A stretch of DNA of 64,000 nt from Lishizhenia tianjinensis (GTDB lineage Bacteria; Bacteroidota; Bacteroidia; Flavobacteriales_D; Crocinitomicaceae): contig NZ_FPAS01000005.1 of NCBI RefSeq assembly GCF_900116425.1, positions 124,001-188,000 of the forward strand. The letters are read 5' to 3'. Positions 1 through 64,000 of this stretch are shown here, one piece after another. A model generated the notes under the pieces. The model was not told where the DNA came from, made no database searches, and worked only from the letters and a program-made list of their open reading frames with translations. Every line of letters begins with the position of its first letter. Position 1 is the stretch's first letter. Both the position numbers and the translations under genes were made by a program.

Positions 1-25
1 CGAGTAGTGTAAAAATTCTTTTCAT
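1..25 (-). CDS. Possible 5' end of an exported protein (cut by window edge)
   Basis: Reading the minus strand from base 25 gives ATG AAA AGA ATT TTT ACA CTA CTC, i.e. MKRIFTLL, a typical start of a Bacteroidota signal peptide. The frame runs off the left edge after eight codons, so neither product nor reality can be established. It would be divergent from the T9SS gene at 222. Confidence 0.3.
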
Positions 26-221
26 ATCCCTAGTGTTATTTGACAAGGTAAAATCAGTTACTATGCCACGAAATGTTAAAGATGTTAATTTTCACAAAAC
101 TAGGGAATGGAGGTTAGAAAATGTTATCGCTATAGGCTTGTGTATAAAATGAAAGGAAGTCCTTTGTAATCCTTGCAATGAGGCCCTTTATTTTTCGTTT
201 ATAAAATGTAACTTAGTCGAA

Positions 222-1466
222 ATGAAAAGAATTAGTAGCATATTATTTATCCTAGGCTGGATGGGGTTTGCACACGCACAGCCTACTTATGACCTTTGTA
301 ATCAGGCACTGGAGATTTGTGCGAATACTCCCTTAACGGTAAATAATATTGGTGCTACGAGTTGTGCTTCTTGCGCCGATGACGCCCCTTCTTGTTTTAC
401 AACCCAAAATTCTGTTTGGGTAAAATTTACGAGTGATAACAACGGTGGCGATGCGAGTATAAACTTTTCTAATTTTTCTTTTCAAACGGGTGCTGCATTT
501 CAGGCTGTATTGTTCGAAGCAAGCAATGGATGCGATCCAAATGGACTGACAGAGGTAAGTACCTGCGAAGCCAATATCACTACTAATTTCACCTTAAATG
601 CTTTTGCTTTAGCAGCGAATCAAGAATACTTTTTATTGATCAATGGCAATGCCGGGGCAGAAGGAAGTTTAGACCTATTATTATCAGGAACAGCCGTGCA
701 ACCCGATCCAGTAGATTTACTTATTTCTTATGAAAATTCCATCATCTGTTTTGGCGAGGAGGTAAGTATAAATGCTTCCATTACAGGTTGCGATACGAGC
801 GCTGTAAATTGGTATATCAACGGCAATTTTATAGAAACTAATACCCAAGGATTTTTTACCACTTCGGCACTTCAAGATGGTGATGTGGTAACAGCAGATA
901 TAGTTTGTTTTGCTCCATGTAATCAAACGTTTACAAGCAATGCCCTTCCATTTACAGTGAATGGATTTAATGTTTATGCGGGTGTAGATAGAACCATAGA
1001 ATTAGGAGAGGATACACAGTTAAATGCTAGTACCAATGCTCCAACGTTTACGTGGTTTCCTACCATAGGAATGAAATATCCAGACTTAATTCAACCTTTT
1101 GTTTCTCCAAAACAAACCACAACTTATACGCTCACTGTTACAGATGGAAACTGCACGAGTAGTGATGAGGTTGTAGTAACCGTAGACTCTCCTTTGGACA
1201 TAAAAAACACCTTCACACCCAATGGCGACGGAAAAAATGATACTTGGGAGATCTTAGGGATAGAAAAATATGCTGATTGTAGGGTAGAGATTTTTAACCG
1301 TTGGGGACAGGTGGTTTTCAAAAAAACGGGATATAACAAGGAGGAAGAATGGAATGGTACGCACAATGGACAAAACTTGCCTGCAGGCGTGTATTATTAT
1401 GTGATATATTTGACACAAGATAAAGACGAAACCCCTTTGAAAGGTCACATCAACCTTATTAGATAA
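222..1466 (+). CDS. T9SS type B sorting-domain surface protein (CHU_C domain)
   Basis: A 414-residue exported protein. Residues 1-19 form a signal peptide ending AHA before Q20. The middle contains Ig/PKD-like beta sandwich segments (the clearest at roughly 250-322, with TYTLTVTDG) and many paired cysteines, as expected for a secreted adhesin-like protein. Residues about 332-414 are a gliding-motility C-terminal (type B) sorting domain: FTPNGDGKNDTW, then EIFNRWGQVVF, then LPAGVYYYVIYL and a terminal G-H-I-N-L-I-R. Type B cargo is exported by the type IX system and depends on PorP/SprF-like partners; such a gene follows directly with a one-base stop/start overlap (TAATG). Ligand or substrate is unknown. 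Recognition of the sorting domain is strong; the adhesin role is inference. Confidence 0.9.
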   Translation: MKRISSILFILGWMGFAHAQPTYDLCNQALEICANTPLTVNNIGATSCASCADDAPSCFTTQNSVWVKFTSDNNGGDASINFSNFSFQTGAAFQAVLFEASNGCDPNGLTEVSTCEANITTNFTLNAFALAANQEYFLLINGNAGAEGSLDLLLSGTAVQPDPVDLLISYENSIICFGEEVSINASITGCDTSAVNWYINGNFIETNTQGFFTTSALQDGDVVTADIVCFAPCNQTFTSNALPFTVNGFNVYAGVDRTIELGEDTQLNASTNAPTFTWFPTIGMKYPDLIQPFVSPKQTTTYTLTVTDGNCTSSDEVVVTVDSPLDIKNTFTPNGDGKNDTWEILGIEKYADCRVEIFNRWGQVVFKKTGYNKEEEWNGTHNGQNLPAGVYYYVIYLTQDKDETPLKGHINLIR

Positions 1467-2395
1467 TGAGATACATCCTTTCTCTTTATATATGTATTTG
1501 TAGTTCGCTTTTGTTTGCACAACAATTGGGAAGATTCAGTATGTGGTCAGAAAATTCTTTTGCCTATAATCCCTCTTTTGCTGGAATCACCAAAAAGTTT
1601 GAATTCAAAACAGGTTACAAAGAACAATGGGCCGGTTTTGATGGAGCACCGAATATTGGGTTGTTAACCTTTAATGCTCCCATGGTGTTTAAACGAGGGA
1701 ATTATTTAAAACCTTATCATGGTGTTGGACTCAATGTACAACGCGACCAAGCCGGTGAATTCACCCACATGATGGTAGGATTCAACTACGCCTTTCATAT
1801 ACCATTAGATAGGGTACAAATGTTGAGTTTTGGAACCAGTGTAGGTATACAACAATTGGCTTTCGATCAAATAAATGCCACTACAGTGGATCCTGATATT
1901 ACAGTGGGAACTAACGTTTCTAACATCTACTTTCCGCGCGTTACATTAGGTGCACTCTACAACAACAGTGATTTTTATTTAGGCTTGAGCGGAGAAGAAA
2001 TATTGCGTAATAAATGGACAGCTCCCGGTACCGAAAGTCGTTTTCGCATGCATTATTCCTTACAAGCAGGCTATAAATTCGATAACAAGTATGGTTTCTG
2101 TTTTTTACCTAGAGCCAAGATAGACTATGTTCGTGGTGCCAATCCCCAAGCGAGTTTAATGTTCATTTTTGACTATTTCGACAAGTTTGCATTTGGTGTG
2201 GGATACAGAACAGAAGATGCCTTGACAGGTATGCTTCGTTTACGCATTAAGGAAATGTATACCATTGCTTATAGTTACGATTTCACAACCACTTCACTGC
2301 AAAGCAACACCTTTGGTACACATGAAATCATGTTCTCGTTTAAAGCGGGGAAAATGTATCATGAATACGATAAAGGAGTTCCTGTTTTTGATTAA
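1466..2395 (+). CDS. PorP/SprF family type IX secretion membrane protein
   Basis: A 309-residue outer-membrane protein. A signal peptide covers residues 1-18 (ending LLFAQ). The N-terminus shows the family signature SFAYNPSFAG and EQWAGFDGAPN, followed by alternating aromatic/hydrophobic strands consistent with a beta barrel. Members of this family (PorP in Porphyromonas, SprF in Flavobacterium) anchor or help export T9SS cargo with type B sorting domains, and genes for one cargo and its cognate PorP/SprF paralogue are commonly adjacent. Here the start codon overlaps the stop of the cargo gene by one base, so translation is probably coupled. The cargo-partner relation is inferred from this arrangement. 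Confidence 0.9.
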   Translation: MRYILSLYICICSSLLFAQQLGRFSMWSENSFAYNPSFAGITKKFEFKTGYKEQWAGFDGAPNIGLLTFNAPMVFKRGNYLKPYHGVGLNVQRDQAGEFTHMMVGFNYAFHIPLDRVQMLSFGTSVGIQQLAFDQINATTVDPDITVGTNVSNIYFPRVTLGALYNNSDFYLGLSGEEILRNKWTAPGTESRFRMHYSLQAGYKFDNKYGFCFLPRAKIDYVRGANPQASLMFIFDYFDKFAFGVGYRTEDALTGMLRLRIKEMYTIAYSYDFTTTSLQSNTFGTHEIMFSFKAGKMYHEYDKGVPVFD

Positions 2396-2412
2396 GGGAT
2401 GATGTTTCCATA

Positions 2413-3039
2413 TTACTCGGCATTCATTAATTGATCATGTCCTGTGTTTACTAATATGAGCGTAACCTCCTCTTTATTTCTTTTTTTGAAACCTGACAAT
2501 TTCTTAAGCATTTGAAGAGAAGACCATCCTGACGAAATGTTCCAATAGCCAACAATAAAATACTTACTTTTTGTTTGTGTTATTTCGTCTAAAGTTGAAG
2601 GCTCAATATCCCAAAATCGCGCATCTGATTTTAGCTTTAGATGAAGGTTCCAATAAGAAAGGAAACTGTCAGGAAACTGGTGATAATCTAATATTGTTGT
2701 ATCGCCAATTTCGCTGAAAGCTGAAATTTTACCGTAACATAAGCTATATCCATTAAGAATTTCCCCCTCAATATTGTAAAACCTACTTTGTATTAATCGA
2801 GCTTTATTTCCATTTTGAATTCTGTACAAATAGAAAGCATTTTCTTCTTTGGATAAACTATCTAAACAATCATCTTTAAATGTGAAGGAGTAATCGTAAT
2901 TATCAATTCCTTTTCGTTTTAAGTACTTACTTATTTCGGAAAGGGATTCATCGCTTGGTTTTTTCGAGGATAGATAACTATAGAAAACACAGGAGTTACA
3001 TAAAAGAAGCGTTACTATCATTAATAAGAATTTTGGCAT
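2413..3039 (-). CDS. Hypothetical lipoprotein
   Basis: A 208-residue protein with a lipoprotein signal (lipobox L-C-N-S-C, lipidated Cys about residue 17). No family recognised. The mature part is mixed alpha/beta with several aromatic residues and a C-terminal segment KSKYFIVGYWNISSGWSS. It faintly resembles the lipoprotein at 17040-17645 in layout (lipobox, short helical region, a YxxEG segment, then a hydrophobic strand followed by SSxW), so the two could be distant paralogues; this is by eye only. It lies convergent to the PorP/SprF gene (17 nt gap) and downstream of metG, separated from it by a terminator. Confidence 0.7.
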   Translation of the reverse strand: MPKFLLMIVTLLLCNSCVFYSYLSSKKPSDESLSEISKYLKRKGIDNYDYSFTFKDDCLDSLSKEENAFYLYRIQNGNKARLIQSRFYNIEGEILNGYSLCYGKISAFSEIGDTTILDYHQFPDSFLSYWNLHLKLKSDARFWDIEPSTLDEITQTKSKYFIVGYWNISSGWSSLQMLKKLSGFKKRNKEEVTLILVNTGHDQLMNAE

Positions 3040-3135
3040 AGGAAATGATTTAAGTGCAGCACCAAGGTTTTAATTAATAATTAGTGAACCAAATTTTTTC
3101 TGTTTTTTTAGCAATATAGGTTAATGATAAAACAA

Positions 3136-3165
3136 AAAAGGAGTCACATCACTGCAACTCCTTTT
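3136..3165 (-). terminator. Intrinsic terminator of metG
   Basis: A 9-bp perfect stem AAAAGGAGT / ACTCCTTTT with a 12-nt loop, located 20 nt beyond the metG stop. On the minus strand the stem is followed by a T-rich run, as expected for a Rho-independent terminator. Confidence 0.75.
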
Positions 3166-3184
3166 CTTATTTTAAGGTAAATTC

Positions 3185-5239
3185 TTATCTAATTTCTCCT
3201 CCGGCTTCGAAGGCTTTTTCTGGTGAAACAAAGCTCAATTCTCCCGCTTCATTTTCGGCCATTAAAATCATACCTTGAGATTCAACACCTCTAATTTTAC
3301 GTGGCGCCAAATTCATCAAAACACTTACTTTTTTACCAATAACTTCTTCGGCGTTGTAGTGTTCAGCTATACCCGAAACGATAGTTCTTTTATCAATTCC
3401 TGTATCTACCAATAACTTCAACAATTTATCCGCTTTGGGTACTTTTTCAGCTTCTAAAATGGTACCAATTCTAATGTCCATTTTCGTGAAGTCGTCAAAA
3501 GAAATATTCTCCTTTTGTGGCGGTAAACTTGGGTTACTTTGTTGTGACGCTTTTAAAAGATTTTGTTCCTCTTCTACCAAACTGTCTTCTATTTTTTGGA
3601 ATAAAATTGTTGGCTTATTGGTAGCAGCACCTTCTGGCAATAAATCCATGCTACCTGCTTTACTCCAGTCCATTTTTTCCAAGTTCATGAAGCCTCTTAA
3701 CTTATCTGCGGTGTCTGGTAAGAATGGTTCAAAGACAATGCTCAAGTTTGCCGTAATCTGTAAGGCAATGTTCATGATAGTCTTTACACGCTCCGGATCT
3801 GTTTTGGCCAATTTCCAAGGCTCTGTATCTGCCAAGTATTTGTTACCAATACGCGCCAAGTTCATAGCTTCTTGTTGGGCTTCTCTAATTTTGTATTTGT
3901 AGAGCAATTCAGCAATGCGTGTAGGAATATTTTCTACTGCTGCAATTACTTCTTTGTCGTAAGCATCTAATTCTCCTCTTACCGGAACTTCACCTTGGTA
4001 GTACTTTTGATTCAATACCAATGCACGGTTTACAAAGTTCCCCATTACGTCAGCCAGCTCGTTGTTCACACGTGCTTGGAACTCATTCCACGTAAATTCA
4101 CTGTCTTTACTCTCTGGAGCAATCGCAGTAAGGGTGTATTTTAATTCGTCTATTTTGTCTGGGTGTCTTTCCAAGTACTCGTGCAACCAAACCGCCCAGT
4201 TACGAGAAGTTGAGAATTTGTCTCCTTCTAAGTTTAAGAATTCTGAAGCAGGTACATTGTCTGGTAAAATTAAACCACCGTGTTCTTTCAACAAAATAGG
4301 GAAAATAATGGCGTGGAATACGATGTTATCCTTCCCAATGAAGTGTACTAGTTTTCTATCACCTGTCCAGTAATCTTCCCAGTTTTTACCATTGTCCAAA
4401 GCCCATTGCTTGGTTGCTGAAATGTAACCAATAGGAGCATCTAACCAAACGTACAATACTTTTCCGTCTGCACCTTCAACAGGAACGGGAACTCCCCAGT
4501 CCAAATCTCTGGTCATGGCACGAGGCTTTAAACCACCATCTATCCAACTCATACATTGCCCAATAACTTGCTTACGCCATTCATTTGGGTTGTGTTGTTG
4601 TTCTCCGTTTAATTTTCCTTCCTTAATCCACTCTTTTAACCACGCTTCTGCTTGGTCCATAGGTAAGAACCAGTGCGAAGTTTCTTTTAAAATAGGTGTT
4701 TTCCCACTTAAGGTTGATTTTGGGTCTATTAATTCTGTTGGACTCAAAGCCGAACCACATTTCTCACATTGGTCACCGTAAGCACCTTCGTTTTTACAGC
4801 TCGGACAAGTTCCAGTAATGTATCTATCTGCTAAGAATTGGTTGTATTCTTCGTCGTAGTACTGTTCACTTGTTTTTTCAATGAATTTCCCTTCATCGTT
4901 CAATTTCTTAAAGAAAGCTTGTGCAGTTTCTTTGTGAATTTCTGTAGATGTTCTGTGGAAAATGTCAAAATTGATGTTGAAATCAGAAAATGATTGTGCA
5001 ATAATACGGTTGTATTTATCTACAATTTCTTGTGGGGTAATCCCTTCTTTTTTCGCTCTTAACGTAATGGCAGCTCCGTGTTCATCACTTCCACAAATGA
5101 AAGCCACATCATGACCGTTTAAACGTAAGAACCTCGAAAAGATATCTCCTGGTAAATAAACACCCGCAACGTGACCTAAATGAAGGGGTCCGTTAGCATA
5201 CGGAAGGGCTGCGGTAATTGTATATTTTGCTTTGCTCAT
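3185..5239 (-). CDS. metG: Methionine--tRNA ligase with C-terminal tRNA-binding domain
   Basis: A 684-residue class I aminoacyl-tRNA synthetase that charges tRNA-Met. The HIGH signature appears as HLGH at residues 20-23, the KMSKS loop as KFSTS near 341-345, and the zinc-binding knuckle as two CxxC pairs (CPSC and CEKC) around 143-160. The C-terminal ~100 residues are a Trbp111-type OB-fold tRNA-binding domain ([20 protein letters not shown], then SQGMILMA), which dimerises the enzyme. Length and domain order match the long bacterial MetG type. A candidate TAnnTTTG box lies just upstream on the minus strand and a terminator follows. Identification is secure. Confidence 0.98.
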
Positions 5240-5258
5240 TGTCCTAATTTTATGGCAG

Positions 5259-5266
5259 CAAAGATA
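5259..5266 (-). promoter_or_regulatory. Candidate -7 promoter box for metG
   Basis: On the minus strand this reads TATCTTTG, a perfect match to the Bacteroidota sigma-A -7 consensus TAnnTTTG, 20 nt before the metG ATG. No clear TTG -33 element is visible. Confidence 0.4.
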
Positions 5267-5396
5267 ATTGTTTTAATTGGATGAGCAGGGGAGGAGAGAG
5301 AAGAGTTTTTAAGTGCCAGACCAGCAGTGAAATCAAGGGAAAAATGACGAATATAAATTTTGTAATCAACCAGGAGTTAGATGTGAACTATCCCCC

Positions 5397-5404
5397 TATT
5401 TTTG
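5397..5404 (+). promoter_or_regulatory. Candidate -7 promoter box
   Basis: TATTTTTG matches TAnnTTTG and ends 16 nt before the ATG of the DUF1569-like gene. The -33 TTG is not convincing. Confidence 0.4.
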
Positions 5405-5420
5405 TAGCAAAATAAAGCAC

Positions 5421-5870
5421 ATGAAAATTTATAACGACGCCTATTTAACAGAAGTTCAAGAGCGCTTGGATAAGCTTGATACAAATACGCAACCCTTATG
5501 GGGTAAAATGAATGCTCCACAGATGTTGGCGCATTTGAATGCTACCTACACCAACAGTTTTTCTAAAGATGAAAAGAAGAATGGATTTTTGATGAATTTC
5601 ATGTTAAAGAAATTTGTGAAACCTTTGGTGGTGGGAGACAAGCCTTACAAGAAAAATATACGTACTTCTCCAGCATTTTACATCGCTGATGAAAGAGAAT
5701 TTACAAAAGAAAAAACGGAGCTTTTGGCAAACATAGAGAAGGTAATTCAAGAAGGTGAAGCAAGTTTTGAAGGAAAAAAGAGTCCCAACTTTGGTACTTT
5801 AACTGCTGCAGAATGGAACACTTTGTTCGACAAACATTTGCAACACCACTTCGCACAATTCGGTATATAA
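5421..5870 (+). CDS. DUF1569-like / DinB-fold family protein
   Basis: A 149-residue soluble protein without signal peptide. The segment QPLWGKMNAPQMLAHLNATY near the N-terminus and the late HLQHHFAQFG segment resemble DUF1569, a branch of the DinB/YfiT four-helix superfamily whose conserved histidines can bind a metal. The two His-containing helices are at about residues 35-45 and 140-147. The enzymatic role is not known for this family; DinB relatives include thiol-dependent transferases. It stands alone with its own promoter box. Family call is moderate confidence from motif memory. Confidence 0.7.
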   Translation: MKIYNDAYLTEVQERLDKLDTNTQPLWGKMNAPQMLAHLNATYTNSFSKDEKKNGFLMNFMLKKFVKPLVVGDKPYKKNIRTSPAFYIADEREFTKEKTELLANIEKVIQEGEASFEGKKSPNFGTLTAAEWNTLFDKHLQHHFAQFGI

Positions 5871-5950
5871 AGTCCGTAAATCTTAAATAAATAGAGAAGG
5901 AGACCGAAGAAAACTTTCAAATTCCTTTTCTTTGCAAAAAATTTTATCAG

Positions 5951-6532
5951 ATGCTTAGATTAAAGTTACCTACAGATCCAAGATGGGCTAAACTTGTGGA
6001 AACGAACATACAAGAAGTGTTAACCGACCATGCTTGGTGTGAACAAAAAGCAGCGAGTAATGCAATTTCTATTGTGGTTCAAAATTCAGAGTACCCAGAT
6101 TTGGTAACGGAAATGTTGAAGCTTGCCCAAGAAGAATTGGAGCACTTCGAAATGGTACACGAAAAAATCAAAGCCAGAGGTTTTAAACTAGGTTTAGAGC
6201 GTAAAGACAGCTACGTAAATGAATTGTACAAATTCATGATTAGTGGCGGATCTAGAAACCAGCGTTTGGTAGATAGATTACTTTTCTCAGCAATGATAGA
6301 AGCCAGAAGTTGTGAGCGTTTCAAAGTTTTGTCTGATAATATAGATGATGAGGAATTGGCTGAATTCTACAGAGAATTGATGATTTCTGAAGCGGGACAT
6401 TATACGATGTTCTTGCGCTTGGCCAAAGAGTTAACAGAGGGTACAGACGTAGATCAGCGTTGGAGAGAATGGCTGGATTACGAAGCGGAAGTGATAAAAA
6501 ATTACGGAAAAGAAGAAACAATTCACGGATAA
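5951..6532 (+). CDS. miaE: tRNA-(ms2io6A)-hydroxylase
   Basis: A 193-residue ferritin-like non-haem diiron enzyme predicted to hydroxylate the isopentenyl group of ms2i6A37 in tRNA. The N-terminus LPTDPRWAKLVE and DHAWCEQKAASNA are family hallmarks. Diiron ligands are visible in the helices: E in DHAWCEQKA, the EELEHFEMV pair, EARSCERF, and SEAGHYTMF. Length (about 190) fits the short MiaE form. It sits 80 nt after the DUF1569-like gene and 47 nt before a TonB-dependent receptor; no functional link with either is evident. Confidence 0.92.
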   Translation: MLRLKLPTDPRWAKLVETNIQEVLTDHAWCEQKAASNAISIVVQNSEYPDLVTEMLKLAQEELEHFEMVHEKIKARGFKLGLERKDSYVNELYKFMISGGSRNQRLVDRLLFSAMIEARSCERFKVLSDNIDDEELAEFYRELMISEAGHYTMFLRLAKELTEGTDVDQRWREWLDYEAEVIKNYGKEETIHG

Positions 6533-6579
6533 GTGAACAATTGATTTGAAGTGTTGTTATTCCTGCATAATTTAGTAGC

Positions 6580-8940
6580 ATGCGAGGAATAACAACACTT
6601 TTTTTATGCCTGATAGTTTCCTTTATAGGTCTAGCTCAGGAAGGTACGCTGAGAGGTACCGTAACCGATCAAAAAACAGGTGAGGCCCTGTTCGGAATCA
6701 AAGTGAAAATTGTAGGTGAAGACAAAGGAGCGGTCACCGATTTTGATGGAAAGTATGAGATAAGCGGACTTTCACCGAAAACCTATGCTTTAGAAGCAAC
6801 AGGTACTGGGTATAAAGCGGAAATCAAATATAACATAGTGGTGAGATCAGGTGGTAACCCAGATGTAGACTTTGTTTTACAAGAAGAAGCCACAGATTTA
6901 GAAGGAGTAGAAATTGTTGCCAACCCTTTTAAAAAGGATAAGGAAACGCCTCTTTCTTCCAATAAATTGAGTCAAGAAGAAATTGCAACCTACCCTGGAG
7001 GGAACAATGATATTGCTAAAGTTGTACAATCGCTACCTGGAGTTTCGGGTTCTGTAGGTGGTTTTAGAAACGACGTGATTATACGTGGTGGAGCACCCAA
7101 CGAGAATGTATATTACTTGGATGGAATAGAAATTCCGAATATCAATCACTTCTCTACACAAGGGAGTGCGGGTGGACCCGTAGGTCTGCTCAATGTATCT
7201 TTCTTTGAAGGAGTAACGCTTTCAACGTCATCTTTTGGCGCACAATACGACAATGTACTTTCTGGAGTTTTACAGTTTGAGCAAAGAACGGGAAATGCAC
7301 GTGAGATGAAAACCAACTTTAGGTTGAGTAGTAGTGAAGCGGCATTGACTTTAGAAGGTCCTTTATTTAAGAAAGACAACGAAGAGGCTAAAACAACTTA
7401 CATCGTTTCTGCAAGAAGATCTTATTTACAGTTTTTGTTTCAGGTTTTAGACCTTCCTTTCTTACCCGATTACTGGGATTACCAATATAAAATCAACCAT
7501 AAAATCAATAAATACAATGAGTTGAACTTTACAGGTGTGGGTTCAATTGATGATTTTGCCATTAACGTACCGGATGAATTTGATGCCGAACAGCAAGCCA
7601 CTTTAGAGCAAATACCAGTGATCAAACAATGGACAACTACAAGCGGATTGAGTTGGAAAAAGCGTTTTAAAGATGTGAACGGATACATGCTTACGGCTGT
7701 GAGTAAGAATATTCTCAACAACAACTTTAAACGTTACCAAGACAATATTAACCTTACCGGTTTGTACTTAAACAACGAATCGCAAGAACAAGAAACAAAG
7801 GCGAGATACTATTACAAGCGTTTCTACGACAAATGGGAATTGGCCTTTGGTGGAGTGGTTCAGAATGTTGATTACTCCAATAGAACCACGAACACCGTTA
7901 GCGGATTTAATTATGAAAACGCATTGAACTTTTGGAAGTACGGTGCTTTCGTGCAGGCATCTACCAAAGTATTAAAGGATAAATTGAGCATTTCTGGAGG
8001 TTTGCGTTTTGATGGAAACGATTTCACCAAAAGAGGAAATGATATTTACAGAACCTTGAGTCCACGAGCGGCATTGTCTTATTCTTTAGACAAAAAACAA
8101 CGTTGGAGTTTGAACGCTTCTGTAGGTCGTTACTTCAAATTACCAAGTTATACGATTCTCGGGTTTACAGATAACCAAGGGATGTTTGCCAACAGAGAAG
8201 TTGACTACATTCAATCCGACCACTTGGTAGCAGGTGTAGAATTTTTATTGAATTCTTCTACAAAATTCACGATAGAAGGATTCTACAAGAAATACAGCAA
8301 TTACCCGGTGTCTTTAACAGACTCTGTGAGTTTGGCCAATTTAGGAGGAGATTTCTCTGTGTTAGGAAACGAACCGGTAACCAGTATAGGTTTAGGAAGA
8401 ACATACGGGGTGGAATTGTTGGCACAAAAGAAATTCACCAAACATTTCTATGGAGTTGCATCGGTTACTTTCTACAAGAGTGAGTTTACAAGTTTCGATG
8501 AAGATGTATACTTACCCTCAGCATGGGATAACAAAGTCTTGATCAGTTTAACGGGTGGATACAAGTTTGGCAAAAACTGGGAATTGAGTGCCAGAACACG
8601 CTTCTTAGGTAAAACACCTTACGCTCCTGTTGACGTAGAAGCAAGTGAGCAAACCTATCCTGCTTTGGTAAAAGATTACAACCGTTTGGGTGAGGAGTTC
8701 TTGGCTTCTTTCAACCAAACAGATATACGTATAGATAAGAAATGGAACTTTGAGAAGTGGACATTGGACATTTACTTCGAAGTGCAAAATGTTTTCGGAC
8801 AAGCTACTCCATCTGAACCTTCGTACGGTTTAGTGCAAGATGAAAACGGAGTGCCTGTTCAACCAACAGAATTGAAACAATTCCCATCAGTGGCTTCAGG
8901 AACTGTACTTCCTTCCCTAGGAATTGTGATAGATTTCTAA
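6580..8940 (+). CDS. TonB-dependent receptor with carboxypeptidase-like regulatory domain
   Basis: A 786-residue outer-membrane receptor. Residues 1-19 are a signal peptide (ending IGLAQ). Residues about 20-105 are a CarboxypepD-reg-like domain (GTLRGTVTDQKTGEALFGIK). The plug follows at about 110-230 with QSLPGVSGSVGG, VIIRGGAPNENVYYLDG and GLLNVSFFEGV. The rest is a 22-strand barrel rich in alternating aromatics, ending in a terminal phenylalanine (GIVIDF), the usual barrel signal. Substrate cannot be read from sequence; no SusD-like partner is adjacent, so a glycan SusCD system is unlikely and siderophore, peptide or vitamin uptake remain open. Confidence 0.92.
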   Translation: MRGITTLFLCLIVSFIGLAQEGTLRGTVTDQKTGEALFGIKVKIVGEDKGAVTDFDGKYEISGLSPKTYALEATGTGYKAEIKYNIVVRSGGNPDVDFVLQEEATDLEGVEIVANPFKKDKETPLSSNKLSQEEIATYPGGNNDIAKVVQSLPGVSGSVGGFRNDVIIRGGAPNENVYYLDGIEIPNINHFSTQGSAGGPVGLLNVSFFEGVTLSTSSFGAQYDNVLSGVLQFEQRTGNAREMKTNFRLSSSEAALTLEGPLFKKDNEEAKTTYIVSARRSYLQFLFQVLDLPFLPDYWDYQYKINHKINKYNELNFTGVGSIDDFAINVPDEFDAEQQATLEQIPVIKQWTTTSGLSWKKRFKDVNGYMLTAVSKNILNNNFKRYQDNINLTGLYLNNESQEQETKARYYYKRFYDKWELAFGGVVQNVDYSNRTTNTVSGFNYENALNFWKYGAFVQASTKVLKDKLSISGGLRFDGNDFTKRGNDIYRTLSPRAALSYSLDKKQRWSLNASVGRYFKLPSYTILGFTDNQGMFANREVDYIQSDHLVAGVEFLLNSSTKFTIEGFYKKYSNYPVSLTDSVSLANLGGDFSVLGNEPVTSIGLGRTYGVELLAQKKFTKHFYGVASVTFYKSEFTSFDEDVYLPSAWDNKVLISLTGGYKFGKNWELSARTRFLGKTPYAPVDVEASEQTYPALVKDYNRLGEEFLASFNQTDIRIDKKWNFEKWTLDIYFEVQNVFGQATPSEPSYGLVQDENGVPVQPTELKQFPSVASGTVLPSLGIVIDF

Positions 8941-8955
8941 TCCAATAGAATAGAC

Positions 8956-8963
8956 TATCTTTG
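8956..8963 (+). promoter_or_regulatory. Candidate -7 promoter box for the 9011 helicase
   Basis: TATCTTTG is a perfect TAnnTTTG match. It lies between the receptor stop and the helicase start and would place the transcription start just before the hairpin at 8973, giving a structured 5' leader of about 40 nt. Confidence 0.45.
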
Positions 8964-8972
8964 TACCAAATA

Positions 8973-8999
8973 AAAGGGACGACACGAGTTCGTCCCTTT
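8973..8999 (+). promoter_or_regulatory. Perfect 10-bp hairpin in the helicase leader
   Basis: AAAGGGACGA (8973-8982) pairs perfectly with TCGTCCCTTT (8990-8999) around a 7-nt loop CACGAGT. It is 11 nt before the helicase ATG. It could terminate the upstream receptor transcript, but there is no uninterrupted T run; if the promoter at 8956 is used it lies in the 5' untranslated leader. Confidence 0.6.
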
Positions 9000-9010
9000 C
9001 AAGTTTATAT

Positions 9011-10255
9011 ATGACATTCAAATCATTAGGATTAAGAGAAGAGTTGCTAACTGCAATTCAAGAACAAGGGTATACCACGCCTTCACCCATTCAAGAAAAG
9101 GCCATTCCAGTTGTATTAGAAGGAAAAGATGTTTTAGCTTCTGCACAAACGGGAACAGGGAAAACGGCAGGATTCACTTTGCCGATATTACACAATTTAA
9201 GTCAACAAGAAGTTAAAGGGAAAAGAGCCATTCGTGCCCTTATTTTAACTCCCACTCGAGAATTAGCCAGTCAGGTATACGATGCGGTGAGAACCTACGG
9301 TGCGCATTTAAACCTGAAGGCTGCGGTAATTTTTGGAGGAGTTAATCAAAACCCACAAGTAAGAACCTTAAACCAAGGCGTAGATGTTTTAGTAGCTACA
9401 CCGGGTAGGTTGTTAGATTTACACCAACAGAAACACATAAAATTAGGTCAAGTACAAACCTTTGTTCTCGATGAGGCCGATCGTATGTTAGACATGGGGT
9501 TCTTGCGCGATATAGAGCGTATTTCTAACCTTATTCCCAAGCAAAAGCAAACACTTTTGTTCTCTGCAACTTTTAGTAAGGAGATTAAAAAATTGGCCAA
9601 TGGCATCTTAAAACATGCGGTTCAGGTAGAGGCAACACCAGAAAACACTACGGCAGAACGAGTTGATCAGGAAGCGTATCGCGTGGATAAATCAGACAAA
9701 ACTGCGGTGTTAATTAAGTTGATTTACGACTTAGAAATGGAGCAAGTATTGGTTTTTACCCGTACAAAATATGGGGCCAATCGCTTGTGTCAAAAGTTGG
9801 ATAGACGCGGTATAAAATCTTCTGCGATTCACGGAAACAAGAGTCAAAACCAGAGAACTAACGCGTTAAACGACTTCAAAGCAGGTAAAATAAAAGCCTT
9901 GGTAGCTACAGATGTTGCTGCACGTGGATTAGATATTCCTTTGTTGCCGCACGTGGTGAACTATGAGTTGCCCAACGTACCCGAAGATTACGTGCACCGT
10001 ATAGGTAGAACAGGTAGAGCAGGAGCTGCAGGTTTGGCGATTTCTTTGGTAGGAGCCGATGAACTCGATTATTTAAAAGGAATAGAGAAATTGTTAAAAA
10101 CGCAAATTTCTTTACAAACCGTAGAAGGTTATCTTCCTACTGATGAACCGGAGCCGAAGGCAGAGAAAAAGAAAAAGCCCAACCGTAACAGAAAGCGCAA
10201 GCCAGATCCAAATTCTAAAAAGGAGAGAAGAAAGCAGGTGCTGAATAAAAAATAG
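9011..10255 (+). CDS. DEAD-box RNA helicase, RhlE-like
   Basis: A 414-residue ATP-dependent RNA helicase. In order: Q-motif ([12 protein letters not shown]), Walker [26 protein letters not shown] ([13 protein letters not shown]), SAT motif, then helicase C-domain [12 protein letters not shown] and [10 protein letters not shown]. The last ~45 residues are a Lys/Arg-rich tail (repeated K, N and R) typical of RhlE/CsdA-like proteins that use basic tails for RNA binding. Such enzymes act in ribosome assembly and RNA decay, often cold-induced. The leader carries a strong hairpin close to the start codon. A second DEAD-box gene lies at 14698-15972 but is clearly divergent. Confidence 0.95.
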
Positions 10256-10285
10256 ACATAGATTTTGTCATTCTAAGATAGTTAC

Positions 10286-10324
10286 AGAGGATATAAACCC
10301 AAAGCGTTTGTATCCTCTTTTTTT
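10286..10324 (+). terminator. Intrinsic terminator after the 9011 helicase gene
   Basis: A 13-bp stem (AGAGGATATAAAC with GTTTGTATCCTCT, one G-T pair) closes a 7-nt loop and is followed by a run of T. It lies 31 nt after the helicase stop. Confidence 0.85.
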
Positions 10325-10329
10325 ACCCC

Positions 10330-10337
10330 TACTTTTG
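10330..10337 (+). promoter_or_regulatory. Candidate -7 box placed almost at the start codon
   Basis: TACTTTTG matches TAnnTTTG and ends only 5 nt before the ATG at 10343. If used, the mRNA would be leaderless or nearly so. Confidence 0.35.
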
Positions 10338-10342
10338 CCCCC

Positions 10343-10969
10343 ATGAAAGGAACAATATTTTACTTCTACGACGCCCTTTGCGGATGGTGTTACGGATTTT
10401 CTCCTGTGATGATGGAGTTGTACGAGAAATACAAAGACGAATATGATTTCCAGGTGATTTCTGGAGGAATGATTACGGGAGATAGAGTAGGACCCATCGG
10501 AGAAGTTGCACCCTACATTAGCGAAGGTTACAAACAAGTAGAAGAGCGTTCTGGTGTAAAATTCAGCGAGGCCTTTTTGAAAGACATTTTGGAAGAAGGA
10601 AGCACAGAATTTACTTCTATCCCAACTGCTGTGGCCTTAAGTGTTTTTAAACAACACAAACCACAAGAACAAGTCGCTTTTGCAGCACGTTTGCAAAAGG
10701 CCATTTACTTTGATGCTATTCAACCGATGGATACAGAAGCTTACGGTAAACTAGCCGAAGAATTTGGTTTAAACGGTGATGAGTTCATTGCGCAAATGCA
10801 AGACAAGAAGATTGTTGAACAGAGTTTCGAAGAATTCAGTGTTTGTCAGCAAATTGGTGTAAACGGTTTCCCAACGGTAGCTGTTGACAAAGGAGAAGGA
10901 AAACTCTACGCCATCGCCAGAGGTTACGTGCCTTTAGAAGTGGTAGAAGAGAACTTGCAGAATTTGTAA
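10343..10969 (+). CDS. DsbA family oxidoreductase (FrnE/2-HCT isomerase-like)
   Basis: A 208-residue thioredoxin-fold protein without signal peptide, so cytoplasmic. The active site is YDALCGWCYGFSP near residues 9-21, a CGWC redox pair. A helical insertion follows and the cis-proline loop is seen as NGFPTVAVD near residue 175. This layout matches the FrnE-like branch of the DsbA superfamily; family members act as disulfide isomerases or bind glutathione-like thiols. A terminator precedes and another follows, so it is monocistronic. Specific substrate unknown. Confidence 0.88.
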   Translation: MKGTIFYFYDALCGWCYGFSPVMMELYEKYKDEYDFQVISGGMITGDRVGPIGEVAPYISEGYKQVEERSGVKFSEAFLKDILEEGSTEFTSIPTAVALSVFKQHKPQEQVAFAARLQKAIYFDAIQPMDTEAYGKLAEEFGLNGDEFIAQMQDKKIVEQSFEEFSVCQQIGVNGFPTVAVDKGEGKLYAIARGYVPLEVVEENLQNL

Positions 10970-10993
10970 AAATTTTGAAATATAGCATTATTG

Positions 10994-11017
10994 AAGGGTC
11001 CGAAAGGGCCTTTTTTT
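10994..11017 (+). terminator. Intrinsic terminator after the DsbA-family gene
   Basis: AAGGGTCC and GGGCCTT pair with one bulged G around a GAAA loop, followed by seven T. It lies 24 nt after the stop. Confidence 0.75.
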
Positions 11018-11054
11018 AGTTATGGGTTAGTGAGTGCAGAGTTAAGAGTTTTTT
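11018..11054 (+). repeat. 37-bp direct repeat, left copy
   Basis: Matches 11347-11383 at 35 of 37 positions (core TTAGTGAGTGCAGAGTTA). The pair brackets a 290-bp stretch made of other repeat types. A degenerate relative occurs at 50793-50833, also directly after a terminator T-run. Confidence 0.8.
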
Positions 11055-11062
11055 ATAATTGA

Positions 11063-11111
11063 TTCCCGAGCGGAGCGCCGTACTGAGCATTTGTCGAAGT
11101 GTCGAGGGGCC
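11063..11111 (+). repeat. CTCGA-type palindromic repeat (expanded copy)
   Basis: TTCCCGAGCGGAGCG at the left and TGTCGAGGGGCC at the right are the two arms of the same small palindrome seen at 11127-11149, with about 20 nt inserted between them. Confidence 0.55.
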
Positions 11112-11126
11112 AATATCCAATTAAGG

Positions 11127-11149
11127 TTCCCGAGCGAAGTCGAGGGGCC
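11127..11149 (+). repeat. CTCGA-type palindromic repeat
   Basis: TTCCCGAGCGAAGTCGAGGG followed by GCC. Arms CCCGAGCG / AGTCGAGGG can fold. Related copies: 11063-11111, 16073-16095, 18801-18822 (opposite strand), 18917-18940. Confidence 0.65.
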
Positions 11150-11165
11150 AATTTCAAATCTAATA

Positions 11166-11308
11166 CGGGGCTTTTAACGGGCTCTCCGCTCTAGTCCTCG
11201 GCTGCAAAGTGCTTTTAGTAACACGGGCCAAAAAGCTTCTTAAGTCGCTTTCCACCCCGCACAAAAACACCCTTTCCATCCTCCGGGCTGCCGCTGCTAT
11301 CCCTAAGC
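11166..11308 (+). repeat. About 140-bp structured intergenic repeat, copy A
   Basis: Begins GGGGCTTTTAACGGGCTCTC and ends GCCGCTGCTATCCCTAAGC. The start and end match copy C (30126-30268) nearly base for base; the centre shares AAGCTTCTTAAGTCGCTTTC. More divergent copies lie at 19813-19946, 55450-55583 and 56645-56784. No ORF is present. Confidence 0.75.
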
Positions 11309-11311
11309 GAA

Positions 11312-11336
11312 GGCAGTTTGGAGTGTGAGTAGGGAG
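11312..11336 (+). repeat. 25-bp repeat (GGCAGTTTGGAG type)
   Basis: GGCAGTTTGGAGTGTGAGTA then GGGAG. Other copies: 14673-14697 (minus), 16956-16980, 19958-19981. Confidence 0.65.
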
Positions 11337-11346
11337 GATGGAATGA

Positions 11347-11383
11347 AGTTATGAGTTAGTGAGTGCAGAGTTAGGAGTTTTTT
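11347..11383 (+). repeat. 37-bp direct repeat, right copy
   Basis: 35 of 37 positions equal to 11018-11054. It ends one base before the stop codon of the minus-strand gene at 11385, so the repeat cluster reaches right up to the coding region. Confidence 0.8.
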
Positions 11384-11384
11384 G

Positions 11385-11810
11385 TTATTTCACTACCAAA
11401 TTTACGGTTTCAGGTGTAATTAAAATGGTTGAATCTACAGCGCAGTTTTTTAGAATGAAAACAGCGGGTGAATTGATATTAAAGTAAGTATCAATGATTT
11501 CATTCGTGTCATAGATAATATTGGGATTGGTAGAACTAATAAAAGAAGAGTAATCTACTTTGCTGCCCAATCCCGAAAAGAAAATGAGCGTACTATCTTT
11601 AAATTGTTCTTCTTCTAAAAACCGCATAAATTTATAACTGCACTTAAGGCAGTACCCTTTTTCATTCAAGGCATAGATTTTATTAAAGTCTTTACAATCT
11701 ATCGCAAATTTACTTTCTAACAGACTTGCGAATGACTTTTCATTTTTTGATGTATCAGAACATGCTATTAAGATGAAAAGTAGAAATAAGGGAAGTAGTT
11801 TATTGAGCAT
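11385..11810 (-). CDS. Lipoprotein, possibly thioredoxin-fold, with CxxC
   Basis: A 141-residue lipoprotein (signal peptide with lipobox L-I-A-C, Cys 17). The mature part carries KGYCLKCSYKF around residues 51-61, then a strand-like DSTLIFFSGL and a late SPAVFILKN segment; a CxxC followed by a helix, a beta strand and a Pro before a strand resembles a truncated thioredoxin fold. The family is not recognised. Its start overlaps the end of the upstream lipoprotein gene by 11 nt, so the two are one transcription unit and probably cooperate. Redox function is inference. Confidence 0.7.
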   Translation of the reverse strand: MLNKLLPLFLLFILIACSDTSKNEKSFASLLESKFAIDCKDFNKIYALNEKGYCLKCSYKFMRFLEEEQFKDSTLIFFSGLGSKVDYSSFISSTNPNIIYDTNEIIDTYFNINSPAVFILKNCAVDSTILITPETVNLVVK

Positions 11811-12897
11811 ACAGTGATGGGTTAATTTCTAGTAATTGAAGGCTGTTTAGTTTTGTTTTATTTAGCAAATAGACAGAGCCATCGTACTCAAGTAATTGAT
11901 GAATAAGAATGTTTTTGTCAATTATTTCTTCATGTATTAATTGTTGAGAAGATGAATAAAGTTGTATTACCTTTTTGCCGCTTCTGTTATCCGCAAGAAA
12001 AACAAAATAAGTATTTAGTGTTGGAGAATAATGAGCACTTGAACAATGAGCACCTTTGGTTAGAATTTTCATTTCGTTTTCAATTAATTTGTCAATAGTA
12101 ACTGGAGATATTTTTAACGAATCGAAAAACTTACTATTGAGTTGAAAAGAAGAAATACTTAAGTCGGTGTTATTAATTACGAACAATGAGTCAACCCTAC
12201 AACTTGTATAAATTTTGTTTTTTGAGTTATAGGTAAAGTGTCTTCCTTCACTCGAATATTGGGTAGATTCTAAGAATCTAGATATTAAGTTTTTAAGTAA
12301 AAAATCACCCTGATTTAAGGTGTCTTGAGATAGGTTAAATTCTAAGAAAATTGGAGAAACTAGAGCATTGGTAAATGATTTTTGCGCAATTTCTTTTAGG
12401 CTAAGTATTGAATCTGCTGCTTGAGAATTATGTGAATAAACAATAGCTGCTTGTATTTTACTTTGAGTGAAATTAAGAGGAGGTAGAAACAAATGGCCTT
12501 TTAGTTTTTGTTCTTGGAAATCCCATTTTTTCAAAACCTCTAATTTTCTATTGATGAGGTAGAACTTGTTGGTGTATTTAGAAAGAAGTAAAATTGAATC
12601 ACGAGAAATAACATTGTAAGTCAGAATTCCTTCAGGAATAGAATCATACAATTTATGAAGATTTAATACCTCAGCAGACTTATCCTTAAGGTTTAAGGAA
12701 GCAATTTGTTTTCTGGTATTAAATTCTGCAAAATAAACTCTATCGTTTACTATAGAAAATGTATTAAAAGCTTGAATTTGAGGATGGTCTAATGTTAGCG
12801 TGTCCACAATCAAATCTATAGGAGCAATGTCTTTTTTGTTCTGACATGCAAATGAAATACAGGCTAATACCAAGCCGTACAAAAACAATCTTTTCAA
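11800..12897 (-). CDS. Beta-propeller-like lipoprotein, DUF4221-type
   Basis: A 365-residue lipoprotein (lipobox F-A-C, Cys 18). The mature part begins with a strand DLIVDTLTLD and contains repeated beta motifs (RVYFAEFNTRKQIASLNL, KFYLINRKLEVLKKW, TYFVFLADNRSGKKVIQLYS, SVYLLNKTKLNSLQLLEI) as in the six-bladed propeller lipoproteins of Bacteroidota often labelled DUF4221. No catalytic motif can be named. Followed with an 11-nt overlap by a small CxxC lipoprotein. Related pairs of propeller and thioredoxin-like lipoproteins are common in the phylum; their role is not established. Confidence 0.75.
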   Translation of the reverse strand: MKRLFLYGLVLACISFACQNKKDIAPIDLIVDTLTLDHPQIQAFNTFSIVNDRVYFAEFNTRKQIASLNLKDKSAEVLNLHKLYDSIPEGILTYNVISRDSILLLSKYTNKFYLINRKLEVLKKWDFQEQKLKGHLFLPPLNFTQSKIQAAIVYSHNSQAADSILSLKEIAQKSFTNALVSPIFLEFNLSQDTLNQGDFLLKNLISRFLESTQYSSEGRHFTYNSKNKIYTSCRVDSLFVINNTDLSISSFQLNSKFFDSLKISPVTIDKLIENEMKILTKGAHCSSAHYSPTLNTYFVFLADNRSGKKVIQLYSSSQQLIHEEIIDKNILIHQLLEYDGSVYLLNKTKLNSLQLLEINPSLYAQ

Positions 12898-13088
12898 GAG
12901 TTAAAATTTAAGTGTTTATGAGTTGGTTGAAGCCAAGTTAAAAAATAGATGGCTAATTCATTCAAAGGAACAATAAAATTTTATTTGTACAACTTCGGCA
13001 ATTTCATTTATACTACTTATAAAAACATATATATCACTTACATGGTGCAACACTAGAACCAACATCCCTCCTCAAACGTTCATATCAC

Positions 13089-13460
13089 ATGACAAACGAC
13101 GAACATCTTTTGGCCCTCCGAACTTTCGAAGCAGATATAAAAGCCAATAAGTCTGAAGTAGAAGAATTTCAGCACCGCGTTTTGCGACCGGTTTTAAAAC
13201 ATTTGAATGAAAAACTATTGGCCCTTATCGCACAAGAAACGCACTTTCAATTGCTGCTCAAAAAGAGTTTGCCTGCCAAAGAGAAGGAGCTAGAACTCCG
13301 CAATTTCATTAAGAAAAACAAACATTTTAAGTTTACCAGTATAGGTTTAACCTGCGCGCTTTTTACCACCGAAGAATTTGAGTTTTATCTAGCCCATAAA
13401 AAGGACTTGGATAAACGAATTAGTCAGATGGTGGAGGAGAGAGTGGTGAGTCAGTTTTGA
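13089..13460 (+). CDS. Conserved hypothetical helical protein
   Basis: A 123-residue protein with no signal peptide, rich in Glu/Lys/Leu with long amphipathic helices (residues 5-60), then a short FKFTSIGLTCALFTTEEFEF segment and a C-terminal helix. No family recognised. The start ATG follows an AT-rich 190-bp gap. It is monocistronic as far as can be seen. Confidence 0.7.
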   Translation: MTNDEHLLALRTFEADIKANKSEVEEFQHRVLRPVLKHLNEKLLALIAQETHFQLLLKKSLPAKEKELELRNFIKKNKHFKFTSIGLTCALFTTEEFEFYLAHKKDLDKRISQMVEERVVSQF

Positions 13461-13616
13461 GAGAGAAAAATACACTCGTAGTCGAATGTAAATAATTGGT
13501 AAACTTTTAGCTTTGGTTTATCCTTATTTAATAATAAATCTATTAAAAGGACTTATGATAACGAATAAGTCAGGTGAATGTGTACAAAAGTTTTTTATAT
13601 TGCAAAAAAAATAAGA

Positions 13617-14093
13617 ATGGACCCCCTAGATCAATTTGCATCTGAATTGAAAACATTCAGATTAGGAAAGGTAGAGGATATTATTTATTCATCCTCAAAC
13701 CCAATTAACGATATTATAGATTTCTTTTCAAAAGAAGCCAAAAGCCGGAGTTCTTTTACAGAATCTGGATTATTAGTTCATAGCTTTATTCTAAGAAAGA
13801 ATTTAATCGGTGGAATGCCCCGAGAAGTTGCAACAGTTTCAATAGATAATGGAGAATTAGTAGGTATTGGTATCCATGGGAATACAGATAAATTGAGGGC
13901 TGAATTCAACAATTTAAAAAGATTGATGAAAAAGCTTGATGAACAGCCTGAATTCTATTTAGGAATGCTAGGTGAGAGAAAAGGATATGAGTATTATGGA
14001 AATCTTTATTCAAATTATGTTTTTGGCTTCGCATCTAATATTCAAATCCAAGGAGACACAGTTCAGACAATTACCATAAACCCTTTTAAATGA
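13617..14093 (+). CDS. Hypothetical protein, first gene of AT-rich cassette
   Basis: A 158-residue protein starting at MDPLDQF; an in-frame upstream ATG at 13578 would add 13 poorly conserved-looking residues, so the later start is preferred. No signal peptide. The middle reads ATVSIDNGELVGIGIHGN, suggesting a beta hairpin domain, and the C-terminus FGFASNIQIQGDTVQTITI is also strand-rich. Not recognised. It overlaps the next gene by 4 nt (ATGA). The cassette is noticeably more AT-rich than its neighbours, consistent with horizontal acquisition. Confidence 0.65.
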   Translation: MDPLDQFASELKTFRLGKVEDIIYSSSNPINDIIDFFSKEAKSRSSFTESGLLVHSFILRKNLIGGMPREVATVSIDNGELVGIGIHGNTDKLRAEFNNLKRLMKKLDEQPEFYLGMLGERKGYEYYGNLYSNYVFGFASNIQIQGDTVQTITINPFK

Positions 14094-14413
14094 AAATAAG
14101 GATTAAAAAAGTATACTCTAAAACAGAAGCAACAATAAAACTAAGTTGGTTAAGAAGTATTGACGTAACTGTTCCGACTCGACATGTAATGTATATGTGT
14201 TCAGATCCCCTCCGATGGAATGAAATAGACCAAATAAATTTTAATAAGGAAACACTTAAAGAAGTAGTGAGTGATTTATTGGATTTAGAAGTTGAACATA
14301 ATGCTGTGTTAGCAGAAATGTTTTTGAAAATTTCAGGCAATCATCCAAATAAATTTGAAAATGAATTTGTAAAACAGATGATTGTTAATCATGAATTGAA
14401 TAATAAAAATTAG
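14090..14413 (+). CDS. Hypothetical protein, second gene of AT-rich cassette
   Basis: A 107-residue soluble protein. N-terminal third is basic and strand-rich (KIRIKKVYSKTEATIKLSWL), the rest is helical (ETLKEVVSDLLDLEVEHNAV). No family recognised. Start overlaps the upstream stop by 4 nt, and the third gene starts 2 nt after its stop, so the three are translated together. Confidence 0.65.
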   Translation: MKIRIKKVYSKTEATIKLSWLRSIDVTVPTRHVMYMCSDPLRWNEIDQINFNKETLKEVVSDLLDLEVEHNAVLAEMFLKISGNHPNKFENEFVKQMIVNHELNNKN

Positions 14414-14415
14414 AT

Positions 14416-14595
14416 ATGGTATTACTCGGTATTATAATAGGGTATTTTGTAGGGAAAATATTAATAGGTGGAATATTATTTACTTTTTTAACAAAGGCAG
14501 ACGAGGACCCAAATGGTTCTTCAGGTAAGTTTTTTGAATATTTTGGCGGGTTAATTGGAGCCATTTCGTTAGGATTCCTATTTAATGAATTTTAA
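14416..14595 (+). CDS. Small membrane protein, third gene of AT-rich cassette
   Basis: A 59-residue ORF starting MVLLGIIIGYFVGKILIGG and ending AISLGFLFNEF. Two hydrophobic segments (residues about 2-25 and 43-57) flank a polar loop KADEDPNGSSGK, predicting a two-pass membrane protein. It starts 2 nt after the stop of the preceding gene, which supports its reality despite the small size. Function unknown; small membrane proteins at the end of such cassettes may anchor or modulate the upstream products. Confidence 0.55.
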   Translation: MVLLGIIIGYFVGKILIGGILFTFLTKADEDPNGSSGKFFEYFGGLIGAISLGFLFNEF

Positions 14596-14639
14596 AAATT
14601 AATTTGGTGAATAATTAATAGTTTATATTGAATTTAAGT

Positions 14640-14675
14640 GGAGTTGTTTTTAGCTTTTCAAGAGTCGAACAACTC
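14640..14675. terminator. Hairpin between convergent genes
   Basis: GGAGTTGTT pairs with AACAACTCC (9 bp) around a ~18-nt loop. It sits between the AT-rich cassette and the convergent helicase gene and could terminate either. No strong T-run, so the call is tentative. Its right arm runs into the 25-bp repeat at 14673. Confidence 0.4.
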
Positions 14676-14697
14676 CCTACTCACTCTCCAGACTGCC
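14673..14697 (-). repeat. 25-bp repeat (GGCAGTTTGGAG type), minus copy
   Basis: On the minus strand reads GGCAGTCTGGAGAGTGAGTA then GGGAG. It abuts the stop codon of the helicase gene. Confidence 0.6.
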
Positions 14698-15972
14698 TTA
14701 CCCTTCTTTCTTCGGACTTTGAGCTTTAGGCTTTCCACCATCTTTGTTCCCGTTTCCGCTTTTTCCTTTCTTGTAAAACTTCTTCTTTCCAGAATACCTT
14801 TTGTTTTTAGAGCGGGCTGGGGCTTCTTTCCATTCTGGTCCGGGGGCAAAGCCTTCGGGTAATTCTAATTTTGGGATAGAATTTTCGATTAACTTCTCGA
14901 TGTTGCGTACGCGGAACATGTCTTTTTCGTTCACCAAAGTAAAGGCTTCTCCCTTTGTGTTGGCACGGGCTGTTCTACCTACACGGTGTACGTAATCGGC
15001 TGCGTCATGCGGTACATCATAGTTGATGACCATGTTGATTTCTTTGATGTCAATACCACGACTCATCACATCAGTAGCCACCAAAATACGTATGCGCTTA
15101 GACCTAAATCCACGCAATACTTCTTCTCGTTTGTCTTGTTCTAGGTTAGATGAAATTCCCTTGGCTTTAAAACCATTTTGGTTGAGCGACTTCACAATTT
15201 CACTCACCTTACTCTTCGATGAGGTAAAGATGATAATGGAATCGTAATCTTTTCTATCTGCAAAAATATGTTTAAGGATGTCTAACTTTTGGTTGTCGTG
15301 TACCAAGTAGATTTTATGATCTACACCTTCTGCAGGTTTGGCAATTCCCAAACGAATTTCTGTATGATCATTTAAAATACGTGTAGCTAAGCCCATCAAA
15401 CTTTTGGCCATAGTGGCACTAAACATAAGGGTTTGGTGCTTTTTGGGCAAGTAAGAAATGATGGATTTTAAATCGTCGATGAAGCCCATGTCTAACATAC
15501 GGTCGGCTTCATCTAAAACCAGGTGCTTCACGTGTTTAAAGTTTACGTGACCCATTTTTAAATGCGATAACAATTTACCGGGCGTTGCAACAATGATGTC
15601 TGTTCCTTTAGAAAGCGCTTCCTTTTGCTCCGACCAATCGGCACCGTCTCCACCACCATAAATGGCTTTAGAACCCACAGAAATAAAATAAGACAAGCCT
15701 TGAATTTGTTGTTCAATTTGAACGGCCAATTCACGCGTTGGAACGATGATAAGTGTATCTATATTGGTGTCTTGTTTTCCAACTAATTTGTTGAGTATAG
15801 GCAAAACGAAGGCCGCTGTTTTTCCCGTTCCAGTTTGGGCACAGGCCAAAACATCTTTGTTTTCTAAGATTAAAGGAATGGCTTGTTCTTGAATGGGTGT
15901 TGCCGTTTCAAAGCCCATGTAATCTAAGGCACTTACGAGCTCGTCGTTTAAGTTTAATTCTGTGAATTTCAT
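14698..15972 (-). CDS. DEAD-box RNA helicase
   Basis: A 424-residue helicase from the ATG at 15972 (MKFTELNL); an in-frame upstream ATG at 16056 exists but the Q-motif spacing favours the later start. Motifs in order: [66 protein letters not shown]. The final ~45 residues are Lys/Gly/Ser-rich (RYSGKKKFYKKGKSG), a basic RNA-binding tail. It belongs to the same broad family as the 9011 gene but differs widely (GRTARA versus GRTGRAG, GGGDGADW insertion), so it is an ancient paralogue. Confidence 0.95.
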   Translation of the reverse strand: MKFTELNLNDELVSALDYMGFETATPIQEQAIPLILENKDVLACAQTGTGKTAAFVLPILNKLVGKQDTNIDTLIIVPTRELAVQIEQQIQGLSYFISVGSKAIYGGGDGADWSEQKEALSKGTDIIVATPGKLLSHLKMGHVNFKHVKHLVLDEADRMLDMGFIDDLKSIISYLPKKHQTLMFSATMAKSLMGLATRILNDHTEIRLGIAKPAEGVDHKIYLVHDNQKLDILKHIFADRKDYDSIIIFTSSKSKVSEIVKSLNQNGFKAKGISSNLEQDKREEVLRGFRSKRIRILVATDVMSRGIDIKEINMVINYDVPHDAADYVHRVGRTARANTKGEAFTLVNEKDMFRVRNIEKLIENSIPKLELPEGFAPGPEWKEAPARSKNKRYSGKKKFYKKGKSGNGNKDGGKPKAQSPKKEG

Positions 15973-16072
15973 TGGGTTTAAAGATAAGGAGATAATTGGA
16001 AACCTGCTCCGAATTTGTGGATTGTTCATTTTTTCATCTCCACCAGAATTAAACAATGGTTCTAGTTATAGG

Positions 16073-16095
16073 TTCCCGTGCGGAGTCGAGTTGCC
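16073..16095 (+). repeat. CTCGA-type palindromic repeat
   Basis: TTCCCGTGCGGAGTCGAGTT then GCC, a variant of the 11127 repeat, about 100 nt upstream of the helicase start on the opposite strand. Confidence 0.55.
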
Positions 16096-16157
16096 GAATA
16101 TTAAGTATAGGTTGAAATTTTGCCAACCTACAATATGACAAACCATTTAACTTTTTT

Positions 16158-16193
16158 ATCTAGCCATCTAGAACTCTAACGGTCTAAACATCC
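16158..16193 (+). repeat. Degenerate TCTAG array
   Basis: ATCTAGCCATCTAGAACTCT continuing AACGGTCTAAACATCC: short units of about 9-10 nt centred on TCTA(G/A). It overlaps the last codons and stop of the ywbE-like gene. Similar arrays at 17712-17760 and 18944-18992. Confidence 0.5.
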
Positions 16194-16390
16194 GTATCCA
16201 ATATATGCTGTACACGCCCAACTTCTCCAGTGGTCAATTGCACTTTAATTCCATGAGGGTGTTGCGGACTCTTGGTCAGCAAACGCTTTACTTCTCCTTC
16301 GGTAAGTTCACCCGTACGTTGGTGGTGCTTTTGCACAATTTCTACGATGTAACCTACCTTGATGTCTTTGCGAAAAGTCCCTTCACTCAT
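16184..16390 (-). CDS. ywbE: YwbE family protein
   Basis: A 68-residue protein of the YwbE/DUF2196 family: RKDIKVGYIVEIVQKHHQRT then GELTEGEVKRLLTKSPQHPH and GIKVQLTTGEVGRVQ. The fold is a small SH3-like beta barrel with a conserved G-x-R near the C-terminus. Function is not established; family members are found across bacteria, often near RNA-modifying or helicase genes. The terminal codons lie inside a degenerate TCTAG repeat array. Confidence 0.88.
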   Translation of the reverse strand: MSEGTFRKDIKVGYIVEIVQKHHQRTGELTEGEVKRLLTKSPQHPHGIKVQLTTGEVGRVQHILDTDV

Positions 16391-16450
16391 GAATTCTGAT
16401 TTTGTAACAAAGATAGCGTTTCTACGGTGCTACGAAAGCGCAAGTTCTCC

Positions 16451-16458
16451 TATCTTTA
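16451..16458 (+). promoter_or_regulatory. Candidate -7 promoter box for the GNAT gene
   Basis: TATCTTTA, one mismatch from TAnnTTTG, 18 nt before the ATG at 16477. Confidence 0.3.
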
Positions 16459-16476
16459 GTGCTTTATTTTTCACAA

Positions 16477-16950
16477 ATGATTAGAGAAATACAAGTCCAA
16501 GATAATGTAGCCATTGCCCAAGTAATTCGCAGAGCTTTGGAAGAATATGGTCAGGCCAAAGAAGGAACGGTTTATACAGACCCAACCACGGATGATTTAT
16601 TTGAACTTTTTAAAACGGAGGGTTCTGTTTATTTCATTTTGGAATTGGACGGTAAAGTTGTGGGCGGTTGTGGTATTTACCCGACCAAAGGTCTCCCAAC
16701 AGGCTACGCAGAATTGGTAAAACTCTACCTCAACGCGGATTTAAGAGGGAAAGGTTACGGTAAAGCACTCATGCAAAAAAGCATGGAAGCCGCACAAAAA
16801 ATGGGTTATACTCACTTGTATTTAGAATCCATACCTGCTTTAAACGAAGCCGTGCATTTGTACGAAAAAGTAGGTTTTGAAAAGTTAGACGCACCGCTGG
16901 GAGACTCTGGTCATTTTTCCTGTGATCTTTGGATGGAAAGGCAGCTTTGA
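16477..16950 (+). CDS. GNAT family N-acetyltransferase
   Basis: A 157-residue acetyltransferase starting MIREIQVQDN; a GTG 18 nt upstream is in frame but the ATG is preferred. The acetyl-CoA site is visible as LNADLRGKGYGKALMQ (R/Q-x-x-G-x-G/A motif A) near residues 90-105, followed by a helix and the strand YTHLYLESIP, then AVHLYEKVGFEKL. Substrate is unknown: GNAT members acetylate amines of antibiotics, proteins or small metabolites. Monocistronic. Confidence 0.92.
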   Translation: MIREIQVQDNVAIAQVIRRALEEYGQAKEGTVYTDPTTDDLFELFKTEGSVYFILELDGKVVGGCGIYPTKGLPTGYAELVKLYLNADLRGKGYGKALMQKSMEAAQKMGYTHLYLESIPALNEAVHLYEKVGFEKLDAPLGDSGHFSCDLWMERQL

Positions 16951-16955
16951 GCAAA

Positions 16956-16980
16956 GACAGTCAAGAGTGTGAGTAGGGAG
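16956..16980 (+). repeat. 25-bp repeat (GGCAGTTTGGAG type), divergent copy
   Basis: GACAGTCAAGAGTGTGAGTA then GGGAG, starting 5 nt after the GNAT stop. Confidence 0.5.
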
Positions 16981-17039
16981 TAATTAGGATTTTTAGTAAA
17001 CTTGAACTACACTCTTGAATGAAATAACATCTAAGCGTT

Positions 17040-17645
17040 TTATTTTTTGAATTCCTCTGCAGTTATTGTCCATTTATTAACCCACGTACCTTTCATTTCT
17101 TCTCTGAAATCCATGTTTACTTTTAGGACTTGAATGCGTAATTCGGGGTTATTTAAAACGAATTGCTTTTCGAAGTCAAGAATTTCTCCGCTGAATTTTC
17201 CTCTCCAGCTCGAGAAGTAAATGATAAGTGTGTAATCGAAATTTTTATAGTCTTGTTTTATATGATTATAAATGATGGTGTCTTGAGCGAGGTGTTGTGA
17301 AGTATCCTGTACTTTCTCCATTTCACTAAAATCTTTCAGAAAAGTATAAGAATTTGCTCTGCAGGTAATGCTATCGGCGTTGGTTTGATTTACGCGAAAA
17401 CCTTCTTGATCATACAGTTCCCATTTATCAAATGACCAACCGGGTTCTTGTATCTTTTTTACAAGGTTGGAATCGCTTAAAGTGATATACTCCGTTTGCG
17501 TAGAAGCATATTTATCATAAAACTTATTGATTTGCTTTTCACTTGCGTAATTGGGAAATATTTTAGCCTTTTTTACGGTCTTAAGCATGACCAATTTACA
17601 AGAAGAAAGACTCAACAGAGCGAGTGCGATTAAGATGGTTTTCAT
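17040..17645 (-). CDS. Hypothetical lipoprotein
   Basis: A 201-residue lipoprotein (lipobox L-S-S-C, Cys 16). Mature part begins with a basic helix and ends in a possible alpha/beta domain: the strand DYTLIIYFSSWRGKFSGE followed by a helix and LRIQVLKVNMD resembles the order strand-loop-helix-strand of thioredoxin-like folds, but the CxxC is missing (S-S-W-R). No family recognised. It shares overall architecture with the lipoprotein at 2413-3039. Alone between the GNAT gene and the divergent dioxygenase gene. Confidence 0.7.
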   Translation of the reverse strand: MKTILIALALLSLSSCKLVMLKTVKKAKIFPNYASEKQINKFYDKYASTQTEYITLSDSNLVKKIQEPGWSFDKWELYDQEGFRVNQTNADSITCRANSYTFLKDFSEMEKVQDTSQHLAQDTIIYNHIKQDYKNFDYTLIIYFSSWRGKFSGEILDFEKQFVLNNPELRIQVLKVNMDFREEMKGTWVNKWTITAEEFKK

Positions 17646-17711
17646 GTTTCAAATATAAAAACTCTATTTAAGCAAACATTGAACCATTGAAGAACCGAAA
17701 CTTTAGCATTG

Positions 17712-17760
17712 TTCTAAACGTTCTAAAAATCTAAAAGTCTAACCGTCTAAAAATCTCAAA
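17712..17760 (+). repeat. Degenerate TCTAA array
   Basis: Units such as TTCTAAACG, TTCTAAAAAT, CTAAAAGT, CTAACCGT, CTAAAAAT follow each other over about 50 nt just upstream of the dioxygenase gene. Confidence 0.5.
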
Positions 17761-17797
17761 CTCTTTCCTATTTTAGAGTTTCCAAAAATTAAAAAAC

Positions 17798-18757
17798 ATG
17801 AGTACACCCAAAGGCATACCTTCCGTAGATTTAGCAGATTTTGTAAAGGGAACAGCAGCACAGCGCGAGCAGTTTGTGCAGGATCTCGGTAATGCTTACG
17901 AAACCATAGGTTTTGTGGCGGTTAAAAATCACGGTATTCCTCAAGATTTAATTGATGCTTTGTACGCAGAAATGAAGGCCTTTTTTGCTTTGCCAACGGA
18001 AGTGAAAGCAAAGTATGAAATAGAGGGTATAGGCGGACAACGCGGGTATACATCTTTTGGAAAAGAACACGCCAAAGGGATGAAGGCGGGAGATTTGAAA
18101 GAATTCTGGCATTTTGGTCAGTTTGTGGAAGATGGAGACCCCATTAAAGCACAATATATTGATAATGTGGCTGTGGAGGAGTTACCTAACTTTTTGCAAA
18201 TTGGTAGAGATGCTTACAAGAGTTTTGAGAACAGTGGTCAAGAATTATTGAAAGCCATTGCCTTATTCTTAGGCTTAGAAGAAAACTACTTCCACGAATT
18301 TGTGCACAACGGAAACAGCATCTTGCGTCCTTTGCATTACCCACCTATTCAAGGAGAAGTAGAACCTGGAGCCGTAAGAGCAGGTGCGCATGAGGACATC
18401 AATTTAATTACCCTTTTGGTTGGAGCTTCGGCAGACGGACTAGAAGTATTGAACAAAAACAACGAATGGGTGGCGGTCACTGAAATTCAAGACCACATCG
18501 TTGTAAATGTTGGAGACATGTTGCAACGCTTGACCAACAACAGGTTAAAATCTACAACTCACCGTGTGGTAAACCCACCTGCTGCAGAAATGGGCAAGAG
18601 CAGGTATTCAGTACCTTTCTTCTTACACCCCAAACCAAGCATGCCTTTAAACTGTTTGGCATCGTGTATAGATGAGGACAACCCACAACACTACGCAGAC
18701 ATCACCGCAGGAGATTATCTGATGGAAAGGTTGAGGGAGATAGGGCTGGTGAAGTAG
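17798..18757 (+). CDS. Isopenicillin N synthase family 2OG-Fe(II) dioxygenase
   Basis: A 319-residue non-haem iron oxygenase. The N-terminal DIOX_N domain is visible (SVDLADF, then YETIGFVAVKNHGIP). The C-terminal jelly roll carries the 2-His-1-Asp triad: H and D in GAHEDINLITLL and a distal H in STTHRVVNP, with the 2-oxoglutarate-binding Arg in SRYSVPFFLHP. Bacterial members are usually of unknown substrate (naringenin/flavanone dioxygenase-like, ethylene-forming or amino-acid-oxidising). It stands alone with a terminator about 110 nt downstream. Confidence 0.92.
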   Translation: MSTPKGIPSVDLADFVKGTAAQREQFVQDLGNAYETIGFVAVKNHGIPQDLIDALYAEMKAFFALPTEVKAKYEIEGIGGQRGYTSFGKEHAKGMKAGDLKEFWHFGQFVEDGDPIKAQYIDNVAVEELPNFLQIGRDAYKSFENSGQELLKAIALFLGLEENYFHEFVHNGNSILRPLHYPPIQGEVEPGAVRAGAHEDINLITLLVGASADGLEVLNKNNEWVAVTEIQDHIVVNVGDMLQRLTNNRLKSTTHRVVNPPAAEMGKSRYSVPFFLHPKPSMPLNCLASCIDEDNPQHYADITAGDYLMERLREIGLVK

Positions 18758-18800
18758 GACTATTCAAGAATTTGAAAATTCAACGATTCAAAAATTCATT

Positions 18801-18822
18801 TCTCGGCTATCGCTCGAGAACC
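18801..18822 (-). repeat. CTCGA-type palindromic repeat, minus copy
   Basis: TCTCGGCTATCGCTCGAGAA then CC; on the minus strand GGTTCTCGAGCGATAGCCGA, the same family as 18917-18940. It sits inside a low-complexity stretch of ATTCAA/ATTTAA units (18770-18862). Confidence 0.55.
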
Positions 18823-18865
18823 TTTTATTTAAAAATTTAATGATTTAAACATTTAAAGAAATAGA

Positions 18866-18894
18866 AAAAGGGAACCCAAGTGGTTCCCTTTTTT
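18866..18894 (+). terminator. Intrinsic terminator after the dioxygenase gene
   Basis: AAAAGGGAACC / GGTTCCCTTTT, a perfect 11-bp stem with a 5-nt loop and trailing T. The A-rich left arm allows action in both directions, so it may also end the GIN transcript. Confidence 0.8.
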
Positions 18895-18916
18895 ACTTTA
18901 AAGCCTGATTATTTTG

Positions 18917-18940
18917 GGTTCTCGAGCGGAGTCGAGAGAC
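18917..18940 (+). repeat. CTCGA-type palindromic repeat
   Basis: GGTTCTCGAGCGGAGTCGAG followed by AGAC; nearly perfect hairpin TCTCGA / TCGAGA. The cleanest copy of the family in the window. Confidence 0.65.
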
Positions 18941-18943
18941 TAA

Positions 18944-18992
18944 TAATCTACTCGTCTAGGCATCTAGAAATCTAGCAATCTAGACATCTAAC
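18944..18992 (+). repeat. Degenerate TCTAG array
   Basis: AATCTACTCGTCTAGGCATC then TAGAAATCTAGCAATCTAGA and CATCTAACC: about five units of 9-10 nt. It stops exactly where the GIN-domain gene's stop codon begins. Confidence 0.55.
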
Positions 18993-19706
18993 CTACATTT
19001 TTGTCACAGACGATGCATCCGTAATATCCATGTGATCTATCGTTGGATTTCCTTTGTATTTCAAGCTACTTGCGTCTTTGGCAGTAACTTTCAAAGTTTG
19101 GTTTACCGTAAGTTTTGCGCTGCTGGCATCTTTTAAGAAAATATCCAAGTGCTCTACTTCAAATCCGTAGCCTACGAAAGAGGATGCATCTGAGATATTG
19201 ATTTCCGTTGTGTTACACACGCCCGAAAAATCTACGTGCGAAGCATCACTAATGTTTAAAATGGCATCGTCTAATCTTAATTCGCCTTCGAAATGACTCG
19301 CATCTGTTACCTTAGCTTCAAAAGTTGCTGTTTCTAGTGTGTTTTCAAAAATAACGCTACTTGCATCGTGGGCGTCTACGGCTTTTAAATACGGCACGGT
19401 GATGTAAGCATTAATCACGGCTCCTTTTCTGAAACTGGTGTTGTGTTTCAATTCAATTTCCAATTCTCCAGAAACCATGGTAACTACGATTCTATCGTGA
19501 ATGTTTTCATTGGCTTCTATAATTACGCCCTCATTTTCGCTAGAGAAAGTAACGTAAGCATTGATGTTGTCTCTTAATTTTAGTTTCGTAAAACCAGTTA
19601 TTCCTTTATCCTCTGTGGTTATTGTTGATGATGGGTTGATTTTAAATTTCGAGCAAGAGCTAAATACCAATCCAACCAATGCTATAAGTAATACATAACT
19701 TTTCAT
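18993..19706 (-). CDS. GIN-domain (DUF2807) lipoprotein
   Basis: A 237-residue lipoprotein starting at MKSYVLLIALVGLVFSSC (Cys 18). The mature part is a right-handed beta-helix-like GIN/DUF2807 domain: FTKLKLRDNINAYVTFSSE at the start, then repeated DASS/DASH turns (AHDASSVIF, KVTDASHFEG, ISDASHVDFSG, ISDASSFVGY, LKDASSAKLTV, AKDASSLKYKG, ITDASSVTKM). In this phylum such proteins are surface or periplasmic and of unknown role. A further upstream ATG at 19730 overlaps the promoter -10 element, so the ATG at 19706 is chosen. The promoter (19723-19749) matches that of the ECF sigma operon. Confidence 0.92.
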   Translation of the reverse strand: MKSYVLLIALVGLVFSSCSKFKINPSSTITTEDKGITGFTKLKLRDNINAYVTFSSENEGVIIEANENIHDRIVVTMVSGELEIELKHNTSFRKGAVINAYITVPYLKAVDAHDASSVIFENTLETATFEAKVTDASHFEGELRLDDAILNISDASHVDFSGVCNTTEINISDASSFVGYGFEVEHLDIFLKDASSAKLTVNQTLKVTAKDASSLKYKGNPTIDHMDITDASSVTKM

Positions 19707-19722
19707 AATCTTCTTTTTTATA

Positions 19723-19749
19723 GTAGACAAGGCAAAAAGTGTTTACCCC
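19723..19749 (-). promoter_or_regulatory. Predicted ECF-sigma promoter of the GIN lipoprotein gene
   Basis: In gene orientation: ACGCGTAGGGGTA, then 15 nt, then GTCTAC inside TTGTCTACTATA. The same two blocks (ACGCRTAGGGGTA and TGTCTACTA) with identical 15-nt spacing between GGGGTA and GTCTAC occur before the ECF sigma gene (23401-23427). GTCTA-type -10 elements are usual for ECF sigma factors. The -10 lies 17 nt before the ATG. Confidence 0.75.
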
Positions 19750-19812
19750 TACGCGTTAATTAAAAATTTAAAGTTCAAAATTCAAAAAACCAACTTAAAA
19801 TTTCTTTTTCAA

Positions 19813-19946
19813 ACAGTGACAGCAATGGCAGCGCCCTGAGGTTTGAACTTAGTAAGCGCAAGGAAAAGCTTACGACCACCGGAAGTGAGCTTGCCCTTTT
19901 GTGCGACTTGGGTTAAACCTTAGGGACTATAATGGATGGCACGGCC
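19813..19946 (-). repeat. About 140-bp structured intergenic repeat, copy B (minus)
   Basis: On the minus strand begins GGCCGTGCCATCCATTATAG TCC and ends GCGCTGCCATTGCTGTCACT. These are variants of the end blocks of copies A and C; the centre keeps an AAGCTTTTCCTTGCGCTTAC block. No ORF. Confidence 0.6.
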
Positions 19947-19957
19947 GTTTGCCTAAA

Positions 19958-19981
19958 ACAGTTTGGAGTTTGAGTAAGGAG
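19958..19981 (+). repeat. 25-bp repeat (GGCAGTTTGGAG type)
   Basis: ACAGTTTGGAGTTTGAGTAA then GGAG, 12 nt after repeat copy B, just as the 11312 copy directly follows repeat copy A. Confidence 0.6.
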
Positions 19982-20052
19982 TATAGAGAAGCTTCAACTT
20001 CTGGTATGTTCGTCTTTTTGAATTTTGATTTTTTCTTTATGAATTAAAGCTT

Positions 20053-20111
20053 GCCACCTATTCCGGCTATACGTTGTAGTCCCCAATTTTGTTGGGGACT
20101 ATCCGGGGTGG
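20053..20111 (-). terminator. Compound hairpin at the end of the STN gene
   Basis: GTCCCCAA and TTGGGGAC form an 8-bp stem (20079-20099 area) nested in GCCACC...CCGG / CCGGGGTGG outer arms. It ends 2 nt from the stop of the minus-strand gene at 20113. The block CCGGCTATACGTTGTAGTCC within it resembles the left end of the 140-bp repeats, so it may be a truncated copy serving as terminator. Confidence 0.55.
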
Positions 20112-20112
20112 A

Positions 20113-21849
20113 TTAGAAAAATCTCAAGGCTACATGAGCACCAATCCATGCGTTGGATTTTACGTAAGTATCATGGGTATAGCTATATCCTTTCCAAGGC
20201 ATCAAATTATCTAAGAATTGTCCGCTTACGGAACTGTAATCTGAAATAGTATGTACGTTCAAGCTTGGACCAAATGCCAAAGCCACTTTCTTAAACATTT
20301 GCCAATGGAAACTCATATTTATTTTACCTAAAACGTTGGGGTTTAAATAGTATTCCGTTTGTAAACTACTGGCTTCTAAATCGAAGAACAAGCGCAAACG
20401 TTTACTCAAACCAACCGAAGATCCTATTCCATACCCAAAGGTATACACGGGTTGACTTCTTTTGAAACTTGCACCTACTCTAAACGTGTTGTAAAAACTG
20501 TGCGATCCGGAGCGGAGTGCAATGTTGGCTTCTGTTATTTCATTGGCAGAAAGTTCTAAGTTGTGATAACCGTGTTTTGAATAAGAGAAGAAACCGATTG
20601 TAGGTCCGGAAATACTATCACTAATATTGATAAACCCAATTTGGGCTCCTTTTACGTGGGTAGCAATATTCAGAAATCCTGCGGCTTGTAAACCTCTAAC
20701 TTCTCCACGAGCTATGTTCATAAAACCAGCCAATTGCGCACCTTTCACGTTGTTGTTGGCATAGTTCATAAAACCAGCTCCTTGCACACCCTTTACTTCT
20801 CCTAAAGCTATGTTTGAGAAACCGGCAAATTGTCCGCCCTTAAAAGATCCTTTTGTGTAATTTATCAAACCTCCGAACTGACCACCGCTGAAATTAGCAC
20901 CATTCAAATTGGTAATACCTGCCATTTGCACACCGCGTTGGTTTCCTCCAACCGCATTAAACAAACCTGCCGATTGGAAATAACTTACGCTATCTACGTT
21001 TAAATTGAACAAGGTTGCGACTTCCAATTTGTTTACACCACCCGTAATTCCTCCAAATAAGTTGAAAGAATAATCATAGGTACTGGTGCTACTTAGTTTG
21101 CCTGCTGTTCCTACACCTGGCACTACAGAAAACTGCGCTTTACCTTCTAACTTATTAGAGAAGTTTGAGATGTTTGCCTTGTTTTCATCGGACAGTTTAA
21201 ACCACTTGAAAGATTTTACCTTATCTAGCAATTGATTTTCTTTTAAGGAATCTGTAGCAGTATTTATTGGTGTCATTTCAATGTTGAGTACTGCATATCC
21301 ATCTGTTGGCCAAAGGATCAAGGTGTCTTTGTAGCCTTGTTTTTTAACGTTGATGTATACCTTTTCAGCACTGGAAACTTGTAAATCATAATAGCCATAT
21401 TGATCAGATATGGATGAACTCAAAGTCAGGGTATCGTACAAACTCACATAAGGAATTTTGGCTTGTGTAGTTGCATCTACCACATAACCTTGTAGGTGTA
21501 CCTCTCCAGGTTTGGGAACCGTTGTTTCGCGCAATAGGATATAATTACCTTTTACCTTGTAAGTGATCTTTCCTTGGAAAATATCGTCCAATACCTCACG
21601 TGTAGTTTGGTTCTGGTAGGTGCGAGATAAACGTTGGTTTTCGTCTATGGCATCCGTTCTGTAGGCAAAGGTATATTCGCCCATTTTTTCCATTTCATCC
21701 AAAACCACTTTTAAGGTAGTAGATTGCAATTGTAAACTTACTTTGCGCTCCAAGGGTGGTAAGGGGTTGCTTTGTCCGAACGCCAGGGCAACATTGATAT
21801 AACAGCCCAATAGAATTAGCTTAAATACATTCATCTCCGTAAATTTCAT
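20113..21849 (-). CDS. STN-domain surface-repeat outer-membrane protein
   Basis: A 578-residue exported protein. After a signal peptide (ending ALAFGQ, about residue 26) comes an STN domain (KVSLQLQSTTLKVVLDEMEK, to about 107), the domain that transmits signals to FecR. A carboxypeptidase-like beta domain follows (VHLQGYVVDATTQAKIPYVS). Residues about 265-420 hold at least seven ~20-residue repeats of pattern G-x-Q-x-A-G-F-x-N-x-A, as in LA_2272-type surface repeats. The last ~150 residues are alternating strands ending ALRFF, likely a small barrel. There is no TonB-receptor plug. It overlaps the fecR-like gene by 29 nt, so it is the third member of the sigma operon. Confidence 0.85.
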   Translation of the reverse strand: MKFTEMNVFKLILLGCYINVALAFGQSNPLPPLERKVSLQLQSTTLKVVLDEMEKMGEYTFAYRTDAIDENQRLSRTYQNQTTREVLDDIFQGKITYKVKGNYILLRETTVPKPGEVHLQGYVVDATTQAKIPYVSLYDTLTLSSSISDQYGYYDLQVSSAEKVYINVKKQGYKDTLILWPTDGYAVLNIEMTPINTATDSLKENQLLDKVKSFKWFKLSDENKANISNFSNKLEGKAQFSVVPGVGTAGKLSSTSTYDYSFNLFGGITGGVNKLEVATLFNLNVDSVSYFQSAGLFNAVGGNQRGVQMAGITNLNGANFSGGQFGGLINYTKGSFKGGQFAGFSNIALGEVKGVQGAGFMNYANNNVKGAQLAGFMNIARGEVRGLQAAGFLNIATHVKGAQIGFINISDSISGPTIGFFSYSKHGYHNLELSANEITEANIALRSGSHSFYNTFRVGASFKRSQPVYTFGYGIGSSVGLSKRLRLFFDLEASSLQTEYYLNPNVLGKINMSFHWQMFKKVALAFGPSLNVHTISDYSSVSGQFLDNLMPWKGYSYTHDTYVKSNAWIGAHVALRFF

Positions 21850-22828
21850 ATTGGTTATTGTTATACTTCACCTCTAAATCCATCAATTCTTTGATGATGT
21901 TTAGTATGGTTGCCAAATCTTCATTTTTAAAGGTCACACTCAATTCACAGTTTTGAATGGCTTCATTTTTAATAATGATGTCCTTTTGGTAGAAAGCGGA
22001 GAGAATTTCGGTTACTTCTTTGAGTTTAGTTCCGTCAAATTCAAAGACTTTGTCTTTCCTTGCTTCCACTTTCTCATACTTCTTTACAAGCGCTTCTTTG
22101 GCTACATAAAAGGCGCTGTCTCCTTCAATGAGACGTATGTCTTCATCTCCTAACTTTAATTCAACTATACCTTCTGTAACTACAACTTTCACTGTGTCAC
22201 CTTTGTCTTGAATGTTGAACACCGTTCCTATATCTACCACTTTGAGTTCTTTCACGTGAACGGTAAAGGGCAAATCGTCTTTGTGTTCCACCGCAAATTC
22301 TGCACTTCCTTCCAGGGTTAAACTTCTGTTGCTTTTGTCAAAACCTTCGTTGAGCATTATTTTACTGTGCGGTTCTAATTTAACCTTAGAGTTATCCTTC
22401 AAGGCAAAAGAAGTGGCTTCCGTACTCGCGGTGTAACTCTCTAAGCTAAAGGTGTTTTGTATGCTGTCATTGATCACGGGTTGTTCAGCTATTTCACTAG
22501 GCTCAACTTCATTGTTCCATGTAAATACAGTAAACACCAGGGCAATACTTGCAGCTACAGCTAAGGCACTGTACAACATACGCAGGTTGTTTTTTCCTTT
22601 GTTTTGGATTTGACTTTCTACTTTCTGCCAAGCTTCTTTTGTATTCACTGCTTTAAAAACTTCTTGTTGATGCGAAAGCGCAAAGGCTCTTTCATACTCC
22701 AAGAACAAGGCTTTGTTGGCAGGGTTTTCATCCATCCAGCTTTGAACTTCCTGGGCGTGTTGTGGTCCTGCTTCTCCTTTTAAAAAAAGAAGAATTAAAT
22801 TTTCCATGTATGTGTTTTCTTCTACCAT
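21821..22828 (-). CDS. FecR family anti-sigma factor
   Basis: A 335-residue inner-membrane anti-sigma regulator. The cytoplasmic N-terminus (ILLFLKGEAG, WMDENPANKALF) binds the sigma factor; one membrane span is at about 84-104 (YSALAVAASIALVFTVFTW). The periplasmic FecR domain follows (KLEPHSKIMLNEGF, RSLTLEGSAEFAV, TVFNIQDKGDTVKVVVTEG) and the C-terminus is a DUF4974/STN-like domain (FEFDGTKLKEVTEILSAFYQ). An alternative start at residue 8 is possible. Overlaps the sigma gene by 7 nt and the STN gene by 29 nt. Receives the signal from the STN protein and releases the sigma factor (by analogy with FecIR systems). Confidence 0.93.
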   Translation of the reverse strand: MVEENTYMENLILLFLKGEAGPQHAQEVQSWMDENPANKALFLEYERAFALSHQQEVFKAVNTKEAWQKVESQIQNKGKNNLRMLYSALAVAASIALVFTVFTWNNEVEPSEIAEQPVINDSIQNTFSLESYTASTEATSFALKDNSKVKLEPHSKIMLNEGFDKSNRSLTLEGSAEFAVEHKDDLPFTVHVKELKVVDIGTVFNIQDKGDTVKVVVTEGIVELKLGDEDIRLIEGDSAFYVAKEALVKKYEKVEARKDKVFEFDGTKLKEVTEILSAFYQKDIIIKNEAIQNCELSVTFKNEDLATILNIIKELMDLEVKYNNNQYEIYGDECI

Positions 22829-23379
22829 CCTCTTAAAATTAAAATGTGAATGATAAAAGCCGGTAGGTATTCTTGTAGCGCCGTGCGCATCAATTTTAAG
22901 GCTTTGCCCATTTGATTTTCTACCGTTTTGGTTGAAATGTTGAGTTGATCAGCTATCTCTTTATAGGAGAGTCGTTCCTGTCTGGAAAGCTGAAAAACTT
23001 CTCTACACTTGGGGGGTAATGTTTGCATAGCTAATTCTATGGTTTGTTCTAATTCCTTACTTTCTATACCACTGTCTGTTCGTTCAGAACCCGACAAGCT
23101 ATAGTCTTCTTCTACTTCGCGATGATAATTTTTACGAGCTGCTGAGTTTAAATGATTGAGACTGGCATTGTGTACAGCGCTGTACAAATAGGATTTGGTT
23201 TGACCTGTAATTTCCAGTTCTTTTCGTTTTTCCCAAAGCTTGATAAATAGCTTTTGTACTATATCTTCTGCTTCTTCTTGTCGCTTCACCATGGTAAAGG
23301 CGTAGCGCGCTAAAGGCTCATAGTATTGGTTAAACCATGCCTCTAAGGTTTGGGAAGTAATCGCTTCAACTAGCTCCAT
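22822..23379 (-). CDS. ECF RNA polymerase sigma factor (FecI-like)
   Basis: A 185-residue sigma-70 family ECF factor. Region 2 is at residues about 12-80 (YEPLARYAFTMVKRQEEAED then IVQKLFIKLWEKRKEL); region 4 at about 120-170 (LPPKCREVFQLSRQERLSYK then EIADQLNISTKTVENQM). It is the first gene of a three-gene operon with an anti-sigma FecR and an STN protein. Its own promoter (23401-23427) shares a bipartite motif with the promoter of the GIN lipoprotein gene, suggesting autoregulation. Confidence 0.95.
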   Translation of the reverse strand: MELVEAITSQTLEAWFNQYYEPLARYAFTMVKRQEEAEDIVQKLFIKLWEKRKELEITGQTKSYLYSAVHNASLNHLNSAARKNYHREVEEDYSLSGSERTDSGIESKELEQTIELAMQTLPPKCREVFQLSRQERLSYKEIADQLNISTKTVENQMGKALKLMRTALQEYLPAFIIHILILRGW

Positions 23380-23400
23380 TCTTTATTATCGCTTTGTGTA

Positions 23401-23427
23401 GTAGACAGCAGAAAGTAAGCATACCCC
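23401..23427 (-). promoter_or_regulatory. Predicted autoregulated promoter of the ECF sigma operon
   Basis: In gene orientation: ACGCATAGGGGTA, 15-nt spacer, GTCTAC inside CTGTCTACTACAC. The -10 block is 21 nt from the sigma ATG. The matched site at 19723-19749 has the same blocks and spacing; sequence between them is not conserved, which argues for a functional promoter rather than a copied segment. Confidence 0.75.
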
Positions 23428-23460
23428 TATGCGTATTTCAACTTTTTTAAAATTAAGGCA

Positions 23461-23487
23461 AAAAAAAGAGGAAAACTGTGTTTCCTC
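23461..23487 (-). terminator. Intrinsic terminator of the OmpA operon
   Basis: GAGGAAA / TTTCCTC, 7-bp stem with a 6-nt loop, preceded on the plus strand by nine A (U-run on the minus transcript). It lies 26 nt beyond the ompA-like stop. Confidence 0.75.
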
Positions 23488-23513
23488 CTTTAAATATTTG
23501 GTGTGAGAAGTGC

Positions 23514-24482
23514 TTATTGCTCGTTTCCGATAATCTCAAACAAGGCGTTTAAGTTTGGAGAGATAATTACTTCTATTCTTCTGTTCTTTGCTTTATCCGT
23601 TTCGCTTACAGGGTGGAATTGAGATCTACCTGAGGCACTTAAGATAGCTGGATTGATGTCAGAATTTGCCAACATGATTTCAACTACAGCTGTAGCTCTT
23701 AATACAGATAATTCCCAGTTGTTTTTTGGGTGTTTTGCACTGTTTAAAGCATCAGCATCTGTGTGACCTTCAACAATGATTTCTAAATCATCATCACCTT
23801 GTATTGCTTTAGCCAATTCTATGATCGCTTTTTGTCCTTCTGACTCAACATTTGTAGAACCAGAAGCAAACAACAATTTCGCTTCAAGACTTACGTATAT
23901 TTTTCCATCTTTTTGCTCTACGGTTAATCCTTTATCGTTGAATCCGTGAAGGGCTTCAGCTACTTTGTTTTTCAGAGCTGAAACTGCAGCATCTTGTCGC
24001 GCAATGATTTCCTCTAATTCTTTTACACGTTGCTCTCTATCTACCAACAACTTTTGCTTTCTTCCTAACTCATCCTCCAATTTTAAAAGAGCATCCTCTT
24101 TACGCTGTGCTTCTAAAATACTTGCTTCTAAGTTGGCTTGTAATTTTGCAGTTTCTATTGCATCTCTAGATCTAGAAAGGGTGAACTCTTTTTCTAAAGT
24201 CGTGTTGAGTTCTACCATTTTATCGTACTGCGTTTGTAAGACACGGTAGTCTACACCCATTTTTAAGGTGTCTTTCTTCAACTGTGTTACTTCAGCGCGT
24301 AAAACATCTCTTTCTTCAGTAAGGTTTTTTGCTTTGGCCTCATTATCTATGGCCATTGTCTTGTATTTTTCAAGCTCTTGACTACACGCTTGTTCCTTGC
24401 TTAATAAATCTTGGTATTTCTGAGGAGTTACACAAGAGGCAACAATTAATCCTATACCTAGTATGCTAACAATAGACTTCAT
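23514..24482 (-). CDS. OmpA family lipoprotein
   Basis: A 322-residue lipoprotein (lipobox V-A-S-C, Cys 17). Residues about 20-175 form a long coiled coil rich in E, L, K and R. The C-terminal ~130 residues are an OmpA/MotB peptidoglycan-binding domain: LLFASGSTNVESEG, IIVEGHTDADALNS, NWELSVLRATAVV, SASGRSQFHPV and NRRIEVIISP. The G-H-T-D and N-R-R-I-E motifs bind diaminopimelate. It presumably links the outer membrane to peptidoglycan. Followed by a terminator and preceded by a charged secreted protein and a small lipoprotein on the same strand. Confidence 0.93.
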   Translation of the reverse strand: MKSIVSILGIGLIVASCVTPQKYQDLLSKEQACSQELEKYKTMAIDNEAKAKNLTEERDVLRAEVTQLKKDTLKMGVDYRVLQTQYDKMVELNTTLEKEFTLSRSRDAIETAKLQANLEASILEAQRKEDALLKLEDELGRKQKLLVDREQRVKELEEIIARQDAAVSALKNKVAEALHGFNDKGLTVEQKDGKIYVSLEAKLLFASGSTNVESEGQKAIIELAKAIQGDDDLEIIVEGHTDADALNSAKHPKNNWELSVLRATAVVEIMLANSDINPAILSASGRSQFHPVSETDKAKNRRIEVIISPNLNALFEIIGNEQ

Positions 24483-24501
24483 AACTGATTATTTTAAACA
24501 A

Positions 24502-24531
24502 AGATGCGAAGGATTATAGGTCCCTCGCATC
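24502..24531 (-). terminator. Hairpin between the charged protein gene and ompA-like gene
   Basis: AGATGCGA / TCGCATCT, 8-bp perfect outer stem with possible inner pairs (GG/CC). On the minus strand a TTTGTTT tract follows. It may attenuate read-through into the ompA-like gene, whose start is 20 nt away. Confidence 0.5.
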
Positions 24532-24572
24532 TAAAATTTTAATGTTATAAACAGTTGAATATGAATAGGTGC

Positions 24573-25145
24573 TTATTGTTGCTCCTTTTCTAATTCCGTT
24601 AGTATTTTCTTTTTCTTTTCTAATTCCGTTTTCAGAATGTTTATTTTTTGTTCTGCTTCGGTAATCTTTTGCTTTTTAGCATCGTGCTCTTCTTGAGAGA
24701 TTTCTTTGTTTTCTAAAAGAATTCGAATCTTTTCACGCGCTTCTCTTACTCTCTCTTCTCCAGTGGCAATTGTTACTTCGCTTTCTTCGATTTCTTGTTC
24801 AAGTTCAGCCTTTGCTTTTTTGGCATCTTCCGCTCGTTTTTGTCCGAACTCTCTTCCACTTAAATCACCCTTGTTTTTACCGTAGGCATTACCTTTTCCT
24901 GGGTGTTCTTTGTCTTTACCTTTTGCTTTGTCCGACTTATCCTTTTCCTTATCCTTGTCTTTCTCTTCTTTATCGTCGTCGTCGTTTTCTGCTTTTTGCT
25001 CTTTCTTTTCTTTTTCTTTCTCTACGAACTCTGATTTTTCAGCCTTCTTTTCTTTCCCTTTTCCCTGAGGTCCTTGAGCAAAACTAAACTGGTTCATCCC
25101 CATGAATAGGAGGAGGGCAAACAATACTTTTATTAACTTTTTCAT
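24573..25145 (-). CDS. Secreted, highly charged low-complexity coiled-coil protein
   Basis: A 190-residue exported protein with signal peptide (ending FSFAQ, about residue 24). Residues 25-90 are almost only K, E, D and G (runs of DDDDKEEKDKDKEKDK type), then a Gly-rich HPGKGNAYGKNKGDLSG linker, and residues 105-190 form a long heptad coiled coil (AELEQEIEESEVTIA, ILKTELEKKKKILTELE). No enzyme motif. The composition suggests a flexible periplasmic or surface spacer, possibly ion-binding. 11 nt downstream of a small lipoprotein gene in the same orientation. Confidence 0.75.
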   Translation of the reverse strand: MKKLIKVLFALLLFMGMNQFSFAQGPQGKGKEKKAEKSEFVEKEKEKKEQKAENDDDDKEEKDKDKEKDKSDKAKGKDKEHPGKGNAYGKNKGDLSGREFGQKRAEDAKKAKAELEQEIEESEVTIATGEERVREAREKIRILLENKEISQEEHDAKKQKITEAEQKINILKTELEKKKKILTELEKEQQ

Positions 25146-25156
25146 CTTCTTAAATT

Positions 25157-25369
25157 TTATAGACTATCTAATTCGTGCAGTGCTTCAGCGGCATCGTCGT
25201 TATACTTTTTCAATTCATCTGTTGCCGTTGAAAGCTCTTGAATTACCTCCTCATTTTTTTCAATTTGTGCACTTTCTTCAGGAGTTAATTCTGCTTCATT
25301 AGAAGTTGTGTTTGACGTACAGGAAAGCATGAATAATGCCAATCCTAAAAAGATCAATCCTTTTTTCAT
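25157..25369 (-). CDS. Small lipoprotein
   Basis: A 70-residue lipoprotein (lipobox L-S-C at residue 17). The mature ~53 residues are acidic and helical (TPEESAQIEKNEEVIQELST, KKYNDDAAEALHELDSL), predicted to form one coiled-coil helix. No named family. It heads the gene pair with the charged secreted protein (11 nt gap), and the OmpA lipoprotein follows, so the three may form an envelope unit. Confidence 0.65.
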   Translation of the reverse strand: MKKGLIFLGLALFMLSCTSNTTSNEAELTPEESAQIEKNEEVIQELSTATDELKKYNDDAAEALHELDSL

Positions 25370-25422
25370 AATATCAAGTTTTGATGGAAGATACGATATT
25401 TTTGGAAAAAAGTTGGTAGCAA

Positions 25423-28400
25423 TTAATAATCGTCCTTAGCTAATCGCTCTTCGATTTCTTTGAGGTTCTCCATTTTTTTAGGACGACGCGTTTCTATAGA
25501 TGTCTTGGTAAAATACTTGTGCATTTTTAAGAAAGCCACCTGCATCATATCCCATTCTTTAGCACTAGCTATTTTACCATGTTCCATCAATTCTTGCTTC
25601 AATTTGTCGGCAATTTCATGGAAATCGTCTCTACCTAAATAATCTAAATCTGCGTCACAAATAATTTCCTCTAAGTGATTTTTAGGGTTGTGAGGTATGG
25701 CAGTAGAGTAGATCAATTCCTTAATTCGAGCAATGTCCTCTTCCGTATAACCGTATTCAGGCAAAACTTCTTCGGCCATGCGCGCCCCTATGGGTTCATT
25801 CTTTTCGTATTGCTCAATAAACCCAGCATCGTGGTAAGACGCTGCAGATTTCAACAAGAACAAATCTTTATCTGTAATTCCTTCTCCAATGGCAATACGC
25901 TCGGCCTGACGTGTTACGTCTATGGTATGAGCCACACTGTGGTAATGTAAATTCGGAGAAAGTCTTTTCTTGAGCATGCGCATAATTTTACGCTCTGCAT
26001 TCATGTAATTAATGGAAGAAAAGTGGTGCAAATTCACCAATTTGTAGAAGGCTTCATTGGGTAGAATTCCTTCTCCGTTTACAGAAAGTTCAGGCTTGAT
26101 GCTGTCTACAAAGTACATATCAATTTTTCCCTTACTTTTCGATTCTGCAATACCTGCAAAAGAACATTCAAAGTAGGCTTCTATGTGTTCGAAAGTGGAT
26201 CCTGTAATGGCTATTCTTCCCGGTTGTGAAAGTCGCTCCATACGCTGGGCATGGTTCACGGTTTTTCCCCATACGTCGTAGGCAAAACGCTTGGTTCCTA
26301 TAATACCTGCAGATACAGGGCCTGTGTTTATACCTATCCTAACCTTCCATTGTATATCTCCCGTTTCTTTCGCTCTTTCTTGTTCTTCTTTAACGAATTC
26401 TCTAATTTTTAGGGCAGCTAAAACGGTGTCTATAGGATTGGTCTTGTTGCGTATAGGAACCCCACCCGCACACATGTAAGCATCACCTATGGTTTTGATT
26501 TTTTCCAAATCGTGTTGCCCAATGATGTCGTCAAACTTTCTAAAGTACCTGTCTAAAATAGAAACCAATTCTTGCGGTTCTAGGTTGTCTGAAATAGTGG
26601 TAAAGCCAACAAAATCGGTAAACATTACAGATACCGTTTCGTAACCACGGGCATTGGCTTTTCCTTCTCGTTTTAGTTGGGTTAAGGTATCCGAAGGTAA
26701 GACATTACGCAAAATACTGTCCGATTGATTCTTCTGTTCTTCAACCTTGTCTTTTTGCTTTTCTATCTTGGCTTTTTGTTCCTCAATTTTCTTTTTCTGC
26801 TTCTCAATTTCTCGGTTCTTTTCTTCGAGTTCGTGGGTACGTTCTTTTATGCGCAACTCAAGAATTACCTGCTCTCTACGGGCTGTATCTATACGTTTTC
26901 TGATGTAGATGAAAATGAACAAAGCAAATAAGAGTGCTACGGTAATTCTAAACCACCACGTCATCCAAAAGGCCTTTTCTACCATGATGGTAATACTTGC
27001 CGGCAAACTTGTCCATTCACCATTTCCACGACGCGCATAGACGTGCAGGGTGTAGATTCCTGGAGAAATACTGGTAAAACGAATTTGGTTTTCATCCCCT
27101 AAAAGTTCTTCCACCTCGTCATCTCCTTTGAGTTTGTACTTGTAGTTAATTTGTTGTGGATTGGAAAAATCATCAGCGTAGAAACTTAAACTCAAGGTTC
27201 TGTGGTTGTAAGGAACGGTTATAGTTTTGGTAAGTGCTAAGTTTTGGGCTAAATAATCTGTGTTGCCCGGAATAATTTTTTCGTTCTCCAACCATAAACT
27301 CGAGAAGTATACATTCATGCGTTTGTATACTTGGTTCAATTTAGAAGGATGGAAGTAATTGTAACCCATGATACCACCGAAATAAATATTACCCTGGGCA
27401 TCTTGGTAAGCGGCATTCATGTTGAATTCATCACTCAACAAACCATCTTCTTCTGTATATGAGGTGAATTTGTTTTTCGGGATGGAATATTTAATAATAC
27501 CGCGGTTAGAGGATAAAAAGAGGTCTTTTCCATCGGTAGATTTTATACCGTAAATCACTTCATTGGGTAGTCCTTGCGCCTTGGTAAAGCTTTTAATTTC
27601 TTCTGTTTTTTGGTTAAAATAGTGTAGTCCTCCACCCAAAGTTCCAAACCAATATTCATCGGCGTTAGGTTGATATACCGTAGTAATGTAATCTTGTATG
27701 GTCAGTTTTATTTTGCGGTAAAAATTAGGCTGCTCGGCTATGAACTCACCTTTTTTATTGTAGCGCAACTCATACAAAGAACCTGAGCTTGGAGCTGTAT
27801 AGAATTTACCGTCTAAGGATTTGAAAATTAAACGACAACTACCCGGACCTATGGTTTCACCATCATTGAGTTTATGCACCAAAAATTTCCAAGTATCTGT
27901 AGATTTAAACCAAACGGCAACTCCACCTTTGGTACCAAAGAGGTAAGTGTCTTCATCAAAGGCCTCTATATCGTAAATCAAATTAAAACCAGGTGGTCGA
28001 TTTGAAGGCATTTGAATACGCTTAAAGCTGTAATTGTTATAATCAGTGGTGTCTATAATTAAGTGAAACAAACCGTCGTCATTACCTACCAATAAATTTC
28101 CGTTGTGCATTTCGTGGAGGGATAGGGAAGGGTGACTCGCCATTTGCTCTCCCGTAGAGGATAGTCGGGTATAATGGTAAAACCTTCGTTGCTTATGGTG
28201 ATACATGCTCACGCCTTTGTCTGTAGCCACATAAAGGTTTTGGTTGTTTTCATTTTTGGTTAAGCTCCAAACCGATAAGGTGTTTAGTCCCTTTTGCGGA
28301 TTAGTAGATATTCCCACCGAAACAAATTCCTTTTGCATGGGGTTATAACTCGAAATACCGCGGTTAGATCCCACCCAAATTACACCTCTTAGGTCTTCAT

Positions 28401-29310
28401 AGATAAAATTAATATGGTTATCGGCGATTGCGTTCTTTTGAAAAAAATCGGCCATGAAAATTTCAGGAACTTGATCTTTTTTGTTTCTGTTTACACGAAC
28501 AAAACCATTTTTTGCCGAAGCCAAATAGAGGGTTTCTTGGTTGAAATGTAAATCTTGTATATCAAACTTAAGGAGTTGTTCAGAGAAAACGTGCAGACTT
28601 TCATCCTTTAAATTATAGGTAAACAACCCATTGGTGGTACAAATAAATAAACTGTCTTTGCTAAACTTTTTAATTTTGTTGATGCGAGAATTTGGAGCAA
28701 GTTGCGTTTTTAATTCTACCAATTCCTCATCAGCGATGTTGTATTGAAATATGCGTCCGAATTGTGTAGATAAAATAAGTTCATTTTTATTACCTTCTTC
28801 TATACTGTTGATCCCACTTCTCAGAAAAACAGGCTTTTTAACTTTTAAAAACTTCTTTCCTTTTTCTTGGGTTAATACCAGTAGTCTACCGTCTTCAGTT
28901 CCTGCCCAAATTTCATCATTTAAAAAAGCCAAGGTATTGACCTCCTTACGGGCTCCACTTTCAGAGTAAACGGTTTCGAAAGATTGAAGAAAAGGGTTGT
29001 AGATAATAACCCCTTTGTAGGTTCCAAAGTAAAGGTAGCCCCTCTTGTCTTTGGTTGCACAAAGAATAAACTCATTCTCTATTCCTTTGGTTTCCCCCGA
29101 AGTGAATACATCAAATTTACTTCCATTGAAACGGTTCAAACCATCTTGGGTACCTATCCATAACGCACCGAAATTATCTTGTATCATGGCCGTACTCACA
29201 CTCTGAGATAAACCATCTTTAATCGTGTAATTATTAAACTGTATGTTTTCCTGACCTATCGCAGAAGATAGGCATAAGAGTAGGGTGAGGAAAACCAATA
29301 TTTGTTTCAT
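25423..29310 (-). CDS. Propeller-YYY sensor with adenylate cyclase and HD domains
   Basis: A 1295-residue membrane sensor. A signal peptide (ending SSAIGQ) precedes Reg_prop two-component-type propeller repeats over about 20-660 (LWIGTQDGLNRF, GVIWVGSNRGISSYNP, EYWFGTLGGGLHYF). A Y_Y_Y domain lies at ~690-760, one membrane span at ~783-803, a Lys/Glu coiled coil at ~813-863, then a class III nucleotide cyclase (~885-1060): metal Asp in VSVMFTDFVGFT and TIGDAYM; substrate-selecting Lys (KIKTIGD) and Asp (AYDVWG) point to ATP; Asn/Arg in TVNHAQRME stabilise the transition state. The C-terminus (~1120-1260) is an HD domain (HYHSVAHT, SYHDAGF, CDADLDYLG). Making cAMP is likely; the HD part may hydrolyse a nucleotide. 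Confidence 0.93.
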   Translation of the reverse strand: MKQILVFLTLLLCLSSAIGQENIQFNNYTIKDGLSQSVSTAMIQDNFGALWIGTQDGLNRFNGSKFDVFTSGETKGIENEFILCATKDKRGYLYFGTYKGVIIYNPFLQSFETVYSESGARKEVNTLAFLNDEIWAGTEDGRLLVLTQEKGKKFLKVKKPVFLRSGINSIEEGNKNELILSTQFGRIFQYNIADEELVELKTQLAPNSRINKIKKFSKDSLFICTTNGLFTYNLKDESLHVFSEQLLKFDIQDLHFNQETLYLASAKNGFVRVNRNKKDQVPEIFMADFFQKNAIADNHINFIYEDLRGVIWVGSNRGISSYNPMQKEFVSVGISTNPQKGLNTLSVWSLTKNENNQNLYVATDKGVSMYHHKQRRFYHYTRLSSTGEQMASHPSLSLHEMHNGNLLVGNDDGLFHLIIDTTDYNNYSFKRIQMPSNRPPGFNLIYDIEAFDEDTYLFGTKGGVAVWFKSTDTWKFLVHKLNDGETIGPGSCRLIFKSLDGKFYTAPSSGSLYELRYNKKGEFIAEQPNFYRKIKLTIQDYITTVYQPNADEYWFGTLGGGLHYFNQKTEEIKSFTKAQGLPNEVIYGIKSTDGKDLFLSSNRGIIKYSIPKNKFTSYTEEDGLLSDEFNMNAAYQDAQGNIYFGGIMGYNYFHPSKLNQVYKRMNVYFSSLWLENEKIIPGNTDYLAQNLALTKTITVPYNHRTLSLSFYADDFSNPQQINYKYKLKGDDEVEELLGDENQIRFTSISPGIYTLHVYARRGNGEWTSLPASITIMVEKAFWMTWWFRITVALLFALFIFIYIRKRIDTARREQVILELRIKERTHELEEKNREIEKQKKKIEEQKAKIEKQKDKVEEQKNQSDSILRNVLPSDTLTQLKREGKANARGYETVSVMFTDFVGFTTISDNLEPQELVSILDRYFRKFDDIIGQHDLEKIKTIGDAYMCAGGVPIRNKTNPIDTVLAALKIREFVKEEQERAKETGDIQWKVRIGINTGPVSAGIIGTKRFAYDVWGKTVNHAQRMERLSQPGRIAITGSTFEHIEAYFECSFAGIAESKSKGKIDMYFVDSIKPELSVNGEGILPNEAFYKLVNLHHFSSINYMNAERKIMRMLKKRLSPNLHYHSVAHTIDVTRQAERIAIGEGITDKDLFLLKSAASYHDAGFIEQYEKNEPIGARMAEEVLPEYGYTEEDIARIKELIYSTAIPHNPKNHLEEIICDADLDYLGRDDFHEIADKLKQELMEHGKIASAKEWDMMQVAFLKMHKYFTKTSIETRRPKKMENLKEIEERLAKDDY

Positions 29311-29395
29311 TCTATACGGTATAGATACGTGCGTTTCTTAGACAAAGATAGGGTGTTTGGTGAAATAAAGAAGGACAAAGAAATTGAAAGCGCAA

Positions 29396-29425
29396 AAGAA
29401 AAGCCGTATCCCAAAGAATACGGCT
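29396..29425 (-). terminator. Intrinsic terminator of ferritin gene
   Basis: AGCCGTAT / ATACGGCT, perfect 8-bp stem, 8-nt loop; on the minus strand followed by TTTTCTTTT. It is 23 nt beyond the ferritin stop. Confidence 0.8.
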
Positions 29426-29447
29426 CAAATATGATTAAAAACGAGTA

Positions 29448-29969
29448 TTAATTTCCTGCTCCAGGACCAGCAGCTTCTGGTGCAATTGCAGCATTTTCTA
29501 AATCTCTATCGAACAAGTAAAGTCCACCCTTATCTTGACCAATTAATTTCAATTTATCCAAAATAGTTCTTGCCAAAGCTTCTTCCTCTAACTGCTCTGT
29601 AACATACCATTGCATAAAGTTGTGTGTAGAGTAATCTTTTTCCTGTAAACATACATCCACCACTTCGTTAATGCTTTCTGTTACCATAATTTCATGCTCC
29701 AACAACAATTCAAAAACACGTTCTAAATTGTCGAATTCTTGTGGCGGTTGCTCAACAGAAGGAATTATAGCTTTTCCTCCACGCTCGTTAACAAATTTCA
29801 CCAATTTCAACATGTGGAAACGCTCTTCATCAGAGTGTGTGTACATGAATTTTGCTGTTCCATTCAATCCGTTTGCCTCTGCCCAAGATGCCATGGCCAA
29901 GTAAAATTGAGATGAAGATGATTCTTTAACTATTTGCTCGTTTAATTTTTGTTCTACTCTTGCGTTCAT
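29448..29969 (-). CDS. ftnA: Ferritin
   Basis: A 173-residue non-haem bacterial ferritin (iron storage cage). The ferroxidase centre is visible: E in EQIVKESSSSQFYLAMASW, the EERFHMLK helix with E-x-x-H, E in LLEHEIMVTESIN, and the VTEQLEEEALARTIL helix. The last ~15 residues are Ala/Pro/Gly-rich (APEAAGPGAGN), a mild extension beyond the usual end. A TAAATTTG promoter box lies upstream and a terminator follows; it is monocistronic. Confidence 0.95.
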   Translation of the reverse strand: MNARVEQKLNEQIVKESSSSQFYLAMASWAEANGLNGTAKFMYTHSDEERFHMLKLVKFVNERGGKAIIPSVEQPPQEFDNLERVFELLLEHEIMVTESINEVVDVCLQEKDYSTHNFMQWYVTEQLEEEALARTILDKLKLIGQDKGGLYLFDRDLENAAIAPEAAGPGAGN

Positions 29970-29992
29970 ATTGTGGGTATGTTTATTTGTAT

Positions 29993-30000
29993 CAAATTTA
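29993..30000 (-). promoter_or_regulatory. Candidate -7 box of the ferritin gene
   Basis: TAAATTTG on the minus strand, perfect TAnnTTTG match, 23 nt before the ATG. Confidence 0.45.
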
Positions 30001-30125
30001 ACATTTATCTACTAAACAGCTAGTGTGCCTGCTTTGTTTAGATTCATTTTAGAGAACCAAGCGCGTGAAACCCTAATATCAATTTTAAATGTTGAATTTT
30101 GATTTTCGAATGTTGAATTAAAAGG

Positions 30126-30268
30126 AGGGGCTTTTAACGGGCTATACGCTATAGTCCTTTGTTGCTTTTGTTTTGCGTTAAAACCTACACCAAGCTTCTA
30201 AAGTCGCTTTCTGTAGGCTAAACTCCAATACAAAAGCACCTGCAGGCCTGCCGCTGCTATCCCTAAGC
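30126..30268 (+). repeat. About 140-bp structured intergenic repeat, copy C
   Basis: Begins GGGGCTTTTAACGGGCTATA and ends GCCTGCCGCTGCTATCCCTAAGC (last 19 bases equal to copy A). The centre contains AAGCTTCTAAAGTCGCTTTC and pairing arms CCTACA / TGTAGG. It fills the gap between the ferritin promoter and the icd terminator. Confidence 0.75.
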
Positions 30269-30288
30269 CAGTTAATCTTTCTCAGGCA

Positions 30289-30320
30289 TAAAAAAAGGGT
30301 GATACATTAGTACCACCCTT
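30289..30320 (-). terminator. Intrinsic terminator of icd
   Basis: AAGGGTG / CACCCTT stem with a 12-nt loop, followed on the minus strand by TTTTTTT. About 25 nt beyond the icd stop. Confidence 0.8.
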
Positions 30321-30342
30321 CTATATTTTTCAAAAGCTATCC

Positions 30343-32598
<2,256 letters not shown>

Positions 32599-32764
32599 AT
32601 AAAATCTTCTTGTTTTTAGGTAGGAATGTGGTGCTTAAAAACAGGACAAAAGTCTAGCAGTTTTAAAACAACGAGATGTATTCCACAAGGATCTTTTCTA
32701 GTTTTATCGTCAGATCAAAATCCAGAAAGAATGCGGCAAACAAATTAAGGATGAATGCTTTCCT

Positions 32765-33520
32765 TTAATTGTTGGTTTTGAAAATCTCTACTAAATCAGA
32801 AATTTTATGAATGTTGAGCTTTTTGTAAATACGCTTCACATGCGTGTTCACGGTGAGGTAAGAAATGTTCATTTGGTCGGCAACCTCTTTGCGCGAATAT
32901 CCTTTCATCAAATGCTCGGTAATTTCTTTTTCCTTTTTGGTAAGTATCTCCACAACATGAGAGATGGTTTCGTCAAACAAAGTTTGCTGACCATTGGCAG
33001 TGTTCAAACGAACGATGCCTCGAACTCCGTTGAAATTGAGAACTGATTCAAAACACATACCCGTAGAAAGAACAGGAACACCCTTTTCGTCTAGTTTACT
33101 GTAAGAGCTGTATTCTACAATGGGAGTTTTAACCTCGGTAGTTGGATTAAACATGTTGTAGTGCATTTCGAAAACAACTTGTGTAATGTCAATGTCTTTT
33201 TGTTCGGCCACAACAGCGTTCATCTTTGGAAATAAACTCGTAGATAAAACCTCAAAATCTATAGGGTCTATAATCTCCGGCAATATACTTACCCCTTTTT
33301 TGTAGAAATCTTGAGCACTTTGTCCGGTAAAACTTTTACATACATCATTGATGTAGGCATATTTCATGGAGGTCAAATTCAAGATGTAAAAAATAGAATT
33401 GCGGTTAATTCCTGTATTGGCTAAGATTTTAAACTTTTCAATGTATCCTTCTATTTCTTCTTTGGAAATAGTATTGGGATTTTTTATTTCCTCTATGTGC
33501 GTTTGTAGGGGTGTTGACAT
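32765..33520 (-). CDS. LuxR-type transcriptional regulator with PAS-like N-terminus
   Basis: A 251-residue regulator. The C-terminal ~60 residues are a LuxR/GerE helix-turn-helix: LTKKEKEITEHLMKGYSRKE then VADQMNISYLTVNTHVKRIY and KKLNIHKISDLVEIF. The N-terminal ~170 residues resemble a PAS-type sensor (NSIFYILNLTSMKYAYINDV, SFTGQSAQDFYKKG), common in Bacteroidota regulators whose ligand is unknown. It has no receiver domain. Located between icd and dprA on the same strand but separated from both by about 90-200 nt. Confidence 0.9.
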   Translation of the reverse strand: MSTPLQTHIEEIKNPNTISKEEIEGYIEKFKILANTGINRNSIFYILNLTSMKYAYINDVCKSFTGQSAQDFYKKGVSILPEIIDPIDFEVLSTSLFPKMNAVVAEQKDIDITQVVFEMHYNMFNPTTEVKTPIVEYSSYSKLDEKGVPVLSTGMCFESVLNFNGVRGIVRLNTANGQQTLFDETISHVVEILTKKEKEITEHLMKGYSRKEVADQMNISYLTVNTHVKRIYKKLNIHKISDLVEIFKTNN

Positions 33521-33612
33521 TTTTAATAGCAGTTAAAAAGTGACGATAATACGAACTTATCGCCACTGAAAGTATTAAAAATAGTTTAAATTATCATGAC
33601 ACGCATAGTTTT

Positions 33613-34713
33613 TTAAACTGCAAGTAAGTAGCGTTTACCTGGTAAACTTTTTACACAACCTTGAAATTCTAGGTTGAGAAGTGTAGTGCTTACTTGACTT
33701 ACGGGCTGTTTTAAATGATAAGCCAATTCATCTATACTTTGTTCATTTTTATCCCTAAGTAGGTCCACTATATTTTGCTCTTCTGCATTTAATTCTAAAA
33801 AGAGAGGGATTTGTACGGCTTCAGGAGCTGATTTTTCCCAATTCATGAGGTAAAATAAATCTTCAGAAGAGCTAATGAGATGGGCGCGTTGCAGGCGTAT
33901 GAGTTTGTTGCATCCTTTGGAATAGGGTTTATTTACATCACCAGGAAAAGCAAATACATCTCTGTTGTAATCATTCGCGAGGTAGGCGGTAATGAGGGAA
34001 CCACCTTTTTCACCACTTTCAACAACTATGGTAGCGTCACACATACCGGCAACAATTCTATTTCGGGTGGGGAAGTTTTCTCTATCGGGTTTTGTACCTG
34101 GAAGAAATTCGGTAAGCAAACCTCCTTTAGCCATCATTTGTTGGGCTGTGTTTTTGTGTATGGCCGGGTAAATTCTATCCAAACCATGTCCTAAAACACC
34201 TACAGTAGAAAGTCCGTAATTGACACAAAGTTTATGGGCGTGTATGTCTATACCATAGGCTAAACCAGAAACCACTTGTAACTTGTGTTCGGCAAATTTT
34301 TGTATCAATTCCTCAACAAGCATTTTACCGTAAGGTGTTGCGTTTCGCGTTCCTACAATGGCAACTGTTTTGGGATAATCAAAATCTAAGTTTCCTTTTC
34401 CAAATAGGAGTAAAGGTGCATCTGCACAATGTTTTAATCTTCTAGGATAAAGAGGAGATAGGTAGTTAAAAACGGAGAGGTCTTCACGGGTGAGAAAGTC
34501 GAGATATTCTTCTGCTTCCTTTAAAGCTTCCTTTCTTTTTATTTTTTGAACAAGCTTATCACTGGCACCTTCTAAATTTTTCAGTTGCACCTTACTTAAG
34601 CTGTAAAAGTTTTCTATTCCTCCACTTTGGGCAATAAGACTTTTGGCGGTTTTAATTCCTATTCCTTTCATAAATTGAAAGCCGAGGAACAATTTCAATT
34701 CTTCTTTTGTCAT
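33613..34713 (-). CDS. dprA: DNA-processing protein DprA
   Basis: A 366-residue DprA/Smf protein that loads RecA on incoming single-stranded DNA during transformation. N-terminal helix-hairpin-helix (FMKGIGIKTAKSLIAQSGG) at ~14-35; Rossmann-like core with VAIVGTRNATPYGKML, VVSGLAYGIDIHAHK and GSLITAYLAND; C-terminal winged helix (ELNAEEQNIVDLLRDKNEQS, LLNLEFQGCVKSLPGKRYLL). comF, another competence-associated gene, lies 6.8 kb away on the same strand. The kdsB gene is divergent. Confidence 0.96.
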   Translation of the reverse strand: MTKEELKLFLGFQFMKGIGIKTAKSLIAQSGGIENFYSLSKVQLKNLEGASDKLVQKIKRKEALKEAEEYLDFLTREDLSVFNYLSPLYPRRLKHCADAPLLLFGKGNLDFDYPKTVAIVGTRNATPYGKMLVEELIQKFAEHKLQVVSGLAYGIDIHAHKLCVNYGLSTVGVLGHGLDRIYPAIHKNTAQQMMAKGGLLTEFLPGTKPDRENFPTRNRIVAGMCDATIVVESGEKGGSLITAYLANDYNRDVFAFPGDVNKPYSKGCNKLIRLQRAHLISSSEDLFYLMNWEKSAPEAVQIPLFLELNAEEQNIVDLLRDKNEQSIDELAYHLKQPVSQVSTTLLNLEFQGCVKSLPGKRYLLAV

Positions 34714-34790
34714 TACAATTAGGTTGATGTGAGCATGTTGCTTCTTTTAAAGATAAAGAAAGTTCTCCAAGCATCAAAAACTAATTCCTT

Positions 34791-34798
34791 TATCTTTG
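34791..34798 (+). promoter_or_regulatory. Candidate -7 box of kdsB
   Basis: TATCTTTG, perfect TAnnTTTG match, 23 nt before the ATG at 34822. Confidence 0.45.
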
Positions 34799-34821
34799 AA
34801 GCCAATCCAAAAACATCAATT

Positions 34822-35559
34822 ATGAAAGTACTGGGGGTAATTCCATCTCGTTACGGTTCTAGCAGGTTTCCCGGAAAACCCTTGATAGATATTAAGGGAA
34901 AGTCCATGATACAACGCGTGTATGAAGGAGCTAAACAATCTAGTTTATTGGATGAGTTAGTGGTAGCAACAGATGACCAACGCATTGTAGATGAGGTAGA
35001 GGCTTTTGGAGGAAAAGTGATGTTAACAGCCGCGCATCACCCGAGTGGAACAGATAGATGTGCCGAGGTGGCAGAGCAGTACGCAGATTATGATGTGGTG
35101 ATCAACATACAAGGAGATGAACCTTTGGTAAATCCAAAACAATTGGATGCCTTGTTGGCAGTGTTTAAAGATTCAAAAGTAGAGATAGCTACTCTCGCTA
35201 CACGTAACATTTCGGAGGAGGATGTACAAAACCCAAATCGTATAAAATTAGTGTGTAATGCAGAGCAAGAGGCCTTGTATTTTTCGAGAAGTGCTATTCC
35301 TAATCAACACCATGCCAAGCAAAGTGCTTTGGAAAACTTCCCCTTCTTTAAACACATAGGATTGTATGCATACAAGACAGAAGTTTTAATGAAATTGACA
35401 CAATTAGAACCAAGTCTTTTGGAGCAAGTGGAGTCTTTAGAACAATTGAGGTGGATGTATTATGGGTATAAAATTAAAGTGGTAGAAACTGATTTAGAGA
35501 CCCCAAACATAGACACACCAGATGATTTGGAAAAAGTATTGCAATTTTTAGAAGATTAG
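34822..35559 (+). CDS. kdsB: 3-deoxy-manno-octulosonate cytidylyltransferase
   Basis: A 245-residue CMP-Kdo synthetase, which activates Kdo for lipid A-core assembly. The nucleotide-binding loop is VIPSRYGSSRFPGKPL at the N-terminus (residues 5-20), with ATDDQRIVDEVEAFGG, HPSGTDRCAEVA, INIQGDEPLV and EQLRWMYYG following. The start is set at 34822 because the SRFPGKP motif is then at the family's usual position and a TATCTTTG box lies 23 nt upstream; the 31 extra codons further upstream cross the promoter. Confidence 0.96.
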   Translation: MKVLGVIPSRYGSSRFPGKPLIDIKGKSMIQRVYEGAKQSSLLDELVVATDDQRIVDEVEAFGGKVMLTAAHHPSGTDRCAEVAEQYADYDVVINIQGDEPLVNPKQLDALLAVFKDSKVEIATLATRNISEEDVQNPNRIKLVCNAEQEALYFSRSAIPNQHHAKQSALENFPFFKHIGLYAYKTEVLMKLTQLEPSLLEQVESLEQLRWMYYGYKIKVVETDLETPNIDTPDDLEKVLQFLED

Positions 35560-35606
35560 CGCAACTTTTTTCCATTGGTGGCGTAGACTTTCTACTCCAA
35601 ATTGAG

Positions 35607-35614
35607 TATTTTTG
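35607..35614 (+). promoter_or_regulatory. Candidate -7 box
   Basis: TATTTTTG, perfect TAnnTTTG match, ending 6 nt before the ATG at 35621; a very short leader. Confidence 0.4.
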
Positions 35615-35620
35615 TTAGGA

Positions 35621-36784
35621 ATGAAGCAGGTAAACGAGGCGATAGCAGAACTATTATTAAGACACAATTGTGTGATCATCCCCAACTTTGGTGGATTCAT
35701 TGCCAATGTGCTTAATGCTCAAATAGATTTAAATCAAGGAAGAATAGAGGCGCCTAAAAAGGCCCTTACTTTTAATACAAACCTGATCAACAACGACGGT
35801 TTATTAGCCAACTATATGGCCAATAAAAACCAATGGAGTTTTGAGCAGGCAAGTACAACCATTCAAGAAGAGGTTGTAACTTGGAAACAACAATTGAAGC
35901 AAGGAGAGCGCGTGGAAATCGAACGTGTAGGTTTCTTGTATTTCGATAAAGAACAGAACCTCAATTTTGAACAAGACAGATTCTTTAACTTGTTGTTGTC
36001 TTCTTATGGTTTAAGCGATGTTAATTTCGTTCAACCTGCCAAAGAAGAAAAAACAGCTCCGGCTTTAACCGCTGTAAAAGCAATTGAGGAGGAAAAAGAA
36101 GAGAAAACACCTATCATTTCTATAGGGAAAGCAGAAGAAATAAGAACGGTTGCAGAGCAAGAGGTAGAACAACCAACAAAGCGTAAGCGTGCGTTCTGGA
36201 AGTATGCAGCGGCTGCGGCATTTATTCCCGTTGCCTTCTATTCTTATTGGATACCGACACAAACGGATGTTTTACAATCAGGAGTTGTGTTGAAAGGAGA
36301 TTTTAATCCTTTTGTACAACCAGAGCTAAAACAATACGATCCTGCAAATTCACCCGTATTAGAAGTTGAGCGTTTAGCACCAGAAAAATCTTTGGAAGAG
36401 ATTATGAATGAACTTCCGGAGGGTGTGGAAACCTATACCTTCCCTGTAGACGATTACTTCTACTTAACGGTAAAAAAAGAAAGCACTGAAACTATTCCAA
36501 CGCAAGTTGAAAAGGTTGAAGAGGTTTCTACTCCTGTAGCAAAAGAAGAAAGTGTTGCCACTACTTACAGTCGTCATTTAATAGCTGGGTGTTTTACAGA
36601 AAAAGAAAATGCCGAAAGTTTGGTAAATGCGCTTAAAAATGATGGCTTGAATGCTTTCGTTTTGGATTATCACAAAGGTTTGTACAGAGTGAGTGCTGCG
36701 CAAAGCAATGATAGAGAAGAGGCATTGGCCCTAAAGAAGAAATTACAAGGATCAGGTGTAATCACTTGGTTACTTCATCTATAA
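35621..36784 (+). CDS. HU-CCDC81 and SPOR domain membrane protein
   Basis: A 387-residue protein starting MKQVNEAIAELLLRHN (a TTG 9 nt earlier is rejected). The N-terminal ~125 residues are a HU-like CCDC81 pair (CVIIPNFGGFIANVL, ALTFNTNLINNDGLLANYMA, RVEIERVGFLYFDKEQNLNF). A single membrane span is at about 190-205 (FWKYAAAAAFIPVAFYSYW). The C-terminal ~75 residues are a SPOR domain (YSRHLIAGCFTEKENAESLV, LNAFVLDYHKGLYRVSAA) that binds denuded septal glycan. In Bacteroidota this class sits near division and envelope genes. Terminator directly downstream. Confidence 0.92.
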   Translation: MKQVNEAIAELLLRHNCVIIPNFGGFIANVLNAQIDLNQGRIEAPKKALTFNTNLINNDGLLANYMANKNQWSFEQASTTIQEEVVTWKQQLKQGERVEIERVGFLYFDKEQNLNFEQDRFFNLLLSSYGLSDVNFVQPAKEEKTAPALTAVKAIEEEKEEKTPIISIGKAEEIRTVAEQEVEQPTKRKRAFWKYAAAAAFIPVAFYSYWIPTQTDVLQSGVVLKGDFNPFVQPELKQYDPANSPVLEVERLAPEKSLEEIMNELPEGVETYTFPVDDYFYLTVKKESTETIPTQVEKVEEVSTPVAKEESVATTYSRHLIAGCFTEKENAESLVNALKNDGLNAFVLDYHKGLYRVSAAQSNDREEALALKKKLQGSGVITWLLHL

Positions 36785-36790
36785 TAATTT

Positions 36791-36816
36791 AAATGCTCCT
36801 TTTCGGAGCATTTTTT
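36791..36816 (+). terminator. Intrinsic terminator after the SPOR gene
   Basis: AAATGCTCC / GGAGCATTT, perfect 9-bp stem with 5-nt loop and T run, 7 nt after the stop. Confidence 0.85.
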
Positions 36817-36833
36817 AATTCAATACATTTTAT

Positions 36834-38030
36834 ATGAAAAAATCTGTGTTAATGTTAGGTGCTTTGGCGCTTACATTTAATTCTTTTAGTCAAGATTTCA
36901 CAACGAACAGTGAAACGTCACAATACAAATTTGAGAAAGTGGCACATTTGGATGCTACACCTGTACAATCTCAAGGGTATACAGGTACTTGTTGGAGTTT
37001 TTCAGCCTTGTCTTTCTTTGAGTCAGAAATGATAAGAATGGGGAAGAAAGATGTTCCACAATTGTCTGAAATGTATGTAGCGCGTAAAGCTTACGAAGGA
37101 AAAGCAGAAAAATACATCCGTATGGATGGGAAAACAAACTTCTCACAAGGTGGTGCTTTTCATGATATTCCTTGGGTATTTAGAAACCACGGATTGGTTC
37201 CTGCAGAAGCTTATGAGGGATTGAACTATGGTACTGATAAGCACAACCACAGCGAAATGTTTGCTGGTTTAGAAGGTTTTGTAAAAGGAATCATGTCTAC
37301 CGTAGGTTCTACAGGTTTAACGAGTTCTTGGAAGGCTGGTTTTGCAGCCATCTTGGATGCTTATTTGGGAGAAGATCCAACAAACTTTACGTACAAGGGT
37401 AAAGAATATACGCCACGTTCTTTTGCAGATGAAACAGGCTTAAAAATGGATGATTATGTTTCTTTAACTTCATTCACAAACCATCCTTTGAACCAACAAT
37501 GTTTCTTAGCGATTCAAGATAACTGGGCTTGGGGAAGTTCTTACAATGTAAGTTTAGAGGACCTCGTAAGTGCAACAGAAGAAGCCTTGAAAAATGGTTA
37601 TACTGTTGCTTGGGGAGCTGATGTTTCTGAAAAAGGATTCTCTTTTAGAGATGGATTAGCAATAGTACCCGCAGATGAATCTACCATTCAAGTTAGAGGT
37701 AGAGACAATAGAAATTATTCGGATGCAGGAGCAGAGAAGATTTCAAATGCTTTTGATACACCTGTTGCAGAAAAAGAAATAACTGCGGAGCTTCGTCAGA
37801 AAGGTTATGATAATAAAACGACTACGGATGACCACGGTATGCACATTACAGGTTTGTACAAAGAAGCGAATGGAACTCCTTACTTCTTAGTGAAAAATAG
37901 TTGGGGAACAGGTAATTACCCAGAAGGTTACTTATACGTTTCTGCTAACTACTTTAAATGGAAGACCATCAATGTTTACTTGCATAAAGATGCATTGACC
38001 AAAGAAATGAAGAAGAAATTGAATTTATAA
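36834..38030 (+). CDS. C1 family (bleomycin hydrolase-like) aminopeptidase
   Basis: A 398-residue exported cysteine peptidase of the PepC/bleomycin hydrolase family. A signal peptide ends FNSFSQ (about residue 20). Catalytic Cys53 is in QGYTGTCWSFSA; the oxyanion Gln is three residues ahead (Q in QSQGYTGT); catalytic His in DDHGMHITGLYK and Asn in LVKNSWGTGN. Unlike cytoplasmic PepC it carries a signal peptide, as in other Bacteroidota. Likely degrades peptides in the periplasm or outside. Monocistronic between two terminators. Confidence 0.94.
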   Translation: MKKSVLMLGALALTFNSFSQDFTTNSETSQYKFEKVAHLDATPVQSQGYTGTCWSFSALSFFESEMIRMGKKDVPQLSEMYVARKAYEGKAEKYIRMDGKTNFSQGGAFHDIPWVFRNHGLVPAEAYEGLNYGTDKHNHSEMFAGLEGFVKGIMSTVGSTGLTSSWKAGFAAILDAYLGEDPTNFTYKGKEYTPRSFADETGLKMDDYVSLTSFTNHPLNQQCFLAIQDNWAWGSSYNVSLEDLVSATEEALKNGYTVAWGADVSEKGFSFRDGLAIVPADESTIQVRGRDNRNYSDAGAEKISNAFDTPVAEKEITAELRQKGYDNKTTTDDHGMHITGLYKEANGTPYFLVKNSWGTGNYPEGYLYVSANYFKWKTINVYLHKDALTKEMKKKLNL

Positions 38031-38051
38031 TTTCGTTCAACTAAAAATGTG

Positions 38052-38080
38052 AAAAGCCTTCCTTCGGGGAGGCTTTTTTT
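38052..38080 (+). terminator. Intrinsic terminator after the C1 peptidase gene
   Basis: AAAAGCCTTCC and GGGAGGCTTTT pair around a TTCG tetraloop, followed by T. 22 nt after the stop. Confidence 0.85.
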
Positions 38081-38133
38081 ATGCAATGGCCTGCTATGAT
38101 TTGTATTTGTGATGGCAAAATGAATATTTGATT

Positions 38134-38170
38134 TTGTGTATAACTAATAATGTCGTAACTTGTGTATAAC
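38134..38170 (+). promoter_or_regulatory. Two 11-bp direct repeats upstream of the BlaI-like gene
   Basis: TTGTGTATAAC occurs at 38134-38144 and 38160-38170, identical, starts 26 bp apart, the second ending 17 nt before the ATG. Two readings: an operator for the BlaI-like repressor, or two DnaA boxes (the complement GTTATACACAA contains TTATACACA, matching TTATNCACA). A single TGTGTATAA also occurs at 139-147. Confidence 0.5.
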
Positions 38171-38187
38171 AACTAAACGTATTGATT

Positions 38188-38484
38188 ATGCAACGATTAA
38201 CTCCAGCAGAGGAGAAGGTTATGCTCAAATTATGGCAACTGGAGGTTGCCGTAGTGAAAGACATTCTAGAGCTTTATGAAAAGCCCAGACCTTCGTACAA
38301 CACAGTTTCTACCATTGTGAGGATACTCGAAAAAAAGAAATTTATTGAACACAAAAAGAAAGGACGAGGTTACATTTATATGCCGCGCGTTACGAAAATG
38401 GACTACAGTGAGTATCTCATTTCCTTTCTAAAAGTCAATTATTTCGACAATGATGTAGAAAAATTTAAAGCTGCAATAGTGTAA
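38188..38484 (+). CDS. BlaI/MecI/CopY family repressor (no BlaR partner)
   Basis: A 98-residue winged-helix regulator starting MQRLTPAEEKVMLKLW. The DNA-binding core is canonical: LTPAEEKVMLKLWQLEVAVV, RPSYNTVSTIVRILEKKKFI then EHKKKGRGYIYMPRVTK. The C-terminal dimerisation and cleavage region is short (SEYLISFLKVNYFDNDVEKF) compared with ~120-130 residues for typical BlaI. No M56 BlaR1 peptidase gene follows; the next gene is convergent. Direct repeats upstream could be its operator. Regulates beta-lactam or metal responses in relatives; its targets here are unknown. Confidence 0.9.
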   Translation: MQRLTPAEEKVMLKLWQLEVAVVKDILELYEKPRPSYNTVSTIVRILEKKKFIEHKKKGRGYIYMPRVTKMDYSEYLISFLKVNYFDNDVEKFKAAIV

Positions 38485-38489
38485 TAAGC

Positions 38490-39311
38490 TTACGGAACAG
38501 AACAAAAACTGATGGCCAACAAAATTATACCGCCATCGATTAAACCTGAGTAAAAGAGCTCAGGTTTATTTTTTGTAGTAAGTTGTATCAATACCGCCTG
38601 ATAAATTAAAGCAATCGTTAATAGACTTTGTTGCAATAAATTTGTGCTTAAGTAAGAAAAGATACAAGCAGATGAAATCAAGGTAATGAGTGCTATTTTC
38701 TTGGCTAAATCAATTCCAAAAACTTGAGGAACCGTTTTGCTGTTGGGATCATCATAGTTTAAATCTCTAATGTCAAATGGTACGGTAATGGCCAAAATGT
38801 AGAGGTAAAATGCTGCGCCGAATAAGAAACTATTCCAACTTAAAAGCTCTTCGTTTAAGGCCGGAAAAATGCAAGTAGAGCTTACCCAAACGAGGGCAAT
38901 AAGGTGAATCTTTACGTGTGGAATTTCTCTCAAATTTTTAAGGTTACCCAATTTTAAGGCGTAGAATATGGAGATAAAGGCTAGGGGAATAAGAAAAATA
39001 AAAGAGTGTAAATGGTAAAGGTGTTGGAAGTAAATGATCAAACAAAGTATAGAACTCAATATACTAAGAATGTAAAGTAGTTTGGAATGTTGCTTTAACC
39101 AGAGTAAACGGCCGGTGTCCCATTCTTTTTTATCCTGACTCCTTTTTATAATGCGCTGAGCGTTGTAGGTTAGAAGGGTAGCAGAGAAAACGAAAAGGGC
39201 ATAGTAGAAAGCATTTTCAATATCCTGTTGTACACAAAAAGCATAACTCATACTCGCAGCCGAAAGGCTTACTAAAATATTGGAGTATACTATGAACCGA
39301 ATGCTTTTCAA
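38490..39311 (-). CDS. UbiA-like membrane protein with altered first Asp motif
   Basis: A 273-residue integral membrane protein with about 8 hydrophobic segments. It resembles UbiA prenyltransferases: the second aspartate motif is recognisable (DIRDLNYDDPNSKTVPQVFG), but the first usual N-D-x-x-D is replaced by YNAQRIIKRSQDKKEWD, so the diphosphate-binding residues are altered. Activity as a prenyltransferase is therefore uncertain. The start overlaps the upstream small membrane protein gene by 4 nt, so they form one unit. Convergent with the BlaI-like gene (5 nt gap). Confidence 0.75.
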   Translation of the reverse strand: MKSIRFIVYSNILVSLSAASMSYAFCVQQDIENAFYYALFVFSATLLTYNAQRIIKRSQDKKEWDTGRLLWLKQHSKLLYILSILSSILCLIIYFQHLYHLHSFIFLIPLAFISIFYALKLGNLKNLREIPHVKIHLIALVWVSSTCIFPALNEELLSWNSFLFGAAFYLYILAITVPFDIRDLNYDDPNSKTVPQVFGIDLAKKIALITLISSACIFSYLSTNLLQQSLLTIALIYQAVLIQLTTKNKPELFYSGLIDGGIILLAISFCSVP

Positions 39312-39763
39312 AATTCAATTTCTTTGCTTTCGCCAAAGCTATCTAAAGTATCGATTTCTACATCATAGGCGGCTTTAAATCTTACCTGTATAAGCGCATG
39401 AAAGTAAATGGAGTCTAATACATAGTACCCTACAATTAAGAGGGAAATTCTGCTGAATTCACTCGCCGAACTTCCAAAAATGTAAAATGCAAGTATGGTT
39501 AAAAATGCTCCCGCAGTATGAATAACAAAGGTAAATAGATGAAGTCCCATTTTACTATTTTCCTTTTGAAGTCTGTAATACATTAGAGCAAGGAAAATAA
39601 TAATGAAGGGCAGTGAAGTGATCAAAGCGACTACGGCAGCAATTAGTCCCATACCTATAGCTTCTAAAGAACCGTTAATAGGGATGGCTAAAAATATAGA
39701 GCTCACCAAGCATGCTAAATAGGCTAAAAGAAAATGTCGGGCTTTAAGGTTTTGCTTTTTCAT
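39308..39763 (-). CDS. Hypothetical four-pass membrane protein
   Basis: A 151-residue membrane protein from the ATG at 39763 (MKKQNLKARHFLLAYLAC); a GTG two codons upstream is in frame. Four hydrophobic stretches (about 12-28, 35-62, 78-97, 106-125), cytoplasmic acidic tail (YDVEIDTLDSFGESKEIEF). No family recognised. Overlaps the UbiA-like gene by 4 nt, so the two may work together. Confidence 0.65.
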   Translation of the reverse strand: MKKQNLKARHFLLAYLACLVSSIFLAIPINGSLEAIGMGLIAAVVALITSLPFIIIFLALMYYRLQKENSKMGLHLFTFVIHTAGAFLTILAFYIFGSSASEFSRISLLIVGYYVLDSIYFHALIQVRFKAAYDVEIDTLDSFGESKEIEF

Positions 39764-39800
39764 ACCCACAAGATAAACAAACAGAAAGTATGGAAAAAGA

Positions 39801-39826
39801 AAAAGGACCAGTTACCTGATCCTTTT
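39801..39826 (-). terminator. Intrinsic terminator of the bacilliredoxin gene
   Basis: AAAAGGACCAG / CTGATCCTTTT (one mismatch), TTAC loop, A-rich upstream giving U-run on the minus transcript. 19 nt beyond the stop. Confidence 0.7.
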
Positions 39827-39845
39827 CGTATGCTTTTGTGAGGAA

Positions 39846-40259
39846 TTAACAAAATTGTTTGTAAGCCTCTTTTAAATTTTCAGCAATCATTTCAGCAGTT
39901 CCACCTTCGATGTGGTGTCTTTCTAAGAAGTGAACCAATTTACCATCTTTGAACAAAGCAATAGATGGAGATGATGGAGGGTAAGGTAAGAAGTACTTTC
40001 TTGCTTGGTTTGTAGCTTCACCGTCAACTCCTGCAAAAACAGTTGTTAAAGCATCTGGTTTTACATCACCTTGAATTGATAATTTAACACCTGGTCTCAT
40101 GTTACCAGCTGCACATCCACATACAGAGTTTACAACTACTAATAAACTTCCTTCGCTTCCGTTTATTTTATTGTCTACCTCTTCTGCTGTTGTTAATTGT
40201 TCAAATCCAACTGAAGTTAAATCTTCTTTCATTGGAGCAACTAATTCTGGAGGGTACAT
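39846..40259 (-). CDS. BrxA/BrxB family bacilliredoxin
   Basis: A 137-residue YphP/YqiW thioredoxin-fold protein. Family marks: MYPPELVAPMKEDLTSVGFE at the N-terminus, VVNSVCGCAAGNMRPG with the CGC active site (residues about 47-49) and PPSSPSIALFKDGKLVHFLE. These proteins remove bacillithiol from S-bacillithiolated proteins in Firmicutes; several Bacteroidota also carry them. Whether this organism makes bacillithiol cannot be judged from the window. Monocistronic. Confidence 0.93.
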   Translation of the reverse strand: MYPPELVAPMKEDLTSVGFEQLTTAEEVDNKINGSEGSLLVVVNSVCGCAAGNMRPGVKLSIQGDVKPDALTTVFAGVDGEATNQARKYFLPYPPSSPSIALFKDGKLVHFLERHHIEGGTAEMIAENLKEAYKQFC

Positions 40260-40349
40260 ATTTCTCGTTTTTTAATTTTGTACAAAGATAGTAAGCATCT
40301 TAACATAGCGGCAAGAAATTACTGTCTGGTGAAGTACATCATTTCAATT

Positions 40350-41408
40350 CTACAACTCTCCTGCCTCTTGTTTCCTAAATCTCTTATGAAAACGTTGGAT
40401 GTTTACTTCTGCTATTAAGTCCTCTCCATTTAAAATATGGTCTAACAAATGTTCGCTCAAATAAGGTGCTAACATATAACCTTTTGTACCCAGACCATTA
40501 AAAACAAACAAGCCTTTGTGTTTGGGATGTTCGCCTAAAAATGCACGTCTGTCTGGAGAGGTAGGACGTATACCTGTGATGTGTTCGTTGATAGTAAACT
40601 TAGCCGTAGAATTTAGGTCATATTTTTCTAAAAGCTCTGCCTTCTTTTCTTCAGTTGGCGTTAAATCAGTAGTGTTCCAATCGAAAGTTGCACCCAGTTT
40701 AAAACGTTGGTCACCAACAGGTAATACAAAACATTTACGGTTTAAAATTTCATCTTCACTTAACTCATCAGAGGAAATGTCTAACAATTCTCCTTTGGTT
40801 TGACCCAAGGGCAAGTAATTGAACCAAGGGTTTTCCTTGCCTTTATATCCTTCCGCAAACACAATGAAATCAAAGTGCTCTTGCTTGTAGCTTTTTTGTT
40901 CAATATCAATGGCTTGATGGTCTATACTTTCATAGCGAAGTAAGCCTTTTCCTTCAAAATAGTCTCTGTTGGCTTTCAAGAAATTTTCGCTGTGTATGTA
41001 GCCGCCTTTTAATACAAAACCTTGACCAAAAGTGTCTTTTGCATAAGCAGGATGAGGTTGAGCATCCAATTGTAAATAGGATGAGTATTCAGGATCTTCA
41101 CTTCTTTCCTTCCACAATTTAGCTTCATCTTCGGAAGAAAATAAGCGTCGAATAGGAATGTGATGAAAGAAAGTGCTTCCCGTTTTTTCTTCGAGGTTTT
41201 TATAGAAATTATTGAGGTAGGGAATGAATTCATCTGCTTTCCAACTTTTGAGCATTCTTCGAAAAACAAAAGGATTGATCATACCTGCAGCAACACGTGT
41301 ACTGTGGTTTTCTTTTTCAGTAATGATTAGAAAATCTTCTCCTCTTTTTTCCAATTGATGTGCGATACTGAGTCCGGCAACACCTCCACCTATAATCAAT
41401 GTTTTCAT
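40350..41408 (-). CDS. FAD-dependent oxidoreductase, DAO family
   Basis: A 352-residue flavoprotein. The FAD-binding Rossmann motif is at the N-terminus (IIGGGVAGLSIAHQLEKRGE, G-x-G-x-x-G), and the C-terminal part shows the DAO signature ITGIRPTSPDRRAFLGEHPK then GLFVFNGLGTKGYMLAP. Members oxidise amino acids or act as the FAD domain in MnmC. No methyltransferase part is present, so it is not MnmC itself. Substrate unknown. Between bacilliredoxin and comF, on the same strand with gaps of 60-90 nt. Confidence 0.9.
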   Translation of the reverse strand: MKTLIIGGGVAGLSIAHQLEKRGEDFLIITEKENHSTRVAAGMINPFVFRRMLKSWKADEFIPYLNNFYKNLEEKTGSTFFHHIPIRRLFSSEDEAKLWKERSEDPEYSSYLQLDAQPHPAYAKDTFGQGFVLKGGYIHSENFLKANRDYFEGKGLLRYESIDHQAIDIEQKSYKQEHFDFIVFAEGYKGKENPWFNYLPLGQTKGELLDISSDELSEDEILNRKCFVLPVGDQRFKLGATFDWNTTDLTPTEEKKAELLEKYDLNSTAKFTINEHITGIRPTSPDRRAFLGEHPKHKGLFVFNGLGTKGYMLAPYLSEHLLDHILNGEDLIAEVNIQRFHKRFRKQEAGEL

Positions 41409-41471
41409 ACGAGATCAAAAGTAAGCAATCCCTTTCATCAAAGGATGAACAGATATCAGTTTTCCGCGTGA

Positions 41472-42197
41472 TTATTGTGCGTAGGCCAAGGTGTAAATAC
41501 TTATAGTGAGGTTGGGTACGCTTTCTTTTAAAGTGAGGGCACAGGCTTCTAGGGTGGCACCTGTTGTTAATACATCGTCCACCAATAAAATATGTTTGTT
41601 GGCTATGCTTTCTGCGTGCTTTACGTAGAATACTTTGCGCACATTATCTATGCGTTCTGCACGTGATTTTTTGGTTTGTGAACTGTTGTGCTTCCCCTTG
41701 TAAAGCACCTTGTCGTAGATGGGGATTTCAAAGACTTCACTCAAACCTTGAGCAAGTAGTTTACTTTGGTTATATCCGCGTTTAAAGTGTTTCTTTTCGT
41801 GTAAGGAAACGGGAATGATTCCGTCAAATGCTTCGAAATGAGGAGAAGCTTTCCATTTTTCGGCCATGAGTTGACCCAAGTAAATGGCAAGTTCTTTTCC
41901 GTGATTGTATTTTATTTGATGAAGTATATTTTGTGTACTTGAATTGGTTTTGAAATAAAGTAGAGAGAGGACAAGATTTAAATAAACCCGACCGTAAAAA
42001 ATTTCATTGATATAAGCGTTTTTCCCTTGTTGTTCGAAGTGGGTAAATCGTAGATTATCATGACAATCAATACATAAGCATTTTTGTTGATAAGGGAGGT
42101 CCTTTTCACACACAAAACAGCGGTTAGGAAATGGAATTGACAGTAGAGATTCTCCTATTTTCGTAACTTGATAATATAGCTTATTTAATCGAGACAA
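41472..42197 (-). CDS. comF: ComF family protein
   Basis: A 241-residue competence-associated phosphoribosyltransferase-fold protein. An N-terminal zinc finger with two CxxC pairs is present (FPNRCFVCEKDL and CLCIDCHDNLRF, residues about 24-45), and the PRTase motif HILLVDDVLTTGATLEACA near residue 205. Relatives help DNA uptake by a mechanism still unclear. dprA is in the same window. Start at 42197 (MSRLNKLYYQ). Confidence 0.94.
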   Translation of the reverse strand: MSRLNKLYYQVTKIGESLLSIPFPNRCFVCEKDLPYQQKCLCIDCHDNLRFTHFEQQGKNAYINEIFYGRVYLNLVLSLLYFKTNSSTQNILHQIKYNHGKELAIYLGQLMAEKWKASPHFEAFDGIIPVSLHEKKHFKRGYNQSKLLAQGLSEVFEIPIYDKVLYKGKHNSSQTKKSRAERIDNVRKVFYVKHAESIANKHILLVDDVLTTGATLEACALTLKESVPNLTISIYTLAYAQ

Positions 42198-42645
42198 AAG
42201 GCGGTTTTTTTGTTTATTTCTTTAAACAAGTTGATGTTGGAAAATATACTTAAAAATTTCCTAAGATTTTGATTGATAAGTCATTAATTTTATAAAAAGT
42301 TCATTAGTAAGTGGTTTTACTGGGCTTCTAAGCGGAGAAAAAATTTCTAAAGAAATTAGATTAATTTTATGTGAATATCTTTTAAGCAGATGTTAATAAT
42401 CCGGTTTCCTTCCACAAGTCAGGGGTTTACAATCTTCAATGTGGATAAAGTTGGAAAATTGTGAATTTCTTTAGTTGATTGATGTCAAAAAATTAGCAAC
42501 ATTTGTACACGCCTCAAATGAATGACTGATTCGAGAAATTCTTTCCAAATAATTAGAGGACAAGTAAAATTTTAAGACTAATAAACAGGGCAAACAAGAG
42601 TTGTTTGCTTATTAGATAAATATTGCACTAAAAAAGGTTAAACAA
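42198..42645. other. 448-bp intergenic region upstream of nrdB
   Basis: AT-rich gap between the divergent comF and nrdB genes. It holds a perfect DnaA box, a candidate promoter and a leader of about 130 nt before nrdB (see 42440-42505). No ORF above ~30 codons, no tRNA and no recognised riboswitch or NrdR box were found. Confidence 0.6.
42440..42505 (+). promoter_or_regulatory. DnaA box and candidate promoter of nrdBA
   Basis: TGTGGATAA (42440-42448) is the exact complement of the DnaA box TTATCCACA. 26 nt later TTG (42475-42477), a 20-nt spacer and AACATTTG (42498-42505, one mismatch to TAnnTTTG) give a plausible promoter. DnaA boxes ahead of the nrd operon are known in Escherichia coli; a like control here is inference. 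Confidence 0.5.
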
Positions 42646-43620
42646 ATGGCACAAAATGAACCAATTTTAGAGGAAAACAAGGACAGATTCGTTCTCTTCC
42701 CAATTAAACACGACGACATTTGGTCGTTCTACAAAAAAGCTGAGGCAAGTTTTTGGACTGCTGAGGAAATCGATTTATCTCCAGACTTAATCGACTGGGA
42801 AAACAAGTTGAATGACGACGAGCGTCATTTCATCAAGCACGTCTTAGCATTCTTTGCTGCATCAGATGGGATAGTTAACGAAAACTTGGCAGAGAATTTT
42901 GTTGCCGAGGTGCAATATACAGAGGCTAAATTCTTCTATGGTTTCCAAATCGCCATGGAGAACATCCACTCAGAAACGTATTCATTATTAATAGATACTT
43001 ACATTAAAGATTCTAAAGAAAAGAATCAATTGTTCAACGCAATCGAAACGATGGATTGTGTTCGTAAGAAGGCAGATTGGGCTTTGCGTTGGATAGACGA
43101 AGGGAGTTTTGCTGAGCGTTTGATCGCGTTTGCAGCAGTAGAGGGTATTTTCTTTTCAGGATCATTTTGTTCTATCTTCTGGTTGAAGAAAAGAGGCTTA
43201 ATGCCAGGATTATCTTTCTCTAACGAGTTGATCTCAAGAGACGAAGGATTGCACTGTGATTTCGCTTGTTTATTGTACAACAGCCACTTGAATAACAAAC
43301 TTTCAACAGATACGGTTAAGAGCATCATCTTAGACGCTGTTGAAATTGAAAAAGAATTTATTCTTGAATCTCTTCCTGTACGTTTAATCGGGATGAACTC
43401 TGAATTGATGTCGCAATACATTGAGTTCGTTGCTGATAGATTACTTGCGGAGTTAGGATGTGAAAAAGTATTCAATGTATCAAATCCGTTTGATTTCATG
43501 GATATGATTTCTATCCAAGGGAAAACTAACTTCTTTGAGAAGAGAGTAGGAGAGTACCAAAAAGCAGGAGTAATGTCAGGAAATGAAGGACAATCATTCT
43601 CTATGGATGAGGACTTCTAA
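42646..43620 (+). CDS. nrdB: Ribonucleotide reductase small subunit, class Ia
   Basis: A 324-residue R2 subunit carrying the diferric-tyrosyl radical for reduction of ribonucleotides. Ligand helices are clear: [18 protein letters not shown] at the start, then [32 protein letters not shown] (E-x-x-H with the radical Tyr four residues on, as in E. coli Tyr122), [10 protein letters not shown] and [12 protein letters not shown]. The C-terminus ends [10 protein letters not shown], the usual acidic tail that docks on NrdA. nrdA follows after 36 nt. Preceded by a long leader with a DnaA box. Confidence 0.97.
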
Positions 43621-43656
43621 GAACCAATTATTGAGAAACACCAAAAACACGCGCCC

Positions 43657-46017
43657 ATGTACGTTATAAAGAGAGACGGAAGAAAAGAGCCGATTAAATT
43701 CGACAAAATTACTGCCCGTATTATTAAGCTTTGTTATGGATTAGACCCATTAGTATCTCCAGAAGGAGTAGCTATGAAGGTTATTGAAGGAATCTATGAC
43801 GGGGTAACCACTACTGAATTAGATAATTTAGCAGCTGAAGTTGCAGCAGCTAAAACAATCGATCACCCAGATTACGCTTTATTAGCATCACGTATTTCTG
43901 TATCTAACTTGCACAAGAAGACAAAGAAAACCTTCTCTGAGGCAATGGAAGATTTATACAGATACATTGATCCTAAGACAGGTGAAAACGCTGCTTTGTT
44001 AGCCGATGACGTGTACAACGTTATTATGGAAAACAAAGACAGATTAGATTCAAGCATCATTTACGATAGAGATTTCCGTTACGATTACTTCGGTTTCAAA
44101 ACTTTGGAAAGATCTTACTTATTAAAGTTAGATGGTGAAATAGCTGAACGTCCTCAACATATGTTGATGCGTGTATCTGTAGGTATCCACAAACACGATA
44201 TCGAAGCAGCTATCAAAACGTATAACTTGATGTCTGAAGGTTGGTTTACTCACGCTACACCAACTTTATTTAACGCCGGAACTCCAAAGCCGCAAATGTC
44301 TTCTTGTTTCTTGTTGACAATGAAAGAAGATAGCATCAGCGGTATCTACGACACTTTACAATCATGCGCGCAAATCTCTCAAAGTGCTGGTGGAATTGGA
44401 TTGGCTATTCACGATATTAGAGCAAAAGGTTCTTATATAAAAGGAACAAATGGTACTTCTAATGGTATCGTTCCTATGTTACGTGTATTTAATGACACGG
44501 CACGTTACGTTGACCAAGGTGGAGGTAAACGTAAAGGTTCTTTCGCAATGTACTTGGAACCATGGCATGCGGATGTGTTTGACTTCTTAGATTTGAAGAA
44601 AAACCACGGTAAGGAAGAACAAAGAGCAAGAGATTTATTCTACGCACTTTGGATTCCAGACTTGTTCATGAAGCGAGTAGAAGAAAACGGACAATGGACC
44701 TTGATGTGTCCTCACGAATGTCCAGGACTTTCTGAAACTTACGGAGATGAGTTCGAAGCATTGTACACAAAGTATGAAGCAGAAGGAAAAGGAAGAAAAA
44801 CAATCAAAGCACAAGATCTTTGGTTTAAGATATTAGAATCGCAAATCGAAACAGGTACACCTTACATGTTGTACAAAGATGCTGCGAACAAGAAATCTAA
44901 CCAACAGAATTTAGGGACGATCAAGTCATCTAACTTGTGTACAGAGATTATAGAATACACGGCACCAGACGAGGTAGCTGTATGTAACTTGGCTTCTTTG
45001 GCATTGCCGAAGTACGTTGAGGATGGAGTATTTAACCACGATAAATTATTCGAGGTTACTTACCAAGCAGCAGTGAACTTAAATAGAATTATCGACGGAA
45101 ATTACTACCCAGTACCAGAAGCTGAGAATTCTAACTTACGTCACAGACCAATCGGTTTAGGAGTTCAAGGTTTGGCAGATACGTACATTTTAATGCGTTA
45201 CCCATTCGATTCTCCTGAAGCAAAACAATTGAACAAGGAGATTTTTGAAACAATTTACTACGCGGCAATGACTGCTTCTAAGGATTTGGCGAAAGTAGAA
45301 GGACCTTACCAAACAATTGAAGGGTCTCCAGTTTCAAAAGGAATTTTCCAATTTGATATGTGGGGTGTTACTCCATCTAACAGATGGGAATGGGATGTGT
45401 TGAAAGAAGAAGTGAAAGAGCACGGAGTACGTAACTCATTGTTGTTAGCACCAATGCCAACGGCTTCAACTGCACAAATCTTAGGAAACAACGAATGTTT
45501 TGAGCCTTACACTTCTAACATTTACACAAGACGTGTATTATCAGGTGAGTTTATTATCGTAAACAAGCACTTGTTAAGAGACTTGGTAAAAGAAGGTTTA
45601 TGGAACAACGAAATGCGTCAAAAATTGATGGCTTCTAATGGTTCTGTACAAAACATTTCTGAGATTCCACAAGAATTAAAAGACCTATACAAAACAGCAT
45701 GGGAGTTATCTCAAAAAGAGATTATCGAACAAGCTGCAGATAGAGGAGCTTACATCTGTCAATCTCAATCGTTGAATGTATTTATGGAGAACGCTAACTT
45801 CGGTAAGTTAACTTCTATGCACTTCTTCGGATGGAAACAAGGATTGAAAACAGGTATGTACTACTTAAGAACGAAAGCTGCAACAGACGCAATTAAGTTT
45901 ACAGTAGACAAATCAATTACAGCAGACAAAGTAGTAGCGAAAACGGAAGAACAAAGACAAGCAGAAATTGCATGTTCTTTAGATGATCCGGATAACTGCG
46001 AAATGTGTTCAGGATGA
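43657..46017 (+). CDS. nrdA: Ribonucleoside-diphosphate reductase large subunit, class Ia
   Basis: A 786-residue R1 subunit. The N-terminal ~90 residues form an ATP cone ([20 protein letters not shown]) for allosteric activity control. The active-site cysteines are in [11 protein letters not shown] and [10 protein letters not shown], the radical-transfer and glycyl region in [11 protein letters not shown], and the C-terminal redox pair CEMC in the final DNCEMCSG. The unusual NMP region reads [20 protein letters not shown]. Downstream terminator at 46147. Works with NrdB to make dNDPs. Confidence 0.97.
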
Positions 46018-46146
46018 TATCTGAGGGAAATGATAGGGTCATAATCAAAGGCTTGAGCGGCATAACTCGAAAATTTGAGACCCAGTCATTTTAACAATAC
46101 TGCGTAAAGGTTAATAATTGTGCCGTTTTTATAAACCACGCAATGC

Positions 46147-46177
46147 AAACGCCCCATGTTTTTGGGGCGTTTTTTTT
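46147..46177 (+). terminator. Intrinsic terminator of nrdBA
   Basis: AACGCCCC / GGGGCGTT, perfect 8-bp GC-rich stem, 8-nt loop, then T. Position between the convergent nrdA and the T9SS gene allows it to serve both. Confidence 0.85.
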
Positions 46178-46179
46178 GT

Positions 46180-47685
46180 CTAATTTTTAATGATTTTTTG
46201 ACATGTGATTCCTGCGTCACTTTCCAATTGAAGCAGATAGACACCAGCAGGAAAGGCTGAGAGGTCAATTTGGTTTATAGGACCATTCGAACATAATTGC
46301 CTTAGGAGTAAGTTACCTTGTAAATCTGTTATGGAGCAGGAAGTTAGAGTTTCCGTATTTTTTATCGTTAATAGGTCTTCAACCGGGTTTGGATATACCA
46401 CGAATGTTTTAGCAAGCGGATTTTCACTATTTAAATACACTTTTGTTCCAATTCTATTGCCACCTATGTTCGCATATATTAGCTCGGCATAAGTGTCATA
46501 ATTTGTCCATAAATCTGGATAGTATGACTTTCTTTTCTCTGTTTGACCAAAATTTGCTGTGTAGGTATACCCCTCAAAAGTACCGGAGACTTCCCATGTG
46601 TAATAAGGAATAATTCTATCTATAAATGGACAGTAGCCCTCAATGTTAAAGGCATCAATTACTTTTTTGTAAGTGGGGTACAAATCGCCGTAAAAATTAA
46701 CCTCTCCCTGTTGGAATTGATAATGGGTGGTGTATGTTACTGGAGCAGAGGAATAGGCTACTTTGCCACTAACGAAACTAATGGGATTCGGATATTCTAC
46801 CGTATAATCAATTGTGGTAGTATCTATATTAGCAACCTGGTTGTTATGATATTGGTAGTGAAATACATCTCTGTCCCAGTATATTTCAACATATCCATTA
46901 TTTTCAACCCTGGAGGTAATAATGTAAGTTACATAGGTTTCTGTAAACGTTCCAACACCAGGAGCCGTTACGCCTTTGTAAATCAAAGTGTCACCAGGCT
47001 GCCATGGGTATAATTCATCAAAAGTGATGTGGGGGTAATCTCCATAGATAACTTGGTTTTCATAGCTTCCTATCGCCCTGAATTCTTTTTGTGTTGAAGG
47101 GAAATTACGCAAGTTTATAAACGCAGTAAGACCATAATTTTTTGAAAGTTGTATAGGTTCTATCCCAAAATTATGAGTAAGGGAAATCCCTGAATTGTCG
47201 TATTTGTGTATGGTGTAAGTTAAAACAGAGTCGAGATTACCGTATATAAGCTCTTCAGATTTATGATCCAGTTTTAAGTAGTAGCTAACCATATTCGTAT
47301 CGGTATACAGTAAAGTAGAATCACCTATGATTTGTGTGAAATAGGTGGTAATGGCATCCCTATTATTATTTCTAAAGGTGAGTTGAAAACCGTTGTTCTG
47401 AAGCGAAGTCAACGTTTCTAAACCTAACCAATTATCAAGGTTGTAGATAACGGCAGGGCTGTAAAAAGAAGCTCCCGATGAGCAGCTGTCTATGTCGCTA
47501 GGACTAGGTTCTAAACTACTTAATTGGGTGATGGGTTGTGTTGGGCTATGGAAAAGAAAGGTGGTTTCACCTATTCCGTCCAAAGGTTCAAATTGAATTT
47601 TTCCATGAAAGGGGTAGTAATCAAAGTTTTGAGCGCAGGTATAAAAGCTTAATAAGATGAGAATAGTTTGAATTAGAGTTTTCAT
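46180..47685 (-). CDS. T9SS type A sorting-domain secreted protein
   Basis: A 501-residue exported protein. A signal peptide ends YTCAQN (about residue 19). The C-terminal ~75 residues are a type A sorting signal: VVYPNPVEDLLTIKN, CSITDLQGNLL, IDLSAFPAGVYLLQLESD then ITCQKIIKN. The middle is repetitive, Tyr/Thr-rich and strand-forming (TYVTYIITSRVENNGYVEIY), with no enzyme motif. It is exported by the type IX system to the surface. Convergent with nrdA. Confidence 0.92.
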   Translation of the reverse strand: MKTLIQTILILLSFYTCAQNFDYYPFHGKIQFEPLDGIGETTFLFHSPTQPITQLSSLEPSPSDIDSCSSGASFYSPAVIYNLDNWLGLETLTSLQNNGFQLTFRNNNRDAITTYFTQIIGDSTLLYTDTNMVSYYLKLDHKSEELIYGNLDSVLTYTIHKYDNSGISLTHNFGIEPIQLSKNYGLTAFINLRNFPSTQKEFRAIGSYENQVIYGDYPHITFDELYPWQPGDTLIYKGVTAPGVGTFTETYVTYIITSRVENNGYVEIYWDRDVFHYQYHNNQVANIDTTTIDYTVEYPNPISFVSGKVAYSSAPVTYTTHYQFQQGEVNFYGDLYPTYKKVIDAFNIEGYCPFIDRIIPYYTWEVSGTFEGYTYTANFGQTEKRKSYYPDLWTNYDTYAELIYANIGGNRIGTKVYLNSENPLAKTFVVYPNPVEDLLTIKNTETLTSCSITDLQGNLLLRQLCSNGPINQIDLSAFPAGVYLLQLESDAGITCQKIIKN

Positions 47686-47902
47686 ACAATGTTGATTTGG
47701 TGGATACTAAAGGTAGATAACTTTATAGTGTGACTCGTCATTTAATTCAATTTTTTTATTCTTCCCGGAGGTAAGTACTTGTTTAGATTTAATAACAGCT
47801 TGACGTTATTGGCTTTGAAATTGAAAATTTTAGATTCGAAATTATCAAGGTGTAGTTCTGAAGTTAAGTCCAATGTTTCATACCGGAAGATTTAGTTGAG
47901 AT

Positions 47903-47931
47903 TTGAGAGTGCTTTTGTTTTACTATTTTTG
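47903..47931 (+). promoter_or_regulatory. Candidate promoter of the S9 peptidase gene
   Basis: TTG (47903-47905), 18-nt spacer, TATTTTTG (47924-47931): both Bacteroidota sigma-A elements at the expected spacing, 17 nt before the ATG. Confidence 0.5.
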
Positions 47932-47948
47932 GGGAAAATCAAAACCAA

Positions 47949-50738
47949 ATGAAACTAAGACTATTAGTATTATGTGTGCTTACAGCAGTTGGTAGCGCTG
48001 TAGGACAAAAGAAAATACTGGATCACACAGTATACAATGAATGGAATTCTGTACGCAACACAGAGACTTCAAAAAATGGTAAGTGGGTAGCCTATCAAGT
48101 TGACCCTCACCGAGGAGACGGAACTTTGTACTGGTACAATACGGATACGAAACATCAAAACGCCGTAGAACGCGCACAAAACCCAGTATTTAGTGCTAAT
48201 AGTTCTTTTTTAGTTGCTGGAATATCGCCTGGTTTTGATACACTTAGAACCTTAGAATTAGAGAAGGTTAAAAGACAAAATTGGGTAAAGGATAGTATGG
48301 TTGTGGTTTGGTTGGAAAGTGATTCCATTCGAAAATTTGCAAATGTAGCTTCTTACCAGGTTAACGAAAGCAACGATTGGATGGCTTTTTTACGCACCGA
48401 AAACCTAGAAAAGGAAGTAGAGAAGAAGCGTTTTAGATTATTTAAAAAGAAAAATAAAGGTCCTGAAATAACAAGTGAAGGAAAACAATTAAATCTATAC
48501 AACCCTATTACAGGTGCTGACCATAGTTTTGGAGATGTTAGTGATTACGGTTTTGGAAAGAATGGAAAATATTTCTTGTACACCAAAAACCTTAAGATAA
48601 ATGGAGCAGACAGCAGTTTCATTTTTGTTTTTGATTTGGCTAGTGAGAAGCACCTCACTAAATCTCCGGCATTTACAGCTTTGGGTAATTATGGTATGGA
48701 CTATGAAGGAAATTTTATCGCCTTCTTGGCCAGTAGAGATACAGTTGAAGAAAATAAAGTTTTTGATTTATACGAATGGGATATAGCGCAAGATCAATTA
48801 ACGAAACTCGTAGATACAACTACACAAATCCTTTTAGGAAAAACTGTTTCTAATTTCGCAGCACCTTCTTATTCCAGAGATGGAAGTAAGTTGTTTTTTG
48901 GAATAGCTGATATTCCAGAACAAGAGCCTGAAGATACTTTGTTGGCTTCGGAAAAAGCAACCTTAGATTTATGGCATTATAAAGATAAGCAGTTACAGCC
49001 GCAACAGTTGTTGTATAAATCGTGGGAAGAAAGAAAAACCTTTATGGTAGTTCACCACAGAGGAGATAAGGATGCATTTGTGCTATTAAGTAATGATACC
49101 TTGGATGTTAGAATATTGGATCATGGCAACAGTGATGTTGCATTAGGAACTTCGAATGAATCTTACGCTGGAACCTATAATTGGGAGTATCCTTGGCCTT
49201 CTGATTACTATGCGGTTGATGTGAAAACTGGGCAAACACGTTTATTGAAGAAAAAGGTGGGATACAACTTCGGTCTCTCTCCACAGGGGAAATATTTCTT
49301 GTATTTCGATACGACGGGAATAGTGATTCAAGACCTAAATGTGGGAACTGAAAAGTGTATCACTTGTTTAGCTCCTGGAGTAAATTGGTTAGAAGACATG
49401 AATGGTATGCCCGCAATGGCAGGTCCTATTGGCGTAACAGGATATACAGAAAATGAAGAAGGAATTTTGTTGAATTCAGAGTTTGATGTTTGGTATTACG
49501 ATATAGAGGCACACACCTTGAGAAGAATAACTGAGGGTAAAGAAAATAAGGTGGTTTACCGTATCAACCAATGGGAGCGAGACAGTACGTATTTTGCTGC
49601 TGACAATGCTTACGTAAAAGCATTCGATAAAGTGACTAAAGCAGAAGGTGTTTTTACTATAGATTCATTTAAGGAGGATGCAAAAGTAAAAGAGATGTAT
49701 TTTACAGATCACGCCATAGTATACTTACACAAAGCAGAGGAAGGAAATACAATTGTTTACCGAGAGATGTCTATCAAAGACTACCCGGATGTTAAAGTAA
49801 CAAAGGATAATTTTAAGTCGACCGAGCAAGTTTCTACCGCAAATCCGCAGCAAAGTGAATACAATTGGGCTACCGTTGAGCAGGTGAATTGGACAAGTTA
49901 TGCAGGAGATAGTTTAAATGGATTGTTGTACAAACCCGAGAACTATGATTCTACGAAGTCTTACCCATTATTGGTGTATTACTATGAATTGTACTCAGAC
50001 GAATTGCACAATCATTATGCACCGAGACCAACAGCTTCTATCATATTTGCAACAGAATACGCTTCAGCTGGATACATGGTGTTTTTCCCAGATGTGAGAT
50101 ACGAAGAAGGTCACCCCGCTCAAAGCGCTTACGATTGTATTATGAGTGGAACGGATAAAATTTTGGAATTATACCCGAATGTAGATTCTACCCGTATGGG
50201 ACTTCAGGGACAAAGTTGGGGTGGTTACCAAACTGCACAATTAATTACGATGACCAATAGATATGCTGCAGCAATGGCGGGAGCGCCAGTATCTAACATG
50301 TTCTCAGCTTATGGAGGAATTCGTTGGGGAAGTGGGTTAAACCGTCAATTCCAATATGAAAAAACGCAGTCTAGAATAGGTAAAACGATTTGGGAAGCGC
50401 CAGAATTATATGTAGAGAACTCGCCAATTTTCCATTTACCAAATGTGGAGACTCCCGTATTGATTATGCACAATGACAATGATGGAGCAGTTCCATGGTA
50501 CCAAGGAATTGAGATGTTTGTTGGTTTAAAGCGTTTGGGTAAACCCGTATGGATGTTAAACTACAATGGTGACGGACACAATTTGATGGTGAATGCCAAC
50601 CGTATGGATTTAAGTATTAGAATGCGTCAATTCTTTGATTACTATTTATTAGGGGCTCCAGCTCCTGAGTGGTTAGTAGATGGAATTCCAGCTTTGGACA
50701 AGGGAGTAGATTACAAACTTGAGCTTGAAGAGAAATAA
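47949..50738 (+). CDS. S9 family prolyl oligopeptidase
   Basis: A 929-residue exported serine peptidase. The signal peptide ends GSAVGQ (about residue 20). Residues ~25-650 form the seven-bladed propeller; the catalytic alpha/beta hydrolase is at ~660-900. The triad: Ser756 in LQGQSWGGYQTAQ, Asp in IMHNDNDGAVPWY and His in YNGDGHNLMVN. The family cleaves peptides or acyl-peptides. The exported form is usual in Bacteroidota and helps use peptides. Flanked by promoter and terminator. Confidence 0.94.
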   Translation: MKLRLLVLCVLTAVGSAVGQKKILDHTVYNEWNSVRNTETSKNGKWVAYQVDPHRGDGTLYWYNTDTKHQNAVERAQNPVFSANSSFLVAGISPGFDTLRTLELEKVKRQNWVKDSMVVVWLESDSIRKFANVASYQVNESNDWMAFLRTENLEKEVEKKRFRLFKKKNKGPEITSEGKQLNLYNPITGADHSFGDVSDYGFGKNGKYFLYTKNLKINGADSSFIFVFDLASEKHLTKSPAFTALGNYGMDYEGNFIAFLASRDTVEENKVFDLYEWDIAQDQLTKLVDTTTQILLGKTVSNFAAPSYSRDGSKLFFGIADIPEQEPEDTLLASEKATLDLWHYKDKQLQPQQLLYKSWEERKTFMVVHHRGDKDAFVLLSNDTLDVRILDHGNSDVALGTSNESYAGTYNWEYPWPSDYYAVDVKTGQTRLLKKKVGYNFGLSPQGKYFLYFDTTGIVIQDLNVGTEKCITCLAPGVNWLEDMNGMPAMAGPIGVTGYTENEEGILLNSEFDVWYYDIEAHTLRRITEGKENKVVYRINQWERDSTYFAADNAYVKAFDKVTKAEGVFTIDSFKEDAKVKEMYFTDHAIVYLHKAEEGNTIVYREMSIKDYPDVKVTKDNFKSTEQVSTANPQQSEYNWATVEQVNWTSYAGDSLNGLLYKPENYDSTKSYPLLVYYYELYSDELHNHYAPRPTASIIFATEYASAGYMVFFPDVRYEEGHPAQSAYDCIMSGTDKILELYPNVDSTRMGLQGQSWGGYQTAQLITMTNRYAAAMAGAPVSNMFSAYGGIRWGSGLNRQFQYEKTQSRIGKTIWEAPELYVENSPIFHLPNVETPVLIMHNDNDGAVPWYQGIEMFVGLKRLGKPVWMLNYNGDGHNLMVNANRMDLSIRMRQFFDYYLLGAPAPEWLVDGIPALDKGVDYKLELEEK

Positions 50739-50763
50739 AAAAGGTATTTGACAATATATTAAG

Positions 50764-50792
50764 AAGGGTTTCCGAGAGGGGACCCTTTTTTT
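50764..50792 (+). terminator. Intrinsic terminator of the S9 peptidase gene
   Basis: AAGGGTTTCC and GGGGACCCTT (10 bp with two G-T pairs), GAGA loop, T run. 26 nt after the stop. Confidence 0.8.
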
Positions 50793-50833
50793 AGTTAGGA
50801 GTTATGAGTAATGAATTACGAGTTAGGAGTTTT
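50793..50833 (+). repeat. Relative of the 37-bp direct repeat
   Basis: AGTTAGGAGTTATGAGTAAT then GAATTACGAGTTAGGAGTTTT. It shares GAGTTAGGAGTTTT with 11018-11054 and 11347-11383 and like the former begins right after a terminator T-run. Confidence 0.4.
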
Positions 50834-50903
50834 GCGGTGGTGAGAAGGAAGTGAAAGGAGTTGGTTTTAGTGGGGGTTTGGGAGGTTTTAGAAAAGTCCT
50901 GTA

Positions 50904-51160
50904 TGAATATCCGCTATGTTGCCGAATGAAGGGGAAGTTTAAACCGTTTTAAAAAGAAAGAGGATAGCTTATCACCTGATTATAAAGCTAAGCAGCTACT
51001 TGTTACGATGAAAAAAGACAGTGTATAAATTTATCCTTTTTAAATCTTTATCTCGTACATGGTTTGGTAAGAAAAGCCACTATTTCTGGTCTATTTGTCT
51101 CATTTAGATGTAGCTTTCAAGGTGTCATTGAGGTCCATTCGGCAGAATGGCGGATATTCA
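50904..51160. mobile_element. MITE with 24-bp terminal inverted repeats
   Basis: Left end TGAATATCCGCTATGTTGCC GAAT (50904-50927) and right end the complement of TGAATATCCGCCATTCTGCC GAAT (51137-51160): 22 of 24 positions pair. The 257-bp unit has no ORF. Its ends closely match the ends of the IS1595-like element at 60399-61327 (TGAATCTCCGCTATTCTGCC). No clear target duplication could be seen. It lies between the S9 peptidase terminator and the GT9 gene. Confidence 0.75.
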
Positions 51161-51186
51161 GGTGAAAAGATGTGTAATCCCTTGTT

Positions 51187-52167
51187 TTAGTAACCATTCA
51201 CATCACGAACAATCTCCTCTACATCCTGTTTAACCATACAATTAAAGTGCTTTTTTGGACACCCCTTGTATCCTATCTTCGAGCAAGGTCTACATTTTAA
51301 ATCTTTTACTTCATGTATATGTACCAACTCTGGTTTAGCAGGCATGTAGGCGTACATTCCTAAATCAGGAACTGTATTTCCCCATACAGACACGATAGGC
51401 ATCTCAAAGGCTGAGGCTATATGCATTAAACCTGTATCGTGGGTCAGTAAAACAGAAGCTTGCTTAAGTACACTAGCACTTTGCTGTAAATTAAGTTTAC
51501 CACAAAGGTTAAGAATGGATTTATCAGTTAAAGAATCTTTGAGCTGATCTCCTAGTTCAGTGTCTGTTGGACCACCGAGAAGAACAACATCTCCCTCCAA
51601 TGTAGCAATGATTTGTTTCAGCTGTTCAAAGGGCAAGCGCTTGGTTGCAAATTGAGCTCCGATAGCTATTGCTTTGTAATTTTCTAATCCATACACTTTG
51701 GTAATGTCAACTTCATTGCCAGGACGTATGAAGAAGTCCAAACCTTTCATATCGTTTTTAACGCCTAGAACTTTTACAGCTTCGAAGTAGCGGTCTACAA
51801 TGTGAAGTTTAGGCATTTTGTTGACTTTGAAATTGGTCAACAACCATTTTTCTACATTTAGCTTAGGGAAACTAGTATGCTTAACTTTTAATTTAGAGAT
51901 TAATCGTTTCGATCGAAGGTTTTTGTGCAAATCAACAACGTGGGTATAGTCTTCTAGTTGTAATGCGGGTAGTACTTCATTGATGTCTTTTTTTATGGTG
52001 TAAAGCTTATCAATAAAAGGATTGTCTATTAGCAAATCCGTAAACTGAACCTTACTTAAAAAGTGAATTTCTACGCGTTCGCCCAGTTGTGCTTTTAGAC
52101 AACGTATGATGGGAGAGGTTAATACTATATCTCCTATAGAACTGAAACGAACGATGAGTATCTTCAT
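51187..52167 (-). CDS. Glycosyltransferase family 9 (heptosyltransferase-like)
   Basis: A 326-residue GT9 enzyme. The N-terminus KILIVRFSSIGDIVLTSPII and the nucleotide-binding LLGGPTDTELG, DTGLMHIASAF and VSVWGNTVPDLGMYAY are family marks. A C-terminal cluster of cysteines (LKCRPCSKIGYKGCPKKHFN, C-x-x-C plus two more) is common in GT9 proteins. The likely role is transfer of a heptose or other sugar to the LPS core or to a surface glycan. Last gene of a three-gene operon (4 nt after the SUFU gene). Confidence 0.93.
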   Translation of the reverse strand: MKILIVRFSSIGDIVLTSPIIRCLKAQLGERVEIHFLSKVQFTDLLIDNPFIDKLYTIKKDINEVLPALQLEDYTHVVDLHKNLRSKRLISKLKVKHTSFPKLNVEKWLLTNFKVNKMPKLHIVDRYFEAVKVLGVKNDMKGLDFFIRPGNEVDITKVYGLENYKAIAIGAQFATKRLPFEQLKQIIATLEGDVVLLGGPTDTELGDQLKDSLTDKSILNLCGKLNLQQSASVLKQASVLLTHDTGLMHIASAFEMPIVSVWGNTVPDLGMYAYMPAKPELVHIHEVKDLKCRPCSKIGYKGCPKKHFNCMVKQDVEEIVRDVNGY

Positions 52168-52171
52168 GGAT

Positions 52172-52783
52172 TTAGAACAGTTTTAAACGACTTTTACGAA
52201 TAGATTCTCTAAAGTCATCTAGTTTTTCTGTGTGGTTGTTACCGGTAAATTTGCGCATAAATTTGAAGTGACCTTTGGCATTTTTCCAGTCAAATTCATC
52301 TTCAAAAATAGGTACGATGGCAAAGAAGTAGACGTCCTCATTTTCTATAGGAGCCAATTCTCTTTCAAGTAAAATTGGATCTGTTAATATGAGGTGATTT
52401 TGCTTCATAGTTTGAGAGATAGGATTTCCTTCTCTGTTGGCTTTGAAGGTATGACCGGCATTGTAATACGTATCATTGTCCCTCAAATGTTTAGCCAAGC
52501 GTTGTATGGCCGGAAAAACCCAGTTCATGTTTGGGTTTTCTATGTCTTCCCATTCCCAGTAACTCGGTAAGCAAAAATAAAGCTCACAGTGTTTTCTGTC
52601 TTTATATTTTTCAGGAACGGGCATGTCTTTGGCTGCCAATCCGTTTGTCATAATAACAGTTACGGGAGTTTGCAGCTCCAATTCTAGCATCAGTAATGAA
52701 ACTTCATCTTCAGATTTTGCTTCGTAGGGAATTACTCTCCCTTCACCAAAGCGCTTAATCATTTCTTGTTCTACAACTGTCAT
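52172..52783 (-). CDS. Suppressor of fused (SUFU) domain protein
   Basis: A 203-residue protein with SUFU domain: HCELYFCLPSYWEWEDIENP, VFPAIQRLAKHLRDNDTYYN, GHTFKANREGNPIS and VYFFAIVPIFEDEFDWK follow the order of SUFU. In eukaryotes SUFU regulates Hedgehog signalling; bacterial members are often immunity proteins of polymorphic toxins, but here no toxin is adjacent. It is 2 nt after the DUF6495 gene and 4 nt before the GT9 gene, hence in one operon. Confidence 0.88.
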   Translation of the reverse strand: MTVVEQEMIKRFGEGRVIPYEAKSEDEVSLLMLELELQTPVTVIMTNGLAAKDMPVPEKYKDRKHCELYFCLPSYWEWEDIENPNMNWVFPAIQRLAKHLRDNDTYYNAGHTFKANREGNPISQTMKQNHLILTDPILLERELAPIENEDVYFFAIVPIFEDEFDWKNAKGHFKFMRKFTGNNHTEKLDDFRESIRKSRLKLF

Positions 52784-52785
52784 GC

Positions 52786-53259
52786 TTATTGTATTGATTT
52801 ATTCAAAGCCATCCAAAATGCCTCGTGAGAAGGAACACATCCGTTTTCTATCATTTCAAAAACCTCTAGTTCTCTTTCCTTACTGTAGCCTTTCTTGTGC
52901 TTAAAGAATTGCAGTTCTTGTGCCTTTTGGCTCAAGCTTTCGTGTATGCTCTCCGGCGTAGATAAATCAACAGGTGCATCTGCAGATTTTGGATGAATAC
53001 CGATCAATTCAATTTCATCTTTACTACAGTTAAACACAAGTAGGCTATCCTTAGCACGCAATTCTAAGAATTTCATTTTTTCCATTACTTTCTGAAAAAC
53101 GGTATCTGAAAATATGGCCACTAACTCTTCGGCTTTTTGAGGTTTAGTCTCATTCATTTCAAGCCACTCTTCATTGCTTACTCCATTGGTAATCAAGAAG
53201 TGTTTAAAATCCTCGTCAAAAGCTGCTCTCTCTTCTTGGTTTAATAAACGAAATTTCAT
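52786..53259 (-). CDS. DUF6495 family protein
   Basis: A 157-residue soluble protein starting MKFRLLNQEERAAFDEDFKH. The segments FLITNGVSNEEWLEM, FQKVMEKMKFLELRAKD and YSKERELEVFEMIENG are similar to a small Flavobacteriales family known as DUF6495. No function known. First gene of the operon with SUFU and GT9; divergent from ricT, with a shared 200-bp intergenic. Confidence 0.75.
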   Translation of the reverse strand: MKFRLLNQEERAAFDEDFKHFLITNGVSNEEWLEMNETKPQKAEELVAIFSDTVFQKVMEKMKFLELRAKDSLLVFNCSKDEIELIGIHPKSADAPVDLSTPESIHESLSQKAQELQFFKHKKGYSKERELEVFEMIENGCVPSHEAFWMALNKSIQ

Positions 53260-53409
53260 GCTGCGAAGTTAAGAAATGCAGGTGATGTTCCTCGCTTTTC
53301 TGCGTAAATAGTTCATCTCTACGGTAAAAAGAAGGACAGATATTAACTGAGTTTGTTGCCCGGAGGTTGAAAACTGACAAATAAGCAAAGCCTAGAGGCG
53401 TATTATGGT

Positions 53410-53438
53410 TTGAAACGCCTAAATAATTGTTATTTTTG
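53410..53438 (+). promoter_or_regulatory. Candidate promoter of ricT-gldH
   Basis: TTG (53410-53412), 18-nt spacer, TATTTTTG (53431-53438), 21 nt before the ATG at 53460; both elements match the Bacteroidota consensus. Confidence 0.55.
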
Positions 53439-53459
53439 AGTTCAAAATACAAAGTAACT

Positions 53460-54989
53460 ATGGGATGTTCCAGTTGTAGCAGTGGAGGAGGTACTCCGAG
53501 AGGCTGTCAAAACAATGGAACTTGTAGTTCTGGTGGATGCAATAAACTTGGCGTTTTTAACTGGTTGGCAAATATGCAATTGCCTGCTGGTCAGAGCCAA
53601 TATGATATAATTGAAGTAAGATTCAAAAATAGCCGTAAAGGTTTTTATAGAAATGTTAAAGACTTATCGTTACAAGTTGGCGATGTAGTTGTTGTAGAAG
53701 GTAGCCCAGGGTTCGACATTGGAGTAGTGTCTATCGTGGGTGAACTTACCAGAATACAAGTTCAAAAGAAAGCGCCAAATATGAAGGCGCACGAAGCAAA
53801 GAAGATTTATCGCATTGCGAATCAGGAAGATATAGATAAGTGGGTAGAAGCAAGAAACCTTGAGAAAGAGGTGATGCATCAAGCCCGCGAATTGGCAATT
53901 AACCTGAATTTAGAGATGAAAATCTCTGATGTGGAGTATCAGGGTGACTTAACGAAAGCCACTTTTTATTACACCGCAGATCAACGTGTGGATTTTAGAC
54001 AGTTGATCAAAGACATGGCTGAGGCTTTCAAGATTAGAATTGAAATGCGTCAGATAGGAGCCCGTCAGGAGGCGGCTCGTTTAGGAGGAATAGGTTCTTG
54101 TGGTAGAGAATTGTGTTGTTCTACTTGGTTAACAGACTTTAGATCTGTTTCTACAAGTGCAGCCCGTTACCAACAATTATCTTTGAACCCACAAAAATTG
54201 GCCGGACAGTGTGGAAAGTTGAAGTGTTGTTTGAACTACGAGTTAGACATGTACTTAGACAGCATCAAGAAATTCCCGAAGCCGGATACGCGTTTGTATA
54301 CGGAAAAAGGATCAGCGATTCACGTAAAAACGGATGTGTTTAAGCGCATTATGTGGTACGCCTACGAAGGTGAAGCAGGTGTAGGATCTGGATTAATTCC
54401 TTTATCTCCAGAGCGTGTAGAAGAAATTGTAGAACTCAATAAGAAAAGAGAAAAACCTACAGATCTTAAAGACTTTGAAGAGCAAATTAAAGTTGAGCCA
54501 GATTACTCTAATGTGGTAGGACAAGATGACTTGGATAGGTTTGAACACGTGTTTAAGCGCAGAAAGAAAAAGCGTAAAAAACCGGGAGGAAGACCAGCAG
54601 CTATTAAAGCGGAGGGGCAAAAGTCCGGGACAAAACCTGCGGCGAGTAAACCAGCGGCAAAAGACGCGAAAGAGGGAGACGCTAAAAAGGCTCCAGCTCG
54701 TAAGCCAAGACCTCAGAATGCCAAAGGGCCAAATACCAATGCAAACAAAGGTCCGCGCAAGCCAAGGCCACAAAACGCTGGGAAAAACGCCCAAACACCT
54801 AAAGAGGTAAAAGGAGGAAGCAAACCCAAACCGAGAGGGCCAAAGCCAGAGGCAAAGCCCAAAACGGATAAAGGTCCAAAACCTGAAGGGCAACAAAATA
54901 CAGCCCCAAAGAAGAAGTACAAGAAAAGAAAACCACGTCCGCAAGGTGGTGGAGACAATAAACCACAAGCCAAGAAAGATGGTGAATAA
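53460..54989 (+). CDS. ricT: PSP1 domain protein, RicT/YaaT-like
   Basis: A 509-residue protein starting MGCSSCSSGGG; the ORF extends 11 codons upstream but that would cross the promoter. The N-terminal 35 residues are Cys/Gly-rich (seven Cys). The PSP1 core (~45-270) shows VEGSPGFDIGVVSIVGEL, ADQRVDFRQLIKDMAE, then IGSCGRELCCSTWL and CGKLKCCLNYELDMY; those cysteines bind Fe-S clusters in the Ric complex of Bacillus. The last ~130 residues are a disordered Lys/Pro/Gly tail. The end overlaps gldH by 11 nt. Role in the phylum is not known. Confidence 0.93.
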   Translation: MGCSSCSSGGGTPRGCQNNGTCSSGGCNKLGVFNWLANMQLPAGQSQYDIIEVRFKNSRKGFYRNVKDLSLQVGDVVVVEGSPGFDIGVVSIVGELTRIQVQKKAPNMKAHEAKKIYRIANQEDIDKWVEARNLEKEVMHQARELAINLNLEMKISDVEYQGDLTKATFYYTADQRVDFRQLIKDMAEAFKIRIEMRQIGARQEAARLGGIGSCGRELCCSTWLTDFRSVSTSAARYQQLSLNPQKLAGQCGKLKCCLNYELDMYLDSIKKFPKPDTRLYTEKGSAIHVKTDVFKRIMWYAYEGEAGVGSGLIPLSPERVEEIVELNKKREKPTDLKDFEEQIKVEPDYSNVVGQDDLDRFEHVFKRRKKKRKKPGGRPAAIKAEGQKSGTKPAASKPAAKDAKEGDAKKAPARKPRPQNAKGPNTNANKGPRKPRPQNAGKNAQTPKEVKGGSKPKPRGPKPEAKPKTDKGPKPEGQQNTAPKKKYKKRKPRPQGGGDNKPQAKKDGE

Positions 54990-55443
54990 ATTTGTAATGA
55001 TATTGAGTTTAGGATTACTCCTCGCATCTTGTGGGGAGCGTCCTATGTTTGATAATAGTTATACGTTTAATAATAACGCTTGGAATCAAAATGAAAAAGC
55101 GGTGTTTCATGTGGAGGTAGAAGATACCTTAACGCCCTATTATTTTGATGTACAATTGCGCACCACTACAGATTATGGCTTTAGTAATTTGTGGGTGATG
55201 GTAAACATTACAGCACCGGATAGTACAACTTCTAAGCAAGCCGTAAAGGTGAATATTGCCGATGATAAAGGGAAGTGGATAGGTACGAAATCGGGATCTC
55301 TGGTAAGCAGTGCTATGCGTTTTAGTGCACAGCAATTTCCCTTGAAAGGAAGCTATACCTTTGAAATAGAACAAGCCACCAACCAAGAAGAAATACAAGA
55401 AATTGTTGACGTAGGTATACGCATTATAGCCAAGGAAAAGTAA
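54979..55443 (+). CDS. gldH: Gliding motility lipoprotein GldH
   Basis: A 154-residue lipoprotein from the ATG at 54979 (MVNKFVMILSLGLLLASC, Cys 18), which overlaps the end of ricT by 11 nt in a different frame. The mature part ERPMFDNSYTFNNNAWNQNE then KAVFHVEVEDTLTPYYFDVQ and LRTTTDYGFSNLWVMVNI fits GldH, needed for gliding in Flavobacterium and for T9SS function. Adjacency to ricT is conserved in Bacteroidota as far as I recall. Together with PorP/SprF and sorting-domain proteins this supports a T9SS-bearing organism. Confidence 0.92.
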   Translation: MVNKFVMILSLGLLLASCGERPMFDNSYTFNNNAWNQNEKAVFHVEVEDTLTPYYFDVQLRTTTDYGFSNLWVMVNITAPDSTTSKQAVKVNIADDKGKWIGTKSGSLVSSAMRFSAQQFPLKGSYTFEIEQATNQEEIQEIVDVGIRIIAKEK

Positions 55444-55449
55444 ACCCTG

Positions 55450-55583
55450 CCCCAGATAGGAGCAGTAGCTTGCCCGTGCAAACATTTAGAAGCATTACAA
55501 GAAAAGGTACGACCCCAGGAAGTGCCTTTTTTTGTGCCCTGCTACTTGATGTTGGCGCGGGGAACTATAGTGGATAGCTGGTT
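55450..55583 (-). repeat. About 140-bp structured intergenic repeat, copy D (minus)
   Basis: On the minus strand begins CCAGCTATCCACTATAGTTCC and ends GCAAGCTACTGCTCCTATCT GGGGCAGGG. Shares the CTATCCACTATAG block with copy E and the GCTACTGCTCCTATC block with A and C. Starts 7 nt after gldH. Confidence 0.6.
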
Positions 55584-55639
55584 GATGTAAACCATAGTTT
55601 TACCAGGTTTTTGGCAGCCAAATAGAAAAGATAAACCTG

Positions 55640-56524
55640 CTACATTTTACGCATCATCTCTCTATCCTTCGAATTTACTTCTACCGGCGGACAACGGTTG
55701 GGGTCTTTCTTGAATAACCACACAAATTTTAGTTTCATCATTAAGGGTTGATACGTGCTCGAATACCACTCTAGCGAAGGATTTCCCGTTCTCCACTCGT
55801 AGATTTCCATAACGGGCATGCGCACACCAGGAATGATGAAAAAACCACCGTTAATTTTGAACCCGTAACCGATTTCGTAGTTCAATTGAGAAACAAGGTC
55901 ATTTTGGAAAAACTGCGTTTCGGGCAAGCTGCTACCAACGTATTCCATGTTTCCACCTCCAACGCGAAAATCGAGGTTTACGCCTAAAGCGTGATCTATG
56001 AAATTGCGTGGATTGAGTTGAATGACGTTGTGAACCCCAAAACGCGCAAAGGCATATCCTAAATTAAAGTCGCCCGACCCAAATTCTGAGCTTTGAATTT
56101 CGCCAGAACTATTGAGTAAGTCCAATTGTAATTCTTCCTTACCACCAAAGTGTTTGTAGCCCAAAGACCAATCGTAATATTGTATAAATTTTCTCGGACG
56201 TTTGGTTATGTGAACCATTCCAATTTCTCCATAAAGGCCTAATTTCCCTGCAGGATCAAACTGATAGAGCGCAGGACGACCGCCATAGGTAATTTCTCTT
56301 TGAGGAACCTCTAAGTTGGTTAAAAGATAAGTTGGCCCTACAGCCACTTGTATCCCATGACGCAAGTAATCTCCGGTTACCCAACGGTAAAGCGGTTTGT
56401 GCAAACGCGGATTTGCAAAGTGTTGCTTGCGCTTTTTCTTTTGTTTATAGGTTTGAGCGCTACCGTTAAAGGCAAATAAAGAAATCAATATAAAAACAAG
56501 AACTCTCATACTAGAATAATTCAT
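55640..56524 (-). CDS. Exported outer-membrane beta-barrel-like protein
   Basis: A 294-residue protein from the ATG at 56524 (MNYSSMRVLVFILISLFAF); a further ATG at 56509 gives a tighter signal peptide of 19 residues, and the frame also extends to 56602. After NGSAQ the mature part is basic (YKQKKKRKQHFANPRLHKPL) then alternates strands (HGIQVAVGPTYLLTNLEV, KLGLYGEIGMVHITKR, NLGYAFARFGVHNVIQL, INGGFFIIPGVRMPVMEIYE), as in an outer-membrane barrel. No family recognised. The last residues (REMMRKM) do not show a barrel terminal Phe. Confidence 0.75.
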   Translation of the reverse strand: MNYSSMRVLVFILISLFAFNGSAQTYKQKKKRKQHFANPRLHKPLYRWVTGDYLRHGIQVAVGPTYLLTNLEVPQREITYGGRPALYQFDPAGKLGLYGEIGMVHITKRPRKFIQYYDWSLGYKHFGGKEELQLDLLNSSGEIQSSEFGSGDFNLGYAFARFGVHNVIQLNPRNFIDHALGVNLDFRVGGGNMEYVGSSLPETQFFQNDLVSQLNYEIGYGFKINGGFFIIPGVRMPVMEIYEWRTGNPSLEWYSSTYQPLMMKLKFVWLFKKDPNRCPPVEVNSKDREMMRKM

Positions 56525-56644
56525 GATTGCGAATGGGTTACAGACAAAGGTAAGGATAGATGGAGTAGATAAGTAAATGTGGTGTGAAAAACTTATAGAC
56601 ACTTATTATTTGATAAGGTGAGGGGGTATGTGCTTCCATTCCAT

Positions 56645-56784
56645 TTCAGCCCACCGGGCCATCCACTATAATCCTCTCCCAGTTCATTAAAAAAGAAGTC
56701 GTGCACAAAGCTTCCAAGGTCGCCTTCCGCACTCGTCTTTTAAAGAATTCACTGGGCTGTGGGTTGCCGTTGCTGTCCCTTACC
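56645..56784 (+). repeat. About 140-bp structured intergenic repeat, copy E
   Basis: CACCGGGCCATCCACTATAATCC near the left end, AAGCTTCCAAGGTCGCCTTC in the centre and GTTGCCGTTGCTGTCCCTTA at the right end, each a variant of the blocks of copies A and C. Located in the gap between 56524 and 56862. Confidence 0.65.
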
Positions 56785-56861
56785 CTATCTTTATTCCTTG
56801 AAAAACAGAAAGTTCTTACCCGAAAATTTGTTTGTTCAAATAGAAAAATATATTTTTCGGT

Positions 56862-57365
56862 ATGAAATTACAGCAATGTATATTTCTGCTACTAATTATA
56901 TTATTTACTACTAGTTTCTCTACAAAGAAACATTTTCCGAAGGCTTTATATATAGAGCTTGTGATACCCCTAAATGATAGTGTTGAACCACGAGCCGAAG
57001 GTTTGGTGTTGATGGATTCTTTGTTGTACTATAGCAATAGTGCTTTATCGAGTTCTTACTTGGCCAAGTCCTTTCGTTGTTACGAGAAGAATTTTAGCTC
57101 ATCGTTCGCGTATTATCAGGGAATTAGTCGTTCTGACTTAGAAGTATTAAGTATATATTTTGGTGCGGAGAAAGACCAGCAGAAGGTTAAAAAATCGGAC
57201 ATGCATAAACTGCGTATCTGTAACTCATTTGGAACTTTAAGTTTGGAGGTAAAATCTGCTGCGCACATCAAAAAAGTAGTTAGAAATGTACAGAAGTTAA
57301 AGGGACTATCAACTCGCACTAAGAAAATGTTTTCTTCTTGGGAAGCATTACAAGCGTGCAACTAG
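56862..57365 (+). CDS. Hypothetical exported protein
   Basis: A 167-residue protein with signal peptide (MKLQQCIFLLLIILFTTSFS, cut near residue 20). The mature part is about 145 residues, basic, without recognised domain (IELVIPLNDSVEPRAEGLVL, KSAAHIKKVVRNVQKLKGLS). An upstream box TATTTTTCGG is too weak to call. Convergent with kmo, separated by a bidirectional terminator. It appears to be an orphan secreted protein. Confidence 0.65.
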   Translation: MKLQQCIFLLLIILFTTSFSTKKHFPKALYIELVIPLNDSVEPRAEGLVLMDSLLYYSNSALSSSYLAKSFRCYEKNFSSSFAYYQGISRSDLEVLSIYFGAEKDQQKVKKSDMHKLRICNSFGTLSLEVKSAAHIKKVVRNVQKLKGLSTRTKKMFSSWEALQACN

Positions 57366-57388
57366 TTTATAGTAAAGTATATGCGTAA

Positions 57389-57416
57389 AAAAGGCTTCCT
57401 GGAGAGGAAGCCTTTT
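57389..57416. terminator. Bidirectional terminator
   Basis: AAAAGGCTTCC / GGAAGCCTTTT, perfect 11-bp stem with 6-nt loop and A/T flanks both sides, between the exported-protein gene and the convergent kmo gene. Confidence 0.85.
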
Positions 57417-57435
57417 ATTTTATGGGTGTATTTAC

Positions 57436-58770
57436 TTAGAGTAATTCTAACATTTTATCCATCACCTCTGGAGTATCCCAGTTCTCATGAATATTATCCA
57501 TCTGCATTACTTGCTCCATTATCTTGTTTTTAACTTCACCACCTTTTAAGGCTTGAGAATATGGAATATGACTAAAAGTTACCTCTGAGTACAAAGGCAT
57601 CCATTTGTCTGGGTGTAATTTTGCAAATTTCTTTTCAATTTTCTTACGCAATAAGAAGTCTGGATCTCCAGATAAATCGCGCATCTCAATGTAATTGTAC
57701 AACGCTAAATCTGCGATAGCATCTGCATCTGGTTTACGAGAGGTGCTGAAGGTTTCAAACAACTTATCCCAATCTCCTTCCATTTCGTTGTACATGTTGT
57801 GGAAAACAGTACAATCTTCAAAACCAGAGTTCATACCTTGTCCGTAGAAAGGAACTATGGCGTGAGATGCATCTCCTAAAATCAATACTTTGTCTTCGTA
57901 ATTCCATGGACTACATCTCACCGTAACCAAAGTAGAAGTTGGATTTTCGAAGTAATCTTCTACCAATGTTGGCATATGTGGAATGGCATCCGGGAAGGTC
58001 TTTTGGAAGAAATCCATTACCTGTTCTTCTGTTTTAATGGTATCAAAAGAGAGTTCTCCTTTCATTGGGAAGAATAAAGTACAGGTAAAGCTACCATCCA
58101 TATTTGGAAGGGCAATCATCATGAACTCTCCTCTTGGCCAAATGTGTAAAGCATCGTTCGCTATACGGTGTGTTCCATCTTCATTAGGTGGAATAACCAA
58201 TTCTTTGTACCCGTGAGAAAGGTATTCTTGCGAGTAGTTAAACATAGGCGTTTTCTGCAAACGCGAACGCACTGCAGAGAAGGCACCATCTGTTCCAAAA
58301 ATCTGGTCGTAGGTGTATTCTTCCTTTTTATTTTCCTCAGTGTTTTGGAAAGCAATGGTGTTTGATTTTAAATCAAGATCTAAACACTTTCTATTGAAAC
58401 GGTAGGTAATATTTGGGTAATCATCCGCCAAGTTCATTAGCTTTTGATTCAAACCTCCACGCGAAACAGAGTAAATAGCTTCCCCGTTTAATCCGTAAGG
58501 AAGGTCAGATAAATTTCCTTCAACGTCGTGCATCTTTCTACCATACATGGGTAGCGACATCTTTTTAATTTCATCAGCAATTCCTGCTAATTCTAATGCT
58601 TTCCATCCTCTATCCGATAAAGCTAAGTTGATAGATCTACCACCAATCTCATCTGCCTTACGCAAGTCAGGTCTGCGTTCAAACACGTCTACTTGGTAGC
58701 CTTTTTTTGCCATTAAAATAGCTTGTAAACTTCCCACTAAACCTGCTCCTACTATTGCAATTTTTTTCAT
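57436..58770 (-). CDS. kmo: Kynurenine 3-monooxygenase
   Basis: A 444-residue FAD monooxygenase converting L-kynurenine to 3-hydroxykynurenine with NADPH and O2. The Rossmann motif KIAIVGAGLVGSLQAILMAK is at the N-terminus; RSINLALSDRGWKALELAGI, MYGRKMHDVEG, FGTDGAFSAVRSRL, and LILGDASHAIVPFYGQGMNS (the GD motif) follow. The C-terminal ~60 residues are helical, and a strong membrane anchor as in eukaryotic KMO is not evident. Downstream of kynU and a small membrane protein gene in one operon (39 nt gap). Used in tryptophan catabolism and de novo NAD synthesis. Confidence 0.96.
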   Translation of the reverse strand: MKKIAIVGAGLVGSLQAILMAKKGYQVDVFERRPDLRKADEIGGRSINLALSDRGWKALELAGIADEIKKMSLPMYGRKMHDVEGNLSDLPYGLNGEAIYSVSRGGLNQKLMNLADDYPNITYRFNRKCLDLDLKSNTIAFQNTEENKKEEYTYDQIFGTDGAFSAVRSRLQKTPMFNYSQEYLSHGYKELVIPPNEDGTHRIANDALHIWPRGEFMMIALPNMDGSFTCTLFFPMKGELSFDTIKTEEQVMDFFQKTFPDAIPHMPTLVEDYFENPTSTLVTVRCSPWNYEDKVLILGDASHAIVPFYGQGMNSGFEDCTVFHNMYNEMEGDWDKLFETFSTSRKPDADAIADLALYNYIEMRDLSGDPDFLLRKKIEKKFAKLHPDKWMPLYSEVTFSHIPYSQALKGGEVKNKIMEQVMQMDNIHENWDTPEVMDKMLELL

Positions 58771-58809
58771 AGTTCTATAGTCAAAGACATTAATTAAAAC
58801 ATCTAAAGT

Positions 58810-59019
58810 TTATTTTCTCCACTTTGTTTCGTAACGTTCTCGGGTAAACATATTATCGGCACGTTTCGCTTTTTTACGGTTATGAACCGCTGCCATACCT
58901 CGCCACACTACGATACCAAAAACCAATACAGCAATGGCCTGAACAATAATTTCTATGTATTCAGCCTCGTTGTTTATTGCCCCAGAAAATCGGGTTTGTA
59001 TTAATTCTTGGATTTCCAT
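58810..59019 (-). CDS. Small single-pass membrane protein within the kyn operon
   Basis: A 69-residue protein: a short acidic/polar N-terminus, one hydrophobic span (EIIVQAIAVLVFGIVVWRGM, about residues 24-42), then a basic tail (RKKAKRADNMFTRERYETKW). Its ATG is one base after the kynU stop, and kmo starts 39 nt after its own stop, so it is within the operon. No family known. Possible role: membrane anchor or assembly factor for KMO, a membrane enzyme in eukaryotes; this is inference. Confidence 0.65.
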   Translation of the reverse strand: MEIQELIQTRFSGAINNEAEYIEIIVQAIAVLVFGIVVWRGMAAVHNRKKAKRADNMFTRERYETKWRK

Positions 59020-59020
59020 C

Positions 59021-60295
59021 TTACTGTATACTTTCTTCTAATATTCTACCGAAGTTGTATACATCTTCGTAGCTGTTGTACAATGGAGCAGGAGCAACAC
59101 GGATAACGTTTGGCTCTCTCCAATCTGCAACTACACCTCTTTCTGTCATTGCGTCAAATAAAGCTTTCCCTTGTCCGTGCGCTAAAATAGAAAGTTGAGC
59201 CCCTCTTTTAGACTTATCTCTTGGCGTAATAATTTCAAAGGTTGCATTTTCATTACGTGCTGAAATCTCGTCGATTACGAACTCTAAGTAAGCCGTTAAA
59301 TCATCGCGTTTAGCACATAATTTTTCCATACCCACTTCATCGAAAATATCCAAAGAAGCAAGGTGAGCGGCCATTCCTAAAACTGGAGCATTACTCAACT
59401 GCCAACCTTCGGCACCTTTCATCGGGTTGAAACCAGGTTCCATTTGGAAACGCGTTTCTTTATCGTAACCCCACCATCCAGCAAAACGTGGAAGTTCAGG
59501 CTTGTATTCGTGACGTTCATGCACGAAAATACCAGATACACCTCCTGGAGAAGAGTTCAAGTATTTGTAAGTACACCAAGCGGCGAAATCAACTCCCCAA
59601 TCGTGTAATTTCAAGTGAATGTTACCGGCTGCGTGAGCTAAATCAAAACCACAAATGGCTCCAACTGCATGTGCTTTTTCGGTAATTGTTTTCATGTCAA
59701 ACAACTGTCCTGTGTAGTAATTTACACCTCCTATCATCACTAAGGCAAGTTCATCACCTACTTCAGCAATTTTAGCATAGATATCTTCCTCTCTGATTAA
59801 GTGTTCACCTTCTCTTGGGGCTACTTCCACTAGATCAGTTTGAGGATCTAGACCATGGAATTTCACTTGAGACTCTAAGGCATATTGATCGGAAGGGAAG
59901 GCTTTGGCTTCGCAAATAATTTTTTTACGTTTTCCTTCTGGACGGTAAAAGCTAACCATCAAAAGGTGAAGGTTTGTTGTTAACGAGTGTGTAATTACAA
60001 CTTCTTTCGGTAGGGCACCTACAACGCGGGCTGCTTTATCGGTTAAAAACTCGTGGTATTCAAACCAAGGTTTTTCAGCATAGAAGTGTCCTTCAACCCC
60101 CCACTTTGCCCAATCGTTAAGTTCTCTTTGTATGTAATCTTTGGTTGTTTTGGGTTGTAACCCAAGAGAGTTTCCAGTAAAGTAAACCACATCTTCACGG
60201 AAGTTAGGAATATGGAACTGGTCTCTGTATTTATTTAATTCGTCTTTCGCGTCTTTCTCTCTCGCAAATTCTAAGCTATTTGTATAGTTTGTCAT
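59021..60295 (-). CDS. kynU: Kynureninase
   Basis: A 424-residue PLP-dependent hydrolase splitting kynurenine or 3-hydroxykynurenine to (3-hydroxy)anthranilate and alanine. The cofactor Lys244 is in [16 protein letters not shown]; the Asp of [13 protein letters not shown] binds the PLP nitrogen; [27 protein letters not shown] and [13 protein letters not shown] are conserved regions. Leads the kynU-small ORF-kmo operon. Since the usual tryptophan dioxygenase and 3-hydroxyanthranilate dioxygenase are not in the window, whether NAD synthesis is the purpose cannot be settled here. Confidence 0.97.
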
Positions 60296-60398
60296 TGTTT
60301 TTTATGTTCTTCAAGAATGGCTTGCAATTTAACAAAAAAGAAGGTTTTATCAAGTGATATATGTCAATATGATGGGGATGTGAAATACTTGTTTCTTA

Positions 60399-61327
60399 TG
60401 AATCTCCGCTATTCTGCCGAGCAATTTTAGTTTTTCGGCAAATTGTCGTAACTTTTTTTAAATCAATCAACCTAAATTGTCATGACGAATTTTGAATTCT
60501 ATCATTTTTTCGATAAAGAAAACAACTGTCTAAATTTCTTTAAAAAGTATTATCAAAGGGTGCTTCATAAGTGTCCTAAATGTGGTCACGAAAAGCTGAA
60601 ATGGAGTAAGAAAATCATAGGCTGGAGGTGCTGTAAATGCTCAAAGAAAATTTCTTTAAAATCTATTTCTTTTATGAGGGACAGCAATAAATTGTTTATG
60701 GATTGGCTAGAGATTTTGCATTTGGTTTGCCATTCAAAAAAATCAGTTTCTATTAATGAGATCTTCCGTAAATCCAGGCAAACAAGGTATGAAACAGTCT
60801 ATCATATGGTACAGAAAATTCGTGTAGAAATGGGTAAGATAAACAGTATAGACGCAATTAATTCATATACAGAGTTTATGTTTTTGGAAATGAATAGAAA
60901 GGTATTTATGAATTTGCCTTTGTCAATTCGGATGACTTTTTGGAAGTCTCCAACGAGAACTAGAGATAAGGTTAGGTTGGTAGTACCTGTATTTTTACAC
61001 GAGGCAATTTTGAATACAAAAGTTCAACTGTTAGAGAAAAATAATTATCCCTACAAGAAATTACTCTTCGTAAATCATGAAATTGTTTTCAATAAGAAAG
61101 CGACACAATTGAGTGAGGAAATAATTAACCTAAAATGGAGGAGTCATTTAAGGAACAATGTAATGAAATTATTGAAAGGAATTTATCATTATACCACGGG
61201 CTTACATTTGCAGGGAGTCCTTGATGAATATAGCTTTAAGTACAATTATAGGAATACCAAATGGTGTAAATTGAGGATGTTTATGAATCTTGAAATTAAA
61301 TGCATTCGGCAGAATAACGGAGACTCA
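60399..61327 (+). mobile_element. IS1595-like insertion element
   Basis: Terminal inverted repeats: 60399-60420 (TGAATCTCCGCTATTCTGCC GA) pairs with 61306-61327 at 20 of 22 positions. One ORF (60482-61333) fills the interior. The ends match the MITE at 50904-51160. Target duplications could not be identified. The right inverted repeat overlaps the last codons of the ORF, whose stop lies 4 nt outside the repeat. Confidence 0.75.
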
Positions 61328-61333
61328 GGGTAG
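60482..61333 (+). CDS. IS1595-family-like transposase lacking evident DDE acids
   Basis: A 283-residue protein with N-terminal zinc ribbon (HKCPKCGHEKLKWSKK then GWRCCKCSKKISLK, two CxxC pairs at about residues 31-34 and 51-54) and a helical region, as in IS1595 (ISXO2-like) transposases. The C-terminus LKGIYHYTTGLHLQGVLDEY matches the family's late motif (GIHH...HLDRYLAEF-type). Yet where the family carries the three catalytic acids, the sequence reads LEMNRK, FVNHEIVF and RNNVMKLLKG: D, D and E are not seen by eye. The ORF is intact. AT-rich compared with neighbours, consistent with transfer. Confidence 0.75.
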   Translation: MTNFEFYHFFDKENNCLNFFKKYYQRVLHKCPKCGHEKLKWSKKIIGWRCCKCSKKISLKSISFMRDSNKLFMDWLEILHLVCHSKKSVSINEIFRKSRQTRYETVYHMVQKIRVEMGKINSIDAINSYTEFMFLEMNRKVFMNLPLSIRMTFWKSPTRTRDKVRLVVPVFLHEAILNTKVQLLEKNNYPYKKLLFVNHEIVFNKKATQLSEEIINLKWRSHLRNNVMKLLKGIYHYTTGLHLQGVLDEYSFKYNYRNTKWCKLRMFMNLEIKCIRQNNGDSG

Positions 61334-61360
61334 TTTTATGATTTATTGAGAAAGAACCTC

Positions 61361-61396
61361 AAAAAAAATCCTCCAGCCTTTATCGCCAGAGGATTT
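61361..61396 (-). terminator. Intrinsic terminator of the M23 peptidase gene
   Basis: AAATCCTC / GAGGATTT, 8-bp stem with an imperfect inner part, and eight A at the plus-strand left side (U-run on the minus transcript). 29 nt beyond the stop. Confidence 0.75.
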
Positions 61397-61424
61397 CTAA
61401 ACATCTTCACTTAATCCCTTTCCA

Positions 61425-62714
61425 TTATTCTTCTCCAATATTACTTGGAGCTATCGCTAAACTATCTAGTTCTGCTTTTAATGGAGCTATAAAGCTTAAG
61501 TAACCGGGTATCAAATCTTTTTTCATAGGTTCTGATTGTGGGAACTTCTGAGCCCTGTGGTCAACCTGTTTTCCATTTTTCCAGAAACGGTAGCATACGT
61601 GCGGACCAGTGGCAGCTCCAGTAGAACCAACATACCCAATAACATCACCTTGTTTTACGCGAACCCCTGGTCGAATGCCTTTGGCAAACTTTTGCATGTG
61701 CAAATATTGTGTTTCGTAAGTGGCGTTGTGACGAATTTTTACATAGTTTCCATTTCCACCTGTTCTAGAAGCTTTCGTAACCGTTCCATCCGCTGTACTT
61801 AAAATAGGTGTTCCATATGGTGCCGCGTAATCTGTGCCTTTATGTGCTTTCACCCTTTTGTAGATGGGGTGGAATCTTCTCAGGTTATATGCCGACGTCA
61901 TTCTTGCGAATTTTACTGGAGACATTAAGAAGGGTCTTTTCATTTCTTTACCCTCTTCATTATAATAACCAGTTTCCATTGTTGTAGAGTCTGTCGTATA
62001 CCTAAATGAATACATACCTTCACCACTATGTTTAAACCAGATTCCAATGATGTCTCCTATTCCATAGGCTTTACCATCTATACTTTTTTGTTCGTAAACT
62101 ACTTTGAATTGGTCACCGGCTTGAAGTTTAAAGAAATCTATACTCCACGCAAAAATGTTTTCAAAAGCTTCGGCCAAAGCGGCTGTAGTTCCAAAATCAT
62201 TCACTTGTTCGTCTATGGCCAAGGTCAAATTTGAATTTTGAACAATTTCACCCGTTAACGTATTTCGGTTGATTTTAATATCTCTGTAGTGCTTTTCAAC
62301 ACTTAAACTGTCACCAAAATTGAAAACGTAGTAACTTTCAATATTTGCCTCGTAAATCAAATGTTGTGCACGTTTGTTCGTGTCACCTTTATTTACCAGA
62401 ACAATGAAGGGGTCGTTGTAATTTACATAATCTAAGCCAACTGCAGTATCCCCAGCCATTTCAGCAATGAGATTAATGCTGTATTGATCTATACCGTAAG
62501 GCAAGAGCATGTGACTCATCGTCCAATTCATTTTAACCGTGTCACGGTAAACTTCATAGGCATTGAAGTCAAAACCATACTTCATATTTTTCGGAGTTTC
62601 AACGACTGTATCTTTGGCAACAGTTGGCTGAGCATCCGATTTTAATTTTTTCTCATTTCCTCCACAGGCTACAAGTAAAGCAGCAATTCCAGCAACAAAA
62701 AATTTCTTTATCAT
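61425..62714 (-). CDS. M23 family peptidase lipoprotein
   Basis: A 429-residue lipoprotein (lipobox V-A-C, Cys 17), outer-membrane or periplasmic murein endopeptidase. Residues ~35-280 are a mixed domain; the M23/LytM domain is at ~285-395: HKGTDYAAPYGTPILSTADG (first zinc ligands H and D), QYLHMQKF and TGPHVCYRFWKNGKQ. The usual last motif H-x-H reads H-V-C here, so one zinc ligand is Cys or the site differs; similar H-V-C variants are, as I recall, common in the phylum. Acts in cell-wall remodelling. Confidence 0.92.
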   Translation of the reverse strand: MIKKFFVAGIAALLVACGGNEKKLKSDAQPTVAKDTVVETPKNMKYGFDFNAYEVYRDTVKMNWTMSHMLLPYGIDQYSINLIAEMAGDTAVGLDYVNYNDPFIVLVNKGDTNKRAQHLIYEANIESYYVFNFGDSLSVEKHYRDIKINRNTLTGEIVQNSNLTLAIDEQVNDFGTTAALAEAFENIFAWSIDFFKLQAGDQFKVVYEQKSIDGKAYGIGDIIGIWFKHSGEGMYSFRYTTDSTTMETGYYNEEGKEMKRPFLMSPVKFARMTSAYNLRRFHPIYKRVKAHKGTDYAAPYGTPILSTADGTVTKASRTGGNGNYVKIRHNATYETQYLHMQKFAKGIRPGVRVKQGDVIGYVGSTGAATGPHVCYRFWKNGKQVDHRAQKFPQSEPMKKDLIPGYLSFIAPLKAELDSLAIAPSNIGEE

Positions 62715-62778
62715 TCTCCTCTTAATTTCTCACAAGTAATGGGGCCTATGCATTTTAGCCCCTCTAAACCAATGTGTG

Positions 62779-62786
62779 CAAATGTA
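62779..62786 (-). promoter_or_regulatory. Candidate -7 box of the M23 peptidase gene
   Basis: TACATTTG on the minus strand, perfect TAnnTTTG match, 64 nt before the ATG. Confidence 0.35.
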
Positions 62787-62956
62787 ATGAACTCTTCTAG
62801 AATCATTTTGTAAAACCCACTTGAGCTCAAATTATTTTGTAAAATTTTGGCGAAATAAATTAACTAAACGACTCCATAAAACCATGTGTAGGATTAATCT
62901 AGTGATATACTTACTAAAAGTGGAGCTTCTATGGTGCTCAAATTCTACCAATTGTT

Positions 62957-62964
62957 TAATTTTG
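62957..62964 (+). promoter_or_regulatory. Candidate -7 box of purD
   Basis: TAATTTTG, perfect TAnnTTTG match, 28 nt before the purD ATG. Confidence 0.45.
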
Positions 62965-62992
62965 CGCACGCGTATAAATTACATAGAAAAAG

Positions 62993-64000
62993 ATGAAAGT
63001 TTTAATATTAGGATCTGGAGGTAGAGAGCATGCATTTGCATGGAAAATTGCACAAAGTAGTCACTTAGATGAATTGTACATTGCACCAGGAAATGCTGGA
63101 ACCAAAGAGTTGGGAACGAACGTGAATATTTCGGTTACTGATTTTGAAGCGATCAAAACTTTTGTGATTGAAAACGCAATTGAAATGGTTGTGGTTGGAC
63201 CAGAAGATCCATTAGTATTGGGTATCTCTGATTTCTTTGCTGCAGACGATGCTTTAAAGGGAGTTTACGTAATTGGCCCTAACAAGGAAGCTGCTCAATT
63301 AGAAGGGTCAAAAGATTTTGCCAAAGAATTTATGATGCGTCATAACATTCCGACCGCAAAATACAAGACGTTTACCAAAGATACTTTAGAAGAAGGAAAA
63401 GCATTTTTAGCATCCTTAACGGCTCCTTACGTTTTAAAAGCGGATGGATTAGCAGCTGGTAAAGGAGTATTGATTTTACCAACTTTAGAAGAGGCGCAGC
63501 AAGAACTTGAAAGCATGTTAAGCGATGCTAAGTTTGGTGATGCATCATCAAGAGTGGTAATTGAAGAGTTCTTAACAGGTGTTGAGATGTCTACTTTTGT
63601 ATTGAGTGATGGAGACGGATTCAAAGTATTGCCAGAAGCCAAAGATTACAAAAGAATTGGTGAAGGAGATACAGGTTTGAATACAGGTGGAATGGGAGCT
63701 GTTTCTCCAGTACCTTTTGCGGCATCAGGTTTTTCTGATAAAGTATTGAACCAAGTAATTATTCCTACTATCAAAGGTTTAAAGGCAGATGGTATCGAAT
63801 ACAAAGGATTCATTTTTATTGGATTGATCAATGTAAAAGGTGAGCCATTTGTTATCGAATACAATTGTAGAATGGGTGATCCAGAAACTGAAGTTGTTTT
63901 ACCACGTTTAAAGTCTGATTTATTAGATTTATTTGAAGGTGTAGGTACACAGACTTTATCTGAGCGCGATGTGGAGATAGATCCAAGAACGGCTACTACA
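62993..64000 (+). CDS. purD: Phosphoribosylamine--glycine ligase (partial, cut by window end)
   Basis: At least 336 codons from ATG at 62993; runs off the right edge. Reads [20 protein letters not shown] at the start, then the ATP-grasp region with [66 protein letters not shown] and [16 protein letters not shown] synthetase joins phosphoribosylamine and glycine in purine synthesis. Full length is about 420-430 residues in the family, so roughly 90 residues are missing. A TAATTTTG box precedes. Confidence 0.96.

Follow-up and report, generated by a model that had tools for sequence, protein, structure and literature searches.

How an insertion sequence can keep an open transposase frame and well-matched ends when its catalytic aspartates appear to be gone is the question raised by one element in the stretch of Lishizhenia tianjinensis DNA analysed here (64,000 nucleotides, called the window). 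A sequence-only reading had reported an intact ORF between ends with 20 of 22 matching inverted-repeat bases, and had left three options for it: a divergent active site, a domesticated DNA-binding protein or a trans-mobilised element. Frame and ends held up. The element spans 929 bp (60399-61327), its inverted ends of 22 bp match at 20 positions, and its ORF (60482-61333) starts with ATG and runs uninterrupted for 283 aa. The 3' codons of the ORF lie within the right repeat and the stop falls 6 bp past that repeat; the element proper therefore ends at 61327. The features of the window, with D1 and D2 standing for the first and second catalytic Asp, are:

60399-60420, forward strand: left terminal inverted repeat, 22 bp, matching 61306-61327 at 20/22 positions
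60446-60481, forward strand: conserved 5' leader of the TCGTAACTT...AATCAACCTAA type ahead of the ATG, from a comparison of leaders among own-genome copies
60482-61333, forward strand: ORF of 283 aa, IS1595-type transposase without D1 and D2
60572-60640, forward strand: zinc-ribbon region with C31, C34, C50 and C53, from conservation in 17 copies
60695-60838, forward strand: predicted helical (HTH-like) segment, residues 72-119 (predicted helices 72-84, 91-97 and 103-118; NF033547 match 72-125)
60878-60889, forward strand: expected place of the first catalytic Asp by alignment, residues 133-136 (MFLE), no Asp
61055-61075, forward strand: KKLLFVN, residues 192-198, near the expected second catalytic Asp by alignment, no Asp
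61157-61159, forward strand: Asn226, unchanged in all aligned copies, DD-bearing or DD-less
61306-61327, reverse strand: right terminal inverted repeat, overlapping the 3' end of the ORF, 20/22 match with the left repeat
50904-51160, strand not assigned: satellite doublet of the window element's end type, 257 bp span, arms 50904-50925 and 51139-51160

Within the leader, TAACTT is found in 16/17 and CAACCTAA in 13/17 of the own-genome copies described below.

Family match and catalytic residues

Judged by its profile matches, the window ORF is homologous to IS1595 transposases, and the match is real but partial. NCBIfam NF033547 aligned in two stretches (E 3e-9, 37.1 bits, with the cut-off of 75 not reached), and Pfam PF12762 aligned over its positions 84-153 of 153 alone, also under its cut-off (E 0.0086). 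A DD-bearing Bacteroidota relative used as control (L117) matched both profiles over its full length. The family search with the window protein returned IS1595-type, zinc-ribbon-like and weak unrelated matches at E ≤ 10, and no HUH family among them. The zinc ribbon recognised by the sequence-only reading, which scored weakly against Pfam (E 2.9), is borne out by conservation: C31, C34 and C53 are present in all 17 own-genome proteins and C50 in at least 90% of them.

Catalytic columns were scored by aligning the 17 own-genome proteins with 16 DD-bearing relatives, and here the earlier claim that the catalytic Asp pair is missing was confirmed. At D1, all 16 DD-bearing proteins have Asp compared with 1/17 of the own-genome set, the window copy having Met. 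At D2, the figures are 16/16 and 0/17, and the own-genome proteins share a gap of about ten residues in this segment. With D1 in 1/17 and D2 in 0/17, no protein of the set has the complete D, D and third residue of the DDE-type catalytic domain by which IS1595 members are recognised. D1 appears eroded rather than cleanly cut out, because in some copies a D or E stands one or two columns from the expected position, in an alignment that places D1 to within 1-2 residues. The third catalytic position is His in 13/16 and Ser in 3/16 of the DD-bearing proteins, versus His in 0/17 and Ser in 3/17 of the own-genome set. NNVMKLLKG had been taken for the place of a lost catalytic residue; its Asn (N226) is invariant in both sets (16/16 and 17/17). 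The third position of the window copy is Ser. The invariant acids of the 17 proteins are E13 and E249, with D162 near-invariant.

AlphaFold2 placed residues 1-120 of the window protein at a pLDDT of about 70-87 in blocks of ten. With alignments of 12 and 11 rows, the catalytic part was mostly below 50 in the window protein and in the DD-bearing control alike, which gave no usable model past residue 120; Foldseek with this model, of low pLDDT past that residue, returned no match at E ≤ 0.001.

Seventeen paralogues with their own ends

A protein search of the L. tianjinensis genome identified 17 loci, namely the window copy and 16 others at 30-50% local identity to it (27-48% over the full alignment), each single-copy and mutually distinct. 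Their frames are open throughout, to about the expected C-terminus, except in L011, which has a TAA close to its C-terminal end. The window element is therefore not an isolated relic, but a member of a family. Profile searches of the same genome with PF12762 (15 places) and NF033547 (31 places) led to these 17 loci only, and to no DD-bearing IS1595 copy; L016 is the one own copy over both cut-offs (NF033547 78.9 bits), though it has neither D1 nor D2. In a tree of 56 rows, made after excluding proteins shorter than 215 aa and then eight partial or near-duplicate rows, the 17 copies group as a single clade (SH-aLRT 99). Among ten pairs of the group termed B (55-67% identity), the fraction of sites that differ was 0.33 at codon position 1, 0.22 at position 2 and 0.58 at position 3.

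Other genomes carry DD-less sets of their own, and DD-bearing IS1595 relatives occur in the same family as the window's organism. The DD-less set of G006 groups with DD-bearing rows in the tree (support 84), so that loss of D may have occurred more than once. L087 (G084) has kept D1 and lost D2, and L247 (G335) has Asn at D1 and, by eye, no obvious D2; these intermediates in other genera likewise suggest repeated loss. The window protein had no match in a phage collection, one plasmid record showed 29% identity over 42% of the query, and viral contigs contained two distant relatives.

Own inverted ends were detected in 15/17 copies (the window copy plus 14 others). The remaining two, L002 and L004, have no detectable right end and instead feature two paired end-like sites ahead of the ATG; the pair is clear in L004, with a span of 174 bp, and weak in L002. 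Over 16 end pairs, with the upstream pair of L004 counted and L002 excluded, the two ends of an element match on average at 19.4 of 22 positions (minimum 17), versus 12.8 between elements. End similarity and protein similarity are correlated (Mantel r 0.66 for the N-terminal, 0.59 for the middle and 0.61 for the C-terminal part), and the N-terminal value was reached by none of 5000 permutations. As r is similar in all parts of the protein, the correlation is not specific to the DNA-binding part.

Paired end sequences outside the elements

The end sequences also occur as pairs away from the elements. In the window, the doublet at 50904-51160 has inverted arms that are 19/22 alike and lies in non-coding DNA between two convergent ORFs. 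When the own genome was searched for TGATTNNNCGCANNNTTNCC, at most one mismatch being allowed, 36 sites emerged and the reversed control gave 2; the 36 include eight head-to-head group-B pairs outside elements (196-220 bp). These eight doublets are only 41-51% identical in a multiple alignment even with ends and 30-bp flanks counted, which indicates that their interiors are unrelated. A weight-matrix scan of the ends over 20 own-genome stretches (17 centred on elements, three picked for TGATTNNNCGCANNNTTNCC matches) gave 32 inward and 0 outward end pairs; the inward pairs comprise 14 element ends and 18 doublets, of which 17 measure 140-257 bp and one 528 bp. A nineteenth doublet (L208, C4:18984-19155, 172 bp) has no element assigned to it. 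Genome-wide, the end pattern was found at 63 sites, compared with 7 in the control.

In these stretches, most of them picked for the elements they contain, doublets tend to carry the end type of an element nearby. This holds for 13/18, distributed over L001 (3), L003 (1), L004 (2), L007 (2), L008 (1), L009 (1) and L012 (3). The other five are of group-B type and lie far from L012; they make up five of the eight group-B doublets, and locality is therefore not general. At the other extreme, all 13 L007-type sites, two of them the ends of L007 itself, fall within C8:303002-333510, a span of under 31 kb in a genome of 3.56 Mb, and a direct array holds three L007-type sites in 236 bp. When doublets were scored by type in 20-kb stretches, 7/16 own elements had cognate doublets nearby (12 doublets, 0 outward), as did 1/10 other DD-less and 0/6 DD-bearing elements, counts that alone do not separate DD-less from DD-bearing. 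Of 20 further stretches in this test, 13 were scored (7 DD-less, 6 DD-bearing) and seven were dropped for want of end sequence; L002 and the compact G026/G251 loci were left out, and the single G129 doublet was counted once. No cognate doublet was found within the stretch scanned at 9/16 own and 9/10 other DD-less elements; four of these nine own elements belong to group B, and doublets of that group's L012-type motif occur elsewhere.

None of the 18 doublets overlaps an ORF of at least 90 aa (the 528-bp unit not being among the 18 of this count). Their flanking ORFs are convergent in eight cases, tandem in five and divergent in five, against a background of 25, 44 and 25 for gaps of at least 200 bp. 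With no clear bias in gene orientation, a simple promoter regulon was rejected; the ORFs beside the eight group-B doublets also look unrelated by eye. MITEs and mobile insertion cassettes are short units bearing the ends of a larger element, and the own-genome units resemble them in carrying element ends and, in one case, a DUF1801 ORF. A MITE reading of the units of about 200 bp was nevertheless rejected, as their interiors are unrelated and they have no target duplications, direct repeats at the 32 own pairs not being in excess at any offset. Similarity to the own element did not exceed all of 40 shuffles for 16/18 interiors. The 528-bp unit (L194, C2:1170695-1171222) lies about 10 kb from L008 and consists of an L008-type end pair around a 127-aa DUF1801 ORF (Pfam E 1.5e-8); the ORF looks like a passenger or captured gene, a putative sign of past mobility.

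Doublets are also found in related lineages. In four ortholog pairs of G026 and G251, the end sequence occurs twice, head to head, directly upstream of the ATG (by eye). For the type of the L139/L142 pair, a pattern search found three doublets per species and four extra single sites in G251, with none in the reversed control, and by their flanks the three doublets are orthologous between the species. Two of them show one and the same difference in both arms, CCG[C/T]G or ACGCG in G026 versus ACGGG in G251, while the flanking intergenic DNA has diverged; the third has different single changes in its two arms. Matched changes in the arms are what selection on a putative symmetric binding site predicts, with gene conversion between arms as an alternative source. 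Some arrangements differ from the inverted doublet: a direct, iteron-like array of six cognate end copies lies 5 kb from a G006 gene (L279:14489-14975, G006:C175), a similar array in G251 holds three (G251:C147:3215-3502), and a DD-less element of G129 (L280, G129:C246, 509-1608) is bordered on either side by two copies of the end, with a cognate doublet at a distance of about 5 kb (6592-6699). By eye, several otherwise diverged DD-less genes of G026/G251 have in common a motif like CACAAAGTCG(T/C)TG between end and ATG.

Selection, mobility and possible function

No congener of L. tianjinensis turned up among the genomes searched; selection was tested in G026/G251, a lineage of genus g27 that belongs to the same order as the window's organism and to a different family. 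All seven orthologous DD-less pairs (7/7) occupy the same loci in the two genomes, over alignments of 2.3-3.8 kb including flanks, with the downstream flank rearranged in the L139/L142 pair. In this lineage the DD-less genes at fixed loci are under purifying selection, with Nei-Gojobori dN/dS values of 0.12, 0.20, 0.12, 0.27, 0.17, 0.17 and 0.21, the fourth from a copy left partial by an assembly gap. The N-terminal third has the lowest dN in 6/7 pairs. Five of the seven pairs align free of gaps, and the other two differ in frame extent or cross assembly gaps. Three genes are found in G251 only, and recent insertion was rejected for two of these candidate gains: remnants at the same G026 site reveal ORF deletions, so that both were lost in G026 and not gained in G251.

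Exact 8-bp target-site duplications flank 8/22 DD-bearing and 0/29 DD-less elements (one-sided Fisher p 5e-4), among elements with detectable ends and flank; the 29 comprise 15 own copies and 14 elsewhere, three orthologous pairs being among the 14. G026 contains four right-end fragments of an L135-like element, located at different loci with different flanks and 94-100% identical to one another; the catalytic segment is missing from the assembly. Such near-identity signals that a close relative multiplied recently, and residual mobility may persist. The near-identical L135-like material of G026 lies at several loci, mostly at contig edges (L145, L147, L148, L150, L152 and L153), and L153 looks like a 274-bp deletion derivative.

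Taken together, the data are probably best explained by domestication of an IS1595-derived protein family that no longer cuts, binds transposon ends and has cognate paired sites, an analogue of RAYT/REPIN with DDE ancestry. The family itself, the loss of D2, the matched ends and the cognate doublets are observed directly; purifying selection, fixity and matched arm changes are observed in G026/G251. The 17 ORFs would be diverged descendants of an IS1595-type transposase in which the catalytic Asp residues are gone and the zinc-ribbon/HTH and C-terminal regions remain. Most likely, the former transposon ends of each element are bound by the N-terminal part of its protein. These ends would now serve as sites that flank the gene (15/17) or sit paired just upstream of it (L004 and, weakly, L002) and that, for several copies, recur as inverted intergenic doublets, often within ten or so kb. 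A dimer is proposed to bridge both arms of a doublet and hold a short DNA loop without cutting; such a loop could autoregulate the protein's own gene and influence the shape or regulation of the surrounding chromosome, to the presumed benefit of the host. The partial clustering of sites and the lack of a clear orientation bias fit a local structural role no less well than a promoter regulon. The more specific proposal, that dead IS1595 descendants with many parallel specificities and their own paired sites act as local DNA-bridging or looping regulators, are no longer mobile and constitute the DDE counterpart of RAYT/REPIN, is made tentatively, and we would put it slightly short of probable. 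Of the three options raised by the sequence-only reading, a domesticated DNA-binding protein fits best, given selection in G026/G251, the loss of D2, the lack of target-site duplications and the cognate sites; the other two fared less well.

One of them holds that an end-sharing DD-bearing IS1595 transposase, which comes and goes, moves the DD-less copies and the doublets as non-autonomous units. DD-bearing relatives with similar end architecture do occur in other genera, 8-bp duplications being found at 8/22 of them, the 528-bp L008-type unit with its DUF1801 ORF is cassette-like, and L153 resembles an internal-deletion derivative. Within L. tianjinensis the idea is weak because no DD-bearing IS1595 copy was found there, and the many end types would require many helpers. 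Nor would passive movement account for ORFs under purifying selection in G026/G251, which such an element does not need, or for doublet interiors as dissimilar as those of group B (41-51%) and the 16/18 that failed to exceed all 40 shuffles; direct repeats are not in excess at the 32 own pairs, and none is exact at the 29 DD-less elements. We regard trans-mobilisation as unlikely. A transposase still active through an unconventional active site, the other option, could explain intact frames, matched ends, the expansion to 17 copies within the lineage and the near-identical right ends of the L135-like element in G026. It is improbable on present evidence, and gained no positive support from the alignment: D2 is missing from 17/17 with a gap in its segment, and the 17 proteins share no new conserved D-D-E set of acids. 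Exact target-site duplications are lacking as well, the elements have stayed in place at the seven comparable G026/G251 loci, and two absences there are deletions.

Two further explanations lie outside these options. Ordinary dying insertion sequences, their frames open by chance, would be in keeping with the apparently stepwise erosion of D1 (L087 keeps D1 and not D2), with the absence of target-site duplications and with the finding that ORFs can be deleted. That all 17 frames should remain open to about the expected C-terminus (L011 stopping near its end) makes this hard to accept, as do dN/dS values of 0.12-0.27 and gap-free alignment of 5/7 ortholog pairs in G026/G251, and the identical change in both arms of doublets; we consider it very improbable. 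The proteins could instead be vertically kept, non-cutting repressors that occupy the ends of incoming IS1595 elements as a defence, a role suited to a dead transposase with its DNA-binding part intact and many specificities, in a family where DD-bearing relatives are present. Intergenic doublets near the cognate gene and matched arm changes would then be left unexplained, and this too seems unlikely.

Among known systems, the starting point is the IS1595 family (ISXO2/Merlin-related), in which 8-bp duplications and a DDE domain are usual (PMC8101967). The window element is alike in having one ORF in about 0.9 kb, a zinc ribbon, a C-terminal motif and imperfect inverted repeats, and it differs in lacking the catalytic Asp and the 8-bp duplications and in falling below the NCBIfam cut-off. 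Similar ends occur in the DD-bearing Bacteroidota relatives of this analysis; the DD-less family differs in its extra cognate doublets and in having relatives fixed at loci under purifying selection. The window element is best called IS1595-derived, a label based on comparison of sequences. Another case of catalysis lost in a transposon protein is TldR, which descended from TnpB and has lost nuclease activity; we know of no terminal-repeat pairs in TldR systems. TldRs are RNA-guided transcription factors (PMC13418256), which makes them similar as transposon-derived proteins turned DNA-binding regulators after loss of catalysis (here putatively) and different in being RNA-guided and of another protein family.

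The closest working parallel appears to be RAYT/REPIN, by analogy of arrangement. These REPtrons combine single-copy, distinct, vertically inherited transposases with cognate inverted doublets that have a variable spacer and form clusters beside the transposase genes, at 69-235 REPINs per E. coli genome (PMC8049555, PMC3116915); RAYTs are HUH transposases, and TnpAREP of E. coli processes its REP in vitro (PMC8049555, PMC3116915, PMC8266576). The DD-less family likewise features single-copy, distinct, transposase-derived genes (vertical inheritance being drawn from G026/G251 only), own intergenic inverted doublets, some of them beside the gene (7/16 own elements, and also G026/G251 and G129), and co-divergence of protein and repeat. 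It differs in that it derives from a DDE/IS1595 and not an HUH tyrosine transposase and has lost the catalytic Asp, in that at most about twenty sites were found per type, often clustered near the gene, and in a doublet spacer of roughly at least 100 bp in the own genome. In the literature covered (titles and abstract starts, with most subscription papers outside that coverage), we found no report of DD-less IS1595 families or of their satellites.

Three features go beyond what had been read from the single element: the set of paralogues, the ends that diverged along with them and the satellite doublets. If an unrelated transposase did reach a similar arrangement after losing catalysis, binding would be separable from copying and the paired sites would be kept for the effects of binding, a question that is testable. 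An annotation as 'transposase' can mask a multi-copy, selected DNA-binding family.
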